From Actinomycetes bacterium (GTDB taxonomy: Bacteria > Actinomycetota > Acidimicrobiia > Acidimicrobiales > Bog-793): a DNA stretch of 64,000 bases. Of the stretch, positions 1-64,000 are shown piece after piece. Below the pieces are notes generated by a model. It did no database searches, was not told the origin of the DNA, and saw nothing but the letters and a program-made list of their open reading frames with translations. The stretch is from NCBI GenBank assembly GCA_021798985.1, contig JAJZBI010000007.1, positions 62,001 to 126,000 of the forward strand. The letters are read 5' to 3'. Positions within the stretch are counted from its first letter, which is position 1. Every line of letters starts with the position of its first letter. The translations under genes were made by a program, and so were the position numbers.

Positions 1-513
1 CCGGTTCGGCTCGTGGTTCGCCTCTGCAGCGACGAAGCCAACGAGCTCCTCCAGGCCCGCTTCGTCGGCGGTGAGGACCGCGCCGGCCTCGCTGGCGCGG
101 GCGCGGTACACGAGCCGCTCGCACGCAGCGTCGAGGAGGAGCAGGTCCCGCAACGCTGCCAGCACCTCGTCGGAGACGGGGATCTCCACGGCGCTCGGGG
201 GCGCCGCGGCCGAGCCGGGCGCTCGCAGGTCGAAATGGCTGCCCTCCCACCCGCTGATCACGCCGTCGTCATCACAAGTCGTGCAGTGCCACTCGATCCG
301 AGCAGGCACGTCGAGCCGGCACAGCGACATGCGGCCCGGGCAGGGGCGTCGCTCCGGTCGCCGTCGACACGGCAGCGCGCTGACCCAGGAGGCGCCGGCC
401 GGCACGGCCGTCGCGGCGCGGACGATGTTCGAGAGGTGGTCGGCCATCTTGCGTGCCGGCCCCGGGGCGTCGTCAGGTAGGTCGAGGAAGTGGCGCAGGT
501 CCGAGACGAACAT
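1..513 (-). CDS. Conserved hypothetical protein with cysteine pairs, cut by the left edge
   Basis: The frame reads leftward from ATG at 513-511 and stays open to the first base of the window (171 codons, no stop), so the C-terminus is outside. The protein begins MFVSDLRHFLDLPDDAPGPA and resembles a family of actinobacterial conserved hypothetical proteins I know only by pattern. Cysteines at about residues 49, 58, 65, 77 and 80 (ending HCTTC) could bind a metal, possibly zinc. After a proline/alanine linker near residue 100 comes a helical segment with acidic and leucine-rich stretches. A purine run (GGGGG) precedes the ATG. The function is unknown; the reading frame is well supported by amino-acid composition and by the acidic, non-repetitive translation. 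Confidence 0.75.
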   Translation of the reverse strand, partial: MFVSDLRHFLDLPDDAPGPARKMADHLSNIVRAATAVPAGASWVSALPCRRRPERRPCPGRMSLCRLDVPARIEWHCTTCDDDGVISGWEGSHFDLRAPGSAAAPPSAVEIPVSDEVLAALRDLLLLDAACERLVYRARASEAGAVLTADEAGLEELVGFVAAEANHEPNR

Positions 514-553
514 CCCCCGGCATGGTAGCCACATGCACCGCCCGCGGGGACGA

Positions 554-572
554 CTCGCACGACGAGTGCGAG
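554..572. terminator. Hairpin between the GH15 gene and the left-edge gene
   Basis: CTCGCAC (554-560) and GTGCGAG (566-572) form a perfect 7-bp stem with a 5-base loop. It lies just after the stop of the GH15 gene, which reads leftward, and before the start of the left-edge gene. There is no U-tract, as is common in GC-rich genomes, so termination is only a suggestion. Confidence 0.35.
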
Positions 573-682
573 ACGCCAGGCGCGGCTCAGGTGATTGCTC
601 CGCGGACCTCGACATCGAGGCTGGCCTCGCGGGGCTGGGCTCGCCGCGATGGGCTGCCCGGTGCGGCACGCGCCGCTGATCG

Positions 683-2566
683 TTATGCCGCCTTGCGCGA
701 GGTGTGCTCCCGCATGGCCTTGGCATAGGTGGTCGTCGCGCCGATCAGCGCCAGATGCGAGAGGCCGAGCGGGAAGTTGCCGAGGAGCTCCCCGCTCGTC
801 TCGTCGATCTCCTCGGAGAGGAGACCGAGGTCGTTGGCGCGCTCGAGCATGCCCGAGAGGAGCTCGCCGGCCTCTTGAGCCCTGCCGGCGTGGGCGAGCG
901 CTTCGACCATCCAGAACGTGCAGCAGATGAAGGCGTGCTCTTGTTCGCCTGCCCCGCTGTAGCGATAGAGGAGCGGGCCGTCGGCGGTGAGCTCGCGGCG
1001 GATCGCGTCGATCGTCCCCCAAAGCCGCCGATCGTCGCCGTCAAGAAAGCGCGTGCGGGCCGCAAGCAGCACCGAGGCATCCAGGTCCTCGGTGCCCGCA
1101 TAGAAGGTGTAGGCGCCCTTGGCCTTCGACCAGCAATGCTCGTCGATGAATCGGCGGACCGCGTCCTTCTCGTGACTCCAGCGGTCGAGGTGCACGGCGG
1201 GGATCTCGCCGCGCTCGGCGAGCTCGATCGCGCGATCGAACGCGGCCCAGCAGTTGATCAGGCTCGAGGTGTACAGGCGCGCTTCGCCGAGCTCCCAGAT
1301 CCCTGCGCCGGGGCGCCGCCACTCGTCGCACGCCGCGTCGGCGAGCGTGGCGAGGAGCATCCCGGTCTCGGTGTCGAGCCGGCCGCCGTTGCCGACGAAG
1401 CGGGCGACTGCCTCGAGGAGGTCACCGTAGGCCCCGTGCTGGGCTTGTTGTGCCGCCTTGTTGCCGACCATGACCGGCCCCGAGTCGCGATAGCCGGCGT
1501 AGAGCCCGAGTTCGGTCTGCTCGCCGCTCGCGGGCTGCGCCTGGACCGTGTAGAAGACATGGACATCGGGCGCGGTGCCCCGCAGCCCGGCGAGCAGCCA
1601 TCCGAGCGAGGCATCGAGCTCCTCGCTGAGGCCGAGGCGCGCCAGGGCGTCGAGCATGAACGATGCGTCCCGGACCCAGCCGAAGCGGTAGTCGAAGTTC
1701 CGCTTGCCGCCGATGACCTCGGGCAGCGAAGTCGTCGGTGCGGCGACCAGCGCTCCAGTGGTCGTGTTCTGCAGCGCCTTCAGGACGAGCGCGCTGCGGC
1801 GGACGGCCTCGGCGTGCGGTCCGTCGTAGCCGATCCGCTCGCTCCACGAGCGCCACGACTCAATGGTGTGCGTCATGCGCTCGCGGACCTCGCCGGCGTT
1901 TGGGACCAAGAGCGGCCCACGATCGCTCGCCACGAGTGCGAGGAGGCCGGGGGTGCCCGGACCGAGCGTGGTCTCGCCAGCAATGCGATCCGGCGCGATC
2001 TGGACCTCGCCGAGGTTCTCCATGACCAGTGCGCACAGCAGGTCGCCGTCGAGGACGAGCGGCACGCCGTCACGCTCGTGTGCCCAGGGTCGGTGCTGCG
2101 CGAAGCGATCGCCAGGCTCGAAGGAGAAGCGCACGCGGACGGGCCCGTCGCGCACCTCGAGGACTCGGGCGATCTCGCTCCAAGGGAGGCGGCCGCGATG
2201 GCCGACCGTCATCGCGTCGTGCACGACGAGCGTCCCGTTTGGCGTCTTGAAGATGGTCTCGAGGACCATCGTTCCGGGAAGGTAGCGCCGAGACACCTCG
2301 TAGTCGCCGATCGGCGCGAGAACAAGTCGTCCGCCTCGTTCGGCGTCGAGGAGCGCGGCGAGCAGTGGGGGGGCTTCGACCTCTGGGACCGCGAGCCAAT
2401 CGATCGTCCCGTCGCGCGCGACGAGCGCGGCGCCGTGGCCGTCTCCGAGCAATCCATACGATCCGATGGGCGCGTAGCCCGCAAGGCGTTCCACGATCTC
2501 TTCCTCCTGCTCGAGGCGGGCTGGGGGCGTCGCCAGGCGACCGATCTCGGTCCCAGATGGGTCCAT
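683..2566 (-). CDS. Glycoside hydrolase family 15 (glucoamylase/trehalase type)
   Basis: A 627-residue protein of normal length for bacterial GH15 enzymes, which release glucose from alpha-glucans or trehalose by inversion. The N-terminal 260 residues form the beta-sandwich region (SYGLLGDGHGAALVARDGTIDW is typical of the family start). The (alpha/alpha)6 barrel follows with FDYRFGWVRDASF near residue 290, GIWELGEARLYTSS near 420 (segment carrying the general acid in the family) and LLSEEIDETSGELLGNFP near 590 (segment with the general base). ATG at 2566 was chosen because AAGGGGGG stands directly upstream and the family N-terminus begins just after it; the frame stays open about 100 codons further, but that part is arginine-rich and unlike the family. 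No signal peptide, so probably cytoplasmic. Glucoamylase and trehalase cannot be told apart from the sequence alone. Confidence 0.9.
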   Translation of the reverse strand: MDPSGTEIGRLATPPARLEQEEEIVERLAGYAPIGSYGLLGDGHGAALVARDGTIDWLAVPEVEAPPLLAALLDAERGGRLVLAPIGDYEVSRRYLPGTMVLETIFKTPNGTLVVHDAMTVGHRGRLPWSEIARVLEVRDGPVRVRFSFEPGDRFAQHRPWAHERDGVPLVLDGDLLCALVMENLGEVQIAPDRIAGETTLGPGTPGLLALVASDRGPLLVPNAGEVRERMTHTIESWRSWSERIGYDGPHAEAVRRSALVLKALQNTTTGALVAAPTTSLPEVIGGKRNFDYRFGWVRDASFMLDALARLGLSEELDASLGWLLAGLRGTAPDVHVFYTVQAQPASGEQTELGLYAGYRDSGPVMVGNKAAQQAQHGAYGDLLEAVARFVGNGGRLDTETGMLLATLADAACDEWRRPGAGIWELGEARLYTSSLINCWAAFDRAIELAERGEIPAVHLDRWSHEKDAVRRFIDEHCWSKAKGAYTFYAGTEDLDASVLLAARTRFLDGDDRRLWGTIDAIRRELTADGPLLYRYSGAGEQEHAFICCTFWMVEALAHAGRAQEAGELLSGMLERANDLGLLSEEIDETSGELLGNFPLGLSHLALIGATTTYAKAMREHTSRKAA

Positions 2567-3043
2567 TCCCCCCTTGTGGCCCAGGCATCGCAACCCTGCC
2601 TGATCGGTCCGATGCGGGGGTGGCGCCACGGCACGGGAGCCTGCGGCACTCCGCCTCGCTCGCTTCGCAGGCCAAGCCCAGGCGGCGACGGTGCACGACG
2701 GCGTTCCGGGCCCTCGCGTCGTCCCGCGAGACCACCGCTGTGCTCGCCGGGCGAGCATGTGCCGCCGCTCGTCCGGTGCCCGAAAGTGCTTGACTGGGAA
2801 TCGTTCGTCGGGGGACCGGGTGGCGTGGGGCCGGTGGGTGCTCGTTGCGTGCCGCCCGGACACGGTGATGGGGGCGGCGGGCGCCGCCCGGGGGGGAGTG
2901 GTCGATGCTCAAGACGACAGCCTGGGCCCCGCGGTGACGGCGGCTCGGCGGGGGCGGCGCCACGGCGCGCTCGTCGACACGGGTGGCATGGCCGTGTCTG
3001 TGTCGAGGCGGCGTGGTCGGAGCCAACGGCACGACCTCGTCGC
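2567..3043. other. Intergenic stretch, no gene seen
   Basis: This 477-base gap lies between two divergently transcribed genes, GH15 to the left and the MBL hydrolase to the right. It must carry both promoters. Open frames cross it on several strands but their translations are arginine/proline-rich and look like ordinary GC-rich noise. No clear hairpin or operator was found. Confidence 0.5.
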
Positions 3044-3850
3044 ATGACCGAGCCCGTGCCCACCGCGCCGGCGCGGATCGAGACGCTGCTCGCGGGCAGC
3101 ATGATGAGCACCGACCAGGGCGAGATCGCGTTCTGCTCGGTCAATCTGATCGAAGCGACCGGGTCCGACGGTCGCATGAGGCGGATCATCGTCGACACCG
3201 GGCATATCGGCCGCCATGGGGCGCTGCGTCAGGCGCTCGCGTCCCGCGGCCTGTCTCCATCAGACGTCGACACCGTCGTGTTGACCCACGCCCACTGGGA
3301 CCACGTGCAGAACGTCTCGATGTTCCCAGCAGCCCGCGTCCTGGTGCACTCAGATGAGCTCCGCTACGCCCGCACGCCACACCCATTGGACCGTGCGACA
3401 CCGCCGTGGACCGCGGCGATCTTGGACCGCAATCCGATCATCGAGGTCGCCGAGGGCGACGAGGTCGCGCCTGGCGTCACGGTCATCGAGGCGCCAGGAC
3501 ACTCCCCGGGGACCCTCGCCGTGGCAGTCACCGGCGCAGACGGCATGGCCGTGATCACCGGAGACGCGATCCAAGACGGCCGGGTCGCGCTCGAGGGGCG
3601 CAACGCGCTCGTCTTCTTCGATGAGGAACGCGCCAATGCGTCGGTCCGCAAGCTGGTCGCGCTCGCGGAGGTGGTCTACCCGGGCCATGACCGCGCCTTT
3701 CGCATCGAGGCGGGTCGTTTGCGCTACCTCGAGCCGCTCGCTATGCGGCTCACCCACCTGCGTCCTGACCTCGAGGGGCTGTCCTTCGATCCCTGCGAGG
3801 AGCGAACGCCGGTCATCATGCCCACGGCACGCAAGGCGCCGCCTGGTTGA
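3044..3850 (+). CDS. MBL-fold metallo-hydrolase (lactonase-like)
   Basis: A 268-residue single-domain metallo-beta-lactamase fold protein. The zinc motif THAHWDH is at about residues 82-88, the next ligand histidine is in EAPGHSPGTL near 150, the bridging aspartate is in ITGDAIQDG near 172, and the last histidine is in VYPGHD near 213. All metal ligands of a two-metal hydrolase are therefore present. The overall layout is that of lactonase/glyoxalase-type members, and the substrate cannot be inferred. No signal peptide is visible. ATG at 3044 starts the family-like sequence; no strong Shine-Dalgarno precedes it, so a leaderless message or another start is possible. Confidence 0.85.
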   Translation: MTEPVPTAPARIETLLAGSMMSTDQGEIAFCSVNLIEATGSDGRMRRIIVDTGHIGRHGALRQALASRGLSPSDVDTVVLTHAHWDHVQNVSMFPAARVLVHSDELRYARTPHPLDRATPPWTAAILDRNPIIEVAEGDEVAPGVTVIEAPGHSPGTLAVAVTGADGMAVITGDAIQDGRVALEGRNALVFFDEERANASVRKLVALAEVVYPGHDRAFRIEAGRLRYLEPLAMRLTHLRPDLEGLSFDPCEERTPVIMPTARKAPPG

Positions 3851-4165
3851 CCGGGCGCGGCGGGATCGAGGCGACGGCATCGAGCGCGCGAGTGGCGCAC
3901 GGCACCAAGAAGGAGGTGCGCCGGGTCGGATCGCGCGACGCGAATCACAACCCGGCGCGCGTCAGCGGTCACTGCAGCGAGCCCCGTGCACCAGCCACCA
4001 TGGCGGGTGCGACGACGAGGCCGGGGTCCAGGTGGGCAGAGACCTCGTCGGGACCTGTCGGGCTGGAGGAGCGGCCGGCCAGGGAGTCTGGGCGCCGGGC
4101 TGCCACGGCGCTCAGAGCGCGGCCGACGGGGATGCAGCGAGCCTGTTCGAGCTGAGCGGTGCGGC
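3851..4165. other. Gap between convergent genes, no gene seen
   Basis: These 315 bases separate the MBL hydrolase (rightward) from the ROK kinase (leftward). A 102-codon rightward frame crosses it, but its translation is low-complexity and resembles no family I know. No long perfect hairpin stands out. Confidence 0.45.
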
Positions 4166-5122
4166 TCAGTTCGTCTGCTGGGCGGCCAGCAAGGCAGCTC
4201 CGACGGCCCCCGCCTTCTCCCCGAGCTGGGCCGGCAGCACCTGCAGCCGGCGCGCTTCGGGCGCTTCGACGAGGTTGGCAAAGGCGTCTCGCAACGGCTC
4301 CATCACCGCGTGCTCGGCCTCGATGAGACCTCCGCCCAACACGACGACAGAGGGGTCGAGCACGTTCGACAGGTTTGCCAGACCGAGGGCGAGCCACCAC
4401 GCGTACTCCTTCATGACCGCCAAGGCCTCGGGGTAGCCGTTGAGGGCGGCCTGGGTCACGTGCTCGCCGCGCACCGCTTCGGGATCGCCCCCCGCTGCCA
4501 CCACCGCGCAGTCCAAGTTGCCGGCCATCGCCGCCTCGCGGGCGAGGCGGCCAAGCCCGTCGCCGGACGCGAACCGCTCCCAGCAGCCGCGCTTGCCACA
4601 CGGGCACGGCGGGCCGTGGGGGTCGATGACCATATGGCCGATCTCGCCCGCAAAGCCGTGTCCGCCTTCAAGGAGGCGCCCGTGGGCCACCATGCCGCCC
4701 CCGATCCCGGTGCCGAGCGTCACCATCAAGACGTCGTCGAATCCCCGAGCCGCCCCGACGGAATGCTCCGCCCAACAGGCAGCGGTTGCGTCGTTCAGGA
4801 CGACCGTGGCGGCGCCCGGGTCGCGGCACTCCGCGAGGAGGTGGCGCAGGTCCATCCCGTCCACGCTGTGCAGGTGCGGGCAGAAGTGCGCCGTGCCGTT
4901 GCGATCGAGCATGCCGGGGAAGCCGACGCCGAGGGGGAGCGACTCGGGCGCTTGACCAGCGCCCTCGGCCACCTGGGCGACGCCGAAGAGCACCTCGTCG
5001 ATCACGTCGGTGGCGCTGACCGGTGTCCGCCGCTTGCTCCACGCCTCGACCTCACCGGCTGCGTTGAGCCGGACCGCTAGAACCTTGGTCCCGCCGATGT
5101 CCACTCCTATGGCCGACGCCAT
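4166..5122 (-). CDS. ROK-family sugar kinase (glucokinase-like)
   Basis: A 318-residue ROK protein, the usual length. The N-terminal phosphate-binding loop reads GVDIGGTKVLAVRLN (residues 5-19). The second glycine-rich loop is VTLGTGIGGGMV, and the substrate/zinc region GEIGHMVIDPHGP is followed by the ROK zinc motif CPCGKRGCWE near residues 165-180. The C-terminal adenosine loop reads VVVLGGGLI. The presence of EIGH and of the complete zinc motif favours an active kinase, most likely phosphorylating glucose, which would suit the GH15 hydrolase 1.6 kb away. ATG at 5122 is preceded by GGAG; the frame is open further upstream but without family similarity. A ROK transcriptional repressor is excluded by the lack of an N-terminal helix-turn-helix. 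Confidence 0.9.
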   Translation of the reverse strand: MASAIGVDIGGTKVLAVRLNAAGEVEAWSKRRTPVSATDVIDEVLFGVAQVAEGAGQAPESLPLGVGFPGMLDRNGTAHFCPHLHSVDGMDLRHLLAECRDPGAATVVLNDATAACWAEHSVGAARGFDDVLMVTLGTGIGGGMVAHGRLLEGGHGFAGEIGHMVIDPHGPPCPCGKRGCWERFASGDGLGRLAREAAMAGNLDCAVVAAGGDPEAVRGEHVTQAALNGYPEALAVMKEYAWWLALGLANLSNVLDPSVVVLGGGLIEAEHAVMEPLRDAFANLVEAPEARRLQVLPAQLGEKAGAVGAALLAAQQTN

Positions 5123-5396
5123 CTCCAAGGCTCCAATCCTGTGCGCTCGTGTCGCGCCCCCGGGGACGGCTTCCGGTTCCCGTCGCGTCACGTGGCACCA
5201 AGATAGGTCGACCACTTGAGCGGGCGGTGCATTGCGTCGCCAACGTCGTGGCGCGCGGACGGCTGCCTCAGGCCGCCATGCTGGGCGCGACGCGTTGAGG
5301 GCTCGGCCTTGACTCGGGAGGCCGGCCCGGCATGCCCGCGCGGCTGGTACGAATAGAGCGAGCCGATCGGCCACATCCGGCGAAGGAGGAGCGAGC

Positions 5397-6269
5397 ATGA
5401 ACCTCGACTTGCACGTCCCGCGTTTCACCTGGCCGGGCATGCCCGACACGGCGTCATCGACGTTCACCTCCCTCGTGCAGATGGCTGACGCCATCGGCGT
5501 GCGGACGCTGTCGGTGATGGACCACTGGTTCCAGATGGAGCGGACGTGGCCCGCCGATGAGCCGATGCTCGAGGGCTACACCGCCCTTGCCTTCGCCGCG
5601 GCCAAGACCGAGCGCCTGCGGTTTCGGACGCTGGTGACCGGCGTCACCTACCGCCATCCCGGCCTGCTCGCAAAGACCGTGACGACGCTCGACGTGCTCT
5701 CTGGGGGCCGCGCCGAGCTCGGCATCGGGGCTGCCTGGTACGAGCGAGAGCACCTCGGCCTCGGGGTGCCCTTTCCTCCTCTGGCCGAGCGGTTCGAGCG
5801 CCTGGAAGAAGCGTTGCAGATCTGCCTTCAGATGTGGAGCGAGAACAACGGGCCCTATGTGGGAACGCATTATCAGCTTGCCGAGACCCTCTGCTCCCCG
5901 CCGCCGGTGAGCTCCCCGCGGCCGCGGATCATGATCGGAGGGGGCGGCGAGCGCAAGACGCTTCGCCTCGTTGCCAAATATGGCGATGCATGCAATTTCT
6001 TTGCTGGTGCGGAAGAGGTCGTCCGCAAGCTCGAGGTGCTGCATCGCCATTGTGATGAGGTGGGCCGAGACCCGGCAGAGATCGAGGTGACCACCCGGCT
6101 GGACGTGCCTGAGGAAGCCGAGCCCGGCGCCATCCTCGCTGAGGCGGAAGGCTTGGCCGAAGCGGGAGTGGACACGGTAGTCATCCGGTCGGTCGGTCCG
6201 GAGCCAGCCGCCTGGCTCGAGCGCGTCTACGCGCCGGTCATCTCGAGGCTGCAGGCGATCTCGCGCTGA
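5397..6269 (+). CDS. LLM-class flavin/F420-dependent oxidoreductase
   Basis: A 290-residue luciferase-like monooxygenase-fold protein. Typical segments are the N-terminal MADAIGVRTLSVMDHWF strand-helix, RLRFRTLVTGVTYRHPGLLAKT (substrate pocket and the cis-peptide region), LDVLSGGRAELGIGAAWYEREH (the phosphate-binding loop) and PRIMIGGGGERKTLRLVAKYGDACN, all near canonical positions. The GIGAAWYE pattern is characteristic of the F420-dependent branch in actinobacteria. Reaction and substrate are unknown. The start is fixed by a strong GAAGGAGGAG site eight bases before ATG. It diverges from the ROK kinase across a 274-base gap. Confidence 0.88.
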   Translation: MNLDLHVPRFTWPGMPDTASSTFTSLVQMADAIGVRTLSVMDHWFQMERTWPADEPMLEGYTALAFAAAKTERLRFRTLVTGVTYRHPGLLAKTVTTLDVLSGGRAELGIGAAWYEREHLGLGVPFPPLAERFERLEEALQICLQMWSENNGPYVGTHYQLAETLCSPPPVSSPRPRIMIGGGGERKTLRLVAKYGDACNFFAGAEEVVRKLEVLHRHCDEVGRDPAEIEVTTRLDVPEEAEPGAILAEAEGLAEAGVDTVVIRSVGPEPAAWLERVYAPVISRLQAISR

Positions 6270-6604
6270 GGGCGAGAACATCGCCACCGAGATGAGTCAG
6301 CGCTGCCGCCAGAGGTCACTCGGGTGAGTCGGGGCAGCGAGCGCAGTTCTTTTGCGAACTGTCAGTCGGCGCATTGTCGCCGATGGACCGAGCGCGAGCC
6401 ACGACCGGGCGCGGGCCACCTTCTCGGGCAGGAGATGCAAGAAGAACGGCGGTGCTCGCCGCACCCGTGAGCGGTCGTGCGGGCGCCGGCAGTGTCACGG
6501 GCGGGGACGTCGCTGCCGGTGTGAAGGCGCCCGCGTCGAGCCCGAACCTCCCCGCTGGGCCGCCTCCTCGCTACGATCCGGGGCCACGGGGCGCGGGAGG
6601 GGCG
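6270..6604. other. Upstream region of the MFS-CNB gene
   Basis: The 335 bases before the transporter start carry no convincing gene. The transporter frame is open back to 6374, but that part translates to arginine/proline-rich sequence unlike a transporter N-terminus. A small hairpin CGGCG-N-CGCCG lies near 6367-6382. This stretch probably holds the promoter. Confidence 0.4.
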
Positions 6605-8329
6605 ATGGGGGTGCGACAACCAAGGGGTCTGGTGGCGGCGCTCGGCCACCGGGACTTTCGTCGCCTGATGGTCGCCTTCGCGGTCTCAGGCGCAGGGTCG
6701 TGGGCCTACAACGTCGCGCTGACGGTCTACGTCTATGACCAGACCCACTCGGCCGCCTGGGCCAGCGCGGTGACCATCGGCCGCATGGTCCCCTCGTTGG
6801 TCTTCGGTTCCTATGGCGGTGTCGTCGCCGAGCGCTTCGAGCGCGTCCGGCTGATGCTCAACTTGGACGTCGTCTCGACCGTGCTGATGGCGCTGCTCAC
6901 GGTCCTCGCCGCGCTGCATGGGCCGGCGGCCCTCGCCATCGCCGTCGGCGCGCTGGTCGGGACGATCTCCATGGTCTACTTGCCGGCGGTGACGGCGATC
7001 ACGCCGCAGATCGTGCCCGAGGCCGACCTCGCCGCTGCGAACAGCATCCGAAGCACCGTCGACAACCTGGTGGTCATCGCGGGCCCGGCGATCGGCGCGC
7101 TGCTGCTCGCGGTGGGCTCGCCGGCCGCCGCCTTTGGCGCCAATGCGGCGAGCTATGCCGCCTCGGCGCTGATTCTCCGCTTCGTCTCCGCCCGCAGCGC
7201 CCCGGTGGACGTCACCGAGGGAGGACGAGTGGGGCCGCTTCGCCAGATGGCGGTCGGCATGAAGACGGTGCTCGACTCATCGGCCGCAACGCTGCTCGTC
7301 GCCTACAGCGTCATCGCCAGCTTCGTCTACGGGACCGACACCGTGCTGTTCGTCATCGTCTCTGAGCATCGACTGCATGCGGGTGCGAACGGCTACGGCG
7401 AGCTCCTCGCTGGCCTCGGTGTCGGCGGGGTGCTCGCTGCCGGCATCGTCAACCGCATCGCCTCTTGGGCGCGCCTCGGGCCGGCGATTCTCGTCGGGAT
7501 CACGCTCTACTGCGTCCCCACGCTGCTGCTCCTCGTCGTTCCCAACGCGCTGAGCGCTGTCCCGGTCGAAGTCGTGCGCGGGGCCGGCACGCTTGTCGTC
7601 GACGTGCTGGCGATGACCGCCCTGCAACGCAGCCTTCCCGGCGAGCGCCTCGCCCGGGTCTTCGGGGCCTTCTTCACCTTGGTGCTCGTCGCCATCTCCC
7701 TTGGCGCGCTGTTGACCCCCGTTGCGCTGCACGCGGTCGGCCTGGCGTCCACCTTGTGGTTGGCCGGGGCGGCCATCCCGGCGCTGTGCCTGCTCGGATG
7801 GCCGGCGCTCAGCGCGATGGACCGCCGAAACGCCGCCCAGCTGGCGGTGATCGCACCGCGGGTCGCGCTGTTGTACCGGGCGGCGCTGTTCGCCGATGCG
7901 CCCCAGTCGGTGCTGGAGCGTCTGGCCGCGAGCGCCGAGGAGGTCTCCTATGGCCCTGGCGTCGACGTCATCGTCGAGGGCGACGCCGCCGACGCGCTCT
8001 ATGTGATCGTTGCGGGAAGCGTCGCTGTCTCGGCGCGACGCGGGGGAGATGCCAGTCGCCCGCTCGCCACGCTGGGCGTCGGCGACGTGGTCGGCGAGAT
8101 CGGCATCTTGGAGGGCATCGCTCGGACCGCGACGGTGACGAGCGCGGCCACGGTCCGTCTGCTGCGCATCGACGGGCCGAGCTTCCTCGACGCGCTCGTG
8201 AACTCGGCGCCCTCTCCGACCCTGCTTGGCCGGGCCGAGGCCCGGCTTGGCCGGGAGCTGAGCCTTGCCGCGACGCGGCCTCAGCCGGGTGGGGCGCCGG
8301 ACGCCGGCCTCAGCCCAGAACCAGGCTGA
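6605..8329 (+). CDS. MFS transporter fused to a C-terminal cyclic-nucleotide-binding domain
   Basis: 574 residues in two parts. Residues 10-415 are a 12-helix major facilitator transporter of the MFS_1/enterobactin-exporter-like type (RDFRRLMVAFAVSGAGSWAY at the start; SYGGVVAERFERVRLM between helices 2 and 3). Residues 428-545 form a cyclic-nucleotide-binding domain: LYVIVAGSVAVSARRG for the beta-roll and GEIGILEGIARTATV near 496 for the phosphate-binding cassette. The cassette glutamate and arginine that contact the cyclic phosphate and ribose are both present, so binding ability looks retained. ATG at 6605 follows GGGAGGGGCG. The next gene is convergent and a cyclase gene lies 1 kb downstream, so transport gated by cAMP or cGMP is a reasonable inference. 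The substrate is unknown. Confidence 0.87.
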   Translation: MGVRQPRGLVAALGHRDFRRLMVAFAVSGAGSWAYNVALTVYVYDQTHSAAWASAVTIGRMVPSLVFGSYGGVVAERFERVRLMLNLDVVSTVLMALLTVLAALHGPAALAIAVGALVGTISMVYLPAVTAITPQIVPEADLAAANSIRSTVDNLVVIAGPAIGALLLAVGSPAAAFGANAASYAASALILRFVSARSAPVDVTEGGRVGPLRQMAVGMKTVLDSSAATLLVAYSVIASFVYGTDTVLFVIVSEHRLHAGANGYGELLAGLGVGGVLAAGIVNRIASWARLGPAILVGITLYCVPTLLLLVVPNALSAVPVEVVRGAGTLVVDVLAMTALQRSLPGERLARVFGAFFTLVLVAISLGALLTPVALHAVGLASTLWLAGAAIPALCLLGWPALSAMDRRNAAQLAVIAPRVALLYRAALFADAPQSVLERLAASAEEVSYGPGVDVIVEGDAADALYVIVAGSVAVSARRGGDASRPLATLGVGDVVGEIGILEGIARTATVTSAATVRLLRIDGPSFLDALVNSAPSPTLLGRAEARLGRELSLAATRPQPGGAPDAGLSPEPG

Positions 8330-8332
8330 GGC
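8307..8332. terminator. Hairpin between convergent genes
   Basis: GCCTCAGCC (8307-8315) pairs perfectly with GGCTGAGGC (8324-8332) across an 8-base loop. The right arm contains the stop codon of the MFS-CNB gene. Between two convergent genes it could act as a bidirectional terminator; no U-tract follows. Confidence 0.5.
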
Positions 8333-8346
8333 GGGCGGGGCGGCAC

Positions 8347-9180
8347 CTACAGCTCGACGGTCTGGCCCTCGCGGGCGGCGTCGAGCGGTGTGGGGCGGTC
8401 GGACAGCGCCTTCACGATGGCGTCGATCTCCTCGTCGGTGCGCGTCGGCGAGTGGTGGTAGAGGAGCAGGGAACGGACCTGTGCCGCCTCCGCGAGCGCC
8501 ACGGCGTACTCGGCGCTGGCGTGGCCGAGGTAGGCGACGTCGGGGAACTCGGCGGCGACGAACTGGGCGTCGTGCACGAGCAGGTCGACCCCCGCGGCGA
8601 GCTCGAGCGCGGCGTCGTGCAGCGCCCCGTAACCGCCCGGGCCGGGCCCGAAGTCCGTCGGGGAGTGGTCGGTGAGATAGGCGAGCGATGCCGTGCCGGC
8701 GCTGACGCGAAAGCCGAAGGTCTGACCACCACGATGGGGGAGCTCGCGGGCGAGAATGCGGAACCCCTCGATCTCGATCACGCCCTCCTCGAGCCGATCG
8801 AAGGACCACCCCGGACCGAGCTGACCCGGAGCGATCGGAAAGTGCGGCGGTGAGAAGCCGCGTGCCAGTGTTTCGAGCGGGTCGGCGCCAGGAGCAGGCA
8901 GCAGTACGCGGACACGGTGCGCAGGCGCCATCCCGGCGGAAAAGAAGGGGAGCCCGTGCACGTGGTCCCAGTGCAGGTGCGACAGGAGGATCGCGCCGCG
9001 GAAGGCCTCGCCCGCGAGCTGCTCGCTCACCTTGCGGATCCCCGTGCCGCCGTCGAGCACGAGCGAGGGCGGCTCACCGTCGTGTGCCAGCGCCACGCTC
9101 GAGGTGTGGCCGCCGTAGCGGAGGAAGTCAGCCCCCGGGCTCGGCGTCGAGCCCCGCGTTCCCCAGAAGGTGACCTTCAC
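8347..9180 (-). CDS. MBL-fold hydrolase of the PhnP/cyclic-phosphodiesterase type
   Basis: 277 residues, beginning MKVTFWGTRGSTPSPGADF, the typical opening of the tRNase Z/PhnP-like branch of the metallo-beta-lactamase fold. The metal motif SHLHWDHVHG is near residues 69-78, a second histidine is in ARELPHRGG near 146, an aspartate in YLTDHSP near 168, and a histidine in LYHHSPTRTD near 254. Relatives are phosphodiesterases acting on cyclic phosphates (PhnP, class II cNMP phosphodiesterases), so a cyclic nucleotide is a possible substrate; this is supported only by position between a cyclase gene and a cNMP-binding transporter. The start ATG lies 135 bases from the divergent cyclase gene, so the two may share a promoter region. 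Confidence 0.82.
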   Translation of the reverse strand: MKVTFWGTRGSTPSPGADFLRYGGHTSSVALAHDGEPPSLVLDGGTGIRKVSEQLAGEAFRGAILLSHLHWDHVHGLPFFSAGMAPAHRVRVLLPAPGADPLETLARGFSPPHFPIAPGQLGPGWSFDRLEEGVIEIEGFRILARELPHRGGQTFGFRVSAGTASLAYLTDHSPTDFGPGPGGYGALHDAALELAAGVDLLVHDAQFVAAEFPDVAYLGHASAEYAVALAEAAQVRSLLLYHHSPTRTDEEIDAIVKALSDRPTPLDAAREGQTVEL

Positions 9181-9315
9181 CGCCGCCTCCCGCTTCAGGT
9201 GATCAACTCGGCGAGCCGAAAGCGCCAGATGCTAGCCCTCGGGTCTGGCCCGAGCACAACGGCGGGCCCCGGGCCGGACCACATGGCGTGCGCATTGGCG
9301 GTGTAGCGTCACGGC

Positions 9316-12300
9316 GTGGAGGGGTCGGGCCGGACGCTCACGTCCGCCGAGGGGGCTGGCGGCGAGCGCGTCAGCTTGACCGAGGACGTTGCCGCCTACA
9401 TCCCCGGGGACCGGCGCCGCGCTCTCGCTTCCGGCACGGCGATGCCAGAGCAGGTTCACGGGGCGGCGCTCTTCGCCGACATCTCGGGATTCACCCCGCT
9501 CAGCGAGGTGCTCGCCGCCGAGCTCGGCCCGCAGCGTGGCGCCGAGGAGGTCACCGCCACGCTCGAGCTCGTCTTCGATGCGGTGCTCTCTGAGCTGCAC
9601 CGCTTCGGGGGGAGCGTCATCTCTTTCAGCGGTGATGCCGTGACGTGCTGGTTCGAGGGGGACGACGGCGTGCTCGCTGCCGCGTGCGGGCTCGAGATGC
9701 AGCGCGCGATGGCGTCCGTGGCAACCATCACGACCCCGAAAGGTCGCGAGGTGCAGCTCGCCATGAAGGTGGCGGTAGCGGCGGGCACGGCGCGGCGTTT
9801 TGTGGTTGGCGACCCCGACATCCAGCTCATCGACACACTCGCCGGGACCTTGATGGATCGCCTCGCAGGGGCTGAGCATGCGGCATTGCGCGGCGAGGTG
9901 GTCGTCGACGGCGCGTCCCAGCGCGCCGTCGGCGCGCGGCTCGAGCTCGGGGAGCTGCGTGGCTCGCCGGACGAGCCGGTGGGGGTCGTTCGCGCGTTGC
10001 TCGGCCCTGTGGCGCCCGTGGCCGAGCCCACGCCAATCCCCGAGCTGCCCGAGTCGGTGGTCCGCCAGTGGCTGCTTCCGGCGGTCTACGAGCGCATGCA
10101 GGCGGGGCTCGGTGAGTTCCTCTCCGAGCTCCGCCCCGCCGTCCCGATGTTCATCCGCTTCGGCGGCATCGACTACGACAGCGACCCGAGGGCCCGAGAC
10201 CGGCTCGATGACTTCGTCCGCAAGGCGCAGCGCGTAATCGACGACTACGGCGGCAACGTCTTGCAGATGACCATTGGGGACAAGGGCGCCTACCTCTACG
10301 CCGTCTTCGGCTCGCCGCTCGCCCACGAGGACGACGCCGCGCGAGCGTGCCGGGCGGCGCTCGCGGTCCTCGCGCTCGAGGCGCACAGTGCGGTGAGCGG
10401 GCTGCAGGTCGGCATCACGAGCGGGCGACTGAGAAGCGGCACGAATGGCCACCGCCACCGCCGGACCTTCACGTGCCTCGGCGACGTGGTGAACCTCGCT
10501 GCCCGACTGATGTCGGCGGCACCGCCCGGCCAGGTGTACGTCACGGCCGAGCTCGCCGCGGCGGCGGGGCCTTCTTTGGTCTTCGAGGAGCTCCCCTTGC
10601 TCGAGGTCAAGGGGAAGTCGGCGCCGATCGCGGTGCGCCGCCTGGTGGCGGCGAGCGGTGCCGGCGGCCGGCGGCGCTCGGCACACCCGATCGTCGGACG
10701 CGAGTGCGAGCTCGAGATGCTGCTCGAGCGCGCGACGCGCGCTCGAGCCGGCGAAGGGCAGGTCGTCGGCGTCGTTGCCGAGGCGGGGATGGGAAAGTCC
10801 CGCCTCGTGGACGAGCTCGTCCATGCGCTGTCCGCCGACGGGCTGGGGAGCTTTCCTGGCGCGGCGAGCTCGGTGGGTGCCGCCAGCTATCGCGTCTTCG
10901 AGCCGATCTTCACGGCGATGTTCGGATTGACCGGCGACGGCGACGCGCAGGCGGAGCTGACGGGCGCGCTCGAGGCGGTCGATGCCTCCCTTGTCCCTCG
11001 GCTGCCACTGCTCTCCGCCGTGCTTCCCATCGAGATCGAGGACAATGCCTTCACGGCGGGTTTTGACGCCAAGCTGCGCAAGAGCTCGCTCGAGTCCTTG
11101 CTGCTCGGCTACGTCACGGCGCGCGCCGGGCGCGAGCCGCTCGTGATGGTGCTCGAGGACTGCCACTGGATCGACGGGCTCTCGCGCGACCTCCTCGACG
11201 TGCTCGCCCGAGCGATCGCCGCCTTGCCGGTGCTCGTCGTCTTGACGTATCGCCCGGGCTCCTTCGAGGCGCCGGCGCTCGCCCACACCACCCTCGTTGG
11301 GCTCGATCGCCTGGATGCGGCGGCGAGCCGCCAGCTCGTCGGGGCGCGCGTCGCCGACCTGTATGGCGCCGACACCCGGGTGCCGGACTCGCTGATGGCG
11401 ATCGTGACCGAGCGCGCCGAGGGCAATCCCTTCTACTTGGAAGAGCTCGTCAACTACCTGCACGCCGGGGGCGCGGTGCTCGCCGATGGCACGGCGGCCG
11501 CCTCGATGGTGCTGCCCGACAGCCTCGCCTCGCTCGTGCTCTCGCGCATCGACACGCTCGGGGAATCGCCACGTCAGGCCCTCAAGGTGGCGAGCGTGGT
11601 GGGTCGGGAGTTCGCCGGACGGGCGCTTGCGGGCGCCTACCCCGAGCTCGGGAGCGCCCCGCACGTGCGTCGCCAGCTCCGACGATTGTGCTCGGCCGAC
11701 CTCGTCGTCGCCGAGGATCCCGTGCTCGACGCGTACGCCTTCAAGCACGCGGTCATCCGCGAGGTCGCCTACGAGAGCCTGCCCTTCGCGCTGCGCACGC
11801 TCGTGCACGGGCGCATCGGCGCGTGGCTCGAAGACGTCGAGCCACAAAACCTCGAGGCGCTCGCCCACCACTACCTCCACAGCAGCGATGACGAGAAGAA
11901 GCGCCTCTATCTCATCAAGGCGGGAGAGGCGGCACAGGCTCGCTACGCCAACGACGCCGCCGTGGGCCACTACCGCCGCGTCGTGGCGCTACTCGCCGAG
12001 GACGAGCGCGTGCCGGTGCTCATGAAGCTCGGTGCGGTGCTCGAGCTGCGCGGCGAGTGGGCGGAGGCCGCCAGCGTCTTTGGCGAGGTGCTCGCGCTCG
12101 CCGAGCGCCTCGGCGAGGCGAGCGCGGTGGCCGGAGCCCGGGCGGCGCGCGCCGATGTCATGCGAAAGCAGGGACGCTTTGAGGACGCGGTGGCCGAGCT
12201 CGAGCTCGCTGGCGGGGAGTTCGAGGCGGTCGGGGACGCGGCCGGTCTCGGGCGCGTTGCGCACCTGCGGGGCACGATCGCCGCGCAGCGCGGTGAGTAT

Positions 12301-12996
12301 GGCGAGGCGCGCCGGCAGTACGAGGCGAGCCTGCAGATCCGCCGCGACCTTGGCGAGCACGCCGCCGAGGCCTCGCTGCTCAGCAACCTGGCGATTGTCG
12401 CCGAGTACGAGCAGGACTACGACCGAGCCCAGCAGCTCAACGAGCTCGCGCTCGAGCTGCGCACGCGCCTCGCTGATCGCTGGGGAATCGGCGTGTCGGA
12501 GAACAACCTCGGTATGATCGCCCACCTCCAGGGGCGCTACGACGAGGCAAGGCGTCGACTGCAAGAGGCGCTGCGCATCGAGCTCGAGGTCGGCGACCTG
12601 TGGATGGTCGCGATTGTGCACCACAACCTCGCCAACGCCACGCGTGAGCTCGCCGATGCGCCAGCAGCGCGCCGCCACTACGCCGAAGCGCTGCGGATCT
12701 ACGGGATCACCGGCGATCTGTGGGCGCAGTGTTTGGTCTTTGAGGACGTGGCGATGCTCGCCGCGCCGGTTGATGCGAAGGGCGCGCTGGCCCTCGTGGG
12801 CGCGGCCGACGCGATCCGAGAGGTGATCGGCTCGCCGCGGGTGGCGGCACAGCAGACCGATCTCGACGCCCGGCTGCGTCCTGCGCGCAGCCTGCTCGGT
12901 GAGGCGGCTGCAGCGGCCGCCCATGGCGCCGGTCGCGCCCTTGACGCCCGAGCGGCCCAAGAGCTCGCCGGCGGGCTGCTCGGCGCGGTCGGTTAG
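9316..12996 (+). CDS. Adenylate/guanylate cyclase - AAA ATPase - TPR signalling protein
   Basis: A 1226-residue multidomain protein starting at GTG. A class III cyclase domain (about residues 45-225) contains ALFADISGFTPLSE and SVISFSGDAVTCWF, which supply both metal-binding aspartates. A second cyclase-like domain (about 270-440; VLQMTIGDKGAYLYAVFG, RTFTCLGDVVNLAARLM) lacks the first metal motif (FIRFGGIDYDSD instead), so it is probably a degenerate partner. An STAND-type AAA ATPase follows, with Walker A AEAGMGKSRL near 490 and Walker B VMVLEDCHWID near 610. From about residue 860 to the end there are tetratricopeptide repeats of about 40 residues. Family members make cAMP or cGMP in response to protein partners bound by the TPR region. 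No membrane segment, so cytoplasmic. Confidence 0.9.
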   Translation: MEGSGRTLTSAEGAGGERVSLTEDVAAYIPGDRRRALASGTAMPEQVHGAALFADISGFTPLSEVLAAELGPQRGAEEVTATLELVFDAVLSELHRFGGSVISFSGDAVTCWFEGDDGVLAAACGLEMQRAMASVATITTPKGREVQLAMKVAVAAGTARRFVVGDPDIQLIDTLAGTLMDRLAGAEHAALRGEVVVDGASQRAVGARLELGELRGSPDEPVGVVRALLGPVAPVAEPTPIPELPESVVRQWLLPAVYERMQAGLGEFLSELRPAVPMFIRFGGIDYDSDPRARDRLDDFVRKAQRVIDDYGGNVLQMTIGDKGAYLYAVFGSPLAHEDDAARACRAALAVLALEAHSAVSGLQVGITSGRLRSGTNGHRHRRTFTCLGDVVNLAARLMSAAPPGQVYVTAELAAAAGPSLVFEELPLLEVKGKSAPIAVRRLVAASGAGGRRRSAHPIVGRECELEMLLERATRARAGEGQVVGVVAEAGMGKSRLVDELVHALSADGLGSFPGAASSVGAASYRVFEPIFTAMFGLTGDGDAQAELTGALEAVDASLVPRLPLLSAVLPIEIEDNAFTAGFDAKLRKSSLESLLLGYVTARAGREPLVMVLEDCHWIDGLSRDLLDVLARAIAALPVLVVLTYRPGSFEAPALAHTTLVGLDRLDAAASRQLVGARVADLYGADTRVPDSLMAIVTERAEGNPFYLEELVNYLHAGGAVLADGTAAASMVLPDSLASLVLSRIDTLGESPRQALKVASVVGREFAGRALAGAYPELGSAPHVRRQLRRLCSADLVVAEDPVLDAYAFKHAVIREVAYESLPFALRTLVHGRIGAWLEDVEPQNLEALAHHYLHSSDDEKKRLYLIKAGEAAQARYANDAAVGHYRRVVALLAEDERVPVLMKLGAVLELRGEWAEAASVFGEVLALAERLGEASAVAGARAARADVMRKQGRFEDAVAELELAGGEFEAVGDAAGLGRVAHLRGTIAAQRGEYGEARRQYEASLQIRRDLGEHAAEASLLSNLAIVAEYEQDYDRAQQLNELALELRTRLADRWGIGVSENNLGMIAHLQGRYDEARRRLQEALRIELEVGDLWMVAIVHHNLANATRELADAPAARRHYAEALRIYGITGDLWAQCLVFEDVAMLAAPVDAKGALALVGAADAIREVIGSPRVAAQQTDLDARLRPARSLLGEAAAAAAHGAGRALDARAAQELAGGLLGAVG

Positions 12997-13002
12997 CGCT
13001 CC

Positions 13003-13029
13003 GTGCCCCGGGGCCGACTTCCCGGGCAC
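13003..13029. terminator. Hairpin downstream of the cyclase gene
   Basis: GTGCCC (13003-13008) pairs with GGGCAC (13024-13029), and GGG/CCC extends the stem after a single bulged C. It begins just after the cyclase stop at 12996 and before the promoter region of the large exported protein. Confidence 0.45.
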
Positions 13030-13281
13030 AAGGGCCCGGACCACCCCGCGCGAGCATGCGATGGCGCAGCCGAGCAGCACTCGATGTGGGGAGAAGCCCG
13101 GCATTTAGCCACGATCAGTGAGAATTGGGCCTCTTTCCTCACCGCGCGTGCTGCGGTACGGTGGTCCTGTCGCGTCTGGGGGCACTCGCGCCGCTCGCTG
13201 GTGAGCGCGTCGCTTCGTCTCCTCGCGCACGGTCACGATCAGGGGACAGCGGGCGGCCGCAGTTCCGAGCGGGAGGTTGCC

Positions 13282-16200
13282 ATGTTCCACCGATCGCTGC
13301 GACGCCTCGCGGTGAACGCGGTTGCGATCCTCGCGGGGACCGCCAGCGTCTTGGTCGCGCCGGCTGCGACGAGCGTCGCGCGTGCGGCGAGCGCCGATGT
13401 GTGGACGGTTACGGGACCGAGCGGCACGATCACGTCCCAGAGCGACGGTTCGACGAGCCCGCCGAGCTTTAGCTACTACTACTGCGCCGGTTACGTTACG
13501 AACGCCGACAACCAGAAGGTCTGCGAGTCCAGCGGCGTGAGTCAGCAGACCTGGACGTTCGAAGCGACGGCGAGCCAGTCCGGCTCCATCACCGTCAGCT
13601 ACGACTGGACGGGTAATCACGCGTGGTGCATGGCTGAGGCGGGCCTTTCCGCGTTTGTGGCCAGCAGCTCGACCATTCTTGTTCCCTTCAACACTCCGAC
13701 GGCCTGTGATCAGCAAGGGACGGCCTCGGGAAATGTGTTCGGGGATTTCCGATTCAGCGGCACCTATACCTTCGAGAATCTGACCGAGGGGGAAAGCTAC
13801 GGCTTCACCCTGAGCGGAGAGAACGCTGACGCCAGCTCGTTCTTGTCCGGCACCTTTGCGATCACCACCGGCCTGCCGACCAATCTCACCGCCATTGCTG
13901 GCCCCTCTCAGGTCCAGCTGAGCTGGAGCGAGCCGAACACGCTGTATGCGCCGACGAGCTACGAGATCTTCGAGGGCGGCGCGCCTGGACAGGAGGCCTT
14001 GACGCCGACGGCGACGGTGAGCGCGCCGGCAACCAGCGCGACGATCAGCGGCCTTGCGTACAACAAGGCCTACTACTTCACCGTCGAGGCGAATGGGCCG
14101 GGTGGCCCGAGCGCGTCCTCCAACGAGGTCAGCGCCACGACGACTGGCCAGCAAGCCGCGCTCGTTCTCACCTCGACGACCGGCACCTTCGGCACGCCGC
14201 TCGTGCTCAGCACGAGCGGCGGCTCAGGGACCGGCGGCGTCACCTATGCCGTGCAAGACGGCACGGCGGCGGGCTGTGCCGTCACCGACGGCGCGCTGAG
14301 CGCCAACACCCCGGGGACCTGCATCGTGACGGCGACCAACCCGGGTGACGCGAGCTACGCGCCGATCTCCTCCGCACCGACGACCGTGACGCTCACGGCA
14401 GTCGTCCCGAGCAACGTGGACTGGACGAGCGCGAAGCCACTCACCGCACCGGGCTCGACGACCCAGGCGATCGACTACCCGGGCGAGGACCTGTGGTACG
14501 ACTTCCCCGTCGTGCCAGGTGAGCAGGTGACGGTCTCGCTCACCAACGTGCCAGCAGACGACAACGTCGCCCTGTTCTCAGACATTGCCCAGACCTATCA
14601 GTCCGAGACGTCCTCGACGCCGAACCTCGCCGCCCTCGGTGCCGAGGCGCCGGGGAACGCGGCGAGCCCCTCCGCCTTCAGCCCCTCGGCCTTCAGCCCC
14701 TCCGCGTTCAGCCCCTCGGCCTTCAGCCCCTCCGCCTTCAGCCCCTCGGCCTTCAGCCCCTCGGCCTTCAGCCCCTCCGCGTTCAGCCCCTCCGCGTTTA
14801 GCCCCTCGGCGTTCAGCGGCTATTTGACCGGCACGGCGACCACCAGTCCCTCGGCCTTCAGTGGCGCGCTCTCCAGCCCCTCCGCGTTCTCCTCGATCTA
14901 CTCCGCCGCCCAGATCGACAGCCTGCTGGCGGTCTCGACGGCACCGGGGGCGGTCGACAAGTCCGTCACCGCCGACACCTGGAACGACACGGGCACCTTC
15001 TACGTCAGGGTCTCGGGGGAGAACGGCGCCAACTCGGCGCTGCCCTACACCTTGAGCGTCACCACGTCCGGCGGCCCGTGTGCCGGTGTGACGCTCAATA
15101 CCTACGCCGGCACCCCGACGCTCAGCGCGCCGGCGGGAAGCAGCTACCAGACGGTGATCGTCGACAACTCGGCGCTGATGCCAGCTGCTGGCGCCAGCTA
15201 CAGCGGGAGCGATGCGCTCGCCCCCGCGCTCGGCCAGCTCGTCTCGGCCACCGGCGGCACCGTGGTCGACGTCGCGAAGAGCCAGCAGGTCGAGGCCCTG
15301 GTCAAGCAGGCACAGACCGATCCCGGGTGCCCGTACGCCGAGAACCTCGTGGCCGGAGCGATCCAGCACATCATCAACAGCTACCGGACCGCGGCCAGCA
15401 ACGTGAAGTACGTCGTCATCGTTGGCGACGACAACGTCATTCCGTTCTTCCGCTATCCCGACAACGCCGGGCTGGCGCCCGAGTCCGACTACGAGCCGCC
15501 GCTGCTCAGCACGTCGGCCGCAGACGCTGCGCTGGCGAACAACTACTACCTCTCTGATGACCAGTACGGAGCAGCCAGCGTGCTGTCGATCCACGGCGCC
15601 ACGGTGCCGCTCGAGACCGCGGCGGTCGGGCGCCTCGTCGAGACGCCGAGCGACATCTTGGGCGCGATCCACCAGTACCTGAGCGACAAGGGCGTCCTGC
15701 CGACGCCGACGTCCTCGCTCGCGACCGGCTACAGCTTCATGCAGCCGCCGGCGACCGAGGTCGCCAAGGCGTTCGCTGCGGGCATCCCGAATGGGACCAA
15801 CGACACGCTGATCACCAACGACGGCATCCCCGCGTCCACCACGGGCGCCCCGCCGAACGCGTCCTGGACCGCGACGGCGCTCGCCAACGCCCTCTTTGGC
15901 TCCCACCACAGCCTGGTCTTCTTGGGCGCGCATTTCAGTGCCAACAACCTGCTGGCCGCCGACGACACGACGACCATGACGACGAACCAGTTCCAAAGCG
16001 GCATCGGGAGCTCGCTCGACAACTCGCTCGTGCTGAGCGCGGGGTGCCATGCCGGCTACAACATCGATGGCCAAGACGCGGTCCCGGGCGTCACCGACCC
16101 GCTCGCCTGGCCGCAGGCCGTCACCGAGGCCGGGGCCACCTTGATCGCCGGCACCGGGTACCAATACGGTGACACCAACTACGTCGCCTACAGCGACCAG

Positions 16201-18942
16201 GTCTACGTCGACCTCGCGAAGCAGCTCGACGTCCAGCCTGGGGCCTCACCGGGCCCGGTGGCCATTGGTGCCGCGCTGCTCGCGGCCAAGCAGCAGTACC
16301 TGGCGGGCGTCGACCAGTTGAACGGCATCGAGGAGAAGGCGCTCTCGCAGATCACGCTCTACGGCTTGCCGATGCTTGGCTTGCAGGAGCCGAGCCAGAC
16401 CGTGGCGCCCGGCCAGTCACAGAGCGCGGTGAGCGCGTCGCCGGTGACGAGCCAGCCAGGAAAGTTCTTCGGCCTGCAGGAGGCGAACTTCGCCGTCTCG
16501 CCGAGCCTCACGCCGAAGTCGCTCAGCGAGAACAACGAGACCTACACCTACGACTCGGGGCCCCAAGGGGTCACCGCGGACCCGGGCGCCCCCGTGCTCC
16601 CACTGCAGACCGACAACGTCGCGGTGACCGGTGAGACGCTGCGCGGGGTCGGCCTGTGGAGCGGCACGTACGCCGACACCTCGGGCACCAACCCGCTGAC
16701 GGGTGATCCCGTGACCGACACGTCCAACTCGACGTCACCCTCCCCGTTCGCCTCCGCGGTGTTCTTTCCTCAGACCATGTGGAACCCGAACTACTTCCGG
16801 ACCCTCGTGAGCGGCGGGGCCACCGACCTCGCCGTCACTCCGGTGCAGTACCGGTCGGATCCAAACGGGGCGACCACGGCCACGATGCGGGTCTACTCCA
16901 GCCTCGACCTGCATCTGTTCTACGACGACAACACGACCAACTACGGCGCCGACACGCCAGCGCTCGCCGCCCCGCCCTCGATCAGCCAGGTGTCGAGCAC
17001 GACGAGCGGCGATGAGGTCACCGTCACTGCGAGCGTCACCGGCGACCCTGGTGCGGGGATGCAACAGGTCTGGGTCACCTACACCGGCGCGGCCCCCGGC
17101 GACCCGCTCGCGGGCAGCTGGCAGTCCGTCGACCTCACCCAGAGCGCTACCAACTCGACCCGCTGGAGTGGCACGTTCACCGATCCGGGATCCACGGATC
17201 CGGCGCACGACGCGCGCTTTGTCGTCCAGGCGGTGAACGGCGTCGGCGAGGTGGCCATGGACAACAACGACGGCTACCTGTTCACCCCAACCCTCACGCC
17301 GGGCGCGCCGCTCAACACCCGGCTCGCGAGCACCAAGCTGCGCCTGTCCGGCGCGACGAGCGGCACCTTCGGCGCCAGCGCCACGGTGTCGGCGACACTG
17401 ACCTCGACGAGCACGACCGCCGAGGTGTCGGGCAAGCCGGTCGTGTTCACGCTGGCGGGGAGCAGTGTCAGCGCCACGACCGACTCGACCGGCACCGCGA
17501 CGGCGAGCTTGCCGATCATCGAGGCGCCGGGCAGCTACACCCTGACGGCCTCCTACGTGGGCGATGCGCAGCAGCTCCCCGCTGCGGCAAGCACCGGCTT
17601 CGTGGTGACGCGGGCGAAGACGCTGCTCGTGCTCTCGGCTCCGACGCAGGTGACCGACGGCGCGCAAAGCGGGATCACCGCCACGCTCACCACCTCGAGC
17701 GGCACCCCGCTGTCTCAAAAGACGGTGTACTTCGACCTCGCCGATCCGGCGGGACGCGTCGTGGCCTCGGTGGCGCAGGCCACCAACCGGGCCGGGGTCG
17801 CCGAGGCCGGGGCGCTGAACATCCCTCCGGGCGACGTCGGGCCGGGCTACGTCATCACGGCGTCGTTCGGATCGAGTGCCGTGCCGCTCGTCGGCGGGGA
17901 GACCTATGACGCTTCGGATCCCGACTACGCCGCGGGCACGTCGACTCCCGCGAGCGTGCGCGTGATCGATCCGACCACCACCATGCTCAGCGTCTCGCCC
18001 GAGCCGCTGGTCTTTGGCCACACGGCGAACCTCGTGGCCACGGTCAGCCCGTCGAGCTCGACGACGAAGTGGGGCACCAGCGCGCCGAGCGGGAGCGTCA
18101 CCTTCAGCGATGGCGGTCAGATCATCGGAACGGCGCCGCTCGTGCTCGCTGCCGACGGGCGCGACCGCGCGAGCCTCGCGGTCGACGGCTTGCAGCCGGG
18201 CTCCCAGAGCTTCCTCGCCAGCTATCGCGGCACCACGAGCTACCTGGCGAGCAGCGCGCCGGCCAGCGCAACGGTCACGGTGACCGAGACGCTGAGCGGG
18301 ACCCACCTAGGCCGTGTCGTGGTCGGCGCGGGCGACGCGGTGATGCTCACCGGGCATGTCTTCGGCGGCGTCACCGTGCGCCCCGGCGGGGCGCTGGCGG
18401 TGGAGGGTGGCTCGATCACCGGCCGGCTCGCCTCCATGGGCGCGACGGCGATCTCCCTGTGCGGAGCCCAGATCCGAGGCGGCGTGGCCATCTTCGGGAG
18501 CACAGGCTACGTGCTCATCGGGGGCGGTCCTGGGGTGAGCTGCCAGCCCACGACGATCATGGGCGCGGTGTTGATCAACAACAACACGGGCGGTCTGGGC
18601 ATCGCCGGCAACACCAGCCACGGCGCGATGTTCGTCGGCAATAACTCCGGTGATGCCCCCTTCGAGCTGAATGGGGTGGCCGTCGGTCCGGAGATCTCCG
18701 ACAACGCGATCGCCGGGGTGCTCGCCTGCAGCGCCAACACCCCGGCGCCGGTCGACGCCGGGGTGCAGAACAAGGTGACGATGGGCCTCGGTCAGTGCGC
18801 GCTCGGTTCGGGGCTCGTGATCGTGAAGGCGCCCGCGGAGGTGCACGGCCCGCAACACGACGAGGCGCGCCCGCGGCCCCACCCCGCGCCGCGCCCGCGT
18901 CCTCGACCCGAGCACCGCCCCGTGGTGCACGGGCGCCACTGA
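13282..18942 (+). CDS. Giant exported protein with C25-like (gingipain-type) peptidase domain and SPSAF repeats
   Basis: 1886 residues. An N-terminal signal peptide (MFHRSLRRLAVNAVAILAG, then alanine-rich to ARAAS) follows the GGGAGG ribosome site. Then come a beta-rich region, a fibronectin-III-like domain (about 195-290; VQLSWSEPN, YYFTVEANGPGG), and ten tandem SPSAF pentads (residues 462-511) plus two more at 522 and 532. A caspase-fold domain (about 625-1035) contains VIVGDDNVIPFFRYP, FLGAH with His at about 884, and LSAGCHAG with Cys at about 922, matching the His/Cys dyad of peptidase family C25. Three Ig-like beta domains lie at about 1350-1670, then a glycine/valine-rich beta-helix-like segment with NNNTGG turns (about 1680-1850), and a Pro/Arg/His-rich tail. 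No LPXTG motif was seen, so anchoring is unclear. Secreted or cell-surface protease is likely; substrate unknown. Confidence 0.87.
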   Translation: MFHRSLRRLAVNAVAILAGTASVLVAPAATSVARAASADVWTVTGPSGTITSQSDGSTSPPSFSYYYCAGYVTNADNQKVCESSGVSQQTWTFEATASQSGSITVSYDWTGNHAWCMAEAGLSAFVASSSTILVPFNTPTACDQQGTASGNVFGDFRFSGTYTFENLTEGESYGFTLSGENADASSFLSGTFAITTGLPTNLTAIAGPSQVQLSWSEPNTLYAPTSYEIFEGGAPGQEALTPTATVSAPATSATISGLAYNKAYYFTVEANGPGGPSASSNEVSATTTGQQAALVLTSTTGTFGTPLVLSTSGGSGTGGVTYAVQDGTAAGCAVTDGALSANTPGTCIVTATNPGDASYAPISSAPTTVTLTAVVPSNVDWTSAKPLTAPGSTTQAIDYPGEDLWYDFPVVPGEQVTVSLTNVPADDNVALFSDIAQTYQSETSSTPNLAALGAEAPGNAASPSAFSPSAFSPSAFSPSAFSPSAFSPSAFSPSAFSPSAFSPSAFSPSAFSGYLTGTATTSPSAFSGALSSPSAFSSIYSAAQIDSLLAVSTAPGAVDKSVTADTWNDTGTFYVRVSGENGANSALPYTLSVTTSGGPCAGVTLNTYAGTPTLSAPAGSSYQTVIVDNSALMPAAGASYSGSDALAPALGQLVSATGGTVVDVAKSQQVEALVKQAQTDPGCPYAENLVAGAIQHIINSYRTAASNVKYVVIVGDDNVIPFFRYPDNAGLAPESDYEPPLLSTSAADAALANNYYLSDDQYGAASVLSIHGATVPLETAAVGRLVETPSDILGAIHQYLSDKGVLPTPTSSLATGYSFMQPPATEVAKAFAAGIPNGTNDTLITNDGIPASTTGAPPNASWTATALANALFGSHHSLVFLGAHFSANNLLAADDTTTMTTNQFQSGIGSSLDNSLVLSAGCHAGYNIDGQDAVPGVTDPLAWPQAVTEAGATLIAGTGYQYGDTNYVAYSDQVYVDLAKQLDVQPGASPGPVAIGAALLAAKQQYLAGVDQLNGIEEKALSQITLYGLPMLGLQEPSQTVAPGQSQSAVSASPVTSQPGKFFGLQEANFAVSPSLTPKSLSENNETYTYDSGPQGVTADPGAPVLPLQTDNVAVTGETLRGVGLWSGTYADTSGTNPLTGDPVTDTSNSTSPSPFASAVFFPQTMWNPNYFRTLVSGGATDLAVTPVQYRSDPNGATTATMRVYSSLDLHLFYDDNTTNYGADTPALAAPPSISQVSSTTSGDEVTVTASVTGDPGAGMQQVWVTYTGAAPGDPLAGSWQSVDLTQSATNSTRWSGTFTDPGSTDPAHDARFVVQAVNGVGEVAMDNNDGYLFTPTLTPGAPLNTRLASTKLRLSGATSGTFGASATVSATLTSTSTTAEVSGKPVVFTLAGSSVSATTDSTGTATASLPIIEAPGSYTLTASYVGDAQQLPAAASTGFVVTRAKTLLVLSAPTQVTDGAQSGITATLTTSSGTPLSQKTVYFDLADPAGRVVASVAQATNRAGVAEAGALNIPPGDVGPGYVITASFGSSAVPLVGGETYDASDPDYAAGTSTPASVRVIDPTTTMLSVSPEPLVFGHTANLVATVSPSSSTTKWGTSAPSGSVTFSDGGQIIGTAPLVLAADGRDRASLAVDGLQPGSQSFLASYRGTTSYLASSAPASATVTVTETLSGTHLGRVVVGAGDAVMLTGHVFGGVTVRPGGALAVEGGSITGRLASMGATAISLCGAQIRGGVAIFGSTGYVLIGGGPGVSCQPTTIMGAVLINNNTGGLGIAGNTSHGAMFVGNNSGDAPFELNGVAVGPEISDNAIAGVLACSANTPAPVDAGVQNKVTMGLGQCALGSGLVIVKAPAEVHGPQHDEARPRPHPAPRPRPRPEHRPVVHGRH
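14665..14814 (+). repeat. Ten tandem 15-bp repeats encoding SPSAF
   Basis: Ten perfect in-frame units at the protein level, with silent changes between copies (ccctccgccttc, ccctcggccttc, ccctccgcgttc). Two isolated copies follow at 14845-14859 and 14875-14889. The repeat probably forms a rigid or flexible spacer between the N-terminal beta region and the peptidase domain. Confidence 0.95.
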
Positions 18943-18965
18943 TCCCCGAGGCCCAAAGGCGCCCG
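18930..18965. terminator. Hairpin at the end of the C25-like protein gene
   Basis: CGGGCGCC (18930-18937) and GGCGCCCG (18958-18965) form a perfect 8-bp stem around a 20-base loop that contains the stop codon. A terminator role is plausible from position. Confidence 0.45.
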
Positions 18966-19218
18966 GCGCATCGTGCGCGCGCACATCGGTGGTGCCCGCA
19001 AGGCTCGGTCCGTGACCGTTGCCGCAGGGGGGCGGGGCGCCGCGAGGTGCGCCCGTCCTCGTCGGCCGGCTGTGCGCGACGGGCGGGCGCAGCATGGATC
19101 ACCTGGGTCGCCGCGTCGCCGCGTTTGGCTGTCGGTCGGTGCGAACAAGAACAACAGCGACGCCGTGGCCCCTCCGGGCCGCACGGGCGCGGGTGGCGCG
19201 GCCTCAAAGGAGAACGCG

Positions 19219-19731
19219 GTGCCCGACCTCTGCGACCTCATCCTCGACGAGCACGAGGGGTTCCGCCGGCGGTTCGCCGAGCTGGACTCGCTGCGCGCCG
19301 CAGCGGCCGCGCCGGAGCGGCTGGCGCGGGTCTGGGGCCCGCTCGCCGAGCAGCTCGAGCTCCATGCCTCGGCCGAGGAGAGCGTCTTCTACCCCCATCT
19401 GCTGCAGGAGGGCAAGCGGGGCGAGGACGAGACGACCGACGCGATCAACGACCACAACGACATTCGCGATGCCATCCGCCAGGCAGCCTCCGAGGACACC
19501 GGCGCGGCGAGGTGGTGGGAGGCCGTCGCGTCGGCCAGGGCGGCCAACAGCGACCATATGGCCGAAGAGGAGCGAGAGGCGATCCCCGACTTTCGCGTCA
19601 GCGCGCCCGACGCCGAGCGGGAGGCGCTCGGCGCCGCCTTCGTCGCCTACCACGACGAGCATGCCGGCGGCCGGGGGCTCGACACCGCCAACAAGGACAC
19701 CGACGCCTACCTCGCCCGCCACGACGCCTGA
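19219..19731 (+). CDS. Hemerythrin HHE domain protein
   Basis: 170 residues, starting at GTG with AAAGGAGA nine bases upstream; the frame is open further upstream but without family similarity. The four-helix hemerythrin pattern is visible: CDLILDEHEGFRRRF (helix 1 histidine), LELHASAEESVFYPHLL (helix 2, H and E ligands), INDHNDIRDAI (helix 3) and SDHMAEEEREAIPDFR (helix 4). These residues bind a di-iron centre that can carry oxygen or react with NO or peroxide in relatives. It stands alone between the C25-like protein and a kinase remnant; no partner is obvious. Two other hemerythrin genes in the window (38253 and 60672) are only distantly similar. Confidence 0.88.
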   Translation: MPDLCDLILDEHEGFRRRFAELDSLRAAAAAPERLARVWGPLAEQLELHASAEESVFYPHLLQEGKRGEDETTDAINDHNDIRDAIRQAASEDTGAARWWEAVASARAANSDHMAEEEREAIPDFRVSAPDAEREALGAAFVAYHDEHAGGRGLDTANKDTDAYLARHDA

Positions 19732-19763
19732 CCGCACGCATCGCCGCACGCATCGCCGCGGCG

Positions 19764-20027
19764 GTGCCACGCGGGACGGCGCGGCCGACGCCGGGGGCGT
19801 CGCCCAGTGGCTTCGTCGGCGCCGACCGGGTGATCGTCGACATCAACGACCGCGGTGCGGGCCCCGATGATCCCCTCGTCGGGCTGTTGCCGGCGGGCGA
19901 CGAGACGGCCGAGTCGGGGCGAGGGCTGTGGATCGCGCACCAGCTCGACCTCGAGGTCACGATGCTCGTGGAGGACGGCTTCACGGTCCGGGTGCGAGCG
20001 GAGCGGGACCTGTCCGCCGCCACCTGA
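19764..20027 (+). pseudogene. C-terminal remnant of an RsbW-like anti-sigma histidine-kinase-type ATPase
   Basis: The frame ending at 20027 encodes VIVDINDRGAGPDD followed by ESGRGLWIAHQLDLEVTM, which match the G1 box (DxGxG) and the GRGLWI box of the HATPase_c domain in anti-sigma regulatory kinases. The N box and the whole N-terminal half, about 70 residues, are missing; upstream the frame runs through the hemerythrin gene's shadow and is not protein-like. GTG at 19764 would give an 87-residue product, but it could not form a complete ATP site. It starts 32 bases after the hemerythrin stop. A truncated gene is the best reading. Confidence 0.6.
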
Positions 20028-20291
20028 GCGGGTCGGCGCCGCGCGAGGGGCCGTGCCGGCGAGTGCGGCGTTACGGCGCGATGCGCTCGAGGCCTGCCCG
20101 AGCCGGTCGGGTGCCGCGCCCGTCCAGGTCGCGTCGCCCACGCGCTCCCCGGTGGTCGCCCGTTTCCTGTCCGCCAACGCACGGCGCGGCCCTCGCCCGT
20201 CCCCGCGTCGCGCCACGAAGCCGCCCGCGGAGACGAGCGTGGCCGCGCTGGGCGCTGCCCGGGCGGCCACGCCCTGGCGTACCGTGGCCCG

Positions 20292-20696
20292 TCAGCGCGC
20301 GCCGGCGCCTTCTCGGTACTCGAGCTCGGGGTAGGCGTGCTGGTCAAAGGCGCGGACCAAGCATTGGATCGCCTCGAGCAGCTCGACCGTCTGCTTGCGG
20401 GGCAGCCAGCGCGAGAGCCGGATGACGAGGCGAGCGTTGCCGACGGCGACGCCGGCGATACGCGGCTCGGCCGGCAATAGGACCGCCAGGTAGCTGGCGA
20501 GCACGCAGCGGCTCGAGTCGCGAGCGATCCCGCGCGCTCCGTCCCGAGCGAGCCGAGCCGCGATGGCGTCGGGTTCGTGACCGAACGCGCACAGGAAATC
20601 CAGCGCTTGTTGGCAGACCTCGCCGGGCATGAGCCTGCGCCGGGCACGCGGGAGGCCTGAATCGAGGGAATGGTCCTGCACCACCGAACACCGCAT
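20292..20696 (-). CDS. Small conserved hypothetical protein (actinobacterial type)
   Basis: The product is 134 residues from ATG at 20696, or 112 from ATG at 20630 (MPGEVCQQALDF), where similarity to family-like sequence begins. It contains CVLASYLAVLLPAEP near the middle and a basic helix RLSRWLPRKQTVELLEAIQ. Short proteins with a C(P/V)xAxYL motif are common in actinobacteria and have no known role. GAGGA precedes the 20696 start. A palindrome, ATATCGT-AGA-ACGATAT, lies 18 bases upstream, so the gene may be regulated. The CLC channel gene lies upstream on the same strand. Confidence 0.65.
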   Translation of the reverse strand: MRCSVVQDHSLDSGLPRARRRLMPGEVCQQALDFLCAFGHEPDAIAARLARDGARGIARDSSRCVLASYLAVLLPAEPRIAGVAVGNARLVIRLSRWLPRKQTVELLEAIQCLVRAFDQHAYPELEYREGAGAR

Positions 20697-20713
20697 CCCC
20701 AATCCTCGCTTAC

Positions 20714-20730
20714 ATATCGTAGAACGATAT
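20714..20730. promoter_or_regulatory. Palindrome ATATCGT-N3-ACGATAT in a likely promoter
   Basis: A perfect 7-3-7 inverted repeat. On the minus strand it sits between TTGCTT (20739-20734) and TATGTA (20716-20711), spaced 17 bases as in a sigma-A-type promoter, upstream of the small hypothetical gene. The AT-rich palindrome stands out in this very GC-rich sequence. The octamer TATCGTAG inside it recurs at 22882 and 37196. Confidence 0.6.
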
Positions 20731-20847
20731 AAGAAGCAATTTGGCTCTACCCGCCGTCCGCCGTGGCCATGCGCTCGTCACGGGCGCGCACCGGCGGGAC
20801 GAGCGTTGGGTCTCGGCCATGCTGTCCGGCCCGCCGTGCTTGCTTAC

Positions 20848-22698
20848 TCAGGCCTCCTCGACGCCCTCCAACGGCTCGGCAGCGGTCGTGGCGCGCAGGC
20901 GCCGCAAGGTGAGGACGCGCTCGGCGTAGCGCTCTTCTTCGAGGAGGCGTTGGCGCGCCGCGAGGAGGTCGAACTCGGTGATGAGGCCGTCGAGGCGGCC
21001 GGGATCGTCCCGGTCGACCACCGGGAGCGCGCCGAGCTCGAAGGCGGCCATCCGGTCGGCCACGTTGCGCAGGATCTCGTCGGGATGGGCGATCGCGTGC
21101 GGAGTGATCATGACCTCGGCCACCCGCTGCCGGCCCACGCGCTCGGTGAGGACGATCGACCAGGGCAAAACGCCGACCATGCGACCGGTGGCGTCGAGCA
21201 CCGGGTAGAGGCGCTGGCGCCGCTCGGGTGAGCCCTCGGGCAGGTTGGCGTAGACCTCGGCGAGGGGACGCTCGGTGTCCACGGTGTACACGTCGGTGTC
21301 CATCACCTCTCGGACGAAGGTCGCCTCGAGGGGATCGACGGCGTACTCCCGCATCACATGGAAGCCACGGCGCGCGACTTTCTCGGTGAGGATCGAACGC
21401 TTCAGCACGAGCACGCTCACGAGGTGCGCGACCGTGGCCGAGACGAGGAGGGCGAGCACGCTGTTTTGATCGTGGGTCAGCTCGAAGGCGAAGATGATCG
21501 CGGTGAAGGGGGACCGCGTCACTCCCCCGAGCGAGCCTGCCATCCCGAGCAGGCCGAACACGCCGACCGACGCGCCCGGCAGTACGTGGCCGAGGAGGCC
21601 GCCGATCGCGGCGCCCATCATGAGGATCGGCGCCAGGATGCCGCCACTCGTCCCGCCCCCGAGCCCGGCCGCCCAGATCACCATCTTCACGACGAAGAGC
21701 ACGATCAGAGCCTGCACGCCGAGGTGACCGAGGAGCTCGGCGTGGATCGTGTTGTAGCCCACGCCGAGGGCGCGGGGATCGATCAGGCCGCCAAGCCCGA
21801 TGACGAGCCCGCCGATGAGCGGCCACCACATCCAGTGCAGGTGGCGGGAGAGCTTCTTAAACAGGTCCTCGCAGCCGTAGACGGCCTGGGTCATCACCCA
21901 CGCCCCGATCCCGGTGGCAACGCCGATTGCCGCCGCGCCGAGCAAGACCACGCCCCCGAGCGGTGGATGGTGGGGGACGGGGAACAGGGGCTGGGGGGCA
22001 ACGAGGCCGGCGTTTGCCATCACCATGCGCAGGCCGTCGGCGGTCGCCGACGCGAGGCCGATCAGCACCATCGAGCGTGGCTTGAACTCGAAGGCGAGCA
22101 GCTCGACGCCAAAGAGCGTGGCGGCGACCGGCGTGCCGAACACCGCGCTCATGCCGGCGGCGGCGCCGGCGACGAGGAGCGCCCGGCGCTGGGCGGCGGT
22201 AAGCCGGAAGAGCTGGCCGACGATCGAGCCGACGGCGCCTCCCGTCAAGATGATCGGTCCCTCGGCGCCGAACGGGCCACCGGTGCCGATGCTGACGGCG
22301 CTGGCGATCGGCTTCAAGATGGCGAGGCGCGGCTGGACCTTGCTCCCGTTGATGAGGATGTTCTCCATCGCCTCGGGGATGCCGTGGCCGCGGATCTGCT
22401 CGGAGCCAAAGCGCGCCATGAGCCCGACGATGAGCCCGCCGCCCACGGGGATCACGATGGCGATGGCCCCAAGCGTCGTGGCGTTGGGGGAGACGAGGTG
22501 GATGCCGAGGCGTTGGTAGTACAAGAGGTTGGTGAAAAAGCCGATCATGTCCAACAGGGCGAGCGACACGCCGGCCCCGAGGACGCCGACCGCGATGGCG
22601 AGCGGCACGAGGCGCAAGATCACCGGCGCGGTGGTGAAGTCGCCGAGCGCGCGCTCGGCTGTGTCCCGGGGTCGCCGCTCTTCCCCGAGGTAGGACAT
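20848..22698 (-). CDS. CLC-type chloride channel/antiporter with C-terminal CBS pair
   Basis: 616 residues. The membrane part (about 20-440) contains GHGIPEAMEN near 103, GGPFGAEGPIILTGG near 142 with the gating glutamate of the GxExP motif, GMSAVFGTPVAATLFGVEL, and GGTSGGILAPILMMGA, which corresponds to the GxFxP selectivity segment. The C-terminal 140 residues hold two CBS domains (VREVMDTDVYTVDTERPL and VAEVMITPHAIAHPDEILR), which bind adenine nucleotides in relatives. ATG at 22698 follows GAGAGG; a further upstream frame is arginine/proline-rich and was rejected. It is divergent from a MarR-DUF488 gene across a 226-base gap that carries an inverted repeat. Channel versus proton antiporter cannot be decided here. 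Confidence 0.9.
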   Translation of the reverse strand: MSYLGEERRPRDTAERALGDFTTAPVILRLVPLAIAVGVLGAGVSLALLDMIGFFTNLLYYQRLGIHLVSPNATTLGAIAIVIPVGGGLIVGLMARFGSEQIRGHGIPEAMENILINGSKVQPRLAILKPIASAVSIGTGGPFGAEGPIILTGGAVGSIVGQLFRLTAAQRRALLVAGAAAGMSAVFGTPVAATLFGVELLAFEFKPRSMVLIGLASATADGLRMVMANAGLVAPQPLFPVPHHPPLGGVVLLGAAAIGVATGIGAWVMTQAVYGCEDLFKKLSRHLHWMWWPLIGGLVIGLGGLIDPRALGVGYNTIHAELLGHLGVQALIVLFVVKMVIWAAGLGGGTSGGILAPILMMGAAIGGLLGHVLPGASVGVFGLLGMAGSLGGVTRSPFTAIIFAFELTHDQNSVLALLVSATVAHLVSVLVLKRSILTEKVARRGFHVMREYAVDPLEATFVREVMDTDVYTVDTERPLAEVYANLPEGSPERRQRLYPVLDATGRMVGVLPWSIVLTERVGRQRVAEVMITPHAIAHPDEILRNVADRMAAFELGALPVVDRDDPGRLDGLITEFDLLAARQRLLEEERYAERVLTLRRLRATTAAEPLEGVEEA

Positions 22699-22870
22699 CT
22701 CGCTCGCCTCTCCGGCGCCGGGTCGTGGAGCATCGTGGACCGGCGCGCTGAGGACGACGCCTTCGGTTGCCTGCGCATGGTCCTGGCCGGGCCGGGGGTC
22801 TTGGGGGTTCACCTGTGGAGCCCGGGGCACGGGATCGGCCGCGCGGGTGCGAAGCGATTTACTTCCATCG

Positions 22871-22921
22871 GGTCACGATGTTATCGTAGTAGGCGCACAT
22901 GGCGCCCGAGTTATCGTGACC
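22871..22921. promoter_or_regulatory. Inverted-repeat operator between CLC and MarR-DUF488 genes
   Basis: GGTCACGAT (22871-22879) and ATCGTGACC (22913-22921) are perfect 9-base inverted arms 33 bases apart. The left arm is also part of a tighter palindrome ACGAT-GTT-ATCGT (22875-22887), and TTATCGT occurs twice (22881 and 22911). The right arm touches the probable GTG start of the MarR gene. This is what an autoregulated MarR operator would look like; binding is not shown. Confidence 0.6.
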
Positions 22922-22924
22922 GCA

Positions 22925-23734
22925 GTGACCCTGCCCGACTCGGCGTACGCGCGCTTGCTCGCTCTCCGCACGGGGCTGCGCCATTTCGAGCGCTGGAGCG
23001 CGCAGCAGGCCGAAGCGGCGGGGCTCACGCCCGCGCAGCACCAGCTGCTCCTCGCGATCCGCGGGCACGGCGATGCTGATGGTCCGACGGTTGGCGAGGT
23101 CGCGGACTACCTACTCCTGCGTCACCACAGCGCGGTGGGGCTCGTGGATCGCGCGGAAGCGGCCGGGTTGGTCCGGCGACGGCGCAGCGAAGCGGACCAT
23201 CGGGTGGTCCGCCTGCAGCTCACCGACGAAGGGGCGAGCCGTCTCGAGGCGCTCTCGGCGCTGCACCTCGAAGAGCTCGAGCGCCTCGCGCTGGACCTGC
23301 CGAGCGCGTGGGCCGGACTGGCGCCGGTTCGGCGGGCGCACGGGCTCGGAGGCGAGCCCGACGAGCCGCCGGCGCGAGGCGATGGCGCCGTGGCGGTTGC
23401 CCGGGTCTACGACGAGTCGCCGCGCGGCGCGCGGCGCGTGCTCGTCGACCGCCTGTGGCCACGTGGCATCGCCAAGGCCCAAGCGCCCTTTGATGAGTGG
23501 GTGAAGGAGGTCGCGCCGAGCACGGAGCTGCGCAAGTGGTACGGGCACCGCCCCGAGCGCTTCGCCGAGTTCGCCCGGCGCTATGAGGAGGAGCTCTCCG
23601 CCAAGGCGACGCGCGAGGTGCTTGCGGCGCTTCGGGCCGCGGCGGCTGAGCAGACCCTCGTCCTCGTCACGGCGACCAAGGATCTCGAGCGCTCCGGCGC
23701 GATGGTGCTGATGGACGTGCTGAACAAGCGCTGA
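22925..23734 (+). CDS. MarR-type regulator fused to a DUF488 domain
   Basis: 269 residues from GTG at 22925 (GTG at 22916 is also possible; neither has a ribosome site, so a leaderless message is likely). Residues 10-135 are a winged-helix MarR domain: LTPAQHQLLLAIRGHG, VGEVADYLLLRHHSAVGLVD for the recognition region and RRRRSEADHRVVRLQLTDEG for the wing. Residues 155-269 are a DUF488 domain: ARVYDESPRG, RVLVDRLWPRGIAK and FDEWVKEVAPSTELRKWYGH, then TLVLVTATKD. Both domains usually occur as separate proteins. The reading frame between them is continuous, with a proline/alanine/glycine linker near 140-155. A regulator whose DUF488 part senses the signal is inferred. Confidence 0.85.
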   Translation: MTLPDSAYARLLALRTGLRHFERWSAQQAEAAGLTPAQHQLLLAIRGHGDADGPTVGEVADYLLLRHHSAVGLVDRAEAAGLVRRRRSEADHRVVRLQLTDEGASRLEALSALHLEELERLALDLPSAWAGLAPVRRAHGLGGEPDEPPARGDGAVAVARVYDESPRGARRVLVDRLWPRGIAKAQAPFDEWVKEVAPSTELRKWYGHRPERFAEFARRYEEELSAKATREVLAALRAAAAEQTLVLVTATKDLERSGAMVLMDVLNKR

Positions 23735-23744
23735 GCGCCGCCGG

Positions 23745-23767
23745 GCGCGCCCGCTGGTCCGGCGCGC
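23745..23767. terminator. Hairpin after MarR-DUF488
   Basis: GCGCGCC (23745-23751) pairs with GGCGCGC (23761-23767) around a 9-base loop, 11 bases after the stop codon. The following gene is convergent. Confidence 0.4.
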
Positions 23768-23941
23768 GCCGACCCGGCGGGGACCAGATGATGACCTTGG
23801 CGCCCCAGCCTGGCGTGCCGCGGCGCATCGAGACGCGCCACGGGTCACCGCCCGGGCGTGGGCGGTGCCCCGTTGGATGCGCGTGGATGCCGCACCGCCA
23901 GCGGCCAGTCGAGCCCGGCCGAGGGCGCCAGCGCCGGCGCC

Positions 23942-25519
23942 TCAGACCTTGACCGCTGGAGAGACGCCGAGGCGCTTGCCGTGGACGTCGAGGGCGGCGA
24001 CCGCGACGTACCCGCCGGTCGGGTGCGCGGTGATCGCCGTCTCGAAGCCCGACTTCGGCACGAGCGCGATCGGGTCGAGCGAGGTCGCGCTCTTGCCCGA
24101 GAGCACCTGCCAGTGGGCGACCTGCGTCGCGCCGTTCCAGCTGGCGTGCAGGGCGTAGCCGCCGATCTGATCGGCGGCCGCCACGAGCTTGGGTGGCGTG
24201 CTCGGCGTCGCCGTCCAGTCAAAGCGGAACGCCCGGTAGGACTGGTCGTTGGTGGGGAAGCGGAGGTCGTAGAGGAGCTCGCCGTTCGAGCGGAACTCGC
24301 TCGAGTACGGCTCGGTCCCCCAGCCCACGAAGACGTTGCCGTTGGGGAGCACCTGCACGCTGCCCTCGTAGTAGGTGAGGAGCCCGGCGGGGTGCGTGTA
24401 GGCCCGCGCCAGCGTCGCGCGCTTGTGCGCCGTGTCGAGATTCAGCACGAGGGCCCGGGACTGCTTCTCCTCGGCCGGGTAGGCACCGTCGTCGAAGATC
24501 GTGATCTGGTTCGCCCCGATCCGGCGGATGTGGTGCTGCCACTCGAAGTTCGCGCCAGGTCCGATGCTGAAGTCGGACTTCTTTCCGCCGAGCCGCCAGA
24601 CGACGGCGCCGGTGCGCCGGTCGATCAGGTAGGCGGCCCAGGTGCTGCGCGCCGAGATCAACAGGTGGTCCGCGTCCCACGGGGCCACTGAATTGATGTG
24701 GAAGTAATCCTGCGGCCCCTTGCCCTGCATCTTGATGTAGGACTCGGACACGGGCACGTGGTCGAGGCTGTTCCACTGGAAGAGCACCTTGCCGGTGGCG
24801 ATGTCGATCTCTTGGACCACACCTTCGTAGGCCACCCCGTTCGCCGGTCCCCCGATCGCCGTCAGATCGGCGGCCCGGGTCGTGTAGGCGGTGATGAGCG
24901 CCGTGTTCTGGGGCGTGATGTTGAACTCGTGGAGGTCGGCTTGCAGGCCGTTGCCCGCCTTGACCGTCGCGACCGGCTCGTAGGACTGGTTGAGGATGTA
25001 GCCGTTGCCGTAGCCGATGCCGGTCACGATCTTCCCGGTCCAGTAGATCAGCACTGGCTTGCCGCGGTAGTTCTGCACCTGCAGGTTCGTCGCGAACGGC
25101 GGCGACTCCTTGAACCAGACGAGCGAGCCGTTCGGGTTCGTGATCATCATTCCGGTCATGCCGAGCCCCTGCTCGACCGCTTCCGCGGTGGTGAGGGCGC
25201 GCCCCACCGGGAGCGGGCTCGGCGTCATCATCACGAGCCCCATCGTGGGGTCGACGCCGTAGTCGGTGAGCTGGAGCGACGGAGGAATGATGTCGGGCTC
25301 CGTCCGGAAATGCCCACGCGGCGGCGTCGCGACCAGACGGGGGACGGGGCCGGCCGAGGCGGTCCCCGGCTCGGCCAGGCCGAGCCCGAGGCTGCCTCCC
25401 GCGCCCAGCGCCGCGAGGCCGAGGGCCCCCTTCCCGCCACGGGCAAGGAACGCCCGCCGGGAGAGGCCCGGATGGACAGCAGTCGGGGTTGGATCGGCCT
25501 CGCCGGTTCGTGGGTGCAT
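23942..25519 (-). CDS. Tat-exported arylsulfotransferase-like protein, copy 1
   Basis: 525 residues. A twin-arginine signal, SRRAFLARGGKGALGLAALG at about residues 24-43, points to export of a folded protein. The mature part is a beta-propeller of the arylsulfotransferase (ASST) family: GNGYILNQSYEPV, DLHEFNITPQNTALITAY, EIDIATGKVLFQWNSLDHV, YFHINSVAPWDADHLLISAR, WRLGGKKSDF and FEWQHHIRRI. The histidines in DLHEF, YFHINS and WQHHIR match positions of the ASST active site. The C-terminal 80 residues are an Ig/FnIII-like domain (LHASWNGATQVAHWQVL). ATG at 25519 follows AGGGAA. Family members transfer sulfate between phenols or have unknown roles; the substrate is unknown. It strongly resembles the protein at 27419-28996, which has the same length. 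Confidence 0.85.
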   Translation of the reverse strand: MHPRTGEADPTPTAVHPGLSRRAFLARGGKGALGLAALGAGGSLGLGLAEPGTASAGPVPRLVATPPRGHFRTEPDIIPPSLQLTDYGVDPTMGLVMMTPSPLPVGRALTTAEAVEQGLGMTGMMITNPNGSLVWFKESPPFATNLQVQNYRGKPVLIYWTGKIVTGIGYGNGYILNQSYEPVATVKAGNGLQADLHEFNITPQNTALITAYTTRAADLTAIGGPANGVAYEGVVQEIDIATGKVLFQWNSLDHVPVSESYIKMQGKGPQDYFHINSVAPWDADHLLISARSTWAAYLIDRRTGAVVWRLGGKKSDFSIGPGANFEWQHHIRRIGANQITIFDDGAYPAEEKQSRALVLNLDTAHKRATLARAYTHPAGLLTYYEGSVQVLPNGNVFVGWGTEPYSSEFRSNGELLYDLRFPTNDQSYRAFRFDWTATPSTPPKLVAAADQIGGYALHASWNGATQVAHWQVLSGKSATSLDPIALVPKSGFETAITAHPTGGYVAVAALDVHGKRLGVSPAVKV

Positions 25520-25893
25520 GGGTTCCCTCTCTCGCTCGCCCGGTGTCGGCCATCGTCTGGGCCGAACCTGGACGCCAGCTGTGAGTTTGTTAATGAATCT
25601 GTCAGGGAGCTTCATTTGTAACGAGACCGACATCGACTCGTTCCCGTGCGGTTTTCCCGCGCCAGCTGCACGGCGACGCTGACGAGCCGATCGAGCGCCA
25701 GCTCCCGGCAGAGCACGCACCGCTCACAAACCAATCATTCCCACGATGATCGAAACGCAGACACGTACGCTAGCTTCGATGTTGCAAATTGATTACGGAT
25801 GGGAAGCAGTGCGGTGAACCGTGACCGATCCACACGCGGTGCTGCGCTGGGCGCTCAGGCGGCCGGCACGAGGTGTCGCAGAGAGGAGTCCCG
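25520..25893. other. Divergent promoter region, no gene seen
   Basis: The 374-base gap separates copy 1 of the arylsulfotransferase-like gene from the solute-binding lipoprotein gene. It is noticeably richer in A and T than its surroundings (near 25585-25625 and 25730-25800), as expected for two promoters. No perfect long palindrome was found. Confidence 0.5.
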
Positions 25894-27270
25894 ATGGTGA
25901 GGAAGTTGAAGCGAGCGGTTCCCATCACGCTGTCACTCGGCGGCATCGCCGTCCTGGCGGCGGCGTGCGGCGGTGGCGGCTCAACGGGGGCGACGAAGTC
26001 GACGACGCCGGCCAAATCGTTCGCCGGCCAGTCCCTCACCGTGCTCGACGGTGCGCCGACGGGTGCCGATGCGCATCAGATGCAGCAGTACTACAACGAC
26101 ATCGCGCGCCTGTTCCACAAGCGGACCGGGGCGACGCTGCACTGGGACTACTACGCGAGCCCGGCGAACGAGGTCACGACGGTCGAGACCTCCACGGTCT
26201 CAGGGAGCGGGCCGGACGTGATCTCCTATGGGACCTCTTTCGTCGGCACCTTGTGGGCGACGGGCGATTTCGCTCCACTCAGCCAGAAGGACTGGAAGGT
26301 CCTCGGCGGTCAGGGCTCGTTCATTAAGGCAGACCTGTTCGATTCGGGAGTGAGCCCGTCGAAGTCCATTGGCGTACCGAACGAGACGAACCCGTTCACC
26401 CTCGTCTACAACACGGCCGACTTCAAAAAGGCCGGTATCACCTCACCGCCGAAGACCTGGACCCAGCTCGTCAATGACGCGAAGCAGATCCAATCCAAGG
26501 TCCCGGGGGTCTCTGGTCTCGGCATCGACCCGAGCGATCCCTACGATCCATGGAAGAGCATCTACTTCCTCAACTTGCAGATGGGCGGGAAGAAGTGGGT
26601 GAGCGCGAACGCAAAGCAGGTGCGCCTCGACACGCCGACCATGCGGCAGGCCGTCAACTTCTACTTCTCGCTCTACTCGCACTTCCACATCGTCCCCAAG
26701 CAGGCGCTCGGCTGGAACGGTGCCGAGATGGGGTCGGCCTTTGATGCGAACAAGGTGGCGATGGTGATCATCGGCGGCTACGGCTACAAGGCCGCTGCGG
26801 TCGGCACGCCGGCTCAGGGTCACGTCGGCTTCGCGTTGCTGCCGACCATCCCCTACGGTCACTCGACTCTGCCCAAGGGCGCGCAGCCGATCGAGACCGA
26901 GACCACCGGCAACTACTGGGCGATCCCCAAGTACGCCGCGAAGAAGGAGCAGCTCGCGCTGGCGTTCGAGAAGATCACGCTCAGCCGCGCGATCCAGCTC
27001 GACCAGTTCAAGCTGCTGGGATGGATCCCGGTCAACCACGCCGGAGTGAAGGCCGTCGAGTCGTACTCCAAGACCGCCGTCCCCTTCGTGAAGGCCGAGA
27101 GCTCGGCGCTGCCGACCTCGGTCGCTCCGGTGTGGTCCTATGTCGAAACCGGCATGGAGACGGCCATCGGCAACATCGCCAGCCACATGGCGACGAGCGG
27201 GGGCTGGTCGTCGGCCTATGCGGACCAGCAGCTGTCGACGGCGCAGGCGACCGCCGCGGCGCACACCTGA
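25894..27270 (+). CDS. Extracellular solute-binding lipoprotein of an ABC importer (orphan)
   Basis: 458 residues. MVRKLKRAVPITLSLGGIAV leads to the lipobox LAAAC, followed by glycine/serine residues typical of a lipid-anchored protein. The rest matches family 1 (sugar-type) solute-binding proteins: SGPDVISYGTSFVGTLWATGDF, GVPNETNPFTLVYNTADFKKAG, PKTWTQLVNDAKQIQS and NYWAIPKYAAKKEQLALAFE. ATG at 25894 follows GAGAGGAG. No permease or ATPase gene is near; the neighbours on both sides are arylsulfotransferase-like genes on the other strand. The ligand may be a sugar or a sulfated or aromatic compound; the last idea rests only on neighbours. Confidence 0.9.
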   Translation: MVRKLKRAVPITLSLGGIAVLAAACGGGGSTGATKSTTPAKSFAGQSLTVLDGAPTGADAHQMQQYYNDIARLFHKRTGATLHWDYYASPANEVTTVETSTVSGSGPDVISYGTSFVGTLWATGDFAPLSQKDWKVLGGQGSFIKADLFDSGVSPSKSIGVPNETNPFTLVYNTADFKKAGITSPPKTWTQLVNDAKQIQSKVPGVSGLGIDPSDPYDPWKSIYFLNLQMGGKKWVSANAKQVRLDTPTMRQAVNFYFSLYSHFHIVPKQALGWNGAEMGSAFDANKVAMVIIGGYGYKAAAVGTPAQGHVGFALLPTIPYGHSTLPKGAQPIETETTGNYWAIPKYAAKKEQLALAFEKITLSRAIQLDQFKLLGWIPVNHAGVKAVESYSKTAVPFVKAESSALPTSVAPVWSYVETGMETAIGNIASHMATSGGWSSAYADQQLSTAQATAAAHT

Positions 27271-27308
27271 GGCCACTCGCTCGGCCAGGCAGTTCGGCCA
27301 GGACAAGC

Positions 27309-27350
27309 CCACCGCTGCGGCGCTCGCGATCGCGGGTGCCGCAGCGGTGG
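27309..27350. terminator. Strong hairpin between convergent genes
   Basis: CCACCGCTGCGGC (27309-27321) and GCCGCAGCGGTGG (27338-27350) form a perfect 13-bp stem with a 16-base loop. It lies in the 148-base gap between the solute-binding gene and the convergent second arylsulfotransferase-like gene, and probably terminates both. Confidence 0.65.
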
Positions 27351-27418
27351 CGCGCGACCGGGCCATGGGGTCGGCGGCCGGTGTCTCGGGCGGCCGTTGC
27401 CTGCAGGTCCCCCTGCGT

Positions 27419-28996
27419 TCAGGTGGTGTGGTTCTTCGACCTCCCAATCGTGTGGCCGGCGGCATCGAGCGCCGCCGCCGCGACGAGCGGAGGGTGGTGG
27501 GGAAGGTCGATCACGGTCTCAAAGCCGCGGCGCGCTGCGACACCGAGCGGCGCCATCGCCGAGGGGTGGGAACCGCCAAGGACCAGCCAGTGCGTGACCT
27601 CGGTGGCGCCGTTCCAGCTCGCGTAGATGAGGAGCGCGCCGCGCCCTGCCGGCGCGACGGCGAGCGCGGGGTGCTCGGATGGCCGCGCCGACCACAGCGA
27701 GCGGAAGGCGCGATAGGACTGCACGCCCTCGCCGGCGATCCGTGCATCGAGGACCGGCTTCCCGCTGGCGTCGAACTCGGTGTACGCGGCCTCGATGCCC
27801 CAGCCCACAAAGAGGTGCCCGCCCGGGAGCGTCTGGACGCTCCCGAGCGCGCCGGCCTGCAGCGGCGCGCGGGGATGCCCGTACTGGTGCTTCAGGCTCA
27901 CGCGCCGGGTGCGCTCGTCGACGTTGAGGACGAGCGCCCGTGAGGTCGGCTCGCTGCGGTAGTCCCCGGCGCCGTTGTCGAAGACCGTGAACGAGCCGTC
28001 GCGCTGCTCGTTGACGTCGTGCTGCCAGGCAAAGTGCGCACCGGGACCGATCGCGAAGTCGCTCTTTTTTCCACCGAGGCGCCACATGATCTCGCCGCTT
28101 TGGCGCTGCACCTTGTAGACCGCCCAGGTGCAGCGGGCCGAGATCAACAGGTTGCCGTCGCGGGCGACGTCGATCGAGTTCACGTGGAAGTAGTCCCACG
28201 GCGCACCGTGGGTAAAGGGCGCGTACGACTCGCCGAAGGCGACGTGCTGGTCGCTCCGCCACTCAAAGAGCACGGCACCCGTCGCGACGTCGATCTCTTG
28301 GACGACGCCGGAGATGTAGGGGTCGTTCGTCCCCCCACCGACCGAGGAGAGGTCCCCATATTCGAGCGGATAGCAGGTGACCAGCGCCGTCCCGCGATCA
28401 GTGAGGAAAAAGGCGTGCAGATCGTCACTGCAGCCGTCTCCCGCGTCGACCCGGGCGATCTCGTTGTAGGACGTGTCCATGATCACGTCCTGGCCATTTC
28501 CGTGACCAGAGGCGACACTCCCATCGAACCAGGTGAGGACCGGTGCGTTGCGCCAGCGCTGGACCCGAAGGTTGAAGGCCCGGTTGGTGAGCGAGCGGGG
28601 ATCGGCCGAGACCCGATGGAACCACACGAGCTCACCCGCACCGTCGACGATCATCGGCCCTTCGTCGGCGATCCCGCCCTGGCTGTCGAGGAAGATCAGC
28701 CCAGGATCTTGACCACCGCGGTCGATCGCCACGTCGATGGCCGCGGGTGCGAGGTCGGGCCGGGACCGGAAGCGGTGGATGGACCCGTTGCGCGCGGGTG
28801 GGCTGCTCTGGAGCACTGGCAGGCCGGTGCGGGCAGTTGTCCGTGTGCCCGAGGTGAGCCGGGACGCGAAGGGGCCAAGTCGAGCTGGCAACCGTCCGAT
28901 GAATGCCGCCGCCGCAGCGGCACCCCACCCGAGCACGGAACGCCGGCTGATCGGCCCCGTCGCGCCCTCGCACTCGTCCTGTTCAGCGTGGTTCAT
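27419..28996 (-). CDS. Tat-exported arylsulfotransferase-like protein, copy 2
   Basis: 525 residues, the same length as copy 1. The twin-arginine signal SRRSVLGWGAAAAAAFIG lies at about residues 18-35. The beta-propeller motifs mirror copy 1: GNGQDVIMDTSYNEIARV, DLHAFFLTDRGTALVTCY, EIDVATGAVLFEWRSDQHV, YFHVNSIDVARDGNLLISAR, WRLGGKKSDFAIGPGAHF and WQHDVNEQ. The aligned histidines are retained. The C-terminal Ig-like part contains IYASWNGATEVTHWLVLGG. ATG at 28996 has only a weak ribosome site; the frame continues upstream for 240 codons, but that is arginine-rich noise. The two copies probably arose by duplication, with the solute-binding gene now lying between them on the other strand. Confidence 0.84.
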   Translation of the reverse strand: MNHAEQDECEGATGPISRRSVLGWGAAAAAAFIGRLPARLGPFASRLTSGTRTTARTGLPVLQSSPPARNGSIHRFRSRPDLAPAAIDVAIDRGGQDPGLIFLDSQGGIADEGPMIVDGAGELVWFHRVSADPRSLTNRAFNLRVQRWRNAPVLTWFDGSVASGHGNGQDVIMDTSYNEIARVDAGDGCSDDLHAFFLTDRGTALVTCYPLEYGDLSSVGGGTNDPYISGVVQEIDVATGAVLFEWRSDQHVAFGESYAPFTHGAPWDYFHVNSIDVARDGNLLISARCTWAVYKVQRQSGEIMWRLGGKKSDFAIGPGAHFAWQHDVNEQRDGSFTVFDNGAGDYRSEPTSRALVLNVDERTRRVSLKHQYGHPRAPLQAGALGSVQTLPGGHLFVGWGIEAAYTEFDASGKPVLDARIAGEGVQSYRAFRSLWSARPSEHPALAVAPAGRGALLIYASWNGATEVTHWLVLGGSHPSAMAPLGVAARRGFETVIDLPHHPPLVAAAALDAAGHTIGRSKNHTT

Positions 28997-29272
28997 GGCA
29001 CCATCGGCCCGCGATCGCTCGGTTGGCGGCGACCGGGTCCACGTGGCTCGCAACAACGTGCCAGCTGAGCGCCGACAAGCCGCGCTCAGCGCCGGTGGAC
29101 CGCTCGGTCGCGGCCTTCGCTTTGTTGCCGACCATAGGACATCGTTCACCGCGGTGCGTGCAAATTCTTGCTCGTGCGCGTCGCGTCGCGTCCGATTCGG
29201 CTGCGCACCGCACCAGATTCTGGGTAGGGACTCCTCACGCGAGCCGGCATAGGAGACGCGCATGGGACGAAC

Positions 29273-30367
29273 GTGGGTGTGACGACGCTGCGGCCGGTTG
29301 CGGGCCGGACGGTGCCGCATCGCGGGGCGCGAAGGGCTCGGCACTGGCGCGTTCGCCTCCCGCGGACGCTCTCGTTGCTGTGCTGGCTCGTCCTCGCCCC
29401 GCTGGCTGCGCTTGCGCTGGCCCGTCTCGTCGCCTGGGACGGCGACGTCTTGCTTGCGGAGGCGAACAGTCTGAACGGTCTCGCCTACGTCCCCGCGTGG
29501 CCGGTGCTCCTGCTCGCTGCGCTCGGACGGCGCGCCGTGCTTGGCGGTGCGGCGGCGCTCGTGATCGTCGCACAGCTGGCCTTTGCCGCACCCGAGGTGC
29601 TCGCCGCTCGGCCGCTTCCCACCTGGGCTAGGCATGCCCCGACGATCCGCGTCTTTGACGCCAACGTTGGCTCGGATGCCGGCAACGACAACATGTCGGG
29701 ATTCGCCCAGACGATCACTCGCCACGCCCCCGACCTCGTCACCCTCGAGGAGATCGACCCGCAGGACTTCGCGCAGCTCGAGTCAGACGGCGCCCTCGCG
29801 CCTTTCCGCTACCGCGCGTACGAGCGCGGGCGCCTGCCCTGGGGCTTTGGGATTGCCAGCCGCTTTCCGCTCCGGATCGAGCACGTGCTGATGGGCGGCG
29901 GCAACCCCTTCCTCGTCGTGGCGCGCCTGCGCCTTGCGCACCGAATCCTTCGGGTCTGGATCGTGCACACGCAGGCACCGGTGGCCTCGCTCGTCCAATG
30001 GCGCTCGGACCTTGAGGCGATCGCGGCGCGGGCACGGACGCGGGGCCTTCGCCGCCTCCTCGTGGTTGGTGACTTCAATGCCAGCTGGGGCAATGCGGGC
30101 TTCAACGCCGTGCTCGACAGCGGCCTCGTCGATGCGGCGGCGGCGCGGGGCGAGCCCTTCGCGATGACGTGGCCCGAGAGCCGCCTGCTCCCGCCGCTCG
30201 TGCGCATCGACCACTTCTTGAGCGGCTCGGAGGTCGCGCTCTCCAAGATCCGCACCCTGGTGGGCCCGGGAAGCGATCACCGCGCCCTTGTTGGCGAAGT
30301 GGCCATCTCCGGCCCGGCGATCGCGCCCAGAACCGGGCGCGATCGCCGGGCGGTCAGGACGCGGTGA
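29273..30367 (+). CDS. Membrane-anchored endonuclease/exonuclease/phosphatase-family protein
   Basis: 364 residues from GTG at 29273; a start at GTG 29279 would also fit. Three hydrophobic segments lie in the first 110 residues (LSLLCWLVLAPLAALALARL, VPAWPVLLLAAL, AVLGGAAALVIVAQLAFA). The EEP fold follows: IRVFDANVGS, LVTLEEIDPQDF with the metal-binding glutamate, GFGIASRFPL, IVHTQAPV, LVVGDFNASWGNAGF with Asp and Asn, and DHFLSG/GSDHRALVGEV with the C-terminal histidine. This is the arrangement of actinobacterial YafD-like EEP proteins whose catalytic domain faces the outside. The substrate may be nucleic acid, a phospholipid or another phosphodiester. Its end overlaps the convergent small gene by 14 bases. 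Confidence 0.85.
   Translation: MGVTTLRPVAGRTVPHRGARRARHWRVRLPRTLSLLCWLVLAPLAALALARLVAWDGDVLLAEANSLNGLAYVPAWPVLLLAALGRRAVLGGAAALVIVAQLAFAAPEVLAARPLPTWARHAPTIRVFDANVGSDAGNDNMSGFAQTITRHAPDLVTLEEIDPQDFAQLESDGALAPFRYRAYERGRLPWGFGIASRFPLRIEHVLMGGGNPFLVVARLRLAHRILRVWIVHTQAPVASLVQWRSDLEAIAARARTRGLRRLLVVGDFNASWGNAGFNAVLDSGLVDAAAARGEPFAMTWPESRLLPPLVRIDHFLSGSEVALSKIRTLVGPGSDHRALVGEVAISGPAIAPRTGRDRRAVRTR
30313..30350. terminator. 16-bp perfect hairpin at the end of the EEP gene
   Basis: CCCGGCGATCGCGCCC (30313-30328) and GGGCGCGATCGCCGGG (30335-30350) are perfect inverted arms with a 6-base loop, agaacc. It lies inside the last codons of the EEP gene and 4 bases beyond the stop of the convergent small gene. 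It is the strongest hairpin noticed in the window and likely acts in both directions. Confidence 0.7.
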
Positions 30368-30692
30368 TCGTGATGGAGATGGCCTCGAGGTTGGAGGGGC
30401 CGAAGATCTCGTACATCACGCCCACATGCTCGCCCCGCTTCAGCTGACCAAGGCGCCCGATCGTGGTCCCGCGGTGCACAGCGGTATCGGACATCAGCTT
30501 GAAGGTGTGGCTCGTCTCGCCGCTGCGCACGGTGAGTCGGTGCTTGTGCTGCGAGACCGACGTGATCACGCCGCTGACGTGCGCGGAGCGGGGCTTCTTT
30601 GCCGCCGCGGCGGCGCCCGCGCTCGTGACTCCGGCGCCGATGAGCAGCGAGGTAATCGTCGCGGCGGCGCGGAAGGGGGTCGTTCGGGTCAC
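30354..30692 (-). CDS. Small exported beta-barrel-like protein, unknown function
   Basis: 112 residues starting at GTG with GGAGCAACC in front. A signal peptide (FRAAATITSLLIGAGVTSAG, then alanines) is followed by a compact domain: SGVITSVSQHKHRLTVRSGE, FKLMSDTAVHRGTTIGRLGQL and GEHVGVMYEIFGPSNLEAI. Alternating strands and glycine turns suggest an OB-like fold, similar to DUF5666-type secreted domains. No catalytic residue can be named. Its end overlaps the convergent EEP gene by 14 bases. Confidence 0.72.
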   Translation of the reverse strand: MTRTTPFRAAATITSLLIGAGVTSAGAAAAAKKPRSAHVSGVITSVSQHKHRLTVRSGETSHTFKLMSDTAVHRGTTIGRLGQLKRGEHVGVMYEIFGPSNLEAISITITAS

Positions 30693-30979
30693 GGTTGCTC
30701 CTTTGGGTGGACGGCACCGCTGCGGGTGTCAAAATGGGCTCGACCGGCTCGCCGAGCGGCCGGTCTCGCAAGCGCACGAGCGGTGATGGCCTGTCCGGGT
30801 CATACCCCGTGCAAGCACGTGGCGATGTGGGGGAGTCCGGATCCTCAGCGGGCGTTCAGGAAACGGTGCGCGACGCGGGCGGTGACGGCATATGCCTGCA
30901 GCGCTGGAGGGCGTCCGGGCCCGATTTCTCGGCGGCAAGGAGGCTGAGGAGACCGCCGGGGGCGCTACAGTGTCTTCGC

Positions 30980-31927
30980 TTGTCCCGTGCCACCTTCCGC
31001 CGCCTCGGCGTCCTCGCGTTCAGCCTCGTGCTCGCCGTCTCGGCGCTCGCGCCGCCGGCCTTCGCCACGGGCGGGGGCGGCCGCCCCTCGGCCAGGACCG
31101 CGCCCTTGGCCCGCGTCCGCACGTTCACCTACTGCGTGCTTGGCGGGGTGCGGTTGCAGATGACGATCTTCGAGCCGCTCGATGGCACGCGACCGGCGCC
31201 CGCCGTCCTACAGGTGCACGGAGGGGCGTGGGAGCGCGGGCACCGGGTCCGTTCGCTCCGCCAGGCCGATGGGGTGGACGTCGGCAGCCTCGGGACCCGG
31301 GATCTCGTCGCCCAGGGTGTGGTCGTCGCCTCGGTCGCCTATGAGCTCGCCCCAGCGTCGCCGTGGCCGTCGCAGATGCAAGATGTCGCCTGCGCGATGC
31401 GCTCGTTGCGTGCCCATGCGGCGCAGCTCGGCATCGATCCCAGCCGGATCGCGGTCCTCGGCAGCAGCGCCGGTGGCCAGCTCGCCAGCTTGCTCGCGAC
31501 GGATCCGAACGCTCCGGCCTGGTCGGTGGGGCCCTACGCGCAGGTCTCGGCGCAGCCGACGGCACTCGTTGACGAGTTCGGGCCGGTGGAGTTGATCTCG
31601 GGCGGCTTCGGCCGCTTCATGCGCCACGTCCTCGCGCGCGTCTTCGGCTCGGTGTCGCCCTCGAGCGCGACCCTGCGTGCCGCCAGCCCCCTTCAGCTGG
31701 TGCGCCCGGGGGACCCGCCCACCTTGATCCTCCAGGGCAGCGCCGATCCGGTCGTCCCCGCATCCCAGTCCCTCGCCTTCGCTGCGGCCTTGCGGCGCGC
31801 CGGTGTGCCGGTGCAGCTCGTCGTCGTGCGCGGCGGGGGGCACGGCTTGCGGACCCCGGGTGAGTCGCCGCCGCCACCAGTCCTCGCGGCGATGGTGACG
31901 AGGTTCTTGTTGTCCAAGCTCGGCTGA
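30980..31927 (+). CDS. Exported alpha/beta-hydrolase (esterase/lipase of the BD-FAE/HSL type)
   Basis: About 315 residues if it begins at TTG 30980. This gives LSRATFRRLGVLAFSLVLAV and AFAT, a good signal peptide. No ribosome site stands before it; TACAGT at 30967-30972 could be a -10 box for a leaderless message, so the start is uncertain (the frame is open back to 30695). Active-site elements are all present: oxyanion loop VLQVHGGAWERG, nucleophile elbow LGSSAGGQLAS, acid LQGSADPVVPASQS and histidine RGGGHGLRTPG. The arrangement matches acetyl-esterase-like hydrolases. The substrate is unknown. The acyltransferase gene downstream is convergent. Confidence 0.82.
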   Translation: MSRATFRRLGVLAFSLVLAVSALAPPAFATGGGGRPSARTAPLARVRTFTYCVLGGVRLQMTIFEPLDGTRPAPAVLQVHGGAWERGHRVRSLRQADGVDVGSLGTRDLVAQGVVVASVAYELAPASPWPSQMQDVACAMRSLRAHAAQLGIDPSRIAVLGSSAGGQLASLLATDPNAPAWSVGPYAQVSAQPTALVDEFGPVELISGGFGRFMRHVLARVFGSVSPSSATLRAASPLQLVRPGDPPTLILQGSADPVVPASQSLAFAAALRRAGVPVQLVVVRGGGHGLRTPGESPPPPVLAAMVTRFLLSKLG

Positions 31928-32027
31928 GCTCTTCTCCTCACCAGGAGATCGACGCGGGCGAGCGGGGCGCGTTCCGAGCGCTGCGGCCGCGCGCCGCGGG
32001 CGTGGTGCGTTCGGACGACCGGCGCGC

Positions 32028-34154
32028 TCAGCGCCGGCTCGCGGCGGCGACCACCGGCACCAGGTCGTCGCCGAGCACCGGGGCGATGAACTCGGACCAC
32101 TGCGGGGTCATATGAGCGTCATCTCGATAGAGCAAGATGTTGCCCACGATCACCGGACAGCGGGTCGCGGTGCAGAACCAGTTCATCGGGTCGATGGTCG
32201 TCGCGCCGTAGCGCTTGGCGATGGCGAGCTCCTCCCGCTTCGCGCGGAGGTCCTTGATGGCCGCGGCGCGCGGCGTGGTGCAGGCTGCCGCGTCGGAGAG
32301 GTGGCCCGAGACGCAGTCCGGCACGAGATCGGAGAGCGTCGGGGTGTCGGAGATGAACACCGTCGTGCTGCGATCGGCGCGCAGGGCGGAGAAGAGCGCG
32401 ACGAGCCCGTTGTCCCAGGCGCTTGTGTGCAGGTGCGCCACATTGGCGAGCGGCCCGCTCTCGGGGAGCTCGACGTAGCGGGCCCAGGTCGAGACGACGA
32501 CTGTCGGATGGAGCGCGGCGATCTGGGCGAGCGCGTTGGTGCGCCAGGTCGTGCACTGGGGATAGGAGGCGATCGCGACCTCGACCGGCGGGCAGCCGGC
32601 CTTGGTGAGGTCAACGAGGCGCCAGTGGTGCTCCTCGCTCAACAGCCGCAGGGCGGGGAACCACGCGGCGGCGTGCGAGTCCCCAAAGAGGACGACGGTG
32701 ACCTTGGAGGAGCGATCGCCGTAGGTGCAGGGCCGGCTCTCGGTGCCGGCGCGCTGGAGATGGCACCCGTCGGTCACGATCAGGGGGAACGCGTCGGCCG
32801 CGTGGGCGAGGGTGGGGGTGAGGTTGGAGGGCACGACGGTCGTCGCCACGCCCTGTTCGAGGTCCACGGACAGCTGCGCCGGCGTGAGTCGGCCGTTGCC
32901 TGCGAGCCCGGGGCGCGTGGTGGCACCCGTGGGCACGAGGGATGGCAAGGTGGACGCTGCGGTGCCGACGACGGCGAGCGAGCAGCTGGCGAGCACGAGG
33001 GCGCCGGCGGCGGCGAGACGCGGGCGGCGGACGACGATTCGCAGGTGGCGGATGGGCTGCTCGACCAGGCCGTAGGAGGCACCGGCAGCAGTGACGCTAA
33101 AGGCGAGCACGCCGAGCTGGCCCCATTCGCTGAGCGGGCCGCCGAAGATGCTCGGCGCCAGCACGATCGCCGGCCAGTGCCAGAGGTAGAGGGAGTACGA
33201 CCAGTCGCCGAGCCGGCGCAAGGGCCAGCATCCAAGGAGCGCCTCGGCGCCGTAGCGGATTCGCCGGTGGCTGCCCGCGACGATGACGGCGAACGCACCG
33301 GCCACCGGCAGGAGGGCGGCCAGTCCCGGGAAGGGCGTGCGCGAGGAGTAGGCGAGCGCGGAGGCGCCGATCGCCACGACGCCGGCCCAGCCGAGGCCTG
33401 CCGCCACGCGCTCTGTGAGATGAGACCACAGCGGCAGCCCGAGCGCGGCCAGCGCGCCGATCGCGAGCTCCCAGCAACGGGTGAGGATCGAGTAGTACGC
33501 CCACGACGGCGAGGTGGTCGTCTGTCGGAGCCCGACGAGGAAGCTGGCGAGGGCGATGGCGCCGAGCACGATGGCGACCAAGCCGAGCGCGGGTGGCCGC
33601 GCGGCCCGGCGGCGCGCTGGGAGCCACACCAAGGACGCGCCCACGAGCACGAGCGGCCAGAGCAGGTAGAACTGCTCCTCCACGCCGAGGGACCAGTAGT
33701 GCAACAGCGGCGATGGCGGGAGCGTGGAGTTGAAGTAGTTGGCGCCTGAGGCGGCGAAGCGGAAGTTCGCCCCGTAGAAGACCGCCGCAACCGCATCCTC
33801 GAACACCCGATCGGCGGCCTGAGGGCTGAGCACCGCACGGGCGCACAGCACCGTGGCGATGAGCACGATCGTCGCGGCGGGCAGGATCCGGCGCGCGCGG
33901 CGAGCGTAGAAGCCGATGAAGGAGAGCCCCTGCTGCTTTTCCAGCTCGTGCAGCAGCTGGGAGGTGATGAGGAATCCGGAGATCACGAAGAAGACGTCCA
34001 CGCCGACATAGCCTCCCGTGACGACCCAGCTCAGGTGGTAGGCGACGACCAGGGCGATCGCGACGCCCCGCAGCCCCTGGACGTCGGCGCGAAACAAACG
34101 GGGTCCGGGATCAAGCGGCGCGCAACCCCGTCGGCCGATATCAGAGCGGGCCAT
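32028..34154 (-). CDS. OafA-type membrane acyltransferase with C-terminal SGNH domain
   Basis: 708 residues. Residues 15-385 are an acyltransferase-3 membrane domain of about ten helices: FRADVQGLRGVAIALVVAYH with the catalytic-type histidine, GGYVGVDVFFVISGFLIT, FYARRARRILPA and HYWSLGVEEQFYLLWP. After one more helix, residues about 450-705 form an SGNH-like domain: VTVVLFGDSHAAAWFP (serine of block I), VVVSTWARYVE and LLYRDDAHMTPQWSEFI with the Asp-x-x-His pair (block V). This is the O-acetyltransferase layout of OafA/OatA, which moves acetyl groups across the membrane onto surface sugars. ATG at 34154 follows GGGAGAG. The target polysaccharide is unknown; no glycan gene cluster is adjacent apart from the GH94 gene. 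Confidence 0.9.
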   Translation of the reverse strand: MARSDIGRRGCAPLDPGPRLFRADVQGLRGVAIALVVAYHLSWVVTGGYVGVDVFFVISGFLITSQLLHELEKQQGLSFIGFYARRARRILPAATIVLIATVLCARAVLSPQAADRVFEDAVAAVFYGANFRFAASGANYFNSTLPPSPLLHYWSLGVEEQFYLLWPLVLVGASLVWLPARRRAARPPALGLVAIVLGAIALASFLVGLRQTTTSPSWAYYSILTRCWELAIGALAALGLPLWSHLTERVAAGLGWAGVVAIGASALAYSSRTPFPGLAALLPVAGAFAVIVAGSHRRIRYGAEALLGCWPLRRLGDWSYSLYLWHWPAIVLAPSIFGGPLSEWGQLGVLAFSVTAAGASYGLVEQPIRHLRIVVRRPRLAAAGALVLASCSLAVVGTAASTLPSLVPTGATTRPGLAGNGRLTPAQLSVDLEQGVATTVVPSNLTPTLAHAADAFPLIVTDGCHLQRAGTESRPCTYGDRSSKVTVVLFGDSHAAAWFPALRLLSEEHHWRLVDLTKAGCPPVEVAIASYPQCTTWRTNALAQIAALHPTVVVSTWARYVELPESGPLANVAHLHTSAWDNGLVALFSALRADRSTTVFISDTPTLSDLVPDCVSGHLSDAAACTTPRAAAIKDLRAKREELAIAKRYGATTIDPMNWFCTATRCPVIVGNILLYRDDAHMTPQWSEFIAPVLGDDLVPVVAAASRR

Positions 34155-34347
34155 GTGCTCTCCCTCGCCTGTCGGTGAGGATCGACCCCGGCCGGACCGG
34201 CGCGATAGGGGCCAACGGCCCGCCCGACGCGCAGAAGGTCCCCGTGCCGCCGTCGCCTCCACCGGCGCTCAGGCGCCCGACAGCTGGCACCCAGCACTCG
34301 GGGAGAGTGGCGTTTTGCTCGCCGAGGCGCGCTGGTCGCTCGGTGGC

Positions 34348-36801
34348 TCAACCGGCCTCGAGCACGACCTCGATCCGCACGCGCGACCCCGGCGGAGCCG
34401 GGGGCACGAGCGTTCCAGGAATCTCGACGCCGTCGACCAGGACGCGGTGGACCCGATCCCGGCCGTCGCCGACCTTGCGCACCGTGATCTCATAGGTGGC
34501 GCCTCGCCAATTCCTGGTGAGGGTGAATCCGGGCCACGAGGAGGGAATCACCGGATCCACGCGCAGGCCGTCGAGCTCTGGACGGACGCCGAGGATCCAC
34601 TGGGTGATGGCCACGTAGTGCCACGCGGCTGCGCCGGTCAGCCAGGAGTTCTTGGCCTCCCCGGCGCTCGGCGCATCGGGCCCGGCGATCATCTGCGCGT
34701 ACACGTACGGCTCGCATCGGTGCAGCCCGCTCTGCGCGGCCCGCACCGAGGGGCTCGTCCTTCGGTAGTAGTCGAACGCCCGGTCGCCGTGGCCCCGCAT
34801 CGCCTCGGCGATGACCACCCAGGGGTTGGTGTGGCAAAAGACGCTCGCGTTCTCCTTGTAGCCGGGCGGATAGGAGGTGATCTCGCCGAGCTCGGGACGG
34901 TAGTGGGTGTAGGGCGGCTGAAGGAGAAGGAGGCCGTGCTTGCTCAACAGGCGACGGTGCACGCTCTCGAGCGCGGCGTCTGCCCGCTCGTCGTCCGCAC
35001 CGACGCCGGCCATGACGCAGATCCCCTGCGGCTCGATGAAGATCTGGCCCTCGTCGTTCGCGCTTGAGCCGACGGGACGTCCGAAGTAGTCAAAGGCTCG
35101 CAAGAACCATTCCCCGTCCCATCCGTGCTCGCCGATCGCGACAGACATCTCCTCGGCGTGGTGCTGGTACTGCTTGGCAGCCGCCGCTTCGCCACGATGC
35201 GCGGCGATTGCCGCGAGCTCGCGCGCCGCGAGGACGAACAGCCCGGCGATGAGGACGGACTCGGCGACACCGCCGGTTCGGTTCTGTGTCGTCTGGAACG
35301 ACTCGCCGGGGCGCTCGGAGAAGCAGTTGAGGTTGAGGCAGTCGTTCCAGTCCGCCCGGCCGATCAGGGGAAGGCCGTGCGGGCCGAGCCGATCCAGGCT
35401 GTAGCGCAGGCAGCGCTCGAGGTGAGCGAACAGCGGCTCCTCGGTGCCCGGTTGGTTGTCGTAGGGGACCGCCTCGTCCAACACGGTCAAGTCGCCGGTC
35501 TCTTTCAGGTAGGCCGCGGTGGCGAGCACGAGCCACAACGGGTCGTCGTTGAAGCCGGAGCCGATGGCATCGTTGCCCTGCTTGGTGAGCGGCTGGTACT
35601 GGTGGTATGCGCCGCCGTTCTCGAGCTGGGTGGCAGCGAGGTCCACCAGCCGCGTTCGGGCGCGCTCGGGGACGAGGCTGACGAAGCCCAAGAGGTCCTG
35701 GCTCGAGTCGCGAAATCCCATTCCTCGCCCGATGCCGGACTCATAGGACGAGATCGACCGGCTGAGGTTGAAGGTGACCATGCACTGGTAGGGGTTCCAG
35801 ATGTTCACCATGCGGTCGGTATCGACGTCGGGCGTGTGGACCTGCAGGCTCGAGAGCAGCGAGCGCCAGCGTTCCTGCAGCGCGTGGTAGCCGTCCTCGA
35901 CGTTGCGGGCATCGAGCCAGTGCTCGATGACCGGCCGGACCGAGGACTTGTTGAGGGTGCTCGAACCGGGAGGGTCGAACTTTTCCTCGTGGGGGTTCTC
36001 GAAATAGCCGAGCACAAAGATCACCTCGCGGCGCTCGTCTGGGTCGAGCGCGAGGCGCAGGTGATGGGAGCCAACCGGAGACCATCCGTGTGCGAGCGAG
36101 TTCGCCGATTCGCCGCGCTCGACGACCAACGGCGTGTCGAATCCGCGATAGGGCCCGAGGAAGTCCTCGCGCTGGGTGTCGAAACCCGCGAGCGGGTGGC
36201 TGCAGGCGAAGTACGCGAAGTGGTCGCGTCGCTCCCGGTACTCGCTCTTGTGGTAGATCACGCCCGCCTCGACCTCCACCTCTCCGGTCGAGAAGTTGCG
36301 CTGGAAGTTCGTGGCGTCGTCTTCGGCGTCCCACAGGCAGAACTCGACGAAGGAGAAGACCGACAGCTCGCAGCGCTCGTCGCGCCCGTTGTGGATCGAG
36401 AGGCGCCAGACCTCGAGGTTCTCACCAGGAGGGACGAAGTAGAGCACCTCGGCGTCGATGCGCCGCCGCGTGCTCTCGATGCGCGTCGCTGACAGGCCGT
36501 GATGGCAGGCGTACGCGTCGAGGTCGGCGCGGACCGGCTGCCAGGTGGGTGACCAGAAGTCGCCGTCGGCACGATCGCGTAGGTACAGGTAGCGCCCGCC
36601 GGCGTCGAGCGGAACGTTGTTGTGCCGATAGCGGGTCAGCCGGCGGAGGCGGGCGTCGCGATAGAACGCACAGCCACCCGCGGTGTTGGAGACGATGCCG
36701 AAGTACTCCTCGGTCCCGAGGTAGTTGATCCACGGCAGTGGCGTGTCGGGTCGAGTGACGACGTACTCGAGCGCGTCGTCGTCGAAGTGCCCATGCTCCA
36801 T
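34348..36801 (-). CDS. GH94 glycoside phosphorylase (cellobiose/chitobiose phosphorylase-like)
   Basis: 817 residues, the length of cellobiose phosphorylases. The N-terminal beta-sandwich begins YVVTRPDTPLPWINYLGTEE and contains SNTAGGCAFYRDARLRRLTRY. The helical barrel holds GIGRGMGFRDSSQDLLG, YHQYQPLTKQGND and IGRADWNDCLNLN, whose aspartate (about residue 490) is the general acid in GH94. KENASVFCHTNPWV and RCEPYVYAQMIAGP complete the phosphate/substrate site. The enzyme cleaves a beta-linked disaccharide with phosphate, releasing a sugar 1-phosphate. ATG at 36801 follows GAGGGAGG. Cellobiose, chitobiose or laminaribiose specificity cannot be read off directly. No signal peptide, so a cytoplasmic enzyme needing an importer that is not in the window. 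Confidence 0.9.
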   Translation of the reverse strand: MEHGHFDDDALEYVVTRPDTPLPWINYLGTEEYFGIVSNTAGGCAFYRDARLRRLTRYRHNNVPLDAGGRYLYLRDRADGDFWSPTWQPVRADLDAYACHHGLSATRIESTRRRIDAEVLYFVPPGENLEVWRLSIHNGRDERCELSVFSFVEFCLWDAEDDATNFQRNFSTGEVEVEAGVIYHKSEYRERRDHFAYFACSHPLAGFDTQREDFLGPYRGFDTPLVVERGESANSLAHGWSPVGSHHLRLALDPDERREVIFVLGYFENPHEEKFDPPGSSTLNKSSVRPVIEHWLDARNVEDGYHALQERWRSLLSSLQVHTPDVDTDRMVNIWNPYQCMVTFNLSRSISSYESGIGRGMGFRDSSQDLLGFVSLVPERARTRLVDLAATQLENGGAYHQYQPLTKQGNDAIGSGFNDDPLWLVLATAAYLKETGDLTVLDEAVPYDNQPGTEEPLFAHLERCLRYSLDRLGPHGLPLIGRADWNDCLNLNCFSERPGESFQTTQNRTGGVAESVLIAGLFVLAARELAAIAAHRGEAAAAKQYQHHAEEMSVAIGEHGWDGEWFLRAFDYFGRPVGSSANDEGQIFIEPQGICVMAGVGADDERADAALESVHRRLLSKHGLLLLQPPYTHYRPELGEITSYPPGYKENASVFCHTNPWVVIAEAMRGHGDRAFDYYRRTSPSVRAAQSGLHRCEPYVYAQMIAGPDAPSAGEAKNSWLTGAAAWHYVAITQWILGVRPELDGLRVDPVIPSSWPGFTLTRNWRGATYEITVRKVGDGRDRVHRVLVDGVEIPGTLVPPAPPGSRVRIEVVLEAG

Positions 36802-37323
36802 GCTGCCTCCCTCGAGGTTGCCGGTCACTGACCCGCGCCGAGAGCTCGCGCACCGCGCGAACCCCACGGCCCGGGTGCGGCCACGACCTGGTGGCCCGCC
36901 GTAATCGAAGCTCGCATCGGCTGCTCGCTCGCGAACAGACGCCGTGGGATCGAAGGCGCGCCGCGGGGGAGCGCGCGTGGCCTGGTGTGGCATCGCACCG
37001 GCATGGTCTGGCCTCGCTTGTCGCCCACGTCTGCCCAGGCCATCCGAGCAGAACGCCTCCCCGAGCGCCAGGGCACAACGGCCCGTTGGCCGCAGCTGAT
37101 GGTCGTCGCCCGCCGGTGGGAGACCGAGTGGCGTCTCCGAACGTCGCGAGCCATGCATCTCGGCGCAACGCCAGAACTTCTCACCTGCGCGTGAATATCG
37201 TAGGGCGACCTACCTAGAGAGATCGCTTCCATGCGCATCTCGCCCGCTCGGGCGCGAAGTCGCGCGCGGAGGCGGACCGGGTTTATCTAGTACTCAGTGA
37301 GTTAAATTGTCCCCGGGCGCGCT
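36802..37323. other. Divergent regulatory region, no gene seen
   Basis: 522 bases between the GH94 gene and the SufR-like regulator. The left part is GC-rich and featureless. From 37190 it becomes AT-richer and holds TATCGTAG (37196-37203), an inverted GTAGG-GCGA-CCTAC (37200-37213), CTAGA (37214-37218) and the TCTAG-containing site at 37286. Short open frames here do not look like protein. Confidence 0.5.
37286..37307 (+). promoter_or_regulatory. Promoter and TCTAG-type site of the SufR-like regulator gene
   Basis: TTTATCTAG (37282-37290) is followed by a palindrome ACTCA-G-TGAGT (37292-37302) and by TTAAAT (37302-37307), a possible -10 box 17 bases before the first ATG. The nine-base TTTATCTAG is repeated exactly before the hemerythrin gene at 38171-38179, which suggests a shared regulator, possibly the product of this gene. 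Confidence 0.5.
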
Positions 37324-38031
37324 ATGCTTGCCTCGATGCCAGCTCGGACCCCGACGATCTCACAAGAGGTGCTCCCCCGGGCCCGCGCGCTCGGCGACCC
37401 AACGCGTTTTCGGATCTTCCGCTACGTGCTTGAGGCCAACCGCCCCGTCGGCGTCGCCGAGCTGACGAACTTCGTCCAGCTCAACCACAATGCGGTGCGC
37501 CAGCACCTGGCGGTGCTCGCGACCGCGGGCCTGGTCAGCGAGCGGACCGAGGAGCAACGCAGCGGCCCTGGGCGTCCGCGACTGCTCTACGAGGTCGCCC
37601 CCGAGGTCACTGGCACCTGGGAGATCCCGGGACCCTATGAGTTCCTTGCGACGCTGCTGAGCGAGATCCTGGCCACCGGCGACAGCCCTGAAGAGGTCGG
37701 TCGCCGCGCTGGTCGGCGTCGTGCCGACGAGATCGCGCACGCAGCGGGTGCCGACCCCGTGGCGACGATCGAGCGGGAGCTCGCGCGCACGGGGTTTCGT
37801 CCTACCCTGCGCGAGGGGACGGAGCGCTGCGACGTCGTCCTCGGCAACTGCCCGTTCGAGCGAGCGGCCCTGGCCAACCGGGCGGCGGTGTGCAGCGTCC
37901 ATCGTGGGCTCGCGAAGGGGCTCGCCGAGGGCCTCGGCGACACCGTGGTCGTCGACGACCTGGTGGCCCGCAACCCGAGCCGAGCTGGGTGCCGGGTGCT
38001 GCTCCACCGTCGTCTGCCTGACGAGGTCTGA
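37324..38031 (+). CDS. SufR/ArsR-like winged-helix regulator with four-cysteine metal domain
   Basis: 235 residues from ATG 37324 (ATG 37336 is equally possible). Residues 15-95 are a winged helix: RALGDPTRFRIFRYVLEA, VGVAELTNFVQLNHNAVRQH (recognition helix) and GPGRPRLLYE (wing). The C-terminal half has cysteines at about 169, 176, 190 and 223 in ERCDVVLGNCPF, AAVCSVHRGLAKG and SRAGCRVLLHR. This pattern resembles the Fe-S-binding domain of SufR, which senses cluster status, oxygen or NO. The cysteine spacing (6, 13 and 32 residues) differs from cyanobacterial SufR. It reads away from the GH94 gene and lies upstream of the hemerythrin-DUF2249 gene with a similar promoter motif, so it likely controls that block. 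Confidence 0.85.
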   Translation: MLASMPARTPTISQEVLPRARALGDPTRFRIFRYVLEANRPVGVAELTNFVQLNHNAVRQHLAVLATAGLVSERTEEQRSGPGRPRLLYEVAPEVTGTWEIPGPYEFLATLLSEILATGDSPEEVGRRAGRRRADEIAHAAGADPVATIERELARTGFRPTLREGTERCDVVLGNCPFERAALANRAAVCSVHRGLAKGLAEGLGDTVVVDDLVARNPSRAGCRVLLHRRLPDEV

Positions 38032-38170
38032 GCCGCCGGCTGGGCCGAAGGCCCCGCGCGCCGTGAGTGCCGCGCCATCTGACCACGCGCCATCGACGGC
38101 CCGCACGATCATCTGCCGGCCCCGCGTCGACCTTCCCGGACGCCCCGACGGCCTTGAGCAGGCTTGAATA

Positions 38171-38190
38171 TTTATCTAGGTTCAACTAGA
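38171..38190 (+). promoter_or_regulatory. TCTAG-N6-CTAGA operator before hemerythrin-DUF2249
   Basis: TCTAG (38175-38179) and CTAGA (38186-38190) are perfect inverted arms around gttcaa. TTGAAT (38164-38169) and TAGAGA (38187-38192), 17 bases apart, would form a promoter overlapping the site. The same 5-6-5 geometry occurs at 41614-41629 (TCTAC/GTAGA). Confidence 0.6.
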
Positions 38191-38252
38191 GAATAGTGGA
38201 CCCACGGCTCGGTCGGTGCATCGATCGGCGCGAGGACGAGAGGAGCACATCC

Positions 38253-39467
38253 ATGGCGCGCAGCGAGAGCGAGGCCTTCGAGGCCATGCTGTCCCACCAC
38301 CGTTCACTCGAAGAAGACCTGGGAGGCCGGGTGAAGGCGCTGGTCGACGGGGTCTCGGGCGGCGCGCCCTTCGCGCCGCCAGCGGCCGAGCTCGTCGCCT
38401 ACTTCGGAAGCGAGATCCTGCCCCACGCGCTCGCCGAAGAGCAGTCGATCTATCGCGCCGCCGCGCGGCGTCCCGAGCTCAGCGCGACGGTCGCCGAGAT
38501 GGAAGACGAGCACCGAATCCTGATCACCCAGGCCGAGCGCATCGCGCAGGCAGCGACGGCGACCGAGGCCGTGGCGGCCGCGGGAGCGCTGTCGTCGTTG
38601 TTCGCCGGCCATGTGGCCAAGGAGAACGAGCTGATCCTCCCCAAGCTGCTCGAGGACGACCACGTCGATCTCACCAAGCTGCTCGAGGAGATGCACCAGC
38701 TCCTCGCGCATCACGAGGCCCCCGCGGCGGCCGCGGCGACCTCGCCCGACGCGCTCGGTGCGATCGTGCCCTTGCTCGTCCGGGCGGCCGACGAGCTCGC
38801 CAACGCCGAACAGGGGGATCTCGGTTGCCGTCTCGTCGCCTCGGCCTGGGCGGTGCTGCGCCCTGAGCGCCCCGAGCTCGCCACGCGCCTCACCGCGGCG
38901 CTGCATCGGCTCGTCCGCAAGGTCACGAGCGAGCCCGTCACCTTGCGGGGCACCAAAGCGGCAGCGGGCGCCGAGCCGCCCAGCCTCCTCGACGTCCGTC
39001 CGCTGGCGCCCGCCCAGCGCCATGGGGCGATCTTCTCGAGCTACGTCGCGCTCGCGCCCGGCGCGAGCTTCGTCTTGGTCAACGACCACGATCCAAAGCC
39101 GCTGCAGTACCAGTTCGAGGCCGAGCACGCCGGCGAGTACACCTGGGAGTACCTCGAGGGCGGACCGAGGGTCTGGCGGGTGCGGATCGGCAAGGCGTCG
39201 CTGCGGGCGCAGGAGGATGGCGAGACCGCTGAGCCGGATCTCGACGTCCGGCCGCTCACGCATGGCAACCGGCACGCGGTGATCTTTTCCACCTACGCCG
39301 CGCTTGGTCCTGGTGCTGGCTTCGTGCTGGTGAACGACCACGACCCGCGGCCGCTCCGCTACCAGTTCGAGGCGCAGCACGCCGGCGAGTACACCTGGGA
39401 CTACCTCGAAGCGGGGCCCGCGATCTGGCGCGTCCGCATCGGCAGGGTGGCGAGCCCGGCGGCCTGA
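38253..39467 (+). CDS. Hemerythrin domain fused to two DUF2249 domains
   Basis: 404 residues; ATG 38253 follows GAGAGGAG. Residues 8-150 form a hemerythrin-like four-helix bundle: MLSHHRSLEEDL, FGSEILPHALAEEQSIYRA, EMEDEHRILITQ and GHVAKENELILPKLLE, with histidines and glutamates spaced for a di-iron site. A helical linker (about 155-235) precedes two DUF2249 domains at about 255-325 and 335-400: LLDVRPLAPAQRHGAIFSSY, FVLVNDHDPKPLQYQFEAEH and GEYTWEYLEGGPRVWRVRIG, then LDVRPLTHGNRHAVIFSTY and FVLVNDHDPRPLRYQFEAQH. DUF2249 proteins occur with NO and respiratory genes. A role in handling NO, oxygen or Fe-S repair is inferred from domain and neighbours. Confidence 0.88.
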   Translation: MARSESEAFEAMLSHHRSLEEDLGGRVKALVDGVSGGAPFAPPAAELVAYFGSEILPHALAEEQSIYRAAARRPELSATVAEMEDEHRILITQAERIAQAATATEAVAAAGALSSLFAGHVAKENELILPKLLEDDHVDLTKLLEEMHQLLAHHEAPAAAAATSPDALGAIVPLLVRAADELANAEQGDLGCRLVASAWAVLRPERPELATRLTAALHRLVRKVTSEPVTLRGTKAAAGAEPPSLLDVRPLAPAQRHGAIFSSYVALAPGASFVLVNDHDPKPLQYQFEAEHAGEYTWEYLEGGPRVWRVRIGKASLRAQEDGETAEPDLDVRPLTHGNRHAVIFSTYAALGPGAGFVLVNDHDPRPLRYQFEAQHAGEYTWDYLEAGPAIWRVRIGRVASPAA

Positions 39468-39602
39468 GCTCGCCTCGCCGGCTCTGGCGCGACCCGCTTG
39501 CAAGCCGGGCGGCGCGCCGGCGGTGAGGGCCGGCCCCTTTGCGCGCGCTTTGGGGCCACGAGCACACGCCAGAGCGGCAAGAGCGATAAGGGAAGGGTGC
39601 AC

Positions 39603-39836
39603 ATGAAGGTATGGATCGACCAAAGCCTTTGCACAGGCGATGGGCTGTGTGAGGAGATCTGCCCGCAGGTCTTCACGCTCCTCGACGACGGGCTCGCCTA
39701 CGTGAAAGCGGGCGAGCGCGTGCTGAGCGACCCGGGAGGCGCCTCGAGCCTTGCGAACGTGCCGGAAGGGCTCGAGGACGCGGTACGCGAGGCGGCTGAG
39801 GAGTGCCCGGGAGAGTGCATCTTCCTCGTCGAGTAG
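39603..39836 (+). CDS. Ferredoxin with one Fe-S cluster and an aspartate in the cluster motif
   Basis: 77 residues; ATG 39603 follows AAGGGAAGGG. The cluster motif is CTGDGLCEEICP at residues 10-21, in which an aspartate takes the place of the second cysteine of CxxCxxCxxxCP. A distal CPGECIFLVE ends the protein. In Pyrococcus ferredoxin the equivalent Asp ligates a convertible [4Fe-4S]/[3Fe-4S] cluster; here a [3Fe-4S] form is also possible. Such small ferredoxins feed electrons to P450s or other oxidoreductases. It follows the hemerythrin-DUF2249 gene by 136 bases on the same strand, and may be its electron partner or be independent. Confidence 0.9.
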   Translation: MKVWIDQSLCTGDGLCEEICPQVFTLLDDGLAYVKAGERVLSDPGGASSLANVPEGLEDAVREAAEECPGECIFLVE

Positions 39837-40099
39837 CAGGTTGCGACGAACCCCGGGTGCCTCACGGGCTGGTGGGGTCGGCGAGCAGCGCCCGCTCGGT
39901 GTCCCGGCGAGCTCGCCACCGCCCAGCCCGTGGTGGACGCGCGCGGCGGACGCGGACGCTCAGATCGCCCCGCGTTGGCTGACCGCCCGTGGCTCGCCTG
40001 GTGGTGCGCCTGGCGTTGCTGGCTGTCGACGAAGCGGGCCGCACCGACAGGCTCACGGCCAGAGTGCGCCGGCGCGTCGGCCGGAGCGAGGCGTTCGGT

Positions 40100-41467
40100 T
40101 CAACGGCTCGCCGGCCCGGCGCGCTCGGCGGTGACCGCCGTGGTCGAGCTGGCATGGCGGATCATCCGCAAGGGAATCACCATCAAGCTCACGGCGACCA
40201 CGACGCCCGTCACGGCGAGGAGGGCGCCGGCAACGGCGACGAGCGTGGGCGCAGCGGCGCCGAGGCCGATGCACAGCGCGGCCATGGCGAGCGTCACCGA
40301 GACATAGGCGGCGCCAGCAGCTCTGCGGTCGAAGAGATCGGAGAACATGAGCGGCTTGCCGGCCGGCCCGGAGCTGATCGAGCGGGAGCGCAGCGCAGAC
40401 CAAAGAATGAAGGGGACCACCTTGTAGGAATGGCCGACCAGTGCCTCGAGCAGCCAGCCACCGAAGGCCGCCACGGCCGCGGCGGTGAGCGACGTCCCAA
40501 CCTGTGGGTCCTTGTGCACCGACACAGCGGCGGCGAGGGAGAGCGCCGCACCGAGCACCAGCCAGCTGGCCGCAGTGATGACGAAGAGGAGATGCAGGTC
40601 GGCCTTGCGGCGGCGATGCGCGACGTGGGCGGTGAGCGACCATAGATGGGCGCCAAGGCCGGCGGTCATGAGCGCCGCGCCGATCCAGGCGAGCACGGTG
40701 ATGCTCCACGCGAGGCCTGGTGTGGCCAGCAAGAGCCCGCTGCCGACGCCCACGACCGCCAGATGGCCGGCCCGCTTCGGGCCGGGGACGTGGGCGAGCA
40801 TGAACATCGGCCAGAGCTTCTCAGCGACGCCGAGGTAGGTCATGCCGAGCCAGCCGAAGATGCCAAGGACGCCCATTGCGAGATCGACATGTCCGGCAAG
40901 CGCGAACCAGTTGCCCTGGCGGTCGCCGATGAAGGCGATGCCGAGAAAGCCGGTGACAAGGGCGCCGACGAGCGCGATGCGAAGGGCCAGCACGGGAGCT
41001 CCCTTGCCGCGCGCGGCGAGCGGGCCGGAGAGGTTGACCGCCAAGAGCACGAGGGCGAGCCCGGTGAGCGCCCCGCTGATCGCCGTCACGGCGAGCTGTT
41101 GTGTCGCAACGCCGAGCGGCAGCATCCACGAGGCCGCCACGAAGCTGATCAACGTGGCGCGGGCGAGCGGCACCGACCGCAGAGGCCTGCCCGTGATGAC
41201 GGGGGCGAACTGATGGGTAGCGCCGAGGATTCCCGTGGCGAGGGTCGCCAAGACGCCGAGGTGGACGGCCGCCACGACCGGGTCGGCAGTCGGATCGTTG
41301 GCGGCGGCGCTGCGCGCGAGGACCCAGGCAACCCCGCAGCCGACGAGTCCGACGGCGGCGGCGAACAGGAAACTCAAAGGGACCGACGGCGGCGGGACGG
41401 TGGCGGGGACCCCGGCGGGGCGCTCGGCCCACGAGCCGGTCGCGGCGCGCGGGTCAGGCGGCATCAT
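40100..41467 (-). CDS. Multi-pass heme-copper-oxidase subunit I/NnrS-like membrane protein
   Basis: 455 residues with about 12 hydrophobic segments. Histidines sit in positions expected of heme or copper ligands: VVAAVHLGVLATLATGILGA with THQFAPVITG (H69, H85), AGHVDLAMGVLGIFGWLG (H193) and EALVGHSYKVVPFILW (H346). This pattern is known from stand-alone subunit-I-like proteins related to cbb3 oxidases and to NnrS, a heme-copper protein of NO metabolism. The lysine/copper residues of a full oxidase are not evident and no cytochrome c subunit is near, so true oxidase activity is doubtful. ATG at 41467 (or 41464) lies 198 bases from the divergent DUF2249 gene, with an operator-like palindrome in between. 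Function by family is moderately sure only. Confidence 0.7.
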   Translation of the reverse strand: MMPPDPRAATGSWAERPAGVPATVPPPSVPLSFLFAAAVGLVGCGVAWVLARSAAANDPTADPVVAAVHLGVLATLATGILGATHQFAPVITGRPLRSVPLARATLISFVAASWMLPLGVATQQLAVTAISGALTGLALVLLAVNLSGPLAARGKGAPVLALRIALVGALVTGFLGIAFIGDRQGNWFALAGHVDLAMGVLGIFGWLGMTYLGVAEKLWPMFMLAHVPGPKRAGHLAVVGVGSGLLLATPGLAWSITVLAWIGAALMTAGLGAHLWSLTAHVAHRRRKADLHLLFVITAASWLVLGAALSLAAAVSVHKDPQVGTSLTAAAVAAFGGWLLEALVGHSYKVVPFILWSALRSRSISSGPAGKPLMFSDLFDRRAAGAAYVSVTLAMAALCIGLGAAAPTLVAVAGALLAVTGVVVAVSLMVIPLRMIRHASSTTAVTAERAGPASR

Positions 41468-41607
41468 CCGTGCCCCTGTGCGCTGCCGGCCCCATGGCGA
41501 TGGTCCGCCCGCTCCGGCGCTGTTCCCCGAGCGATGCGTTCATCCAGATCACTCGTGTGGACCATGTCGTCGCTCGCTCCACCCGGTTCCTCCGTGTCGC
41601 TTCATGA

Positions 41608-41629
41608 TATAACTCTACCTGTAAGTAGA
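41608..41629 (+). promoter_or_regulatory. Promoter with TCTAC-N6-GTAGA operator before DUF2249 gene
   Basis: TATAAC (41608-41613) looks like a -10 box and is followed at once by a perfect palindrome, TCTAC-ctgtaa-GTAGA (41614-41629), which would cover the transcription start. The site lies between the DUF2249 operon and the divergent NnrS-like gene and could control both. It matches the geometry of the operator at 38175. Confidence 0.6.
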
Positions 41630-41664
41630 AAAACATGCTGAAGATGCTTGAGAGGAGTGGCGAG

Positions 41665-41886
41665 ATGGCCGTTGTCGATGCCCGCCCGATGATCGCCGCA
41701 GGCGACGAGCCGTTTGAGACGATCATGGCGGCTGTTGCCGGGCTCGGGGAGACCGAGGAGCTGGTGGTGCTCGCCCCCTTTGAGCCCGTGCCCCTTGAGG
41801 GCGTCCTGTCGTCCCAGGGCTTCGTCTACGAGGCGGTCAACCTCGAGGGCGAGAACTGGCAGGTGACCTTCAGGCGCCAGGCATGA
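41665..41886 (+). CDS. Single DUF2249 domain protein
   Basis: 73 residues: VVDARPMIAAGDEPFETIMA, LVVLAPFEPVPLEGVLSSQG and FVYEAVNLEGENWQVTFRRQ, the core of DUF2249 (TusA-like fold). ATG 41665 follows GAGAGGAG; an upstream ATG at 41635 in the same frame is less likely. It is followed by a DUF59 gene with a 4-base ATGA overlap, so the two are translationally coupled. Function of the family is unknown; its link to NO and Fe-S genes fits the hemerythrin-DUF2249 fusion 3.4 kb upstream. Confidence 0.85.
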   Translation: MAVVDARPMIAAGDEPFETIMAAVAGLGETEELVVLAPFEPVPLEGVLSSQGFVYEAVNLEGENWQVTFRRQA

Positions 41887-42266
41887 GCCGTTCCGAGGGA
41901 GCTCGCGTGTCGCGCAGCGACAAGGTGTCCATTGGCCCGACGAGGGAGCAAACGGCGCCTTCCTCGGCGGTCGAGGGCGCCTGGGGCGCGCTCGGGTGCG
42001 TCTATGACCCAGAGCTGTGTCTCGACGTCGTCTCCCTCGGCCTCGTCTATCGCGTCTGGGAGGACGAGACGGGCCTGCACGTGGAGATGACGCTCACGAC
42101 TCCAGGCTGCCCGGCCGCCGAGGCGATGCCCGAGATCGTGAGGCACGCGGTGCAGGACGCCGTCGGCCCGCAGGTGGCCGTCGACGTTGCGCTCGTGTGG
42201 GACCCACCGTGGAGCCCGGCGATGATGGCCGAGGACGCCGCGGCGGCGCTCGGCTTGCGGCGCTAG
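41883..42266 (+). CDS. DUF59 (MIP18/SufT-like) iron-sulfur cluster assembly factor
   Basis: 127 residues. After a variable 30-residue N-terminus comes the DUF59 domain: LGCVYDPELCLDVVSLGLVY, VEMTLTTPGCPAAEAMPEIV and VDVALVWDPPWSPAMMAEDA. The PGCP cysteine is the conserved family residue; an extra cysteine in PELCLD is unusual. These proteins help insert Fe-S clusters (SufT, PaaD). The start overlaps the stop of the DUF2249 gene (ATGA), indicating a shared message. Its presence supports an Fe-S repair role for this operon. Confidence 0.87.
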   Translation: MSRSEGARVSRSDKVSIGPTREQTAPSSAVEGAWGALGCVYDPELCLDVVSLGLVYRVWEDETGLHVEMTLTTPGCPAAEAMPEIVRHAVQDAVGPQVAVDVALVWDPPWSPAMMAEDAAAALGLRR

Positions 42267-42341
42267 GTGCCCAGCCGAGTGCCTCCGGAGGGGCCAATCG
42301 CCCGCCCGGCCGCGAGCAGGACGATGAGAACGGAGCAAGAC

Positions 42342-42473
42342 ATGAGCCAAGCCAAGCCAGCGCCACGCAAGCTGGCCCAAGCAGCCGAGGCGGGCGCTGA
42401 CCGAGCGCGCGCGAAGGCTCGGAGCGCAACGTCTGGCATTGACGCTGCCAGGCACGAGCGAGGCGCGCGATGA
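42342..42473 (+). CDS. Small basic ORF coupled to the NHL gene
   Basis: 43 codons. ATG 42342 follows GGAGC at a proper distance, and its stop overlaps the next start (ATGA at 42470-42473). The product, MSQAKPAPRKLAQAAEAGAD and so on, is basic and alanine-rich, with a likely single helix. No family is recognised. Coupling and the ribosome site support translation; it may serve only to couple the NHL gene to the operon. Confidence 0.45.
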   Translation: MSQAKPAPRKLAQAAEAGADRARAKARSATSGIDAARHERGAR

Positions 42474-43459
42474 CCGCGCTGGCGCCCGAGCTGGTCCGCC
42501 ACGCCCCGGTCAACCAGCGCGGCATCCGTCCGGCGCAGCTCGACAGCTCGGTACCTTCCTCGGACGGATTCGAGCTCGCCTTCATCGAGCGCGCCGGCGG
42601 GATCGCCGCGACCACGAGCGGAGCGTTCTATGTCTCTGATCTCGCGCACGGCGCGATCTGGCGCTGTGGGCGTGATGGCTCGGCGGTGCCCGTGCTGGGC
42701 CGGTGGCGCGGTGCGCCCGATCGGCCTCGCAGCGCGGCGGGGCTCGCCCTCGCGCCCGACAAAGCGCTCGTGGTCGCGGATCCCTCCGGGCAGCGGATCT
42801 GGCGCGTCGCTCTGGACGGCGCGTGCCGTGTCCTTGCCGGCGACTGCTACGGACATCGCGATGGGGCAGCGGGCGACGCGCTCTTCCGCTTCCCGAGCGG
42901 CGTTGCGGTCGCGCCCGACGGCACCTGCTATGTCGCCGACACCGGGAACGACAAGGTCCGCACCATCTCACCGGACGGCCACGTGGCGACGCTCGCCGGC
43001 TCGATCTTCACCTTCGCCGACGGTCAAGGGACCGCTGCGGGGTTCCGCCGACCGAGCGCGCTCGCGCTCGACGGCGCGGGAACCTGTGCCGTCGCCGACA
43101 CGGAGAACAACGCGATCCGTCTTGTTGCACCCGATGGCACCGTGACGACGCTCGCCGGCTCACCGCCTGGCGGCTCAGCCGATGGGGTGGGGACGGGAGC
43201 GGATCTGCAGGGGCCGAGTGCGATCGCCGCCGGGCACGACGCCCGTTGGTGGGTCGCCGACTACGCCAACGGCTCGTTGCGAGTGATCGGGACCGATGGG
43301 CGGGTGCGCACGGGCCTTCGCCTGCCCGAGCGCACGTGGCCCGTCGCGGTGGCGGTGCCCGGCGACGGCTCCGTCGTAGCGCTCGCTGCGTCGCGCGCGA
43401 CGAGTCGCCCGACGACCGTGGTCCGCATCCTCGACGTGTCGAGGATGCTGCTTCATTGA
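42470..43459 (+). CDS. NHL-repeat beta-propeller protein
   Basis: 329 residues with about six NHL-type blades: GGIAATTSGAFYVSDLAHGA, RSAAGLALAPDKALVVADPS, RFPSGVAVAPDGTCYVADTG, GNDKVRTISPDGHVATLAGS, RRPSALALDGAGTCAVADTE and NNAIRLVAPDGTVTTLAGSP. The GTxYVADTGN pattern is diagnostic of NHL repeats. No signal peptide, so the propeller is probably cytoplasmic, which is less common. It may be a scaffold or a ligand-binding protein; the role in the DUF2249/DUF59 operon is unknown. It starts inside the stop of the small upstream ORF. Confidence 0.87.
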   Translation: MTALAPELVRHAPVNQRGIRPAQLDSSVPSSDGFELAFIERAGGIAATTSGAFYVSDLAHGAIWRCGRDGSAVPVLGRWRGAPDRPRSAAGLALAPDKALVVADPSGQRIWRVALDGACRVLAGDCYGHRDGAAGDALFRFPSGVAVAPDGTCYVADTGNDKVRTISPDGHVATLAGSIFTFADGQGTAAGFRRPSALALDGAGTCAVADTENNAIRLVAPDGTVTTLAGSPPGGSADGVGTGADLQGPSAIAAGHDARWWVADYANGSLRVIGTDGRVRTGLRLPERTWPVAVAVPGDGSVVALAASRATSRPTTVVRILDVSRMLLH

Positions 43460-43511
43460 ACTGCAGGTGGCGTCCCGGTCGGAAGAACGATGGCAGTCGA
43501 AGTGAGGTGAC

Positions 43512-43826
43512 ATGGAGACCTATATCGAGCTTGAGAACGCGAATTGCACCCGGTGCCATAACCGCGTCGTCGCCGCGCTGCGAGCGCGCCCGCGGGTTGC
43601 CAAGGTCCGCGCCGACTTCTCCGCCGGCTGCATCGTCGTCGAGCACGACGATGATGCAGCTGAGCTGGTCGGAGTGGCCGAAGCGATGGCGCGCGCCGTG
43701 GTCGTCGCCTCCAACGGTGAGCGCGTGATGGTCGCTGTTGAGGCCCACCAGGCCCACGAGTGCCACTTCGGCGCGCGGGTGGCGCGCGACGCTGCCGCCT
43801 CAGGCGCGCGAGGCCCCGGCCGCTGA
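43512..43826 (+). CDS. HMA-like small metal-binding protein
   Basis: 104 residues. The N-terminal 70 resemble a heavy-metal-associated domain: NCTRCHNRVVAALRARPRVA, KVRADFSAGCIVVEHDDDA. The CxxC pair is in the usual loop, followed by His. Histidines and another cysteine in AHQAHECHFG near 80-87 could add a second site. The C-terminus is short and basic. ATG 43512 follows GTGAGGTGAC. It lies 52 bases after the NHL gene and ends the operon-like run. Copper or another soft metal is the likely ligand; iron is also possible given the context. Confidence 0.7.
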   Translation: METYIELENANCTRCHNRVVAALRARPRVAKVRADFSAGCIVVEHDDDAAELVGVAEAMARAVVVASNGERVMVAVEAHQAHECHFGARVARDAAASGARGPGR

Positions 43827-43942
43827 GCGATGCGGCCGGCTCGCTGGGCGAGACCAGGGATGCCGGGGCGTCCACGACGCATAGGGCCCGCGCCCGTCAC
43901 GGTGACCATTGCCCAGCTCGCGGGCCGAGCACCGCCTCGCGA

Positions 43943-45424
43943 TCAGTGGGGCGAGGCCGGCCAGGCGTCGCTGAGCTCATCCCCGAGGCGCACCATCGCG
44001 TCTGCGAGCCCGTCGACCTGTTCACCACGCGTGCGGCCGTTGATGAAGCAGGGACGGATGGCGAACCTGCCGCCGACGAGCGTCGAGCTCGGCAAGAAGG
44101 CCGTCTCGTGGATGAGGCGCCGAAGCAGCGCAGCGTTCAGGCGGTTCAGGTCGGCGACGCCCTCGCGGCGGTAGCGGACGCAGGCGATCGACAGCTCGGG
44201 CGCGCTGAGCGGCTCGAGACGCGGGTGTGCCGCCGCGAGGGCAGTCAGGTGGCGGGCGAGGTCGTTGTCCTGAACGATCCGGGCGCGCACGCCCTGTCGA
44301 CCGAGCGCGCGCAGGATCGCCCAGACCACCACGCCACGCGCCGGCGCAGACAGCTCGAGACCGAAGTCGGCGTAGGGGACGCCCATCTGGTCGAGCGAGC
44401 TGCGCAGATCGCCAGCGGGGGCGAAGGAGCCCTCGAGGTAGTCCGCCGGCTCTTGGGTGAAGGCGCGGTGCAAGATCGCGCGATCGCGCACGAAGGTGGC
44501 GGCAATGCCGACGGGCGCGCCGAGCCACTTGTGCGGGTCGACGATCGCCGAGTCGGCGAGCTCGAGCCCGTCATAGCGGGTGGCGATCCGCTCGTCCAGG
44601 ACGCCGGGCAGCCCGTAAGCGCCGTCGACATGGAACCAGGCGCCAGCATCTCGCGCCGCCTCGCCGGCGGCGCGCAACGGGTCGATCGCGCCGGTGTTGG
44701 TGGTGCCGGCGGTCGCGACCACCGCGACGGGGATGATCCCAGCCCGGCGATCGGCCGCGAGCGCCCTGTTCAGCGTGGCGATGTCGAGGCGCTGGGCCTG
44801 ATCGGCGGGCAGCACCCGGACGTTTCGCCGGCCGATGCCGAGCACGGCTGCCGCGCGCTGGACGGTGTGATGCGCCTCGGTCGAGGTGTAGATCGCGCCG
44901 ACCCGCCCCCCGAGCCCGTCGGCGGCCGGGTCGACACCGTGCTGCTCGTAGGCCCACTGGCGCGCCGCCCCGAGCGCGACCAGGTTCGCCGCCGAGCCGC
45001 CGCTTGAATAGACGCCCTTCATGTGCCCGGGGAGCGCGCAGAGCTGCCCGAGCCAGTCGAGCGAGACCTCCTCGAGTGCGTTGAACGCCGTGATGGTGTA
45101 GCGCTGGGGCGAGGCGATGCTGGCGGCGAAGGAGGTCACGGCCGCCAGCGCGCCGGGGGCCGCGGTGATGAAGCCCCAAAAGCCCTCCTCGTGCAGGCGC
45201 GAGCCGTTGGGGACCACGCTCGAGACGAGCTCGTCGAGGACCGCTTCGCCCCCGATCCCGGCGGCAGGCAGCGTGGCCTCGAGCGCCGGCCAGCTGCTGC
45301 GCCGCTCGAGCGCGTCCTGGCGCGTCGGTGCGCAGATGCCCTGGAGGGCTCGGGCCACCTCCCCGCTGTAGTGCTCGAGCAGGCGGTAGCTGGTGACGGA
45401 CTCGATGTGGCGATCCTCGCCCAT
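43943..45424 (-). CDS. PLP-dependent aromatic-L-amino-acid decarboxylase family protein
   Basis: 493 residues, normal for group II decarboxylases. Key segments are EEGFWGFITAAPGALAAVTS, YSSGGSAANLVALGAARQWA (PLP phosphate site), TSTEAHHTVQRAAAVLGI with the ring-stacking histidine, ATAGTTNTGAIDPLR, AWFHVDGAYGLPGVL (PLP aspartate) and SAIVDPHKWLGAPVGIA, whose lysine forms the Schiff base. The enzyme removes the carboxyl group from an aromatic or related amino acid; exact substrate unknown (tryptophan, tyrosine, DOPA or glutamate-like). ATG 45424 precedes MGEDRHIESV, where family similarity starts. It is divergent from the GGDEF gene. Confidence 0.9.
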   Translation of the reverse strand: MGEDRHIESVTSYRLLEHYSGEVARALQGICAPTRQDALERRSSWPALEATLPAAGIGGEAVLDELVSSVVPNGSRLHEEGFWGFITAAPGALAAVTSFAASIASPQRYTITAFNALEEVSLDWLGQLCALPGHMKGVYSSGGSAANLVALGAARQWAYEQHGVDPAADGLGGRVGAIYTSTEAHHTVQRAAAVLGIGRRNVRVLPADQAQRLDIATLNRALAADRRAGIIPVAVVATAGTTNTGAIDPLRAAGEAARDAGAWFHVDGAYGLPGVLDERIATRYDGLELADSAIVDPHKWLGAPVGIAATFVRDRAILHRAFTQEPADYLEGSFAPAGDLRSSLDQMGVPYADFGLELSAPARGVVVWAILRALGRQGVRARIVQDNDLARHLTALAAAHPRLEPLSAPELSIACVRYRREGVADLNRLNAALLRRLIHETAFLPSSTLVGGRFAIRPCFINGRTRGEQVDGLADAMVRLGDELSDAWPASPH

Positions 45425-45641
45425 GGCCGGAGCATACGTTGTGCCTCGCCGACGGCCTCGGACCATTGGACCACCCCTGCTCGGCGCGCCGCGCGTCTGG
45501 CGCCACGGCCTGGAGTGCTCGCCAAGGCGCGATGTGGGTGCGACAATCGTCGTCGGTGTCGGGGGGTGCAGGTTTCGGCTTGGTGGCACGACGGGTCGGG
45601 CGAGCGCGCTCAGCGCGGGTCGAGGTCGAGGAGGCGCTCGG

Positions 45642-46466
45642 TTGGACCAGGTGACCGCCAGCGCCGAGCAAAGCGCGCCGCCGAGCTCGAGGCGGCGTCG
45701 CCTGCTGCGGCGCGTCGCTGTCGAGACCGCCCTTGCCGTGGCCGGCTCGACTGCGGCCTGCTACGCCGTGTACCTCGCGCTCGGCCTGTCCTTTCCTTCG
45801 GGGGGCGTCGGCGGGGTCGTGATGCTCGTGGCGCCGATCGCGACGCCGTTGCTCGTCGCCCCCTTCGTGGCCCTACCCTTCGCCCGCGCCGGTGAGCGCA
45901 TCGCCCGGCTACTCGAAGAGGTCGACGAGACGCGGCGCCAGCTCACCCGGGAGGTCATCGAGCGGACTGCGGTCCAGCAACGCCTCGAGGAATTGGTCTG
46001 GTGCGACCCGCTCACCGGGCTGCTCAATCGGCGGGGCTTTTTCAACCTCACGGGCGGCCGTGCCGAGCGCGACCTGGCGCTCCTCGTCCTCGACGTCGAT
46101 GACTTCAAGACGGTCAACGACGCGTGGGGCCACGCGGCGGGCGACGCCGTCCTGCGCAGGATTGGGACCGAGCTCTGCAACCTTGCACCGACCGGTGAGG
46201 TCGCGCGCCTTGGCGGTGACGAGTTCGCCGTCGTCGTCGACCTGCCCCACGCCGAGATGCTCGAAGCGATCGCCGTGCACCTGGCCGGGGTGCGCGTTGT
46301 CCTTCCCGACGGCAACGAGGCCACCGTCAGCTGCTCGACCGGCTGGGCGCCGCTGCGAGCAGCCGGGTCGGTGGACACGGCGCTCGCCGCGGCCGACGAG
46401 GCAATGTACGCGGCCAAACGCCGGCGTGCCAACGCCCTACGCCTGGCGGGTGACGCGCTCGGCTGA
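45642..46466 (+). CDS. Membrane diguanylate cyclase (GGDEF)
   Basis: About 274 residues from TTG 45642, chosen for GAGGAGG seven bases upstream; GTG 45651 is an alternative. Two membrane helices lie near residues 25-80 (ALAVAGSTAACYAVYLALGL; VVMLVAPIATPLLVAPFVAL), then a coiled linker (ARLLEEVDETRRQLTREVIE). The GGDEF domain covers about 115-265: DPLTGLLNRRGFF, LVLDVDDFKTVNDAWGHAAG and VARLGGDEFAVVV. The active-site GGDEF is intact, so it should make c-di-GMP. An RxxD inhibitory site is not obvious. A sensory function for the short membrane part is likely. It is the only clear c-di-GMP gene seen here. Confidence 0.88.
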   Translation: MDQVTASAEQSAPPSSRRRRLLRRVAVETALAVAGSTAACYAVYLALGLSFPSGGVGGVVMLVAPIATPLLVAPFVALPFARAGERIARLLEEVDETRRQLTREVIERTAVQQRLEELVWCDPLTGLLNRRGFFNLTGGRAERDLALLVLDVDDFKTVNDAWGHAAGDAVLRRIGTELCNLAPTGEVARLGGDEFAVVVDLPHAEMLEAIAVHLAGVRVVLPDGNEATVSCSTGWAPLRAAGSVDTALAAADEAMYAAKRRRANALRLAGDALG

Positions 46467-46530
46467 CCGCGAGCGGCGCCCACCGACTGGGGCTGCCCGC
46501 TGCCGAGCGGCTGACGGCTTGAATGGTGCG

Positions 46531-47088
46531 ATGGCTCCCTTCGACGGTCGTGCCTACCAGGCGCGCTTCGACGCGCTCGCGGCATCGGGCAGCGATGTGC
46601 ACGGCGAGGCGGCCTTGGTGGCCTCCTTTGCTCCAACAAGCGTCCTCGATGCCGGATGTGGGACCGGTCGGGTGGCGATCGAGCTCGCGCGGCGCGGCAT
46701 CGAGGTGGTGGGGGTCGACGTCGACGCCTCGATGCTGCAAGAGGCACGCCGACGGGCGCCCTCCCTCGTGTGGATCCAGGCGGACCTCGCCCGGCTCGAG
46801 CCCGGCCGCGTCTTCGATCTCGTCGTGCTCGCCGGCAACGTGCCCTTGTTCTGCCCCGAGGCGGACCGTCTCGCGCTGTGTGCGGCGTGCGCCGCCCATG
46901 TCGCTCCCGGCGGCCGGCTTGTCGCAGGCTTCCAGCTCGGTCGGGGCTTCGAGCTCGCCGAGTATGACGAAGGCCTTGCCCGCTGCGGCCTCGTTCTCGC
47001 TGAGCGCTACCGCAGCTGGGACCGCGAACCCTTCGCGGCTGGTCGCGACGGCTACGCGGTCTCGGTGCACGAGCGCGCGCGGCCTTGA
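46531..47088 (+). CDS. Class I SAM-dependent methyltransferase
   Basis: 185 residues with the Rossmann motifs of class I methyltransferases: SVLDAGCGTGRVAIELARRG (motif I, SAM binding), VVGVDVDASMLQEARRRAP (motif II acidic residue), VWIQADLARLEPGRVFDLVV and AHVAPGGRLVAGFQLGRGFE. The length and order suggest a small-molecule or generic methyltransferase; substrate unknown. ATG 46531 begins the family-like sequence with only a weak ribosome site. It reads in the same direction as the GGDEF gene, 64 bases downstream. Confidence 0.85.
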   Translation: MAPFDGRAYQARFDALAASGSDVHGEAALVASFAPTSVLDAGCGTGRVAIELARRGIEVVGVDVDASMLQEARRRAPSLVWIQADLARLEPGRVFDLVVLAGNVPLFCPEADRLALCAACAAHVAPGGRLVAGFQLGRGFELAEYDEGLARCGLVLAERYRSWDREPFAAGRDGYAVSVHERARP

Positions 47089-47266
47089 GCTGCCCAGCCG
47101 GCTCGGCGCCTCGTGGGTCAGTCGCCTCGCTGGCTCGCTGAGCGACGGGCTGGTGGGCGTTCGTTCCATCCGGCGCCCGCTGAGGGGACCGACGGCCCTG
47201 GCCGCCCGGCGCCGCGCCGGTGAGCATGGGAACTGGACCCTGGTGGGCGGCTCGGATGGGACGGCC

Positions 47267-47995
47267 ATGGCGGAGCTGGTGGGCAGTGACGGCGCCGGTG
47301 CCCCCGGCGCGGTGGCGGGCGGGCGCTCGCCCGCAGTCTCCCGGCGAGCGCTGGCAGATTCGCGCGCCCAGCCCCAGCGGATCGCGGCCGACGATCCCCC
47401 GCTGGTGGTGGCGACGCCGGTCGAGCTGGAGCCCCTCCCGGGCCTTGCGGCGACCCGCGCCGTGCTGGCGTGCATCGCTCGCGTGGTCGGCCTGCTCGCC
47501 TGCGGCCGTATCCACCAGCCTGCCGCGCTGGTGGGCGTGTGGGCTCGCTTTGGCGACAACACGGCGGCCAAGGCCTATCGCGAGACGGTGATCGAGCGAA
47601 AGCCGCCGGCCGATCCCGCGGTCCTCGTGGTCACCTTCCGGCTCCGGGGCGTGCGCAGCGAGCGGGCACATGCCCTGTTCCGCCTCGAGAGCGAGCTGAA
47701 CACCCTGTTGTTCGCCGGCTTTCCGGGATTGTGCTCCAAGCTGTGGTTCGCCCACGACGACCGCGGTGCCTACCGCGGGGTGTATGAGTGGGATGGGCAA
47801 GGGCGTGCTGGTGACTACGCGAGGGCGCTATCGAGGATGCTCGCGCCGGTGAGCGAGCCCGGCTCGATCCACTACCAGGTCCTCCCTGGCCTCGGGCGCG
47901 CGCAGCTGCTCGATGACGAGCACCTCGGTGCGCACCTGCCGAGCAGCGCGGGCCAGTGGTGGTGCCCGGTCGCCAGTTGGCGGGACGGGCGATGA
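47267..47995 (+). CDS. Conserved hypothetical protein coupled to the FAD monooxygenase
   Basis: About 242 residues from ATG 47267; the start is uncertain because the frame is open far upstream. The C-terminal 150 residues are protein-like and resemble a conserved actinobacterial family: RIHQPAALVGVWARFGDNTA, AKAYRETVIERKPPADPAVL, VTFRLRGVRSERAHALFRLE and YRGVYEWDGQGRAGDYARAL, the pattern of a ferredoxin-like alpha/beta sandwich similar to small monooxygenase or dabb-like domains. The N-terminal 70 residues are low-complexity. Its stop overlaps the start of the FAD monooxygenase gene (ATGA at 47992-47995), so it is probably a functional partner. Confidence 0.7.
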   Translation: MAELVGSDGAGAPGAVAGGRSPAVSRRALADSRAQPQRIAADDPPLVVATPVELEPLPGLAATRAVLACIARVVGLLACGRIHQPAALVGVWARFGDNTAAKAYRETVIERKPPADPAVLVVTFRLRGVRSERAHALFRLESELNTLLFAGFPGLCSKLWFAHDDRGAYRGVYEWDGQGRAGDYARALSRMLAPVSEPGSIHYQVLPGLGRAQLLDDEHLGAHLPSSAGQWWCPVASWRDGR

Positions 47996-49563
47996 CGCCC
48001 GAGCGGCCCGACGTGCTCGTCGTCGGCGCCGGCCCCACCGGGCTGTCGCTCGCCCTTGCCGCTTGTGACCACGGCGCGCGCGTGCGCGTCGTCGAGCGCC
48101 GCGAGCGCAGCTGGCGGCCGTCGCGTGCCCTCATCGTCCACCCCCGTACCTTGGAGGTGCTCCGGCCCCATGGAGTCTGCGACGAGCTCGCGGCGAGCGG
48201 GACGCCGGCACCGTCGGTGCGCGTGCACCTCGGCGCACGGGAGATCGCCGTGCGACTCGGCGGCTTCGCGCTCGAGGACACCGCCTTTGCCCATCTCCTC
48301 TTCGTCCCCCAGGCGCGCGTCGAGGCCGTCCTTTGCCAGGCCCTCTCGCAGCGGGGTGTGGAGGTCGAGTACGCGACCGCGGCGGACGCGGTGGAGGCGA
48401 CGGCGACCGGCGCCCTCGTCTACCTCGAGCGCGCCGGTGGCCGGGAGCTGGCGGCGAGCCGCTTTGTCGCGGGTTGCGACGGCGCCACGAGCACGGTGCG
48501 CCGGTGCGCCGGGATCGGCTGGCCCGGTGGCCACTATCGCGAGGAGGTGGTCCTCGCCGACCTCGAGCTCGATGCCGAGCCCACGCGTGGCGTCGCCCAC
48601 GCGGTGGCGACGCCCGGTGGCGTCGTCTTTCTCTTCGCCCTCGGCGAGCGCGCCACCTGGCGGCTGCTCGCGACGAGGAGCGCCACGGCCTCGGGCCAGG
48701 TGCCCGGCCAGCTCGCCGGCACCGTGCCAGCCGCCGATCTCGAGGCGATCCTCTCCGCTGCGGGCCTTGGCGCCGGGATCGCCCACGTCGCGTGGTCGGC
48801 GCGCGTCCCCCTCGAGCACCGTCTCGCCACGCGCTATCGCGAGGGGCCGCTCTTTCTGGCGGGTGATGCGGCCCACCTGCACTCGCCGGCCGGCGGCCAG
48901 GGCATGAACACCGGGATCCAAGACGCCGTCAACCTCGGCTGGAAGCTGGCGTTCGCCCGGTGCGCCGAGCACGGCCTCGGCGAGGTGCTGCTCGACTCCT
49001 ACGGCGCCGAGCGCCGGCCGGTCGCCCGACGCGTGCTGGCGATGACGCACGGGATCTTCTGGGCCGAGGCGCACCCCGGCGGTCTCCCCCGCCTCGCCCG
49101 CGAGGTGCTGGCTCCCCTGCTGGCTCCGGGACTTTCCTGGGTGCTTGGCCGGCGGCACCTCGTCGCGGCGGGGGTGCGCCTCCTCTCCCAGCTCGACGTC
49201 GCGTATCGCCACAGCGCCCTGTCGCTGGGCGAGCCTGGCACGCCACTCCCGGGCCGGTCGCCCGGCGAGCGTCTCACCGACGCGTCGGTGGAGATCGGGG
49301 GCAAGCACCGGCGACTGCACGAGGTGCTGGCACACCCTGGGGTGCACGTGCTGATCGAGCGCGACGCCCCTCAGATCGTGCTCGACGCGCCGGCGGCGCT
49401 CGCGCGCGTGCTGCGCATCACGAGCTGGCCCGGGCGCGGCGCGCTCGTCGTGCGCCCCGATGGCTACGTGGGTTACCGCGCAGCGCTGGCCGACGCTGCG
49501 GCGATCGCTCGCTGGCCCGGTCTCGCGGCGTTGGCGACGCGTCCGAGCGCCGGCGAGGCGTGA
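47992..49563 (+). CDS. FAD-dependent aromatic monooxygenase (PHBH/PheA type)
   Basis: 523 residues. The Rossmann FAD loop is VLVVGAGPTGLSLALAACDH at residues 7-26; the DG motif is AGCDGATSTVRRCAG; and the GD motif is LFLAGDAAHLHSPAGGQGMN with TGIQDAVNLGWKLAFA, which binds FAD ribityl and phosphate. The C-terminal 130 residues form the thioredoxin-like domain found in phenol-hydroxylase-type members (VLIERDAPQIVLDAPAALAR; VVRPDGYVGYRAA), although it lacks a CxxC. Such enzymes hydroxylate aromatic rings with NAD(P)H and oxygen. ATG 47992 overlaps the upstream stop by four bases. Substrate unknown; the coupled upstream protein may assist. Confidence 0.9.
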   Translation: MTPERPDVLVVGAGPTGLSLALAACDHGARVRVVERRERSWRPSRALIVHPRTLEVLRPHGVCDELAASGTPAPSVRVHLGAREIAVRLGGFALEDTAFAHLLFVPQARVEAVLCQALSQRGVEVEYATAADAVEATATGALVYLERAGGRELAASRFVAGCDGATSTVRRCAGIGWPGGHYREEVVLADLELDAEPTRGVAHAVATPGGVVFLFALGERATWRLLATRSATASGQVPGQLAGTVPAADLEAILSAAGLGAGIAHVAWSARVPLEHRLATRYREGPLFLAGDAAHLHSPAGGQGMNTGIQDAVNLGWKLAFARCAEHGLGEVLLDSYGAERRPVARRVLAMTHGIFWAEAHPGGLPRLAREVLAPLLAPGLSWVLGRRHLVAAGVRLLSQLDVAYRHSALSLGEPGTPLPGRSPGERLTDASVEIGGKHRRLHEVLAHPGVHVLIERDAPQIVLDAPAALARVLRITSWPGRGALVVRPDGYVGYRAALADAAAIARWPGLAALATRPSAGEA

Positions 49564-49627
49564 GGCGACGCGCCCCGATCGGCGAGGTCCTCGGCGCCGC
49601 TGCAGGCCTCGGGCGCCGCCGGGCGCC

Positions 49628-52510
49628 TCAGGTACTTCGGATAAAGGCGCGTCGCTTGGGCTTGACGGGGCGCATGAGGAACTCGGGCCGCCGTTCGCCA
49701 CCCGGCCCGGTCGTCGCTCGCGTCATGGCGAGCCATTCGCGATAGACGGCCCGGGAGCGCTGGCGGTCCACGTAGACGTCGCCGTAGCGGTCCTCGGGCG
49801 CCGCGGGGGAGAGCGTCACCTTCTGCAGCCAGCAGTTCATCCCCGACCAGGGGTCCGGCTGGACGGCGAAAGCGAGGTTCTGGTGCACGCCGGGATCGCT
49901 CCAAAAGATCCGTTCGGAGTCCGGATCGCTCGAAGAGAAGGGCTGGACGTGGCTGCGGTAGCGCAGCAGCCAGGTGTCGGGCCCATCGGGGTGGCTCAAG
50001 TCGACCTGCCCGGTCACCCAGCGGCTCCCCTCGCCCTCGTTCAGGCGCCAGCGTCCCATGTGGTGGCTGAGGCCGCACACCCCGGGGCGGATCGCCTCGG
50101 TGAGCCAGGCCCGGACCACGAGGTAGCCGATCGAGGTCGAAAGGCGGACGAGGTCGCCGCTCGTGACCCCGTTTCGCGCCGCATCGGTGGGGTTGAGCCA
50201 GAGCGGGTGGGCGTTGGCGAGCTCGTTCAAGTACTTGGCGTTCCCCGAGCGGGTGTGGATCAGAACGGGCAGGCGGAAGGTCGGCACGAGGACGAGCTCG
50301 CCGGCCTCGAGGTCGATGCGGCGGCGCGAGACGTGGGACTCGATCGAGCCCGGCGTGGCGTGCTCGGGCCAGCCCCAGTTGCGCATCGCGCTCGAGTACA
50401 CCTCGAGGCGCCGGGACGGCGTGGGGAAGCCGACAGTCACCGTGCCGTCCTCGTGGGTGACTCCCACCGACCCGGCCTCGCCGATGAGGGGCGGCTCATC
50501 CTCGGGGCCCGCCGGACGCCGCCGCACGCCCCGCTCGTCGGTCACGGTACCCTCGAGCTCCTCCTCGCCAAGGACGCGCTCGTCGAGGCGGTAGGCGGGG
50601 GCGCCGACTTCGACCGCGCCGAACTTGCGCATGTAGCCGAGCGGCGACACGCCGGCCGCTGCGGCCTTGTCAGGAAGGCCGGGAACCTCGTGCTCGAAGA
50701 TCCAGCGGTAGTACTCGTCCACGGTGACCTTCTCGCCCGGCCGGTACGGCGACTCGAAGTGCCGGCGGATGCCGAGGCTCCCGTCGGGGTCGATGCGCCA
50801 GGAGAGCTCGATGAAGAACTCGTTCTCCTCCCACACCTCGCCCGGGTTGGCGTCGCGGGTGTCGGTGAAGGGGAGGCCGAGCTTCTCCATGGCGACGCGT
50901 CGCACGGGCTGGCGGAAGCTCAGCCACTTGCCGGCGTGGGTCTCATAGGACATGGTGTCGTGCCGCTCGGGGGAGTGTCCCATCGGCAGCACGTAGTCGG
51001 CGAACTCGGCCGTCTCGGACCAGGTGGGGGTGAGCGCCACGTGCAGGCCGACCTTGTCGGGATCGCACAGCGCCTCGAGCCAGCTGAAGCCGTCAGGGGC
51101 CGTCCAGATCGGGTTCCAGACCCGCGAGAAGTAGACCGAGAGCTTGCCGCGGCCCTCCTCGAGGAAGTGGGGGAGCAGGATCGACATCTCGTTCGTCGCG
51201 AGCGGGTACTCGGCCGGCCACGTGAGCTCGTTCCAGTGGTCGTGCGCTTCGGGGATCGTGGGGCCCTTCGGGATGAACTTGTCCCAGCCGTTCGGGCTCG
51301 TCCCGCCGACCGTTCCGATCGACCCGGTGAGCGCGAGCAGGAACCACAGTGAGCGCGCGACCTGCCAGCCGCCGAGGTTCCCGGCGCACGCCGAGCGCCA
51401 GACGTGCGCGGAGAGGCGATGGTCACAGTTCGCGACCAGCTTGGCGAGCGTCTCGATCTGTGCGACGTCGATGTCCGCCTCGGCGGCTGCGCGCTCGAAG
51501 CTGTAGGGCGCGTAGTCCTGCTCGAGCCGCTCGAGGAACACCTCGAAGCTCATCTCGGCATCAGGGTGCAGATTCTGTAGGTACTCGCGCCAGTTGAACC
51601 AGCGCTCGATGTAGTCGCGATCGATCTGTCGGGTGCGGATCAGATATGAGGCGATCGACAACAAGATGCTCGCCTCGCTCCCGGGCCACGGCGAGCACCA
51701 CAGGTCCGCGTGCGACGCCGTGTTGGAAAGGCGCGGGTCGATGACGACGAGTGTTGCGCCGGCGGCCTTGGCCTCCATGATCCGCTGGGCGTGGGGGTTG
51801 AAGTAGTGCCCGGTCTCGAGGTGGCTCGAGAGCAACAAGATGACCTTGGCGTTGGCGTGATCGGGGCTTGGGCGGTCGTAGCCGGTCCACAGCGTCATGC
51901 CAAAGCGAGCCCCCGATGAGCACACGTTCGTGTGACTGTTGTGGCCGTCAACCCCCCAGGCCTGCAAGAAGCGCTCGGCGAAGCCGTCCTCGCCGGGCCG
52001 CCCGACGTGGTACATGACCTCCTCGGGCCGCCCGGCGGTGATCGAGGCGCGAATGCGCCCGGCGATGTCGTCGAGCGCCTCGTCCCAGCTCACCTGCTCC
52101 CAGGCGCCTCCGCCGCGCTCGCCGGTGCGGCGCAGCGGGTGAAGGATGCGCTCGGGGTCCTCGAGCTGGTTGACCGTCGCCGGGCCCTTCGCGCAGTTGC
52201 GGCCGCGCGAGCCGGGGTGCGCGGGGTTGCCCTCGAGCTTTTTGATCGACAGGTCGGCTTTGTCGACATAGGCGAGCAGTCCACAGCCGGACTCGCAGTT
52301 GAAACAGGTGGTCGGCACGAGCAGGTACTCGTGGGGGACCTTTCGCGGGTGCGCCTTGGCATCGTGCTCGATGTGGTGGTCCCACTCCTCGACGGGCGGG
52401 AAGTTGGCGAGGTGTTCATGGCGGTGCGCGCCCGGAAGTGGCGTGGCATCGGGCGCGTCAGACGGGGTGCTCAACACGGCGTCGTCCTTTGGGTTCGCAG
52501 TCTGGCTCAT
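49628..52510 (-). CDS. Molybdopterin oxidoreductase catalytic subunit (sulfite/thiosulfate/polysulfide type)
   Basis: 960 residues of the DMSO-reductase (Mo-bisMGD) superfamily. The [4Fe-4S] motif is CFNCESGC plus NCAKGP (Cys 69, 72, 76, 106). NSHTNVCSSGARFGM near 191-205 offers Cys197 as a likely Mo ligand, as in the polysulfide/thiosulfate/formate branch rather than Ser (DMSO) or Asp (nitrate). WCSPWPGSEASILL, PTWSETAEFADYVLPMGHSP and the C-terminal NPTDAARNGVTSGDLVRLS are cofactor-binding elements. No twin-arginine signal precedes the cluster motif, so the complex should face the cytoplasm, like SoeA of sulfite dehydrogenase. Its ATG at 52510 overlaps the stop of the Fe-S/NrfD gene by four bases. 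Sulfite oxidation is inferred from the persulfide-dioxygenase gene upstream. Confidence 0.88.
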   Translation of the reverse strand: MSQTANPKDDAVLSTPSDAPDATPLPGAHRHEHLANFPPVEEWDHHIEHDAKAHPRKVPHEYLLVPTTCFNCESGCGLLAYVDKADLSIKKLEGNPAHPGSRGRNCAKGPATVNQLEDPERILHPLRRTGERGGGAWEQVSWDEALDDIAGRIRASITAGRPEEVMYHVGRPGEDGFAERFLQAWGVDGHNSHTNVCSSGARFGMTLWTGYDRPSPDHANAKVILLLSSHLETGHYFNPHAQRIMEAKAAGATLVVIDPRLSNTASHADLWCSPWPGSEASILLSIASYLIRTRQIDRDYIERWFNWREYLQNLHPDAEMSFEVFLERLEQDYAPYSFERAAAEADIDVAQIETLAKLVANCDHRLSAHVWRSACAGNLGGWQVARSLWFLLALTGSIGTVGGTSPNGWDKFIPKGPTIPEAHDHWNELTWPAEYPLATNEMSILLPHFLEEGRGKLSVYFSRVWNPIWTAPDGFSWLEALCDPDKVGLHVALTPTWSETAEFADYVLPMGHSPERHDTMSYETHAGKWLSFRQPVRRVAMEKLGLPFTDTRDANPGEVWEENEFFIELSWRIDPDGSLGIRRHFESPYRPGEKVTVDEYYRWIFEHEVPGLPDKAAAAGVSPLGYMRKFGAVEVGAPAYRLDERVLGEEELEGTVTDERGVRRRPAGPEDEPPLIGEAGSVGVTHEDGTVTVGFPTPSRRLEVYSSAMRNWGWPEHATPGSIESHVSRRRIDLEAGELVLVPTFRLPVLIHTRSGNAKYLNELANAHPLWLNPTDAARNGVTSGDLVRLSTSIGYLVVRAWLTEAIRPGVCGLSHHMGRWRLNEGEGSRWVTGQVDLSHPDGPDTWLLRYRSHVQPFSSSDPDSERIFWSDPGVHQNLAFAVQPDPWSGMNCWLQKVTLSPAAPEDRYGDVYVDRQRSRAVYREWLAMTRATTGPGGERRPEFLMRPVKPKRRAFIRST

Positions 52511-54051
52511 GACAGCGGCACGTCCTGTCCGGCGCGCACGAACACCGATTCATACGCGAGCAGGCCGACCTGGCCTGCCAGGCCGCCGATCGCGGCGAGC
52601 GCCAGGCGCCGGCCGCGAAGCGCCGGTGCCGCGAGCAAGGCGCCGGCCGCCGTCAGGCCGACCGCCCCGGAAATGAACCGCTTGCGGTAGCGGCCCTTGG
52701 TGACCATCTCGGCGGCGACCGCCGCCTGCTTGGTGGGATGGGGGGTCCCGTATTCGGCGGCAAGTGTCGCGAGATTGGCGGCACACGACGCGACGAAGGT
52801 CGAAGCGAGCAGCTTGGTGATCTCCGCCGGCCCACGGCTGAGCACCGACAGCGCCAGGAGCACGCCCGAACCGGCCTGCGCGGCCTGGACGAGCAGGTGC
52901 GGGCCAAGCAGGCGGGACTGCCACAGGTCGCGACCCTCGGCCTGGCCGAACAGCAGCGCCGTATAGCCGGCGGCAGCGGCCGCCGAGGGCGCGGCCAGCC
53001 AGCGCAGCACGCGGATCGCCGAGTTGAAGCCCGCCGGGCTGAGGGCGCCCGTCGAGGCGCCGATCCCCGCCGCGAGCCAGCCGCTGGCGACCGCCGCATA
53101 CCCCGCCAGGCACACCGAGCCGAGGAAGAGCCACGAGGTGCGGTTCGCCTTGGTGAAGATGTACCAGAACCGCTCGGGTCGCTTGAGGTCGGCAACGAGC
53201 AGCGCACCGGTCGCGGCGGTGAAACCGACGCCGAGGGCCGGGGCGGCGACCTTCAGCACGCCCTCGGCAGGCGCGCCGGCGATGAGCGCTCCGGCGGTGA
53301 CGAGGAGCGCGCCCGAACCGACGCCTTTGGTCCACAGATACGTCGTCACCTTCCATCCCCACGGACGGGGGTGCGCCGTGTTGTGGGTGGTGCGCGCCCC
53401 GGTCGCCGGGTCAGGGGCGAGGTCGGCGGCGACGGCAGAACGCTGCGGGTCCGGCGTGGCGAACAGGTAGGAGTCGCTGACAGGGGCAGCGAGCGGGTCG
53501 AGGACGGTGCGGTCGGCGCCGAGGTAGAAGACGTTCGGGCCGGTGTTCTGCTCCGGGGCGCGCGTCGTGGTCGGGTTGGCGGCCACCAGTTTCGCGATGC
53601 CGCTCGCCGGGTCGTCGAGGTCGCCGGCCCAGATCGAGCGGGTCGGGCAGACGACCACGCAGGCAGGCTCGAGCCCATCATCGACCCGGTGGGCGCAGAA
53701 GTTGCACTTGGCGGCGGTGTGGGTGTCCTCGTCGATGTAGATCGCGTCGTAGGGGCACGCCTGCATGCAGCTCTTGCAGCCGATGCAGCGCTCCTTGTCG
53801 AAATCGACGATGCCGTCGTCGCGCTGATACAGCGCCTTGGTCGGGCAGATCTTGACGCAGGGCGCGTCGCTGCAGTGATTGCAGCGCATGATCCCGAACG
53901 AACGGGACGAGTTCGGCCACGTGCCTTTGTCGACGTACTTCACCCAGGTGCGGAACTGGCCGAGGGGAACCTCATGCTCGGTCTTGCAGGCGACCGTGCA
54001 GGCATGACAGCCGATGCAGGTCCGCTGATCGATGGCGAAGCCGTACCGCAA
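52507..54051 (-). CDS. Fusion of a 4x[4Fe-4S] electron-transfer subunit with an NrfD-like membrane subunit
   Basis: 514 residues from TTG 54051, chosen because GGGAGGG sits just before it and the protein then begins RYGFAIDQRTCIGCHACTVA. Residues 1-170 hold the cysteine groups of a DmsB/PhsB-type ferredoxin subunit: CIGCHACTVAC, CNHCSDAPCVKICP, CIGCKSCMQACPYDAI and CNFCAHRVDDGLEPACVVVC. A linker of about 80 residues follows, then about eight helices of an NrfD/PsrC-like quinone subunit (YLWTKGVGSGALLVTAGALI; KRPERFWYIFTKANRTSWLF). These are normally separate genes. It overlaps the catalytic subunit gene (ATGA) and lies 58 bases downstream of the persulfide-dioxygenase gene. Electrons from the Mo enzyme would pass to the quinone pool. 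Confidence 0.88.
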   Translation of the reverse strand: MRYGFAIDQRTCIGCHACTVACKTEHEVPLGQFRTWVKYVDKGTWPNSSRSFGIMRCNHCSDAPCVKICPTKALYQRDDGIVDFDKERCIGCKSCMQACPYDAIYIDEDTHTAAKCNFCAHRVDDGLEPACVVVCPTRSIWAGDLDDPASGIAKLVAANPTTTRAPEQNTGPNVFYLGADRTVLDPLAAPVSDSYLFATPDPQRSAVAADLAPDPATGARTTHNTAHPRPWGWKVTTYLWTKGVGSGALLVTAGALIAGAPAEGVLKVAAPALGVGFTAATGALLVADLKRPERFWYIFTKANRTSWLFLGSVCLAGYAAVASGWLAAGIGASTGALSPAGFNSAIRVLRWLAAPSAAAAAGYTALLFGQAEGRDLWQSRLLGPHLLVQAAQAGSGVLLALSVLSRGPAEITKLLASTFVASCAANLATLAAEYGTPHPTKQAAVAAEMVTKGRYRKRFISGAVGLTAAGALLAAPALRGRRLALAAIGGLAGQVGLLAYESVFVRAGQDVPLS

Positions 54052-54109
54052 AGTCCCTCCCAACAGATCGAGTACTGCGAGATGCGCGATGCCCCGCCAA
54101 GTGATGGGG

Positions 54110-55489
54110 TCAGCGAGCGGTGGTGATGGCGAGGCCGAGCTTGTCGGCGCGCTCCCAGTCGTCGTCGATGAGCACGCAGGCCAATCCGGCACGATCGAGC
54201 AGCGAGGTCGCGATCGCGGCCCGAAATCCGCTCTTGCAGTGCACCCAGATCTCCCGCTCGGGTAGCTCGCCTACCCGCTCGGCGAGCTCGAAGAAGGGAA
54301 TGTGGAGCGCCCCGGTGAGGTGGCCGCCGCTCCACTCGTCCTCCCGCCGCACGTCGAGGACGATGCGATCGTCGCGCTCGGGTTCAAGCGCAAGATCATC
54401 GAAACTAGCGACGGGATAGCCCTTGAGCTCTCCGCCGAGCGCCTCGGGCGGACCGAGCGCGGCGCCCGTGAGGGCGTCGAAGCCGATACGCACGAGCTGG
54501 CGGCGAGCCTCGCCCACCTGCTCGATGCTGTCGCCGACGAGCGTGATCGGCGCCTGCCAGGGCAGGGTCCAGCCGAGGTAGACGGCGAAGGGGTCTCCGA
54601 GCTCGATCGATACCGTGCCGGCAAGATGCGAGCGCGCGAAGGCGCGGCGGCTCCTCAAATCGACGACCCACTCACCCGCGGCGAGGCGTTGGGCCAGCCG
54701 CTCAGGGTCGATCACCTCGGGCGGCGACAGGTCGGGTGCCGCCGGTCCCTTGGCGTTCGCAGAAGCCATGTGCGCGTAGTAGCGGGGATAGGCGCTCAGC
54801 CCGCCGAGGAGCTCGGTGACGAAGCGGTCTTCGTCGTCGATGACGAGCGCGATGTTGCGGTCGCGCTCGTCCGCGATCGTCGAGGCTTCGCCGGAGGTCT
54901 CCGTCGCCGAGCAGAAGCTGCCGAAGCCGTGGGTCGGGTGCACGGCGACATGTCCGGGAAGCTCGTGCGCGAGCCGGCGCACGGAGCGGAACTGGGCCCG
55001 GGTGAGCTCCTCGGTGCGCTCTTTGGCGATGAGGTCCGTCCGCCCGACGGCGCCGAAGAGCATCGAGCCGCCGGTGAAGACGGCGACCGGATCGGCGCCG
55101 GCGCGCACGACGTAGGCCATGTGATGGGGCGTGTGCCCAGGTGTGTGGCGAGCGACGAACGTCAAGCTCCCGGCGGCAAGCTCTGCGCCGTCACCCACCG
55201 GGGTGCGCTCGAACTCGACGGCATCGCCGGCTGGGACGACATAGCGGGCGCCCGTCTCTTCGGCGAGCGCCAGCCCGCCGGTGACGTAGTCGTTGTGGAG
55301 GTGGGTCTCGAGCACGTGGGTCACCTGGACCTGGAGGCTCTCGGCGAGGTGCAGGACGCGGTCGATATCGCGCTGGGGATCGACGACGAGCGCGCTCGAG
55401 CCATCGTGGACGAGGTAGCTGCGGTCCCCGAGCCCGGGGGTCTCGATGGTGATGACCTCGGCTCTTGCCGTTGGTTCTCGATCGCTCAC
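54110..55489 (-). CDS. Persulfide dioxygenase-like MBL domain with two rhodanese domains
   Basis: 459 residues. The N-terminal 235 are an ETHE1/glyoxalase-II-like MBL domain: YLVHDGSSALVVDPQRDIDR, LETHLHNDYVTGGLALAEET, ARHTPGHTPHHMAYVV, FTGGSMLFGAVGRTDL and VHPTHGFGSFC. The HxHxD pair and later His and Asp give the mononuclear-iron site of persulfide dioxygenases. The first rhodanese domain (about 260-345; VVDLRSRRAFARSHLAGTVS) lacks the catalytic cysteine, having LVGDSIEQV instead. The second (about 365-455; IVLDVRREDEWSGGHLTGAL) has IWVHCKSGFRAAIA with the cysteine. The layout matches CstB-like proteins that oxidise low-molecular-weight persulfides to sulfite or thiosulfate. It is the first gene of the likely sulfur operon. 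Confidence 0.9.
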   Translation of the reverse strand: MSDREPTARAEVITIETPGLGDRSYLVHDGSSALVVDPQRDIDRVLHLAESLQVQVTHVLETHLHNDYVTGGLALAEETGARYVVPAGDAVEFERTPVGDGAELAAGSLTFVARHTPGHTPHHMAYVVRAGADPVAVFTGGSMLFGAVGRTDLIAKERTEELTRAQFRSVRRLAHELPGHVAVHPTHGFGSFCSATETSGEASTIADERDRNIALVIDDEDRFVTELLGGLSAYPRYYAHMASANAKGPAAPDLSPPEVIDPERLAQRLAAGEWVVDLRSRRAFARSHLAGTVSIELGDPFAVYLGWTLPWQAPITLVGDSIEQVGEARRQLVRIGFDALTGAALGPPEALGGELKGYPVASFDDLALEPERDDRIVLDVRREDEWSGGHLTGALHIPFFELAERVGELPEREIWVHCKSGFRAAIATSLLDRAGLACVLIDDDWERADKLGLAITTAR

Positions 55490-55702
55490 GCCGTCACCTG
55501 CCCTCCGTGCCGGCGCCCCCGCCGGTCTTGCGCGCTGGGCGCGTCCGCGTCGAGGTGAGCATCGTGCGCCCCCGGTGCGGCTCGCGTCCGAACGAGCTCT
55601 GAAGCTACGTTACCCCGGCCGGTATGCGCTACACGCGCACCCCGGCGTCCGAGCACCGAGGTCCTGGGTTGTCGCGCCCGGGATCGGGGGAAGCTGTCCG
55701 AG

Positions 55703-57103
55703 GTGAGGCAGTACCGCCCCTTCGCAGGTTCGCGCCCTCTCGGCGGCGAGCACAGCGGCCGGCTTCGCGTCCCCGCGCCGTTGCTCAAGCGTCGCCTGCC
55801 CTCAGGGCGCGGTGCCAGCGAGCAGCCCAACAGCACCGGCGACGGTCAAGCGCCACTCACAGCGCGCTTTTGGGTCGCGCTCGTCGCGACCGGAATCGCC
55901 ACCGGGCTACTCGGCGACGCGATGATGTTCGTGCTCTTCTCCTTCGAGCATCTGGCGTTTGGCAGCGGCGCTGGGGACTACCAGCACCACGTGGAGCAGG
56001 CCTCAGCGCTGCATCGGGTGGCATCGCTGGCGATCGCCGGTGCGTTCGTCGGCCCGGCGTGGTACGGCTTGCGCCGGCTGACTCCAACGGAGCGCTCTGA
56101 GGTCGATGATGTGATCTGGCGCGGCGATGCGCGCCTCTCGGCGCGGCGCAGCTTCGTCTCGGGCATCTTGTCGGAGATCGCCGTCGGCATGGGAGCCTCG
56201 ATGGGGCGTGAGTCGGCCCCCAAGCTGATGGGGGGTGTTGCCGGGAGCCTGGGAGCGGACTGGCTCGGGCTCAGCACCCCCCAGCGTCGCCTGCTCGTCG
56301 CCTGCGGGGCCGGGGCAGGGCTTGCCGCCGTCTACAACGTGCCGCTCGGCGGCGCGCTGTTCACTGCCGAGCTGCTCGTCGGCTCGATCGCCCTCCCGAT
56401 CGTCCTGCCCGCCCTTGCCTGCAGTGGCATCGCCACGGCGGTCGCCTGGTGCTATCTGCCCGAGCACGCCACCTACGTCGACATCCCCACCTACCACTTC
56501 TCACTCTCCCTGCTCACCTGGGGAGCGATCGCCGGCCCGCTCGTGGGTCTGATCGCGTCGGGGGCGATCCGGCTCATCGGCTGGACTGCCAGCCACAAGC
56601 TGTCGGGCAAGGCGACGATCCTCGGCCCGCTCGTCGCCTTTTCGATCCTCGGCGCCGTCGGCGTGGCCTTTCCGGCGCTGTTCGGCAACGGCAAGGACAT
56701 GGCGCACCGCGCCTTTCTCGGCGAGGGCTCGGCCCTCGTCCTGCTCGCCCTGTTCGCCTTGAAGCCGCTCGTGACGGCGCTCTGCCTCGGCAGCGGTGCG
56801 ACCGGCGGGCTGTTCACGCCGTTCTTGAGTACCGGCGCGGTGCTCGGCGCGGCGGCGGGCATCGCCTGGTCTCAGCTCTGGCCAGGGACCCCGATCGGAG
56901 CGTTCGCGCTCGTCGGCGCCGCGGCGATGATCGGCGCGGCCCTCCAGGCACCGCTGGCGGGGCTCGTCTTGGTCGTCGAGCTGACCCACAGTGGGATGGC
57001 GATCATCGTGCCGATGATCGTCGCGACCTTCTTGGCCACGGCGCTCAGCCGGGCGATCGACGGCTACTCGATCTACACGGCGCGCCTGCCGGCGCCCGAT
57101 TAG
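55703..57103 (+). CDS. CLC-type chloride channel/antiporter without CBS domains
   Basis: 466 residues from GTG 55703; the first 45 are low-complexity, so a later start is possible. The membrane core begins at LTARFWVALVATGIATGLLG. Family motifs are GMGASMGRESAPKLMGG near 170 (glutamate retained, the following Gly-Pro replaced by Ser-Ala), AGLAAVYNVPLGGALFTAEL, and GSGATGGLFTPFLSTGAVLG near 375 for the GxFxP segment. There are no C-terminal CBS domains, unlike the CLC protein at 20848. The GREGP change may alter gating or ion selectivity. Its stop overlaps the stop of the convergent small gene by three bases. Confidence 0.88.
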   Translation: MRQYRPFAGSRPLGGEHSGRLRVPAPLLKRRLPSGRGASEQPNSTGDGQAPLTARFWVALVATGIATGLLGDAMMFVLFSFEHLAFGSGAGDYQHHVEQASALHRVASLAIAGAFVGPAWYGLRRLTPTERSEVDDVIWRGDARLSARRSFVSGILSEIAVGMGASMGRESAPKLMGGVAGSLGADWLGLSTPQRRLLVACGAGAGLAAVYNVPLGGALFTAELLVGSIALPIVLPALACSGIATAVAWCYLPEHATYVDIPTYHFSLSLLTWGAIAGPLVGLIASGAIRLIGWTASHKLSGKATILGPLVAFSILGAVGVAFPALFGNGKDMAHRAFLGEGSALVLLALFALKPLVTALCLGSGATGGLFTPFLSTGAVLGAAAGIAWSQLWPGTPIGAFALVGAAAMIGAALQAPLAGLVLVVELTHSGMAIIVPMIVATFLATALSRAIDGYSIYTARLPAPD

Positions 57104-57282
57104 GCGGCGTCAGCGAGCGGCCGCTTCAACAAGACCACGGGATGGACCAAGCGCCACTCGCTCGCGCCGAAGCTCGAGACCATGCCGACTGCCTCCCAGC
57201 CCTCGGCCCCGAGGCGATTGAGCTCACCGAGGTCCTTGCCGAGCTTGGTGAGGTCCGCGACCGTGTACTCAAAGCGCTGCAT
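57100..57282 (-). CDS. DUF4177-type small protein
   Basis: 60 residues: MQRFEYTVADLTKLGKDLGE, then LNRLGAEGWEAVGMVSSFGA and a short C-terminus with VVLLKRP. The motif L-N-x-x-G-x-E-G-W-E-x-V with the final LLKRP is typical of DUF4177 domain proteins. ATG 57282 follows GGAGAGGAGGAAGG, an unusually strong ribosome site, so it is probably well translated. The family has no known function. Its last codons overlap the convergent CLC gene. Confidence 0.85.
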   Translation of the reverse strand: MQRFEYTVADLTKLGKDLGELNRLGAEGWEAVGMVSSFGASEWRLVHPVVLLKRPLADAA

Positions 57283-57346
57283 CGCCTTCCTCCTCTCCTT
57301 GGAGCAAAGCGTGCGGTGGCGATCCGGTTGTGCCAAGAGTCCTTGG

Positions 57347-59179
57347 TCACCTCGGTGCGGTGCGCCACGGCGGTGCCCCGACCAGTCCCGGCCGAAGACG
57401 CCGGTCGCCGCCTGGCCGGGGCGCGAGGAGGCGGCCGATCACCGGCAGCTCCCACAACGACTCGGCGCGGGCGATGGCGAGGGCGGCCGAAAAGGCGTGC
57501 TCGGGCGCGTCGCAATAGACGTAGCGAGGCAGCCATTGTGGGTGGTACTTGGCGTTGAAGCGCCATAGCGACTCCGCCTGGGACGTGCTCGCGAGGCGTC
57601 GGGTGGCGAGCGCCCACGCCCGCTGCAGCGGTCCGCTGCCGGACTCGCCGGCGAGGACGGCGCGCATCACCGCGAAGTTGAGCGCCAGGCCGTGCGCCCC
57701 CCGCTCGGCGAGGTAACGGATGGTCTCGACCACCGCGAAGTCGATCAGGCCGTTCGGGTGCGCACCGCGCGCCCGACGCATCACGTCGAGCGAGTAGCCA
57801 CCGATCGCCGGTGCCGGCACGTAGTGGCAGAAGGCGACCGGCCGCCCCGTCACCTCGCCGGGCGCTGGGGGCGCATGGACGATCGCCAGCAGTAGGCCTT
57901 CGTCGCTTGGGTCAAACAGGCGGCCGAGGGTCATGGAGAAGCCGCGCTCGCCCGTGCCGCGCCGACTGCTCGTCGCGATCTCGACCAGCTGGTCGACCAG
58001 GGCGTCCTCGAGGTGGGCGGGATCACAGAAGCTGACCGTGTAGCCGTGGCGCGCCACCCGCCCGACGGCCTGGCGGACGCTTTTCATCCGCCCCCCATCG
58101 AGGCTGAAGCTGGCGAGCTCGACGACCGCCTCGTCGCCGATGTAGAGCTCGCGCATGCCTCCCGAGCGGTAGAGCGGACGCCACGTATCGCCTCCCGCCA
58201 GCACGCCGAGCGCCCAGCCCTGGTCGTCGACGAAGGCGCGGAAGTCCTGCCAGATCGCCGCGCGCTCGTCGGCCGGCCCGATCGGGTCGGGCGAGACGAG
58301 GCAGAACGTCCCATAGACGGCGTAGGCGACGAGCGAGTCGCCACGGAAAAAGAACCGCTTGTCGGCACGCAGCGCGAAGTAGTCGAGCGTTCCTCCGCCG
58401 TGGCGCGCCACGATGGCTCGGGCCCGCGCGGCGCGCTCGAGCGCCTCGTCGCGGCCGGAGAAGTGCGCGACCACCGGCCGGAAGACGAGCACGATGGCAC
58501 CGAGGGCGATCGCGGCGGCCGCCGCCGAGATCGCCGGGTCGAAGAAGGCGGCGAAGTGGTGGGGCAGTGCCCCCACGCGCAGGCCGACGAGCCGCCCGGC
58601 GGTGGCCTCGAGGGCGCGGCCGACGGAGAGCGCGCTCGCCCGGTGGCCGCGCAGGCGATCAAACACGGAGCTGAACTCGATGCCGAGCGTTCCGGCGACG
58701 AGCGTGGTGAGCGTGCACAGGGCGAGCGCCGGAACGCCGCGGCGCAACGACGGCAGGTCGGCAGCGGCCCGGAAGTGCTCGCGGCGTGCCCACAGATAGC
58801 CGGTGACGGCCGCAGTGATCGCACCGTCACCGAGGTCGAGCCCCTTCAGTAGGTGCAGGACCACGGACGCGCCGAGCAGCGCCATGCAGACGACGAAGGC
58901 TCGCCGCTGCCCGCGGCGTACGCCGCGGGCGAGGATCAACAGGCCGAGCCCGGTGATGGCGGCGAGGGCACCGGCGGTCTGCGGCACGCTGATCGGCAGG
59001 ATCTCCTCGAGCATCCGCAGCCGGTCCGAGAGCGGTTCGGAGAGCGCGCAGGCAAGGGTGTCAAAGCCGACGAGCGCGACGAGTCCCGCCGCGATGCGGC
59101 GGGTTCGGCGCTGGTAGGCGAACACCGTCGGGGAGTCAAAGGCGGGCAGGAGCAGAACGCTAGTCCTGTGACGTCGCAC
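57347..59179 (-). CDS. Membrane protein with DUF2156 (lysyl-phosphatidylglycerol-synthase-like) domain
   Basis: 610 residues from GTG 59179; no ribosome site is seen and the exact start is uncertain. Six or so hydrophobic segments lie within residues 25-245 (AAGLVALVGFDTLACAL; AGALAAITGLGLLILARGV; AFVVCMALLGASVVLHLL; AISAAAAAIALGAIVLVF). The C-terminal 300 residues form the DUF2156 GNAT-like fold: DYFALRADKRFFFRGDSLVA, LVSPDPIGPADERAAIWQDF, YIGDEAVVELASFSLDGGRM, KSVRQAVGRVARHGYTVSF and FSMTLGRLFDP, with SLWRFNAKYHPQWLPRYVY near the end. These match MprF/LysX-type transferases that add lysine to membrane lipids, lowering sensitivity to cationic peptides. Donor and acceptor are unproven. Confidence 0.86.
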   Translation of the reverse strand: MRRHRTSVLLLPAFDSPTVFAYQRRTRRIAAGLVALVGFDTLACALSEPLSDRLRMLEEILPISVPQTAGALAAITGLGLLILARGVRRGQRRAFVVCMALLGASVVLHLLKGLDLGDGAITAAVTGYLWARREHFRAAADLPSLRRGVPALALCTLTTLVAGTLGIEFSSVFDRLRGHRASALSVGRALEATAGRLVGLRVGALPHHFAAFFDPAISAAAAAIALGAIVLVFRPVVAHFSGRDEALERAARARAIVARHGGGTLDYFALRADKRFFFRGDSLVAYAVYGTFCLVSPDPIGPADERAAIWQDFRAFVDDQGWALGVLAGGDTWRPLYRSGGMRELYIGDEAVVELASFSLDGGRMKSVRQAVGRVARHGYTVSFCDPAHLEDALVDQLVEIATSSRRGTGERGFSMTLGRLFDPSDEGLLLAIVHAPPAPGEVTGRPVAFCHYVPAPAIGGYSLDVMRRARGAHPNGLIDFAVVETIRYLAERGAHGLALNFAVMRAVLAGESGSGPLQRAWALATRRLASTSQAESLWRFNAKYHPQWLPRYVYCDAPEHAFSAALAIARAESLWELPVIGRLLAPRPGGDRRLRPGLVGAPPWRTAPR

Positions 59180-59377
59180 AAGGTGGCCAGCGCCAGGTCA
59201 GCGCATCGATGTGGAGTGGCGATCCGTCCCATCCGCGCTGGTCATGGGCACCACCGGCGCGGGCCCAACGGCCCTGCCCGAGGGACGAAGGCCCCTGGTG
59301 CTGACCCGCGAGCGTCGCCCATACTCGCTGGCAACAGGGGGTCGGCGGGCACCCGGCACGCGAGGAGGAGGGCGGCG

Positions 59378-60061
59378 ATGCCAGGTCTGCGGTGGAGGTC
59401 GGACGAACAGCGGAGCAGGGTCGAGCACGTGCCGGGCTGGCCGGTCTGGCTTACGCCGGAGCGGACGACGGTGCTGGTCGCGGTGCTCTTCGGCGCGATC
59501 ACGGTCCTGCGGTGGTTCGTCGACGGCGCCGGGCAGGCGGTGGCCCTCTTGTACGTGGTGCCGATCGTGATCGCCGCCCTGCGCTTTGGCCACCGTGGGG
59601 GCCTCGGTGTCGCAGCGTGTGGCGCGACGGCCTTCGGCCTGCTGGCGGGAGTCCACGAGCACGGCGATCTCGACGTGACCGGCTGGGCTGGCCCGCTGCT
59701 CGCGATGGGGCTCGCCGGAGGGCTCGTCGGCTACCTCACCGACCTGCTCGCGCACCGCGCGGCGGCGGGCGAGGCGCTCGTCGAGCACAGCAAGCGCCTC
59801 GAGGAGGTCTGCAGCGCCCAGCACGCCGCGCTGAACGTCAGCGATTCCATCACCCAGCGGGTGGCCGCGGCGCGCTGGATGCTCGAGGCCGGCCGCACCG
59901 ACGAGGCGATCGAGGTGCTCGGCAGCTCGGTGGCAGAGAGCATCGCGAGCTTGAACCCGAGCTCCTCCCTGACGGCCGCTGCCCCAGGCCCTGATGGCTC
60001 AGGTGACACGCGGCCCGCTGTGCAGGCGAGCGAGACCGCCGGCCACCCGACTCGCCGATAG
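59378..60061 (+). CDS. Membrane sensor stub with DHp-like helix pair
   Basis: 227 residues; ATG 59378 follows GAGGAGGAG. Four or so hydrophobic segments lie at about 27-125 (TVLVAVLFGAITVLRWFVDG; ALLYVVPIVIAALRFG; VAACGATAFGLLAGVHEHGD; LLAMGLAGGLVGYLTDLLAH), as in membrane-bound sensor regions of actinobacterial kinases. Then comes VEHSKRLEEVCSAQHAALNV with SDSITQRVAAARWMLEAGRT, resembling the dimerisation helices that follow in such kinases, where a phospho-accepting histidine (H in AQHAAL or none) is unclear. No ATP-binding domain follows; the protein ends in a low-complexity tail. It may be a kinase-less signalling partner or a shortened kinase. Confidence 0.7.
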   Translation: MPGLRWRSDEQRSRVEHVPGWPVWLTPERTTVLVAVLFGAITVLRWFVDGAGQAVALLYVVPIVIAALRFGHRGGLGVAACGATAFGLLAGVHEHGDLDVTGWAGPLLAMGLAGGLVGYLTDLLAHRAAAGEALVEHSKRLEEVCSAQHAALNVSDSITQRVAAARWMLEAGRTDEAIEVLGSSVAESIASLNPSSSLTAAAPGPDGSGDTRPAVQASETAGHPTRR

Positions 60062-60216
60062 CCGCTTCGCAGGGCCCGGCGCCCCGGTCGCTGGGAAGCG
60101 CGCCGCAACGGAGCAGTGACCACCAAACTGCGACGGCGCGTTGCGTGCCATCGGGACCGATCCGGCGCGAGGGGATGGCGCGCCCGGCTGGGCGGGACCG
60201 CTCCGCCCGCCTCGCG

Positions 60217-60672
60217 TCAGCGAGTCGCGGCGGTGTTCGCCGCGTCGTGGGCCGCCGCCACCTTGGCCCAGGCGAGGTCGTCGAAGATCAGGCGGCTGGC
60301 GGGGAAGAGGTCGTACTCCTCGCTCTGGATGTGCTCGGCCAGCTCATCGAGCGCCGCCAGCACCTCAAGTGCCGCCAGCTCGGCAGCGTCGGGCGACAGC
60401 AGGCTCGAGCGGGCGCGGGCGTGGTCGCCGTTCAGCTGCTCGAGGTACCACACGAATCCCGGTCGCCCCTCCAGCTGGGCGAACAGCCCGGCCTCCTCCT
60501 TGGCGAGGTGGGGGCCGAGCGCCGCCTGCAGTGCGCCCAGCGCGTCGGTGCGATCGGGGGAACCCGAGGTGATCGCGTCGCGCAGGCGGGTCGCGAGGTC
60601 GCTGATCCGCTCGTGCTCGCTCGACAGCTCACCGATCGGCGCCAGCTCGCGGCAGTCGCAGTCGTCGCACAT
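60217..60672 (-). CDS. Hemerythrin HHE protein with N-terminal cysteine motif
   Basis: 151 residues from ATG 60672, with GAGGGAGC upstream. The N-terminus MCDDCDCRELAPIGELSSEH has three cysteines that could bind a metal. The hemerythrin bundle follows: SSEHERISDLATRL, LGPHLAKEEAGLFAQLE, LNGDHARARSSLL and LAEHIQSEEYDLFPASRLIF. Histidine and glutamate positions match the di-iron ligands of HHE proteins. It lies between the sensor stub and the cysteine-synthase gene without obvious operon links. Confidence 0.87.
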   Translation of the reverse strand: MCDDCDCRELAPIGELSSEHERISDLATRLRDAITSGSPDRTDALGALQAALGPHLAKEEAGLFAQLEGRPGFVWYLEQLNGDHARARSSLLSPDAAELAALEVLAALDELAEHIQSEEYDLFPASRLIFDDLAWAKVAAAHDAANTAATR

Positions 60673-60864
60673 CGTTGCTCCCTCGTCGGCTCGCTTCGGG
60701 CGTTTGGACTCTTCCCGTCGCGCTCGGCGAGCGGCTAGGGCCGAAGGTCACTCGTCGGCCGCCGTCGACAACGCCCGGTTCGGTGGGGCGACGACGCCTG
60801 AGTCGGCCGGAGCGGTGCCGGTCGCGGGAGGTGCTGGCCCGCTACCCGATACCGAGCGCGCTCG

Positions 60865-61791
60865 TCAGGCTTGGGGGGAGAACAGCGAGGTGCTGAGGTA
60901 GCGCTCGCCGGTGTCGGGGAGGATGACCACGACGCTCGAGCCGGCCAGCTCTGGCCGCGCGGCGACGAGTGAGGCGGCGTGCAGCGCGGCACCGCCCGAG
61001 ATGCCTGCCAGGATCCCCTCGCTGCGCCCGAGCGCTCGTGCCGCCGCCATCGCCTCGTCGCTCGAGACTGCGATCACCTCGTCATAGACGGCCGTGTCGA
61101 GCACGGCGGGGACGAATCCCGCCCCGATCCCCTGGATCTTGTGGGGCCCCGGGCTGCCGCCGCCGAGCACGGGAGACTCGGTCGGCTCGACGGCCACGAT
61201 GGTGATGTTTGGGTCGTGCTCTCTCAGCACCTGGCCGACCCCCGTGATTGTGCCACCCGTGCCCACGCCGGCCACGAAGGCGCCGATCTCGCCGCCGAGG
61301 TCGCGCAGGATCTCCTGGGCGGTCTGGCGGCGGTGGACCTCCGGGTTGGCCGCGTTCTGGAACTGCTGGGGCATGAACCATCCGCGGGTTTCGGCGAGCT
61401 CTCGGGCGCGCTCGATCGCGCCGCGCATGCCCTCGGCGGCCGGCGTCAGCACGAGCTCGGCCCCGAGCGCCGCGAGGACGGCGCGCCGCTCGATGCTCAT
61501 CGACTCGGGCATCGTGAGCACGACCCGATAGCCACGCGCCGCGCCCACCATCGCGAGGCCGATCCCCGTGTTGCCGCTGGTCGGCTCCACGATGCCGGCG
61601 CCGGCACCGAGCCGGCCGTCGGCCTCGGCGGCCTCGATCATTGCCAGGGCGATCCGATCCTTCACGCTGCCACCGGGGTTGGCGCTCTCGAGCTTGGCGA
61701 CGATCTGGGCCGCCAGGTTGGCGCCAAAGCGGCTCAGGCGCACATGGGGAGTGCCCCCGATGAGGGACGTCACGTCGTCGTGCACTGCCAT
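60865..61791 (-). CDS. cysK: Cysteine synthase (O-acetylserine sulfhydrylase)
   Basis: 308 residues, full length. It makes cysteine from O-acetylserine and sulfide with PLP. The lysine for PLP is in [16 protein letters not shown] near residue 44; [20 protein letters not shown] is the substrate-binding loop; [37 protein letters not shown] (phosphate loop), [16 protein letters not shown] and GISGGAAL complete the active site. It is the second gene of an operon with cysE, with a 30-base gap. The C-terminal tail SLFSPQA has no terminal isoleucine, the residue by which CysE normally docks, but CysE's own tail matters more for that contact. Confidence 0.95.
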
Positions 61792-61821
61792 GTCTCCGCC
61801 TCTCAGGTCCGAGCCGCTCGC

Positions 61822-62580
61822 TCAGTGGGTGTGGTCGTCGCCGTGTCCGTCGTCTCCGCCGGCGTGGCGGGTGGTCGCGCCGAGCCATTCTGGTGAGAGC
61901 AGCTCGCCCCGGCGAGGATGGCTCTGGCGCACTCCGGTGGTGATGATGCACCGGCCGCGCTCGGCGACGACCACCGAGTCCGGCGGCACGTCGTCGACGA
62001 CGAGCGCATGGGGACCAATCCGGCAGCCCGCGCCGACGTGCACGGCTCCCAGCACGGATGCACCGACGCCGATCGTCACCTTGTCGCCGATGATCGGGTG
62101 CCGGCGCTCGCCCTTGGCGTCCGCCCACCAACCGTGGCCGCCGAGGGTGACCCCGTGGTAGAGCATCACGTCGTCGCCGATCACCGCCGTCTCGCCGATG
62201 ACGACGCCGGCGCCGTGGTCGATAAAGACGCGCCGTCCGAGCTGGGCGCCGGGGTGGATCTCGATGCCCGTGACGGCGCGGGCCAGCTGGGAGACCAGCC
62301 GCGCCGGGAAGCGTGCGCCGGCCTGCCACCAGCGATGGGCGAGGCGGTGTGCCCACACCGCCCAGAGGCCCTGGTAGAGGAGGGCTTGCAGCGCAGTCGC
62401 CGGAGTGAGCGCCGGATCCTTGTCGTAGGCGGTGGCGAGGTCCTCGCCGAGGCGCCCGCGCGACGACAGCGCCGCCAGCGCCCGTCGCTGCCACGTGCCC
62501 GTGCCAGGGCGACGGGCGTCCTTTGAGGTGTCGGGTTCGCCGACTTCGCCTCGGGGTTGCGCCACGTGCCGAGCTGCCAT
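61822..62580 (-). CDS. cysE: Serine O-acetyltransferase
   Basis: 252 residues from ATG 62580 (GTG 62583 is in frame and directly before it), with GAGGCGG upstream. It activates serine with acetyl-CoA for cysteine synthesis. The left-handed beta-helix signature is strong: GIEIHPGAQLGRRVFIDHGA, GVVIGETAVIGDDVMLYHGV, LGGHGWWADAKGERRHPIIG and VTIGVGASVLGAVHVGAGCR. Catalytic histidine and aspartate lie in DHGAGVVIG and YHGVTLGG. The C-terminus is unusual: RHAGGDDGHGDDHTH, a histidine/aspartate-rich tail without the usual Ile end that binds CysK. It is upstream of cysK by 30 bases. Confidence 0.93.
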   Translation of the reverse strand: MAARHVAQPRGEVGEPDTSKDARRPGTGTWQRRALAALSSRGRLGEDLATAYDKDPALTPATALQALLYQGLWAVWAHRLAHRWWQAGARFPARLVSQLARAVTGIEIHPGAQLGRRVFIDHGAGVVIGETAVIGDDVMLYHGVTLGGHGWWADAKGERRHPIIGDKVTIGVGASVLGAVHVGAGCRIGPHALVVDDVPPDSVVVAERGRCIITTGVRQSHPRRGELLSPEWLGATTRHAGGDDGHGDDHTH

Positions 62581-62684
62581 CACCGCCGCCTCGCCTCGAG
62601 GTCCACCGCGGCGAGCCGGGCCGCGTCGTTGCCGACCCTACCAAGCAGCTCGCCGGCGCCGAGCCGGGCGCGGTTGGCGAACGA

Positions 62685-63089
62685 TCAGGCGGCGGGGTGC
62701 TCGGCCACGAGCTGGTCCAAAGCGGCGCCGATCAGCTGACTCGCCTCTTCGGCGACGGGGCCGAGGGCCGCGTTGCCCGTGAGGGTCGCCATCAGCGACG
62801 GGTCCAGGGCATCGACGATCACGCCGGCGCCCGCGCTTCGGACCACGACGTTGCAGGGCAACAGCGCGCCGATCTCGCGCTCCGCATCAAGCGCGCGGTG
62901 CGCGAGGCGGGGATTGCACGCGCCGATGATGAGGTAGGGCTCCATCTGCGCACCGATCTTGTCGGCGAGCGTTGCCTGCACATCGATCTCGGTGAGCGCG
63001 CCGAATCCCTGGGCTTTGAGGGCATCCTTCACCAGCGGGACGGCCTCCTCGAAGGAGAGCGGCAACGTGATCGACCTCGTGTAGCTCAT
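62685..63089 (-). CDS. DUF302 domain protein
   Basis: 134 residues; ATG 63089 follows GAGGAGC. Typical DUF302 segments are SYTRSITLPLSFEEAVPLVK, DALKAQGFGALTEIDVQATL, YLIIGACNPRLAHRALDAER and LLPCNVVVRSAGAGVIVDAL. The cysteines in GACNP and LPCNV are conserved in the family. DUF302 proteins are often next to copper or sulfur genes and CsoR-like regulators. It is divergent from the MMPL transporter; the shared region holds two CsoR-type palindromes. Function unknown. Confidence 0.88.
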   Translation of the reverse strand: MSYTRSITLPLSFEEAVPLVKDALKAQGFGALTEIDVQATLADKIGAQMEPYLIIGACNPRLAHRALDAEREIGALLPCNVVVRSAGAGVIVDALDPSLMATLTGNAALGPVAEEASQLIGAALDQLVAEHPAA

Positions 63090-63193
63090 GGCTGCTCCTC
63101 AAGAAGGCGACACGTGACGGGGCGTGCCGAGCGTCGATGCGGCCGTCGCGCCTCGGAGTAAGACTGAGGCAGGTCGACCACCTCATCGACATT

Positions 63194-63205
63194 ACCCCCT
63201 GGGGT
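63194..63205. promoter_or_regulatory. CsoR-type operator-like palindrome, DUF302 side
   Basis: ACCCC-CT-GGGGT is a perfect inverted repeat (63194-63205) in the context ATTACCCCCTGGGGTGTC. G/C-tract palindromes flanked by TA are the hallmark of CsoR/RcnR-family binding sites. It lies 105 bases before the DUF302 start. Confidence 0.6.
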
Positions 63206-63302
63206 GTCTCTCCCCTCGCGCGATCGTCTCGCTTGGCCGCGGTGCTCGGGCGCTGGCCAAGGCGGCTCGCCCGGTTCCTGGACGCAGCGACTTGCATAGC
63301 CA

Positions 63303-63320
63303 TATACGGTGGGGGGTATA
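63303..63320 (+). promoter_or_regulatory. CsoR-type operator-like site in the MMPL promoter
   Basis: TATACGGTGGGGGGTATA (63303-63320) has the TA-G-tract-TA shape of CsoR/RcnR operators; its complement reads TATACCCCCCACCGTATA. It lies between TTGCAT (63292-63297) and TATAGT (63317-63322), a promoter with a long 19-base spacer, so binding there would block polymerase. Confidence 0.6.
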
Positions 63321-63538
63321 GTTTCTGCGACCCGGAGGTCGCCCCCGTTTCGCTCTCGCTGGTCTCGCGCGCCCCTGCGCGAACCGGCGCGGGGAGGTGG
63401 GTGGCGGGGCTCTTGGCACAAAGGTGAGCAAGGGGGCGGCGACGCGCGTGGCGCGGCGCGCCACTTTGGCCGCCGGCACCGAGTTGAACGGTCGCGCCCG
63501 CTCGCGGGCAGGCCATGCATGGATCAAGAAAGGACACC

Positions 63539-64000
63539 GTGCTAACCCAACCGCCGCCCGTGCTCGAGCGCATCGAGCCGTCCGACGATCACCCGCGCGG
63601 AGCGTTCGCGCGACTCGGCGCATGGAGCGCCTCGCACCTGCGGGCCGTCGTGCTCGCCTGGCTCGTCATCGTGGGGGTGTTCGGCGTCTTCGCACCAAAG
63701 GTCGAGTCCGTCCTCGCCGGCGCCGGCTGGCAGGACTCGAGCAGCCAGTCGGTCCAGGCACGCCAGGTGATCCGCCAGCACTTCTCGGGCTTGGGCTCGA
63801 GCGCCCTCGAGGTGGTCGTCGTCGATCACGCGCGCCCGATCGCAACCGACCCGGCTGCCGCGCAGGCCATCGCCAAGGTCACCGCACTGCTGCGAGCCAA
63901 CCCTGACGTCTCGACCGTGGTCCCGCCGCGTCCTGGTACCTCGATCTCCCGTGACGGCCGGACCGCGGTGGTAATGGCGGGTGCCGCGGCCGGGACCAAT
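63539..64000 (+). CDS. MMPL-family transporter, N-terminal part (cut by right edge)
   Basis: The frame is open from GTG 63539 to the end of the window (154 codons, no stop). AGGA precedes the GTG; ATG 63515 is in the same frame and also possible. Residues 28-52 form a first membrane helix (SHLRAVVLAWLVIVGVFGVF), followed by the large extracellular loop typical of MMPL/RND proteins: WQDSSSQSVQARQVIRQHFS, ALEVVVVDHARPIA and IAKVTALLRANPDVSTVVPP. MMPL proteins move lipids or small molecules across the membrane with the proton gradient. Substrate unknown; the CsoR-type promoter hints at metal or sulfide response. Confidence 0.85.
   Translation, partial: MLTQPPPVLERIEPSDDHPRGAFARLGAWSASHLRAVVLAWLVIVGVFGVFAPKVESVLAGAGWQDSSSQSVQARQVIRQHFSGLGSSALEVVVVDHARPIATDPAAAQAIAKVTALLRANPDVSTVVPPRPGTSISRDGRTAVVMAGAAAGTN

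Follow-up and report, generated by a model that had tools for sequence, protein, structure and literature searches.

The locus analysed here raises the question of whether one regulator controls a set of neighbouring Fe-S/NO-stress genes through a common operator, as a preliminary description had proposed. The features that bear on the answer are listed below, with coordinates referring to the window, i.e. the whole 64 kb (64,000-nucleotide) stretch of DNA that was analysed.

37282-37305, + strand: weak predicted operator TTTATCTAGTACTCAGTGAGTTAA 5' of the regulator gene, left half-site intact and right one degenerate; third-best PWM position
37324-38031, + strand: regulator P0001, 235 aa, ArsR-type winged helix and C-terminal sensor domain
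38171-38194, no strand assigned: predicted operator TTTATCTAGGTTCAACTAGAGAAT 5' of hemerythrin-DUF2249, 33.0 bits, the window's best
38253-39467, + strand: hemerythrin with two DUF2249 domains, 404 aa, Pfam above cut-off
39603-39836, + strand: 4Fe-4S single-cluster ferredoxin, Pfam Fer4_15 above cut-off
40100-41467, - strand: P0004, 12-helix membrane protein resembling heme-copper oxidases and NO reductases, AF2 model with pLDDT 81
41610-41633, no strand assigned: predicted operator TAACTCTACCTGTAAGTAGAAAAA between P0004 and DUF2249, 28.3 bits
41665-41886, + strand: stand-alone DUF2249 protein, 73 aa, Pfam above cut-off
41883-42266, + strand: DUF59/SufT-like protein, Pfam FeS_assembly_P above cut-off
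42470-43459, + strand: NHL-repeat protein, Pfam above cut-off, an occasional accessory
43512-43826, + strand: HMA-like CxxC protein, HMA slightly below the Pfam cut-off

Operator sites in the window and in relatives

A motif scan of the window revealed two perfect TCTAS-N6-STAGA palindromes, TCTAGGTTCAACTAGA at 38175-38190 and TCTACCTGTAAGTAGA at 41614-41629, just where the preliminary description had placed them. They are the only exact occurrences in the window, and the whole 3.76 Mb genome contains three; allowing up to one mismatch, the window has four sites for 0.86 expected. Extended to 24 bp, the motif scores far above chance at both positions, with 33.0 bits (38171) and 28.3 bits (41610) against a maximum of 15.6 in 60 shuffles. 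A site model trained solely on other genera returned 38171, 41610 and 37282 as the top three independent positions of the window. The sequence TTTATCTAG, already noticed as shared, is indeed found at both 37282 and 38171. The site at 37282 has a score of 8.7 bits, a level attained in 5 of 60 shuffles, and by itself is therefore only suggestive. Most relatives have a site at the regulator promoter, but the window's own site at 37282 is degenerate. In a congener, its counterpart occupies the same place with 18.2 bits, and the 41610 operator is kept as TAACTCTACTGGAAACTAGACAAA.

In 80 named loci bearing relatives of the regulator, TCTAS-N6-STAGA occurs 48 times at a spacing of 6, compared to 0-7 times at other spacings and 0-4 times for control palindromes. 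The extended 24-bp motif, TTnTTCTAGT-N4-ACTAGAAnAA, yields 177 sites in these loci and none in shuffled sequence; 168 of the 177 fall outside genes, and 73 loci contain at least one extended-PWM site. The flanking T/A positions, which were not among the seeds, are likewise conserved. Since the short 10-base pattern is near background genome-wide in most relatives' genomes, the 24-bp model was used instead. Model R1 has matches in 20 of 36 regulator carriers versus 2 of 62 non-carriers (Fisher p = 3e-9), a test that partly favours carriers because the training sites were taken from regulator neighbourhoods; the other 16 carriers have no match at the threshold used. Trained on other genera, R1 ranks the 38171 site first in the window's genome and the promoter of a CMD gene second.

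The operator sites track the regulator clade, which is well supported in the tree (100/99) and occurs mainly in Acidimicrobiia. They are absent at paralogue (tier-2) regulator loci, where no common motif was found among perfect 5-6-5 or 6-6-6 palindromes. This distribution, together with the autoregulatory position of a site at the regulator gene's own promoter in 57 of 83 cases, speaks against the operator being bound by a different regulator, with P0001 as no more than a co-regulated gene. Such an explanation would account for the strong sites in two genomes, G049 and G066, where no regulator orthologue was detected, and for the lower mean strength of sites at regulator promoters (20.2 bits versus 30.9 bits for hemerythrin). 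However, both genomes are draft assemblies, so that the gene may be missing from them, and we regard this explanation as highly improbable. The motif, its targets and its association with the clade are established by comparative genomics, with P0001 as the predicted binding protein.

The site centres lie mostly 15-76 bp 5' of start codons. No -35 box was seen at a fixed distance from the sites, so it is from the distance to the start codon that we infer repression by P0001. Centres located 61-76 bp 5' of the start would also suit a cluster-dependent activator, provided that the transcripts are leaderless. On the other hand, 17 of the 59 one-directional sites have centres so close to the start codon (15-34 bp) that they fall inside or beyond any core promoter, and repression is the described mode of action of both ArnR (PMC12343034) and actinobacterial SufR (PMC11995493), which makes activation quite unlikely.

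Genes behind the operator

Most of the gene content given in the preliminary description is confirmed, with ArsR/HTH_20, hemerythrin plus two DUF2249 domains, ferredoxin, DUF2249, DUF59 and NHL above Pfam cut-offs and only HMA just below. The most regular targets are the hemerythrin-DUF2249 cluster, with an upstream site in 35 of 36 members, and the DUF2249-DUF59 cluster, with one in 28 of 30. Every DUF2249 gene (DUF2249 corresponds to COG4309) of the window's genome has an operator 5' of it. The DUF59 gene is second in the DUF2249 operon in most relatives; the NCBIfam SUF_assoc model remains below cut-off for its product. The ferredoxin (cluster n=5) is probably an operon partner of hemerythrin-DUF2249, the gene order being identical in two neighbourhoods of relatives. 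The NHL and HMA genes, by contrast with their initial inclusion in the regulon, fall outside the core: neither is present 3' of DUF2249-DUF59 in the same-genus genome, and their clusters comprise five and two proteins, window included (for HMA, one relative in 80 loci). The isolate Acidiferrimicrobium sp. IK does have an NHL gene in its DUF2249 operon.

P0004, first described as NnrS/heme-copper-like, retains only the second half of this label. NnrS gave no match in any of the 27 family members at E up to 1, and P0004 itself has no Pfam match. VIA comparison of its model gave Z 31.2 over 389 residues with a cbb3 subunit and Z 29.1 over 379 residues with NorB of cNOR, and in the model P0004 has the 12-helix subunit-I fold of the heme-copper oxidase/NO reductase superfamily, of NorB/CcoN type. 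Among the candidate histidine ligands, His69 and His346 are invariant and His193 is found in 26 of 27 members, while His348 is replaced by Tyr in P0004 and helix 7 lacks an adjacent His pair. An upstream site is present in 17 of 33 members of the P0004 cluster.

Elsewhere in the window's genome, the AhpD-like CMD gene is a candidate target. In relatives, sites precede genes for sufBCD, Ric/DUF542 (weak), a truncated globin, narG, nitronate monooxygenase, peroxiredoxin and CMD. They lie at or directly 5' of sufBCD in four genomes and before narG at two loci; in a further genome, the regulator gene comes after a globin-like gene, with sufBCD oriented divergently from it. No site was seen at the suf operon of the window's genome, which has neither NarG nor NirK (Cu-nitrite reductase) above cut-off. 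The role of P0001 may thus be narrower here than in relatives, with NO coming from outside or from another enzyme, or the true signal may be general cluster loss. As sites and targets are kept across dozens of related genomes, the proposal of one regulator with common operators over Fe-S/NO-stress genes is strongly supported; the lack of conservation that the preliminary description had named as its refutation was not observed. P0001 appears, from comparative sequence data, to govern Fe-S-repair and NO-defence genes across a large, little-studied actinobacterial group.

The sensor domain of P0001

Pfam assigns P0001 to HTH_20/HTH_5, only ArsR-type and LexA-type HTH being found, and detects neither a V4R match nor an Rrf2 domain. 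The cyanobacterial SufR equivalog TIGR02702 reaches 21.3 bits for a cut-off of 178.8. In the AF2 model (pLDDT 87.6), the sensor domain aligns to TRAPP Bet3/TPC6 chains, with a V4R-like fold (Z ~12, 126-128 residues). The VIA list for P0001 is dominated by the winged helix, and the absence of other sensor folds from it is uninformative. Based on this model, SufR/ArnR-type sensors may belong to the V4R-like fold; we found no solved structure of such a sensor.

Sensing was initially suggested to involve four cysteines. All four (169, 176, 190 and 223) are present in the sensor region, but Cys169 occurs in only 3/37, and the conserved set is Cys176 (37/37), Cys190 (37/37) and Cys223 (36/37), alongside His193. 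The resulting C-x13-C-x31/32-C spacing is also found in most paralogues.

Three cysteines in a V4R-like domain could act as an MsvR-like thiol redox switch, oxidised to release DNA with no Fe-S cluster involved, and the peroxiredoxin and AhpD-like genes among the targets, like the match to TRAPP Bet3/TPC6, are compatible with this. We consider it unlikely, as sufBCD, DUF59, Ric and truncated globin suggest Fe-S/NO rather than plain oxidation, P0001 has no Pfam V4R match, and its Cys/His layout is that of ArnR, for which a [4Fe-4S] cluster has been reported (PMC12343034). Very unlikely is a metal sensor, in which the three cysteines would hold copper, iron or, like the sensory domain of DmpR, zinc, with the regulon serving metal-stress defence. 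The ArsR-type winged helix, the zinc site of the DmpR sensory domain, made up of three Cys and a Glu (PMC7264223), the ~0.5 Zn per protein of ArnR both as isolated and as apo form (PMC12343034) and the adjoining HMA-like gene would agree with it. However, this gene is not conserved, the genes that follow a site include no recognised metal transporter, and the targets are hemerythrin, DUF2249, DUF59, suf and globin.

Proposed circuit and comparison with known systems

Taken together, these data lead us to favour, as the probable reading, P0001 as a cluster-holding repressor of an Fe-S/NO-stress regulon acting via the TCTAG palindrome. P0001 would be a presumably homodimeric, SufR/ArnR-like repressor whose winged helices bind TWn-TTCTAGT-N4-ACTAGAA-nWA over the promoters of hemerythrin-DUF2249(-ferredoxin), DUF2249-DUF59, the heme-copper/NorB-like protein and the AhpD-like CMD, and more weakly over its own. 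By its likeness to ArnR, the C-terminal domain would sense NO and most likely carries an Fe-S cluster, with Cys176, Cys190 and Cys223 as ligands and His193 as a possible further one. If the cluster were damaged or nitrosylated, the repressor would leave its operators, and the proteins then induced would handle NO/ROS and help to rebuild Fe-S centres.

A broader view, which we put forward tentatively and hold to be doubtful, is that P0001 represents an as yet undescribed lineage of ArsR-type regulators with three cysteines. In its V4R/TRAPP-like sensor, an Fe-S cluster would take the place of the zinc or redox thiols of other V4R domains. In Acidimicrobiia it would be the chief regulator responding to NO/Fe-S damage, and DUF2249 proteins and the NorB-like heme-copper protein would be its conserved effectors. 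If so, DUF2249 would be an Fe-S/NO repair or NO-handling factor. The analysis provides a predicted Fe-S/NO-stress circuit, with its exact operator and target list, for a large environmental actinobacterial group known mostly from metagenomes. The comparison of genomes also speaks for a joint action of DUF2249, DUF59 and a divergent NorB/CcoN-like protein, which makes their function testable and gives uncharacterised DUF2249 proteins a testable role.

In a literature search, DUF2249, hemerythrin and NnrS were not found described together. NO regulons of NsrR and NnrR include COG4309, nnrS, dnrN/ytfE and norB (Rodionov 2005, PMC1274295), but these regulators belong to the Rrf2 and CRP/FNR families and have different motifs, whereas P0001 has no Rrf2 or FNR domain. 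The accessible part of the literature on DrpA/DrpB of Thermus and on haloarchaeal DUF2249 proteins (PMC6282519, PMC11218638) ties them to nitrate respiration/denitrification and describes no three-cysteine regulator of ArsR type that has a TCTAG operator. MsvR of methanogens (PMC3729527) joins a DNA-binding domain to a three-cysteine sensor, as P0001 does, and its inverted-repeat operator, autoregulation and oxidative-stress operon resemble what is predicted for P0001. However, MsvR is archaeal, with a proposed thiol switch, and has a V4R-type sensor, where P0001 shows a V4R-like fold match and no V4R sequence match.

Actinobacterial and cyanobacterial SufR are closer, being of the same three-cysteine ArsR-like type, and in several Acidimicrobiia the regulator lies near or 5' of sufBCD. 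The half-sites of the SufR operator, CAAC-N6-GTTG (PMC11995493), are in register with those of TCTAG-N6-CTAGA but read CAAC instead of TCTAG; SufR controls suf, whereas the window's genome has no site at its suf operon. ArnR of Corynebacterium glutamicum (PMC12343034), compared here by description, has a MarR/ArsR-type winged helix, a similar size, cysteines 179/193/223 for 176/190/223 in P0001, a conserved His near its cluster (His193 in P0001), and NO- and nitrate-related targets. ArnR controls hmp and narKGHJI, whereas the predicted core of the P0001 regulon is hemerythrin-DUF2249, DUF2249-DUF59 and the heme-copper-like protein, with narG in few relatives. As judged from sequence, P0001 is a SufR/ArnR-like regulator of known type and not a new class, while the predicted regulon is new and well supported.

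Conserved operators in the regulator cluster

The cluster, whose flanking genes encode GH94 and PLP-decarboxylase enzymes, lies in a genome of 3.76 Mb (71 contigs) and comprises the following genes.

37324-38031: SufR/ArnR-like regulator P0001
38253-39467: hemerythrin-DUF2249
39603-39836: ferredoxin
41467-40100 (minus strand): heme-copper-oxidase/NO-reductase-like membrane protein P0004
41665-41886: DUF2249
41883-42266: DUF59
42470-43459: NHL
43512-43826: HMA-like

Both palindromes claimed in the preliminary description are present, at 38175 and 41614. Genome-wide, the 10-base pattern (TCTAS-N6-STAGA) is by itself insufficient to tell sites apart, and the motif is judged real because it is conserved among relatives, which are Acidimicrobiia. 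In 80 named loci (1.13 Mb) collected with a protein profile of the regulator, the pattern has 48 matches at spacing 6, 7 at spacing 1, and 0-2 at other spacings, with 0-4 matches for control palindromes. Beyond this pattern, the seeds reveal more conserved T and A positions. A 24-bp PWM finds 177 sites in the 80 loci versus 0 in Markov-shuffled sequence, just 9 of them intragenic, with at least one site in 73 loci and at least two in 51.

Scored with a PWM built on 99 sites from other genera, the window has its top values ahead of hemerythrin-DUF2249 (38171, 33.0), between P0004 and DUF2249 (41610, 28.3), and ahead of the regulator (37282, 8.7). Ranks 4 and 5 are shifted overlaps of 38171 and 41610, and rank 6 scores 2.6. 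The maximum over 60 shuffles of the window is 15.6, with 5 of the 60 reaching at least 8.7, the score of 37282. A congener has all three sites (regulator 18.2, hemerythrin 37.5, DUF2249 28.3). When a sequence-only covariance model of other-genera sites is applied to the whole genome, its best match is the hemerythrin site, followed by the promoter of a CMD/AhpD gene. This second-best operator lies outside the window, at a CMD/AhpD-like gene (L144, G000:C38:1794-2318), and the pairing recurs in L150 of genome G049, for which the search detected no orthologue of the regulator.

Clade specificity and target genes

The comparison establishes the motif, its targets, and their specificity to one clade of regulators, whose orthologues group with a support of 100/99 and are found mainly in Acidimicrobiales. 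Of the 36 genomes with an orthologue, 20 have model matches, against 2 of the 62 without one (Fisher p = 3e-9); the test is partly biased because the training sites were drawn from regulator neighbourhoods. Among 83 genes for the regulator itself, 57 have a site ahead of them, and no such site was found in the loci of more distant paralogues. In G250, a genome of the same phylum outside Acidimicrobiia, a paralogous three-cysteine regulator, DUF2249, a P0004-like heme-copper-like membrane protein, and DUF59 stand in a row (L212:7304-9880) with no TCTAG operator beside them; the gene partnership therefore probably predates the operator. The window's genome carries a second SufR-like paralogue, divergent from an Mrp/ApbC-like gene identified by eye (L143:6448-8572, G000:C62). 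G186 (L195), a genome assigned to another part of the phylum, and L058, from a MAG labelled Bacillota, contain closely related regulator clusters, which may reflect mis-binning or transfer.

Sites lie upstream of hemerythrin-DUF2249 in 35 of 36 cases, of DUF2249 in 28 of 30, and of the membrane protein in 17 of 33. A site-preceded DUF2249 gene is usually followed by DUF59, and every DUF2249 gene of the window's genome has a site. Among the relatives, sites occur upstream of sufB (L157), in the intergenic region ahead of sufBCD (L145, L147), ahead of a hemerythrin gene that sufB follows (L153), upstream of narG (L155), and, weakly (16.6), upstream of Ric/DUF542-hemerythrin. Truncated globin, nitronate monooxygenase, peroxiredoxin, CMD, FAD/NAD oxidoreductase, and Hsp20 genes are also site-preceded there. 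In G094, a globin-like gene precedes the regulator, from which sufBCD diverges. The NHL and HMA genes, previously counted in the gene set, are not at this place in the congener: in the window (42470-45430), NHL, HMA-like, and PLP-decarboxylase genes separate DUF59 from a GGDEF-like gene, and are missing from the congener's locus (L215, G002:C19). An NHL gene does recur in the isolate Acidiferrimicrobium sp. IK, within its DUF2249 operon.

Two other genes recur at operators. A pyruvate dehydrogenase E1 (aceE-like) gene lies behind operators of ~27 bits in three loci (L063 about 748, L065 about 723). A ~100-aa family with no Pfam match (cluster of L108:11424-11714) is a recurrent first gene after the operator, often ahead of the heme-copper-like protein gene.

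A family search with P0004 gave no match. Almost 390 residues of its AF2 model (pLDDT 81) can be aligned with cbb3 subunit I (Z 31) and with the cNOR subunit NorB (Z 29). The family has an invariant His69 and a His346-x-His348 pair, which resemble the helix-2 and helix-10 heme ligands; P0004 itself has Tyr348 in place of His348.

Sensor domain and proposed mechanism

The sole Pfam match of P0001 is a winged helix. In its AF2 model (pLDDT 87.6), residues 10-102 match ArsR structures and residues 92-232 match TRAPP Bet3/TPC6 chains (Z about 12), which points to a predicted V4R/TRAPP-Bet3-like sensor fold; the sensor domain gave no V4R family match, and no solved structure of SufR or ArnR was found. 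Three of the four cysteines first proposed for the regulator are conserved (Cys176, Cys190, Cys223), as is His193, while Cys169 is not.

Most site centres lie 15-76 bp upstream of start codons, so a repressor reading fits. We infer that a cluster-loaded regulator dimer would repress the target genes, and that NO, oxidants, or iron shortage would damage the cluster and derepress them; their products could then handle NO/ROS and aid cluster rebuilding. Since the window's genome has no narG or nirK match above cut-off and its suf operon has no site, other signals may act there besides NO, or even outweigh it.

By analogy with the V4R relatives DmpR, where three cysteines form a zinc site (PMC7264223), and MsvR, where three form a redox switch (PMC3729527), a metal or cluster site in the sensor domain is plausible. 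ArnR, with Cys179/193/223 and a conserved His, is reported to carry a [4Fe-4S] cluster and to bind DNA in an NO-sensitive manner (PMC12343034). No description of the operator, the regulon, or its distribution was found in the literature searched; the regulator itself is of an already known, SufR/ArnR-like type.
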